A stretch of DNA of 10,534 bases from an uncultured Gloeocapsa sp. (GTDB taxonomy: Bacteria; Cyanobacteriota; Cyanobacteriia; Cyanobacteriales; Gloeocapsaceae): positions 1 to 10,534 of the forward strand of contig CALGKL010000114.1 in the NCBI GenBank assembly GCA_937930495.1, in the 5' to 3' direction. The notes beneath the pieces are model-generated. The model was not told the origin of the DNA. It saw only the letters and a list, made by a program, of their open reading frames with translations, and did no database searches. Every line of letters starts with the position of its first letter. Position 1 is the stretch's first letter. Below are positions 1-10,534 of this stretch, piece after piece. Made by a program: the position numbers and the translations under genes.

Positions 1-1
1 T

Positions 2-313
2 AAATTTGGTTTACGGGGTTTTAGTGAAGGATTGCGCGCCGAACTCCAACCCTATAATATTAAAGTCACTACCGTTTATCCCTTTTTTAGTCGAACCCCC
101 ATACTACAATCAGAGCGGTACGGCACATTAGCTCAACAAACAGATCCAGATTTTCCCAACCGAATTGCCACTAATCCCGTTAAGGTTATTAAGAAAATTA
201 TTCAGGGAATAAAAAGCGATCGCCCGGAAATCTTCCCCGATATTTATGCTCAAAGTATCTCTTTACTTGAGCGTTATTTTCCCAAATTAGTCAATCGGTT
301 TTCTCGACTTTAA
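2..313 (+). CDS. Short-chain dehydrogenase/reductase, C-terminal part (5' end outside window)
   Basis: This is the last 103 codons of a classical SDR oxidoreductase; the frame is open from the window edge and stops with TAA at 311-313. The first visible residues, KFGLRGFSEGLRAEL, match the segment that starts with the lysine of the YxxxK active site. That lysine would be the codon at 2-4, with the tyrosine just off the window. The next stretch, NIKVTTVYPFFSRTPI, is the strand and loop that normally reads 'ikVtvvxPGxvxTp' and closes over the nicotinamide; here the usual PG is PF. The tail (SDRPEIFPDIYAQ, then a leucine-rich helix) resembles the C-terminus of the COG0300/COG4221 type of SDR. 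The substrate and the NAD(H)/NADP(H) preference cannot be read, because the Rossmann glycine motif lies outside. An internal TTG at 32 is not a start. The gene converges on the minus-strand gene ending at 320, only 6 bp away, with no visible terminator between them. Confidence 0.85.
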   Translation, partial: KFGLRGFSEGLRAELQPYNIKVTTVYPFFSRTPILQSERYGTLAQQTDPDFPNRIATNPVKVIKKIIQGIKSDRPEIFPDIYAQSISLLERYFPKLVNRFSRL

Positions 314-319
314 GCAAGA

Positions 320-1549
320 CTAAGTAAAAAACAAGATTAAACCCTGTAATAAACCAATCACAAAGCCTAAAATACCTCCTAAATTAACGATCGCCTGTAA
401 CTCACTTTTAACTATCCCTTGAATAGCCAATTCCAAATCAGCAGCTGAAGTTGATTTAACGCGATCGATAATTACCTGATCTATAGCTAAAATAGGAATA
501 GCTTGGGCGACAATTTTCTCCAAATCCTCCTCGAGATACCTTTCTAGAATCAGAGCAAATTCCTGACTAATTAATTCTAAAGAACTATTAACCGCCGCCG
601 AAGCTTGTAACCGATTAATAATAACTATCGCCACACTATCCCAATCAATAGATTGACCAAATCCTTGGATAAACTGTGAGCCTTTTTCTTGGACATAACT
701 CTGTACAGTTTGTCTAATAGTAGCGCGCAATTGTCTAACTGTAGATACCGGTAAATTTTGCAAAGATAAATTTTTAAACCACAATCGCAAATGATTGCGC
801 ACTTCCAAAGACAATAACAACTCCTGAAGACGAGTATTAGCGACCTCTTTCTCATCCAAACAGAAACTACGCAAACGGGTTAACGCATTGCGTACCCCAA
901 ATAAATTAGCTACAACCCAATAAGTACCACTAGTTTTCTCTCTAAACCCCTCATCAATGACTTGGATATTGCGATCGCTGAGAAACTCAATCAAAACTTG
1001 ACGCAAAGTTTCCGGAGGAATAACCACATCTAACAACCATTCCGTCAATTGTTTAGCTTGTAAATCCGTTAATTGAAACTCTAATAAAATCTGGTCAAAA
1101 ATTTGATTAATTTGAGTTTCTAAAAAATCCTCTCGACGGGATAAAGCTTTTAACAGACGTGGTAAAGACTCACTAAACAAATCCCGCAGAATTTCCGCTA
1201 GGATTTTCGCTGTTTTTTGTTCTTTATCATTACGAACCTGTTTGAGGGCTGATTGTAACAACCAAAGAATCGCTCCCTGGACTCTTTCGGTTTGTAGTAA
1301 ACGTCTAGCTAAATTTTGTAACTCCGCTGGTGTTAATAAAGACCCCATAATCGTATCAGCTACACGCTTAGCGAGACGTTCTTGATTACGGGGTATTAAT
1401 CCGGGGGTAAAGGGTAATCTCTGCTTGCCAATATAAATAGTTTTGTAGGGACGAAACAACATTTTGATGGCTACATCATTGGTAAAATAGCCAATTATTG
1501 CTCCTGCAAGTGGAGGAATTACCAGTGTTGATATCTCAATTAACTCCAA
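320..1549 (-). CDS. UPF0754/DUF445 family membrane protein
   Basis: This is a 409-residue protein of the DUF445/UPF0754 family, related to Bacillus YheB; the biochemical function is unknown. The family signature is at the N-terminus: a hydrophobic segment (about residues 7-24, [18 protein letters not shown]), then MLFRPY, and then [16 protein letters not shown] (about residues 45-60). The middle (about 70-385) is largely helical and charged. A second hydrophobic segment lies at the very end (about 389-408, [18 protein letters not shown]). This suggests a protein anchored in the membrane at both ends with a large soluble helical domain between. The start is TTG at 1549-1547. An in-frame TAA lies three codons upstream, no ATG occurs before residue 30, and a later start would remove the conserved N-terminal motif. 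No good Shine-Dalgarno precedes the TTG. The gene is divergent from the protease gene across about 100 bp. Family assignment is firm and role is unknown. Confidence 0.9.
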
Positions 1550-1587
1550 TTTAGTTTAAGGCAATCATCTACTGTTTTTTTCTATTC

Positions 1588-1606
1588 TAGCTTGTTAGCT
1601 AAGCTA
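1588..1606. repeat. Inverted repeat TAGCTT-N7-AAGCTA in divergent intergenic region
   Basis: A perfect 6-bp inverted repeat with a 7-bp spacer (GTTAGCT) lies in the 100-bp region between the divergent UPF0754 and subtilase genes. It could be an operator for a dimeric regulator or a small hairpin. Poor -10-like hexamers flank it: TATCCT at 1605-1610 on plus, and TAGAAT read on minus from 1589 to 1584. No matching -35 boxes are clear. The function is inferred from position only. Confidence 0.3.
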
Positions 1607-1649
1607 TCCTAGTAATTAGACCCAAAAAGATTACAGAGAGTAGGTGTCT

Positions 1650-3416
1650 ATGCGGAGATTACTCATCCTAGTATTGTTTTTAGTTGGTTTAGGATTTGCT
1701 CTAGCTAACTTTCCTGGACTCGCCCAACAGGGAGAATTTGACTCTATTATTATCAATTTTCGGGAAGATTTACCCAAAACCGAAATCAGAGATAAAATTC
1801 AATTCCTCTCAACCAAATATGACCAAGAGATTAACCTCAACAGTGTTTTTAGCATCGAAGATAATATTTACATTCTCAGGGGAGATAAACAACTAATTAA
1901 GACCTTGCGTAAATCGCCCCTAAAACAACTGACCGAATATATCGAGCCTAATTACATTTATAATATACTAGAAGTACCAAACGATCCTGACTATAGCAAA
2001 CAGTGGAATTTGCGTAGTATAAACGTCGAACAGGCTTGGGATGAAACCAAAGGAGAAGGGGTGATAGTCGCTGTCATCGATACAGGAGTTAGCCGAGTAC
2101 CCGATCTCCAACAGACCGAATTTGTTCCCGGTTATGATTTTGTCAACAATCGAACACAAGTTAACGATGACGTCGGACATGGAACCCACGTAGCCGGAAC
2201 TATTGCTCAATCTACGAATAATAACTATGGAGTAGCAGGAATAGCCTACCAAGCCAAAATCATGCCCATTAAAGTCCTCGGTACAGGTGGGGGTACGGTA
2301 GCCGACATCGCCGAAGGGATCCGCTTCGCCGCCGATAATGGCGCACAAGTGATTAACATGAGTTTAGGTGGCGGTGGAGAAAGTCAACTCATGGCTGAAG
2401 CGATTAACTATGCTTACGATAAAGGAGTTGTGATTGTAGCAGCAGCGGGTAACGCTAATCAAAATGCGGCCGCCTACCCCGCGCGATATCCTAAAGTTAT
2501 TGGGGTTTCTGCTTTAGACGCAGCGGGAAATAGAGCTGAATATTCTAACTTTGGTGCAGGAGTAGATATAGCCGCACCAGGAGGAGGAAAAGAAGATAAA
2601 ATCCTGCAAAATACCATCGACCCCACCACGGGTAAATCTGTATTTGTCGGTTACCAGGGAACAAGTATGGCTGCACCCCACGTCGCGGGAGTAGCAGCAA
2701 TGCTCAAAAGTATCGGCGTTGAAGACCCAGGGGAGATCCTCAATATCTTAAAACAATCAGCACGCAAGGTTGATTCGGATCCTCTTAACGAATATGGTGC
2801 AGGACAATTAGACGCAGGAGCCGCAGTTAAATTAGCTTTACGAGGAAAATTGAGTTTTCGTGACTTTTTCCGTTGGGTAAGAGATAATGGCTATCTTAAT
2901 CCTCGTTTTTGGATTGATGGTGGTGCGGTGGCTTTATTGCCTAAAATAGCGATGATGCTAGGTTCTTATCTATTAGCTTGGTTATTGCGCTACTATTTCC
3001 CCTTTGGTTGGAGTTGGTCTCTGAGTAATGGGCTAATTTTTGGTAGCTCTGGTTTATTCTTGTTAAAAGGTTTCTATATCTTTGATTTACCCCAATGGCC
3101 ATTTCGAGTCATGGGTAGTTCTCTAGCTGAGTTGGGTAATGCTATCGGTGGGACACCTGAGTTAAACCCCTTGTTTGCTAGTGTCTTGATCCCCTTTTTA
3201 TTGATTGGTTTATTATCGGGGATTCCTTCGGGTAAACGGTTCGCTATCGGTTGTACTCTAGGGATGACCGTAGCTTTAGCGGTTACAGCTTTTAGTTCTC
3301 CCCATCTCTGGTTATTGGGTTCAGGGGCGATCGCTCAGGGTTTTCTGATCGTTAACGCTTTACTCTGTTTTGGCTTAGCCTATCTAGCTAGTCAAGGAGA
3401 ACCAAAAACCCTATGA
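1650..3416 (+). CDS. Membrane-anchored S8 subtilisin-family serine protease
   Basis: A subtilase of 588 residues from the ATG at 1650. An in-frame GTG at 1644 is less likely, because it lies inside the SD-like AGGTG (1642-1646) that serves the ATG. Numbering from the ATG: signal peptide at 1-26 (MRRLLILVLFLVGLGFALA); a prodomain-like region at about 29-108; then the catalytic domain with D144 (AVIDTG), H177 (GHGTHVAG), oxyanion N268 (AAAGN) and S339 (GTSMAAPHVAG). All key residues are present, so activity is expected. From about residue 425 to 580 the protein continues as a hydrophobic region with about five predicted membrane spans, ending LASQGEPKTL. Most secreted subtilases lack this tail. 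The topology implies a protease domain outside the plasma membrane (or in a thylakoid lumen), tethered by its C-terminus. The stop overlaps the next gene's start (ATGA at 3413-3416), which suggests translational coupling. The substrate is unknown. Confidence 0.93.
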   Translation: MRRLLILVLFLVGLGFALANFPGLAQQGEFDSIIINFREDLPKTEIRDKIQFLSTKYDQEINLNSVFSIEDNIYILRGDKQLIKTLRKSPLKQLTEYIEPNYIYNILEVPNDPDYSKQWNLRSINVEQAWDETKGEGVIVAVIDTGVSRVPDLQQTEFVPGYDFVNNRTQVNDDVGHGTHVAGTIAQSTNNNYGVAGIAYQAKIMPIKVLGTGGGTVADIAEGIRFAADNGAQVINMSLGGGGESQLMAEAINYAYDKGVVIVAAAGNANQNAAAYPARYPKVIGVSALDAAGNRAEYSNFGAGVDIAAPGGGKEDKILQNTIDPTTGKSVFVGYQGTSMAAPHVAGVAAMLKSIGVEDPGEILNILKQSARKVDSDPLNEYGAGQLDAGAAVKLALRGKLSFRDFFRWVRDNGYLNPRFWIDGGAVALLPKIAMMLGSYLLAWLLRYYFPFGWSWSLSNGLIFGSSGLFLLKGFYIFDLPQWPFRVMGSSLAELGNAIGGTPELNPLFASVLIPFLLIGLLSGIPSGKRFAIGCTLGMTVALAVTAFSSPHLWLLGSGAIAQGFLIVNALLCFGLAYLASQGEPKTL

Positions 3417-3634
3417 GCATTAAAGTAACCGGAACGATTATCTATCAAAATTTAGGCGTAGGAACTTGGGCTTTGGTTACCCCTGAGCAAGAAACCTATG
3501 AGCTCAAAGATCCCCCTACTCCTTTACGTCAATCGGGCTTAAAAGCAACCCTAGAAGGAATTATCAGAGACGATATCATGACTGTAGCCATGATTGGTCC
3601 TGTCTTAGAAATAAAGTCCTTTAGGATTGACTAA
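3413..3634 (+). CDS. Small conserved-looking beta-rich protein coupled to the subtilase
   Basis: A 73-residue protein whose ATG overlaps the stop of the protease gene by 4 bp (ATGA), so the two are almost certainly cotranscribed and translationally coupled. It has no signal peptide and no membrane segment. The pattern KVTGTIIYQNLGVGTWALVTPEQETYEL, then LKATLEGIIRDDIMTVAMIGPVLEIKSF, alternates hydrophobic and polar residues. The order resembles a five-strand OB-fold, with 'G-T-I/W-A-L' and 'A-T-L-E-G' strands as in small nucleic-acid- or ligand-binding barrels. The fold is inferred from this pattern and not from a recognised family. A short cytosolic OB-like protein paired with an exported protease is odd; it may assist an unrelated process and simply share the transcript. 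The coding call is supported by tight coupling and codon use like its neighbours. Confidence 0.8.
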   Translation: MSIKVTGTIIYQNLGVGTWALVTPEQETYELKDPPTPLRQSGLKATLEGIIRDDIMTVAMIGPVLEIKSFRID

Positions 3635-3638
3635 GGCT

Positions 3639-3671
3639 AAAAACCACAAAAAAGCTCCCCAATCGGGGAGC
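3639..3671. terminator. Strong hairpin with A-tract upstream (best polarity is minus strand)
   Basis: A perfect 7-bp stem (GCTCCCC 3654-3660, loop AATC, GGGGAGC 3665-3671) lies 20 bp after the stop of the 73-residue gene. On the plus strand it is followed by AAGGGGATTATTT, which is not a good U-tract. On the minus strand it is followed by TTTTTTGTGGTTTTT, a textbook intrinsic terminator. It probably ends the protease operon weakly on plus and stops any antisense transcript efficiently on minus. Confidence 0.65.
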
Positions 3672-3682
3672 AAGGGGATTAT

Positions 3683-3713
3683 TTGGCTTAGATTGGGAGG
3701 TAGGTAATATAAT
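3683..3713 (+). promoter_or_regulatory. Candidate sigma-70-type promoter for the DUF937-like gene
   Basis: A consensus -10 box TATAAT is at 3708-3713, preceded by TTGGCT at 3683-3688 (4 of 6 matches to TTGACA) with a 19-bp spacer, slightly longer than ideal. Transcription would start near 3720 and leave a leader of about 27 nt before the ATG at 3747. It lies downstream of the hairpin at 3654-3671, so the gene appears to be its own unit. Confidence 0.5.
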
Positions 3714-3746
3714 AAGCTCAAAACTAGTTAATTAGGTCAAATAGCT

Positions 3747-4277
3747 ATGGGACTTTTTTTTGATGTCTTAAGTTCGATTAATAACCCTAACCAAGGGGGA
3801 AGTATCGAACAACTCAGTCAAATCACTAACACCGTAAACGAACTAACCAGCAACAATGGCTTGAATCCTTCAGCGATGCAGGGTATTATGTCATCCCTGG
3901 GACCTCTGTTACGTCCTGTCCTCAAAGAACAAATGACGGGTGGTAATAACCCCCTAGATAATGTGATGGGACAATTAACCGGTGGTGGTAATACTGGTTT
4001 AGGTGGTCTTGAGTCAATTTTTACAGGTCCAGTACAAACACAAATAGTCAATACCATAGCTCAAAAAACGGGTTTAGATAGTGCTATGTTACAGGGAATC
4101 ATTCCCAAACTATTACCCGTAGTCATGGGGTTACTGAATATGGGTAAAACTACTGGTGGAACGGGAGCGGGAAGTAACCCTCTCCTTAATGCTTTCTTGG
4201 ATAGCGATAAAGATGGTGATGTAGATTTAGGGGACGTATTTAAATTTGCCAATCGTTTTCTCAATCCAGTAAGTTAA
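3747..4277 (+). CDS. DUF937-like protein with C-terminal EF-hand/dockerin-like calcium loop
   Basis: A 176-residue protein rich in Gly, Asn, Leu and Met, with no signal peptide. Two similar units stand out: residues about 36-59 (NGLNPSAMQGIMSSLGPLLRPV) and about 107-130 (TGLDSAMLQGIIPKLLPVVMGLL). This repeating 'L-x-x-x-(M/L)-Q-G-I-(I/M)-x-x-L-x-P' helix pair is typical of DUF937/YidB-like proteins. Gly-rich linkers separate the parts (GGNNP, TGGGNTGLGG, TTGGTGAGSN). Residues 152-163, DSDKDGDVDLGD, form a complete 12-position EF-hand loop with Asp at 1, 3, 5, 9 and 12 and Gly at 6; a short helix (VFKFANRFL) follows. A single loop with Asp at position 12 is more like a dockerin-type or unpaired calcium site than a calmodulin pair. 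The ATG at 3747 has a weak AGG 10 nt upstream. Family assignment is from pattern recognition; calcium binding is inferred and cellular role unknown. Confidence 0.82.
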   Translation: MGLFFDVLSSINNPNQGGSIEQLSQITNTVNELTSNNGLNPSAMQGIMSSLGPLLRPVLKEQMTGGNNPLDNVMGQLTGGGNTGLGGLESIFTGPVQTQIVNTIAQKTGLDSAMLQGIIPKLLPVVMGLLNMGKTTGGTGAGSNPLLNAFLDSDKDGDVDLGDVFKFANRFLNPVS

Positions 4278-4290
4278 TTAACCCAATAGT

Positions 4291-4311
4291 GATCCCTCCT
4301 GGTGAGGGATC
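4291..4311 (+). terminator. Hairpin after the DUF937-like gene, weak U-tract
   Basis: A perfect 8-bp stem (GATCCCTC 4291-4298, loop CTGGT, GAGGGATC 4304-4311) lies 13 bp after the TAA of the DUF937-like gene. TAAAATAAAAAG follows rather than a T-run, so it is a poor intrinsic terminator. It may instead stabilise the 3' end of the upstream mRNA or sit in the hslO leader. Confidence 0.4.
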
Positions 4312-4343
4312 TAAAATAAAAAGAAAGTAAATTTAAAGGAATC

Positions 4344-5249
4344 ATGGCAGATCAACTAATCAAAGCCACAGCAGCTGATGGTGGTATTAGAGCGGTAGCA
4401 ACTATCACCAATCGAGTCAGCGAGGAAGCGCGTCAAAGACATAATCTCTCCTACGTAGCCACAGCAGCTTTAGGGAGAGCAATGTCTGCGGGTTTGTTAT
4501 TGGCTTCTAGTATGAAAACAGAAGCTTCTCGAGTCAACATTCGCATTAAAGGGAATGGACCATTAGGTGGTTTACTAGTTGATGCTGGAGTAGATGGCAC
4601 AGTCAGAGGGTATGTTAATAACCCTAGGGTAGAACTTCCCCCCAATGGGATAGGGAAATTAGATGTAGGAGGAGCGATCGGTAAACAGGGGTATCTCTAC
4701 GTGGTTAGGGATGTCGGTTATGGTTACCCCTATTCTAGTACCGTAGAATTAGTCTCGGGAGAAGTGGGCGAGGATATCGCTAATTATCTGGTTAACTCTG
4801 AACAAACTCCTTCGGCTTTATTAGTTGGGGTATTCGTGGGCGCCGAAGGTGTTACTGCTTCGGGAGGATTATTATTACAAGTAATGCCCAAAGCTGCTCA
4901 AGATGAGAGTCTGGTAGCACTCCTAGAATCTAGAGTCAGTAAATTAAGAGGATTTACCAATCTGTTGCGAGATGGTTATACCATCCCCACCATTTTCCAA
5001 GAGTTATTGGGGGATTTAGGGTTAAATATCTTACCGGAGGTACAATTAGTCCGTTTTGATTGTAGTTGTTCTTTGGAAAGGATGTTAGGTGCTCTGAAAA
5101 TGTTGGGAGAAGCTGAGTTACAAGATATGATCGAAAAAGATAACGGTGCTGAAGCTACCTGTCATTTTTGTAACCAGGTTTATCAAGCTAGTGGGGAAGA
5201 ATTAGCTCAATTAATCGCTGATTTGAAAACTGCTGATAGTCTCGGATAG
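4344..5249 (+). CDS. hslO: Hsp33 redox-regulated molecular chaperone
   Basis: A 301-residue cytosolic holdase that is switched on by oxidative unfolding stress and protects proteins from aggregation. The N-terminal core (about residues 3-180) has the family's typical MADQLIKATA start, RHNLSYVATAALGRAM at about 32-47, GNGPLGGL at 70-77 and GYVNNP at 89-94. The C-terminal redox switch is intact: C240-x-C242 (FDCSCSLERM) and C273-x-x-C276 (TCHFC), 30 residues apart. In the reduced state these four cysteines bind one zinc; on oxidation they form two disulfides and release the linker. Length fits the family (about 290-300). The ATG at 4344 follows AAGGA at 4336-4340. The gene lies alone between the DUF937-like gene and a convergent minus-strand gene. 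Nothing is missing or odd. Confidence 0.97.
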   Translation: MADQLIKATAADGGIRAVATITNRVSEEARQRHNLSYVATAALGRAMSAGLLLASSMKTEASRVNIRIKGNGPLGGLLVDAGVDGTVRGYVNNPRVELPPNGIGKLDVGGAIGKQGYLYVVRDVGYGYPYSSTVELVSGEVGEDIANYLVNSEQTPSALLVGVFVGAEGVTASGGLLLQVMPKAAQDESLVALLESRVSKLRGFTNLLRDGYTIPTIFQELLGDLGLNILPEVQLVRFDCSCSLERMLGALKMLGEAELQDMIEKDNGAEATCHFCNQVYQASGEELAQLIADLKTADSLG

Positions 5250-5251
5250 GT

Positions 5252-5285
5252 AAAAAAAAAATCCCCGTGTCTTTGGACGCGGGAT
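5252..5285 (-). terminator. Intrinsic terminator of the minus-strand ALDH/secreted-protein unit
   Basis: Read on minus, ATCCCGCGTC-CAAA-GACAC(G)GGGAT forms a stem of about 10 bp with one bulged base and one wobble pair (5261-5285), followed by a run of ten T's (plus-strand A's at 5252-5261). It begins 7 bp after the stop of the minus-strand gene at 5293. It sits immediately beyond the convergent hslO stop. Confidence 0.88.
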
Positions 5286-5292
5286 AAACGGT

Positions 5293-5730
5293 TCAATCAT
5301 CATCTGTAATGGTAATTTCTAGACTGTAATCAGAGCGTAGATGCTCAAAATTAGTATTGACAAAAGGCATTAGAAAAACGCGTATTATATAATCACCACT
5401 TTCGGGAAGAAATAGCCGAAATACATCCCCTCCCATCTTAAAACTGTTAAAAATAGGTCTTGGGGTTTTACCAGCAATGGCGATCTCAAAATTAGTGCCT
5501 ACATAACCACTCCTCAGGATGATGCTCATGTATTGTCCTTCACGAGCATTGACCAAATATACTACTTCTTCATCGACTCTAATTGAACCTGTAATTACTT
5601 TACTGAAAGTGCCACTCTCGAATTGAACCCTCTCTGTGCGAGTATTATATTGTCCCCAAACCGGTGTAACTAAAATGGCCGGCGAACCGAGCAACGTAGC
5701 TAATAATAAAGATTGGGCAATTTTGCGCAT
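5293..5730 (-). CDS. Small secreted protein, PPC-like beta-sandwich (function unknown)
   Basis: A 145-residue protein with a clear Sec signal peptide (MRKIAQSLLLATLLGSPAILVTPVWG, likely cleaved near residue 26). The mature part is short, about 119 residues, and beta-rich: RVQFESGTFSKVITGSI, then EEVVYLVNAREGQYMSIILRS, NFEIAIAG, FRLFLPESGDYIIRVFL and SDYSLEITITDDD. The run 'x-Y-x-V-x-A-x-x-G-Q-x-M' followed later by 'L-P-x-S-G-D-Y-x-I-x-V' is what is seen in PPC-like (bacterial pre-peptidase C-terminal) jelly-roll domains and in small secreted proteins sometimes named after g-type lysozyme inhibitors. I infer a stand-alone domain of that kind in the periplasm or outside the cell. No cysteines are present. 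The gene lies 33 bp downstream of the aldehyde dehydrogenase on the same strand and shares its terminator, but no functional link is evident. The ATG at 5730 has no clear Shine-Dalgarno. Confidence 0.82.
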   Translation of the reverse strand: MRKIAQSLLLATLLGSPAILVTPVWGQYNTRTERVQFESGTFSKVITGSIRVDEEVVYLVNAREGQYMSIILRSGYVGTNFEIAIAGKTPRPIFNSFKMGGDVFRLFLPESGDYIIRVFLMPFVNTNFEHLRSDYSLEITITDDD

Positions 5731-5763
5731 TTTTGGTTTGGTTATTTAATCCAGTGGTCTATT

Positions 5764-7230
5764 TTAGACGAAATTAGGATCGATATTGATATAAATATCT
5801 TTTAACTCTGAATAAACGTCCAAAGCTTCTGTACCTGGTTCTCTCGTTCCATTACCTGACTGTTTAAACCCGCCAAAAGGCATATGGGGTTCGCTGCCAT
5901 AGGTACCACCATTAACTACAGCTACTCCGGCTTGGACCTTTTCACAAAAACGTATAGCTCTATGTAAGTTTTTTGTGTGAATAGAAGCGGTTAAACCATA
6001 GGGAGAGTTGTTAGCTAAAGCTAAAGCACTGTTAAAATCTGAAACAGAGTAGAGGATAGCAATCGGACCAAATAATTCGGTTTGGGAGATTTCCGCTTCG
6101 GGGGAAATATTCTCTAACAGGGTGGGTGCAAGATAATAACCATCTTTATGTTCACTATCGGTAAGGCGATCGCCCCCAATAAGGATTTTGGCACCCTTAG
6201 CTTTGGCCGTAGCGATCGCGCTTAACATTTGTTGTAATTGTCTATTATTAATCACAGGACCTAAATCATCGCTATCCTTTGGTCCTACTTTCAGTTGTTT
6301 AGTTTTTTCCAAGAGTAAATCCCGAAACTGATCATAGATAGACTCAAAGATAATTATCCTACTCCCGGCGGCGCAACGTTGTCCCGCGTTACTGAAAGCA
6401 GATAAAACAGTCCACTTCACCGCATTATCTAAATCCGCGTCATCACAGACGACCAGGGGGTTTTTCCCTCCCAATTCTAGGGAGATGCGTTTTAAACTAG
6501 GACCAGCTACTGCTTGGATTTTACGTCCTACCGCGGTAGAACCGGTAAAACTGATAACATCTATGTCAGGGTGAGCTACTAAAGGTGCGCCAGCTTCCTC
6601 TCCGTAACCTTGGATGATATTCAACACTCCCGGGGGTAGACCCGCTGCTTGGGCGATTTGACCAAAAATCCAGGCGGTAATGGGGGTATCCTCGGCCGCT
6701 TTGAGCACAGCAGTATTACCACAGATGAGAGCAGGGAAAACCTTCCAAGCGACGTTAGCGATGGGAGTATTAGCAGCGATAATTAACCCCGCTACGCCTA
6801 AAGGTTGACGAACGGTTAAAGCGTGTTTGTGGGGAACAGCACTCGTAGTAGTACGACCGTATAATCTTTGCCCTTCACTAGCGTAAAATAAACCAAGAGC
6901 GATCGCTCCTTGAGTCTCTCCCAAAGCAGAAGCATAAGATTTACCCGTTTCAGCAGCGACGATTTGAGCGATTTCCTCCTGTCTAGCTTTTAATCCCAAC
7001 ACCAAATCGTGGAGAATTTCCCCCCTTTTAACCGGTGGAATTTCCGACCAAGCTACCTGTTGTTTTCTGGCTACTTCTACAGCGATAGCCACATCCTCAG
7101 CTTGAGAGCGAGCTACTTGAGAGAGTATTTGACCATTACAGGGATTTAACTTGGTAAACCAAGCGCCCTTTTGAGAGGGGATTTCTTGACCATTAATCCA
7201 GTTACAAATCTGTTGGGGAAAATTAACCAT
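5764..7230 (-). CDS. NAD-type aldehyde dehydrogenase
   Basis: A 488-residue aldehyde dehydrogenase, which oxidises an aldehyde to the acid in the cytosol with NAD(P)+. Starting from ATG at 7230, the motifs are complete: N154 (ANTPIAN), K177 and E180 in LKAAE, the FTGSTAVG loop at 228-235, general base E252 (ELGGKNP), nucleophile C286 (NAGQRCAAG) and E385 (ELFGPI). The acid at position 180 is the feature that usually favours NAD over NADP. The C-terminal MPFGGFKQSGNGTREPG is typical of substrate-flexible members. Overall it resembles ketoglutarate-semialdehyde and related dehydrogenases, but the substrate cannot be fixed from sequence. The open frame extends upstream to 7317 with a hydrophobic stretch, but that part overlaps the start of sat on the other strand and gives 29 non-family residues, so I choose 7230; no good ribosome site is visible. 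The secreted-protein gene follows 33 bp downstream. Confidence 0.94.
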   Translation of the reverse strand: MVNFPQQICNWINGQEIPSQKGAWFTKLNPCNGQILSQVARSQAEDVAIAVEVARKQQVAWSEIPPVKRGEILHDLVLGLKARQEEIAQIVAAETGKSYASALGETQGAIALGLFYASEGQRLYGRTTTSAVPHKHALTVRQPLGVAGLIIAANTPIANVAWKVFPALICGNTAVLKAAEDTPITAWIFGQIAQAAGLPPGVLNIIQGYGEEAGAPLVAHPDIDVISFTGSTAVGRKIQAVAGPSLKRISLELGGKNPLVVCDDADLDNAVKWTVLSAFSNAGQRCAAGSRIIIFESIYDQFRDLLLEKTKQLKVGPKDSDDLGPVINNRQLQQMLSAIATAKAKGAKILIGGDRLTDSEHKDGYYLAPTLLENISPEAEISQTELFGPIAILYSVSDFNSALALANNSPYGLTASIHTKNLHRAIRFCEKVQAGVAVVNGGTYGSEPHMPFGGFKQSGNGTREPGTEALDVYSELKDIYINIDPNFV

Positions 7231-7260
7231 AGTTGTGAGAAAATAGGCAAGGACTGACAC

Positions 7261-7269
7261 TATTATAGT
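7261..7269. promoter_or_regulatory. Overlapping divergent -10 boxes between ALDH and sat
   Basis: The 45-bp gap between the ALDH start (7230, minus) and sat start (7276, plus) contains TATTATAGT. Read on minus it gives a consensus TATAAT (7267-7262), about 31 bp before the ALDH ATG. Read on plus it offers TATTAT (7261-7266) or TATAGT (7264-7269), which would start sat mRNA within a few bases of its ATG. No convincing -35 box is visible for either. If both are used they share the same bases and would be mutually exclusive. Sat might also start further upstream. Confidence 0.45.
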
Positions 7270-7275
7270 AAAAGT

Positions 7276-8457
7276 ATGAGTACACATATAGACGGAATTA
7301 CCCCTCACGGTGGTCATCTCATCAATCGGATCGCTACAGCAGCAGAAAGAGCCGAATTTCTGGAGTTAGCAGACTCTTTACCGAGAGTACAACTAGACCA
7401 AAGAGCAGAATCTGACCTAGTAATGATCGCCATCGGTGGTTTTAGTCCCTTAAAAGGATTTATGGACCAAGCAGACTATGAGACAGTGGTTGAAGATATG
7501 CGTCTGACTAATGGTCTTCCCTGGTCTTTACCGGTTACTCTTTCGGTCTCAGAAGAAGTCGCCGACTCCCTGAAAGAGGGTAATTGGGTACGTCTAGATA
7601 ACTCAGAGGGTAAATTCATCGGTGTTTTAGAACTAACCCAAAAATATCACTATAATAAAGCTCACGAAGCAGTTAACGTTTATCTAACCGACGACCATAA
7701 ACATCCCGGTGTTAAAGTCTTATATGAATCCGGTCCGGTTAATTTAGCAGGTCCTGTTTGGTTGTTAGCAAGAGAACCCCATCCTCTGTTTCCTTCCTAT
7801 CAAATAGATCCTGTTCAATCACGAGCCATGTTTAAAGAGAAAGGATGGCAAACCATAGTAGGTTTTCAAACCCGTAACCCCATACATCGCGCTCACGAAT
7901 ATATTCAAAAATGTGCTATGGAGGTAGTAGATGGTCTATTCTTACACCCTCTCGTCGGTGCTACTAAAGAAGACGATATCCCCGCTGATGTGAGAATGCG
8001 CTGTTATGAGATTATGCTGGAAAAATATTATCCTCGCGATCGCGTTATTCTGGCGATCAATCCTTCGGCGATGCGTTACGCGGGTCCTCGCGAAGCGATT
8101 TTCCACGCTTTAATCCGTAAAAACTATGGTTGCACCCATTTTATCGTAGGTAGAGACCACGCCGGTGTAGGGGATTATTACGGGACTTACGACGCACAAA
8201 AGATTTTTGCTCAGTTTGAACCCCAAGAGTTAGAAATCGTCCCGATGATGTTTGAACACGCTTTTTATTGTAAGTTAACCCAACAAATGGCCACCACCAA
8301 AACTAGTCCCGCGACTAAAGAGGATCGTATTCACCTTTCCGGGACAAAAGTAAGAGAAATGCTTCGACGTGGAGAATTACCACCTCCTGAATTTTCCCGT
8401 CCTGAAGTGGCCGCAGAATTATCTAAAGCGATGCAATCTCAAGAGAAAGGGCTTTAA
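7276..8457 (+). CDS. sat: Sulfate adenylyltransferase (ATP sulfurylase)
   Basis: A 393-residue homo-oligomeric-type ATP sulfurylase, which makes adenosine 5'-phosphosulfate and pyrophosphate from ATP and sulfate as the first step of sulfate assimilation. Family markers are all present: the N-terminal PUA-like part with [10 protein letters not shown] (54-63); the nucleotide-binding [10 protein letters not shown] (198-207), the HxGH-like motif in which R200, H204 and H207 contact ATP and sulfate; [12 protein letters not shown] (292-303), the second signature; and [15 protein letters not shown] near the end. There is no APS-kinase domain and no regulatory C-terminal extension. Length and the conserved opening ([15 protein letters not shown]) fit cyanobacterial Sat, which supports ATG 7276. 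A strong terminator follows, and no other sulfur gene is adjacent. It starts 45 bp from the divergent aldehyde dehydrogenase. Confidence 0.97.
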
Positions 8458-8467
8458 TTAATAATTT

Positions 8468-8500
8468 CCCGTACTTTTCAATGGTTACGGGCTTTTTTTT
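8468..8500 (+). terminator. Intrinsic terminator after sat
   Basis: A 6-bp GC-rich stem (CCCGTA 8468-8473, TACGGG 8486-8491, loop of 12) is followed by CTTTTTTTT to 8500. It starts 10 bp after the sat stop. It separates sat from the caspase-like gene whose ATG is 44 bp further on. Confidence 0.82.
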
Positions 8501-8543
8501 GTTATGCTAAAAGTGCTGTAATCACAAAAACCAAACAGTGGGC

Positions 8544-10534
8544 ATGAGAATTGAACGAAGGCGGTTTTTACAACAAACAGGATTAGCTGTACTAACTCTA
8601 GGTACTAGTCAACTCACCCTACCTGGATTTAACCGCTATGTTCAAACTCTCGCTGCAACTACTAACCGTAAGTTAGCCTTGTTGGTGGGAATCAATCAAT
8701 ATCCTCATTATCCTCAATTGAATGGTTGTCTAACGGATGTGGAGTTACAACGGGAGTTGTTGATTCACCGTTTTAATTTTCAACCGGAAGATATTCTCGT
8801 TCTCACCGACAAAGAAGCTACCAGGGAAAATATCGAAACCGCTTTTAGTGAACATCTGATTAAACAAGCAAAAGCCACCGATGTGGTGGTTTTTCACTTT
8901 AGCGGTTATGGTAGTTTAGTCAATATTTCTGATCAAGTTAATCAACAATCTCTACTCCCTGGTTTAGTACCGGTAGATAGCAGTTTTCCGACTAAAAATA
9001 ACTCCACTAGTAACAATTTACTAGAAAAAACCCTGATTTTATTAGCTCAATCTTTACCTACGGATAAGGTTACCCTGGTTTTGGATACGAGTTATCTAAC
9101 CCCTTCTCAATTATTCCAAGGTAACTTGAAAGTTCGTTCTTTACTTCCACCTAATCAACAAACAGAAAACATTTCAGAGGTAGCTTTTGCTGAACAAGTA
9201 CGCTTAACTATCCCTTCCATTAAGAAAAATCTTCAACCGCTCTTATTACACGCGGGAGCGGAAAATCAGTTAGCGGTGGAACAACGTTGGTCAAACTTTA
9301 GCGCTGGTTTATTTACTTATAATCTCACTCAATACCTGTGGTCAAGGATTCCACCGAGTAATTTAATTAGTTGTCTGAGTCAAACTAGTGCTAATATCGC
9401 TAGGATTATGGGGAGTCAACAACAACCCCAACTCAATAAATCGATAACTGCTTCTGATTTTGTTTATTATCTCGAACCTCAACAAACTTTATCCTCTATT
9501 GGTTATCTTAGTTCGGTCTCAGAAGAAGTCCAAATTAAATTACTCGGTTTACCTGCTAGGGTTTTGGCTAATTATAGTGTTAATTCTCTATTGACTATCC
9601 CTGGGTTAAAATCTGAGCAATATTTACAACTTCGTAGCATTAATAAATTTACAGGTAATGCTCATTGGCTCGGGGATAATCCCCCTCAAACCATAGAAGT
9701 TGGCCAAGTGGTGCAAGAATATATTAGGGTTTTAGCTAAAGATCTCAAATTAGTTATCGCTTTAGATAGCAGTTTAGAAAGAATTGAACGAGTAGATGCT
9801 ACCAGTGGACTGGTTAATCTGAATCTAATCTCTAATATAGTTAATCTCGGTGAACAAGGGGCTGATTGTTTATTAGGAAAAACCGAAACGGGTTATGGTT
9901 TATTCACCCCAGGAGGTAGTCTGATTCCCAAAACCACAGGAGAAGTCAACGAAGCGATTAAATCTGCGGTTACTCGTTTGACTCCTAAATTAGAAGTAGT
10001 TTTAGCAGCTAAATTAAGCAGACTTACCCTGAATCAAGCTTCTTCTCGTTTACCAGTAGAGGCTAGTTTAACTATTTTTGACCAACGCCATCAAATTATT
10101 TGGCAAAAAATCAGCCAATCGGGAGGTAAACAGGATAAAGTTACCACTAAAAATGTCGGACAATTCTTACCAACTATCCCTGTGGGTAATTCCCTTCAAT
10201 ATCGTTTGACCAATCTAGGTGATAGTGCGATTTATTTTCTCTTATTGAGTATCTTACCCCATAATCAGGCGATCGCCCTCTACAGTCCTCCTCCCCATCA
10301 AACAACTTTACCCTCTGGGATTAATCCGGGTGAAACTAGGGTTATCCCTAATCCGAATAATTCTTTTACCTGGAAAATTTCTGAACCTTTAGGAGTTACA
10401 GAAACCTTGGTTATTTGTAGTACTCAACCCTTTGCTCACACTCTTGAGCTTTTAAGCAATCAACAACAAACTCTCGGTAATAAAGAAACGATTTTACTTT
10501 TACCTAAACCTTTAGGGGTGATCCAAGCTATTCT
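8544..10534 (+). CDS. Tat-exported caspase-fold (orthocaspase-like) pseudo-protease with DUF4384-type tail; 3' end outside window
   Basis: The frame stays open from ATG 8544 to the window end (663 complete codons, no stop). Residues 4-10, ERRRFLQ, plus a hydrophobic stretch (TGLAVLTLG) form a twin-arginine signal. Residues about 42-300 are a caspase-like p20 domain: RKLALLVGINQYP (42-54), LNGCLTDVELQRELLI (59-74), the strand VVVFHFSGYGS (114-124) and VTLVLDTSYLT (176-186). The active caspase family reads HFSGHG and D-x-C-H-S-G here. The catalytic His is Tyr122 (TAT at 8907) and the catalytic Cys is Ser183 (AGT at 9090), so a cysteine protease dyad is absent. A long middle region (about 310-540) is mixed alpha/beta. 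Residues about 540-635 (YRLTNLGDSAIYFLLLSILP, then PLGVTETLVICSTQPF) match the DUF4384 pattern common in cyanobacterial caspase homologues. Substitutions of both residues to Y and S are a known recurring variant in cyanobacteria, so this is not a sequencing artefact. An upstream in-frame GTG at 8538 is less likely as start. Confidence 0.92.
   Translation, partial: MRIERRRFLQQTGLAVLTLGTSQLTLPGFNRYVQTLAATTNRKLALLVGINQYPHYPQLNGCLTDVELQRELLIHRFNFQPEDILVLTDKEATRENIETAFSEHLIKQAKATDVVVFHFSGYGSLVNISDQVNQQSLLPGLVPVDSSFPTKNNSTSNNLLEKTLILLAQSLPTDKVTLVLDTSYLTPSQLFQGNLKVRSLLPPNQQTENISEVAFAEQVRLTIPSIKKNLQPLLLHAGAENQLAVEQRWSNFSAGLFTYNLTQYLWSRIPPSNLISCLSQTSANIARIMGSQQQPQLNKSITASDFVYYLEPQQTLSSIGYLSSVSEEVQIKLLGLPARVLANYSVNSLLTIPGLKSEQYLQLRSINKFTGNAHWLGDNPPQTIEVGQVVQEYIRVLAKDLKLVIALDSSLERIERVDATSGLVNLNLISNIVNLGEQGADCLLGKTETGYGLFTPGGSLIPKTTGEVNEAIKSAVTRLTPKLEVVLAAKLSRLTLNQASSRLPVEASLTIFDQRHQIIWQKISQSGGKQDKVTTKNVGQFLPTIPVGNSLQYRLTNLGDSAIYFLLLSILPHNQAIALYSPPPHQTTLPSGINPGETRVIPNPNNSFTWKISEPLGVTETLVICSTQPFAHTLELLSNQQQTLGNKETILLLPKPLGVIQAI

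Follow-up and report, generated by a model that had tools for sequence, protein, structure and literature searches.

A YS-type pseudo-orthocaspase of Gloeocapsa with a Tat motif and a retained substrate pocket: a candidate non-proteolytic binding protein

Introduction

What might a caspase fold still do once both of its catalytic residues have been replaced? The question is raised by a gene at one end of the window, that is, the whole stretch of DNA analysed here (10,534 nucleotides, contig CALGKL010000114.1 of assembly GCA_937930495.1, from an uncultured Gloeocapsa sp.). The initial annotation placed the product in a cyanobacterial YS class of caspase homologues, and this class is a published one: Klemencic et al. 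(2019, PMC6426788) described YS pseudo-orthocaspases with an N-terminal extension carrying RR and A-x-A and with a conserved acidic pocket. Judged by its sequence, the protein is a newly seen member of these cyanobacterial YS pseudo-orthocaspases. The computed properties of the protein are a dead dyad, retained pocket residues, a Tat motif, purifying selection and a place in one clade beside HC paralogues.

Gene and domain layout

The reading frame is free of stops from either possible start (ATG 8544 or GTG 8538) through position 10534, the contig end. Loci cut around the gene likewise end at 10534, so the 3′ end is absent from the assembly (1.82 Mb, 344 contigs, 77% complete). The nearest named relative among the matches listed is a protein of Gloeocapsa sp. 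DLM2.Bin57 with 80% identity; since relatives at this identity have 698 residues, ~33 residues are missing from the C terminus here. The ATG start and the numbering Y122/S183 are favoured because both congeners start with MRIERRRFLQ. Residue numbers counted from the GTG are larger by two (Y124/S185).

The protein is laid out as a twin-arginine signal, a caspase fold, a middle region and DUF4384 (Table 1). Pfam placed Peptidase_C14 (PF00656) at residues 44-304 (62.5 bits vs. a cut-off of 21.4) and DUF4384 at residues 548-631 (36.2 bits vs. 27), both in GTG numbering. Both the p20 caspase domain (PF00656) and the Tat-like N terminus (RR and A-x-A) of the YS pseudo-orthocaspases are present. The structural alignment covers residues 2-423 of the metacaspase 4 chain and residues 44-316 of the predicted model. 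A sub-threshold NCBIfam match to an EACC1-associated caspase and a partial match to the generic caspase model of PADLOC are not taken as signs of a defence role.

Table 1. Positions in the window of the pseudo-orthocaspase gene, its parts and its upstream neighbour
Feature	Position	Strand	Remarks
sat, ATP sulfurylase; conserved upstream neighbour	7276..8457	+	
Terminator-like hairpin and T-run in the gap from sat to the pseudo-orthocaspase gene	8468..8499	+	CCCGTA..TACGGG + T8
Pseudo-orthocaspase gene	8544..10534	+	3′ end cut by contig end; alternative GTG start 8538
Twin-arginine (Tat) signal region, RRRFLQ, LAA-type cleavage region ahead of core	8544..8660	+	sequence
Retained pocket residues C64 and D67 (GTG)	8727..8738	+	C64 84/92, D67 92/92 pseudo proteins
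Retained pocket residue S122 (GTG)	8901..8903	+	92/92 pseudo proteins
Tyr replacing catalytic His (Y122 ATG / Y124 GTG)	8907..8909	+	alignment
Retained pocket residue D183 (GTG)	9084..9086	+	92/92 pseudo proteins
Ser replacing catalytic Cys (S183 ATG / S185 GTG)	9090..9092	+	alignment
Small beta-barrel resembling the N-terminal crown domain of the alpha/beta subunits of F1-ATPase	9495..9728	+	
Middle alpha/beta domain, limits approximate	9744..10082	+	no Pfam match above cut-off
RIERVDATS motif	9780..9806	+	pattern I[ED]x[VI]DA[TS][SA]
DUF4384 domain	10179..10430	+	Pfam

The catalytic residues

The motifs HFSGYG and DTSY lie in the columns that hold HFSGHG or HYSGHG and, in most cases, DSCHSG in the HC-type paralogues. 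The replacement of both catalytic residues proposed in the initial annotation is borne out by this alignment, in which Tyr and Ser occupy the His and Cys columns of the HC relatives. An alternative His or Cys at the active-site columns was sought in the same alignment and none was found; the His-Cys dyad required of an active orthocaspase is absent from the studied protein. Motifs at identical positions are aligned in the query and the best 120 of 2986 matches, and the dyads of these 121 sequences are YS in 115, YG in four, FS in one and HS in one.

Relatives across the phylum

Relatives in other genomes were found by profile search; a scan of the genome contigs with the single protein gave none. 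The family profile, built from 78 sequences, matches 129 of the 386 genomes drawn from the phylum. From part of the matching genomes, 100 regions were picked by hand, comprising 91 pseudo-orthocaspase loci (L062-L151, L161) and nine HC loci (L152-L160). A further 20 regions comprise 19 HC copies and one region without a match (L181), bringing the HC loci to 28 (L152-L160, L162-L180). The 91 fetched loci and the studied protein together form the set of 92 pseudo proteins.

Retention of the substrate pocket

The pocket described in PMC6426788 consists of two Asp, one Cys and one Ser, which were mapped by spacing in this analysis onto D67, D183, C64 and S122. In the HC group (n = 35), D67, S122 and D183 are each conserved at 100% and C64 at 89%; among the pseudo proteins C64 stands at 91%. 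With sites assumed to be independent and C64 excluded for its value in the HC group, 12 of the 56 positions conserved at ≥97% in the HC group stay at ≥99% in the pseudo proteins, D67, S122 and D183 among them (P = 0.008, or 0.03 with a 95% limit; 12 of 47 positions and P = 0.014 when the HC group is limited to its 31 long proteins). Twenty of the 56 positions fall below 80% or have a changed residue in the pseudo proteins; the two catalytic residues and the DSCHSG Gly are among these. The HC group shows the same invariance at the pocket residues, and stability may explain their retention. PMC6426788 had earlier put forward pocket retention on the basis of logos and models.

The best explanation of these sequence features, and in our judgement a probable one, is that the protein is exported and serves in binding or as a scaffold without proteolytic activity, its retained pocket binding basic segments; the binding or scaffold role put forward in the initial annotation fits best. 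The folded precursor would be exported by Tat to the periplasm or the thylakoid lumen. Having lost its His/Cys dyad and its catalytic loop, it would not cut proteins. The acidic pocket, which seats an Arg or Lys side chain in active relatives, would be kept, and the caspase fold would most likely bind basic segments that envelope or lumen proteins expose. The RIERVDATS motif and the DUF4384 tail would relay this binding, the protein acting in stress physiology as a sensor or scaffold.

The middle region

The structure search with the middle-and-tail model returned matches filled by the small barrel. The pattern of the RIERVDATS motif occurs in 85 of the 92 pseudo proteins vs. 0 of the 31 long HC paralogues, which are the HC group without four short proteins that have no middle region. 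Nine residues of the middle region (I416, E417, V419, D420, T422, S423, D443, Y453 and K492) are 95-100% conserved in the 92 pseudo proteins and are not common to the HC proteins. These residues speak for the leading alternative, in which the caspase fold is a structural platform only and the work is done by the middle domain and DUF4384, for instance in the assembly of the envelope or the thylakoid. The same alternative is favoured by the cohesion of the parts: in a profile search with the middle region and tail, 117 of the best 120 of 201 matches carry a caspase domain, and the other three, of 441-460 aa on contigs of 2-4 kb, are probably cut.

However, conservation across the entire middle region is no higher in the pseudo proteins, where 19 of its 218 positions reach ≥95%, than in the 31 long HC proteins, where 24 do. 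The omega values (Nei-Gojobori, 12 hand-chosen pairs) also run against a platform, being lower for the caspase part than for the middle region in the two pairs with the studied gene (0.157 vs. 0.193 and 0.19 vs. 0.237), an order that does not hold in every pair. Together with the retained pocket, these comparisons make a platform-only role possible but rather unlikely. Pocket binding is the favoured reading of the sequences over a pure platform role.

Export signal and HC paralogues

The initial annotation's Tat-type signal is present in the studied protein (RRRFL and LAA) and is widespread in the family. The strict motif, RRx[FL] followed by a hydrophobic residue, was found in 88 of the 92 pseudo proteins and in 27 of the 28 HC paralogues; a loose search found RR in all 92 pseudo proteins, and a Tat-type RR is present in all 28 HC paralogues. 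An AxA-like site is present in 77/92 pseudo proteins. The source genome gave only a TatC match of 19.2 bits, below the cut-off, probably owing to the incompleteness of this genome; both congeners carry TatC. The sequence does not separate the periplasm from the thylakoid lumen as the predicted destination.

Catalytically intact HC paralogues with the same layout of Tat signal, caspase domain, middle region and DUF4384 exist, and all six of the HC Tat paralogues checked with Pfam carry DUF4384 and C14. Thus, the Tat signal does not mark the dead form alone. The initial annotation had taken the long middle region and the DUF4384 tail as pointing to a conserved non-proteolytic role; the Tat signal and the tail are both present, and neither is peculiar to the dead form, as the HC paralogues have both.

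The tree has 68 chosen rows: 35 of the 92 pseudo proteins, 15 of the 28 HC loci, eight more HC Tat loci and ten other caspase homologues, with L148 on a long branch and one HC row duplicated (L028 is the L172 locus). The pseudo proteins form one clade in this tree (support 99/98; 96 once the dyad columns are blanked). The Tat group including this clade is separate from the ten other caspase homologues (support 95/96). Since the pseudo clade lies inside the Tat group, the simplest reading is that it arose once, from an active orthocaspase exported by Tat or beside one. The HC Tat paralogues are not shown to form one clade (support 69, and a long HC set with five label changes). Short HC caspase homologues with a Tat signal (L012, L015, L025 and L026), which have ~400 aa and no middle region or DUF4384, make up another branch of the Tat group.

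Some genomes matching with a pseudo copy also have an HC paralogue of the same layout and export signal. This would allow the dead form to regulate an active Tat-exported HC paralogue through pairing or competition for substrates, as has been suggested elsewhere for inactive relatives of caspases. Two matching places were found in 38 of the 129 matching genomes, in at least one of which (G046) they are one gene in two pieces. However, a single matching place was read from the table for 91 of the 129 genomes, with at most two candidates scored per genome and part of the single copies read. The source genome (77% complete) and the congener G001 (99%) have one PF00656 match each and the congener G002 has two, which makes the decoy function offered in the initial annotation unlikely here. 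PMC6426788 argues likewise for unicellular species. Regulation of an active paralogue is rated improbable.

Dyad variation and selection

The dyads of the 91 pseudo loci across the phylum are YS in 63, YG in 16, FS in four, CS in three, HG in two and YC, LG and LS in one each; HC was found in none. The predominance of YS is what could be expected if Ser acted as a nucleophile in hydrolysis or transfer. However, the Ser position is Gly in 19/92 pseudo proteins and Cys in 1/92, the Tyr position is Phe, Cys, Leu or His in 11/92, and the DxCHSG catalytic loop is eroded. The Gly residues disfavour a general Ser chemistry, so that the Ser chemistry raised in the initial annotation does not hold up as a family function, and altered catalysis is very unlikely, although a subgroup may use genuine Ser chemistry.

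The dN/dS comparison suggested by the initial annotation points to purifying selection. Between the gene and the congener locus L063, overall omega is 0.181; the caspase part gives 0.157 and residues 114-186 give 0.173. Regional values are rough, as several dS exceed 1 and omega reaches 0.9 for the Tat stretch in one pair and 0.58-0.60 for residues 114-186 in two close pairs with few changes. A decaying gene, which the initial annotation had named as a possible refutation and to which the lineage-specific dyad substitutions, the cut at the contig end and the values of ~0.6 for residues 114-186 might point, is scarcely credible given an overall omega of 0.085-0.300 over the 12 chosen pairs, no internal stop in the listed family matches and a family matched in 129 of 386 genomes (read in part).

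Genomic neighbourhood

The gene sat lies upstream on the same strand in 58 of 91 loci (L062-L150, L161 and the studied locus) and is the immediate neighbour in 54; the second most frequent neighbour is found in 15 loci. By a separate measure, sat is linked in 57 of the 91 fetched pseudo loci, covering 16 of 27 family codes, and in 0 of the 28 HC loci, with flanks of ~2 kb in the 19-copy HC set vs. ~5 kb for most pseudo loci. The gap between sat and the GTG is 80 bases. The hairpin in this gap folds moderately better than shuffled sequences (z of -2.2; 6 of 200 shuffles equally good). A promoter and terminator scan of the gap, which accepts loops of 3-8 only, flagged nothing; the hairpin loop is longer. 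By the hairpin rule, a terminator-like site is present in few other sat-linked loci (L062, L106, L113 and L120). Co-transcription with sat as a single operon is not indicated here because of the terminator-like hairpin. Promoters within sat may also underlie the linkage, given that start sites lying within the gene ahead of M32 were reported in Nodularia (PMC4933709). That report described the sat neighbour of M32 and proposed a link to sulfur in one genome; literature searches showed no wider survey of the sat neighbourhood among the papers listed.

Other features of the window and its related loci are recorded here. The reading frame at 1644-3416 (+) encodes a subtilase (Peptidase_S8) with a C-terminal DUF5942, a second protease-type gene on this contig stretch. 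The reading frame at 4344-5249 (+) resembles the redox chaperone Hsp33, and its ORF family occurs near the pseudo-orthocaspase in 4/91 loci. The protein encoded at 5293-5730 (-) has 145 aa and a signal-like stretch at its N terminus, and it matches neither Pfam nor NCBIfam. The listed start of an aldehyde dehydrogenase reading frame (-) overlaps the start of sat (+) at 7276-7317; its true start is suggested to be an internal MVNFPQ, because the congener reading frame begins there. Near the pseudo-orthocaspase, 15 of the 91 loci also have a reading frame that we presume to be methylthioadenosine phosphorylase-like. This name agrees with PMC4933709.

Discussion

That the protein is inactive and exported is an inference, as are its location, ligand, partner and role. 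A wider scenario can be offered tentatively, in which the protein would be an ancient exported receptor for basic segments with a single origin from a Tat-exported orthocaspase and a new middle motif, and its adjacency to sat would point to the control of sulfur or redox stress.

Four results go beyond the literature consulted: the HC Tat paralogues, the retention of D67, S122 and D183 in 92/92 pseudo proteins together with erosion of the catalytic loop, the RIERVDATS contrast and the breadth of the sat linkage. The intact HC paralogues with the same signal and layout provide a direct comparison pair for the dead form. Point mutants of the RIERVDATS motif and of the retained pocket would allow the binding, platform and regulator readings to be told apart.

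Comparison with known systems

The studied protein has in common with the YS pseudo-orthocaspases of PMC6426788 the YS dyad, the caspase p20 domain, the Tat-like N terminus and the acidic pocket. As far as the consulted parts of that report go, its class mostly has no further identifiable domain, whereas DUF4384 scores above the Pfam cut-off here; DUF4384 is reported in four pseudo-orthocaspases in PMC8283722. PMC6426788 regards the N-terminal extension as the most striking difference from the presumably active forms, whereas here a Tat motif is also present in HC paralogues. It also gives a photosynthesis or thylakoid hypothesis for YS pseudo-orthocaspases and notes that inactive relatives are the sole caspase homologues in many unicellular cyanobacteria. 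SyOC of Synechocystis PCC 6803 (PMC7889975) is likewise a pseudo-orthocaspase of a unicellular cyanobacterium, with a Tyr-Gly dyad. It is the only caspase homologue of that strain (PMC6426788), and its deletion leads to higher tolerance of H2O2 (PMC7889975).

The metacaspase M32 of Nodularia spumigena lies beside genes for sulfate adenylyltransferase and methylthioadenosine phosphorylase, and a house-keeping role was proposed for it (PMC4933709); M32 may be the YS protein of that genome. The Trypanosoma brucei TbMC4, cited in PMC6426788, is a YS pseudo-metacaspase with the same dyad swap in a caspase fold. However, TbMC4 is eukaryotic and is processed by an active metacaspase, and its dyad loss is probably independent of the cyanobacterial one. 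In comparison, the Tat-motif HC orthocaspases share with the studied protein the Tat RR, the caspase domain and the middle region, as well as DUF4384 in the six checked, and differ in their intact HC dyad and catalytic loop, with no RIERVDATS-type motif (0/31) and no sat upstream (0/28).
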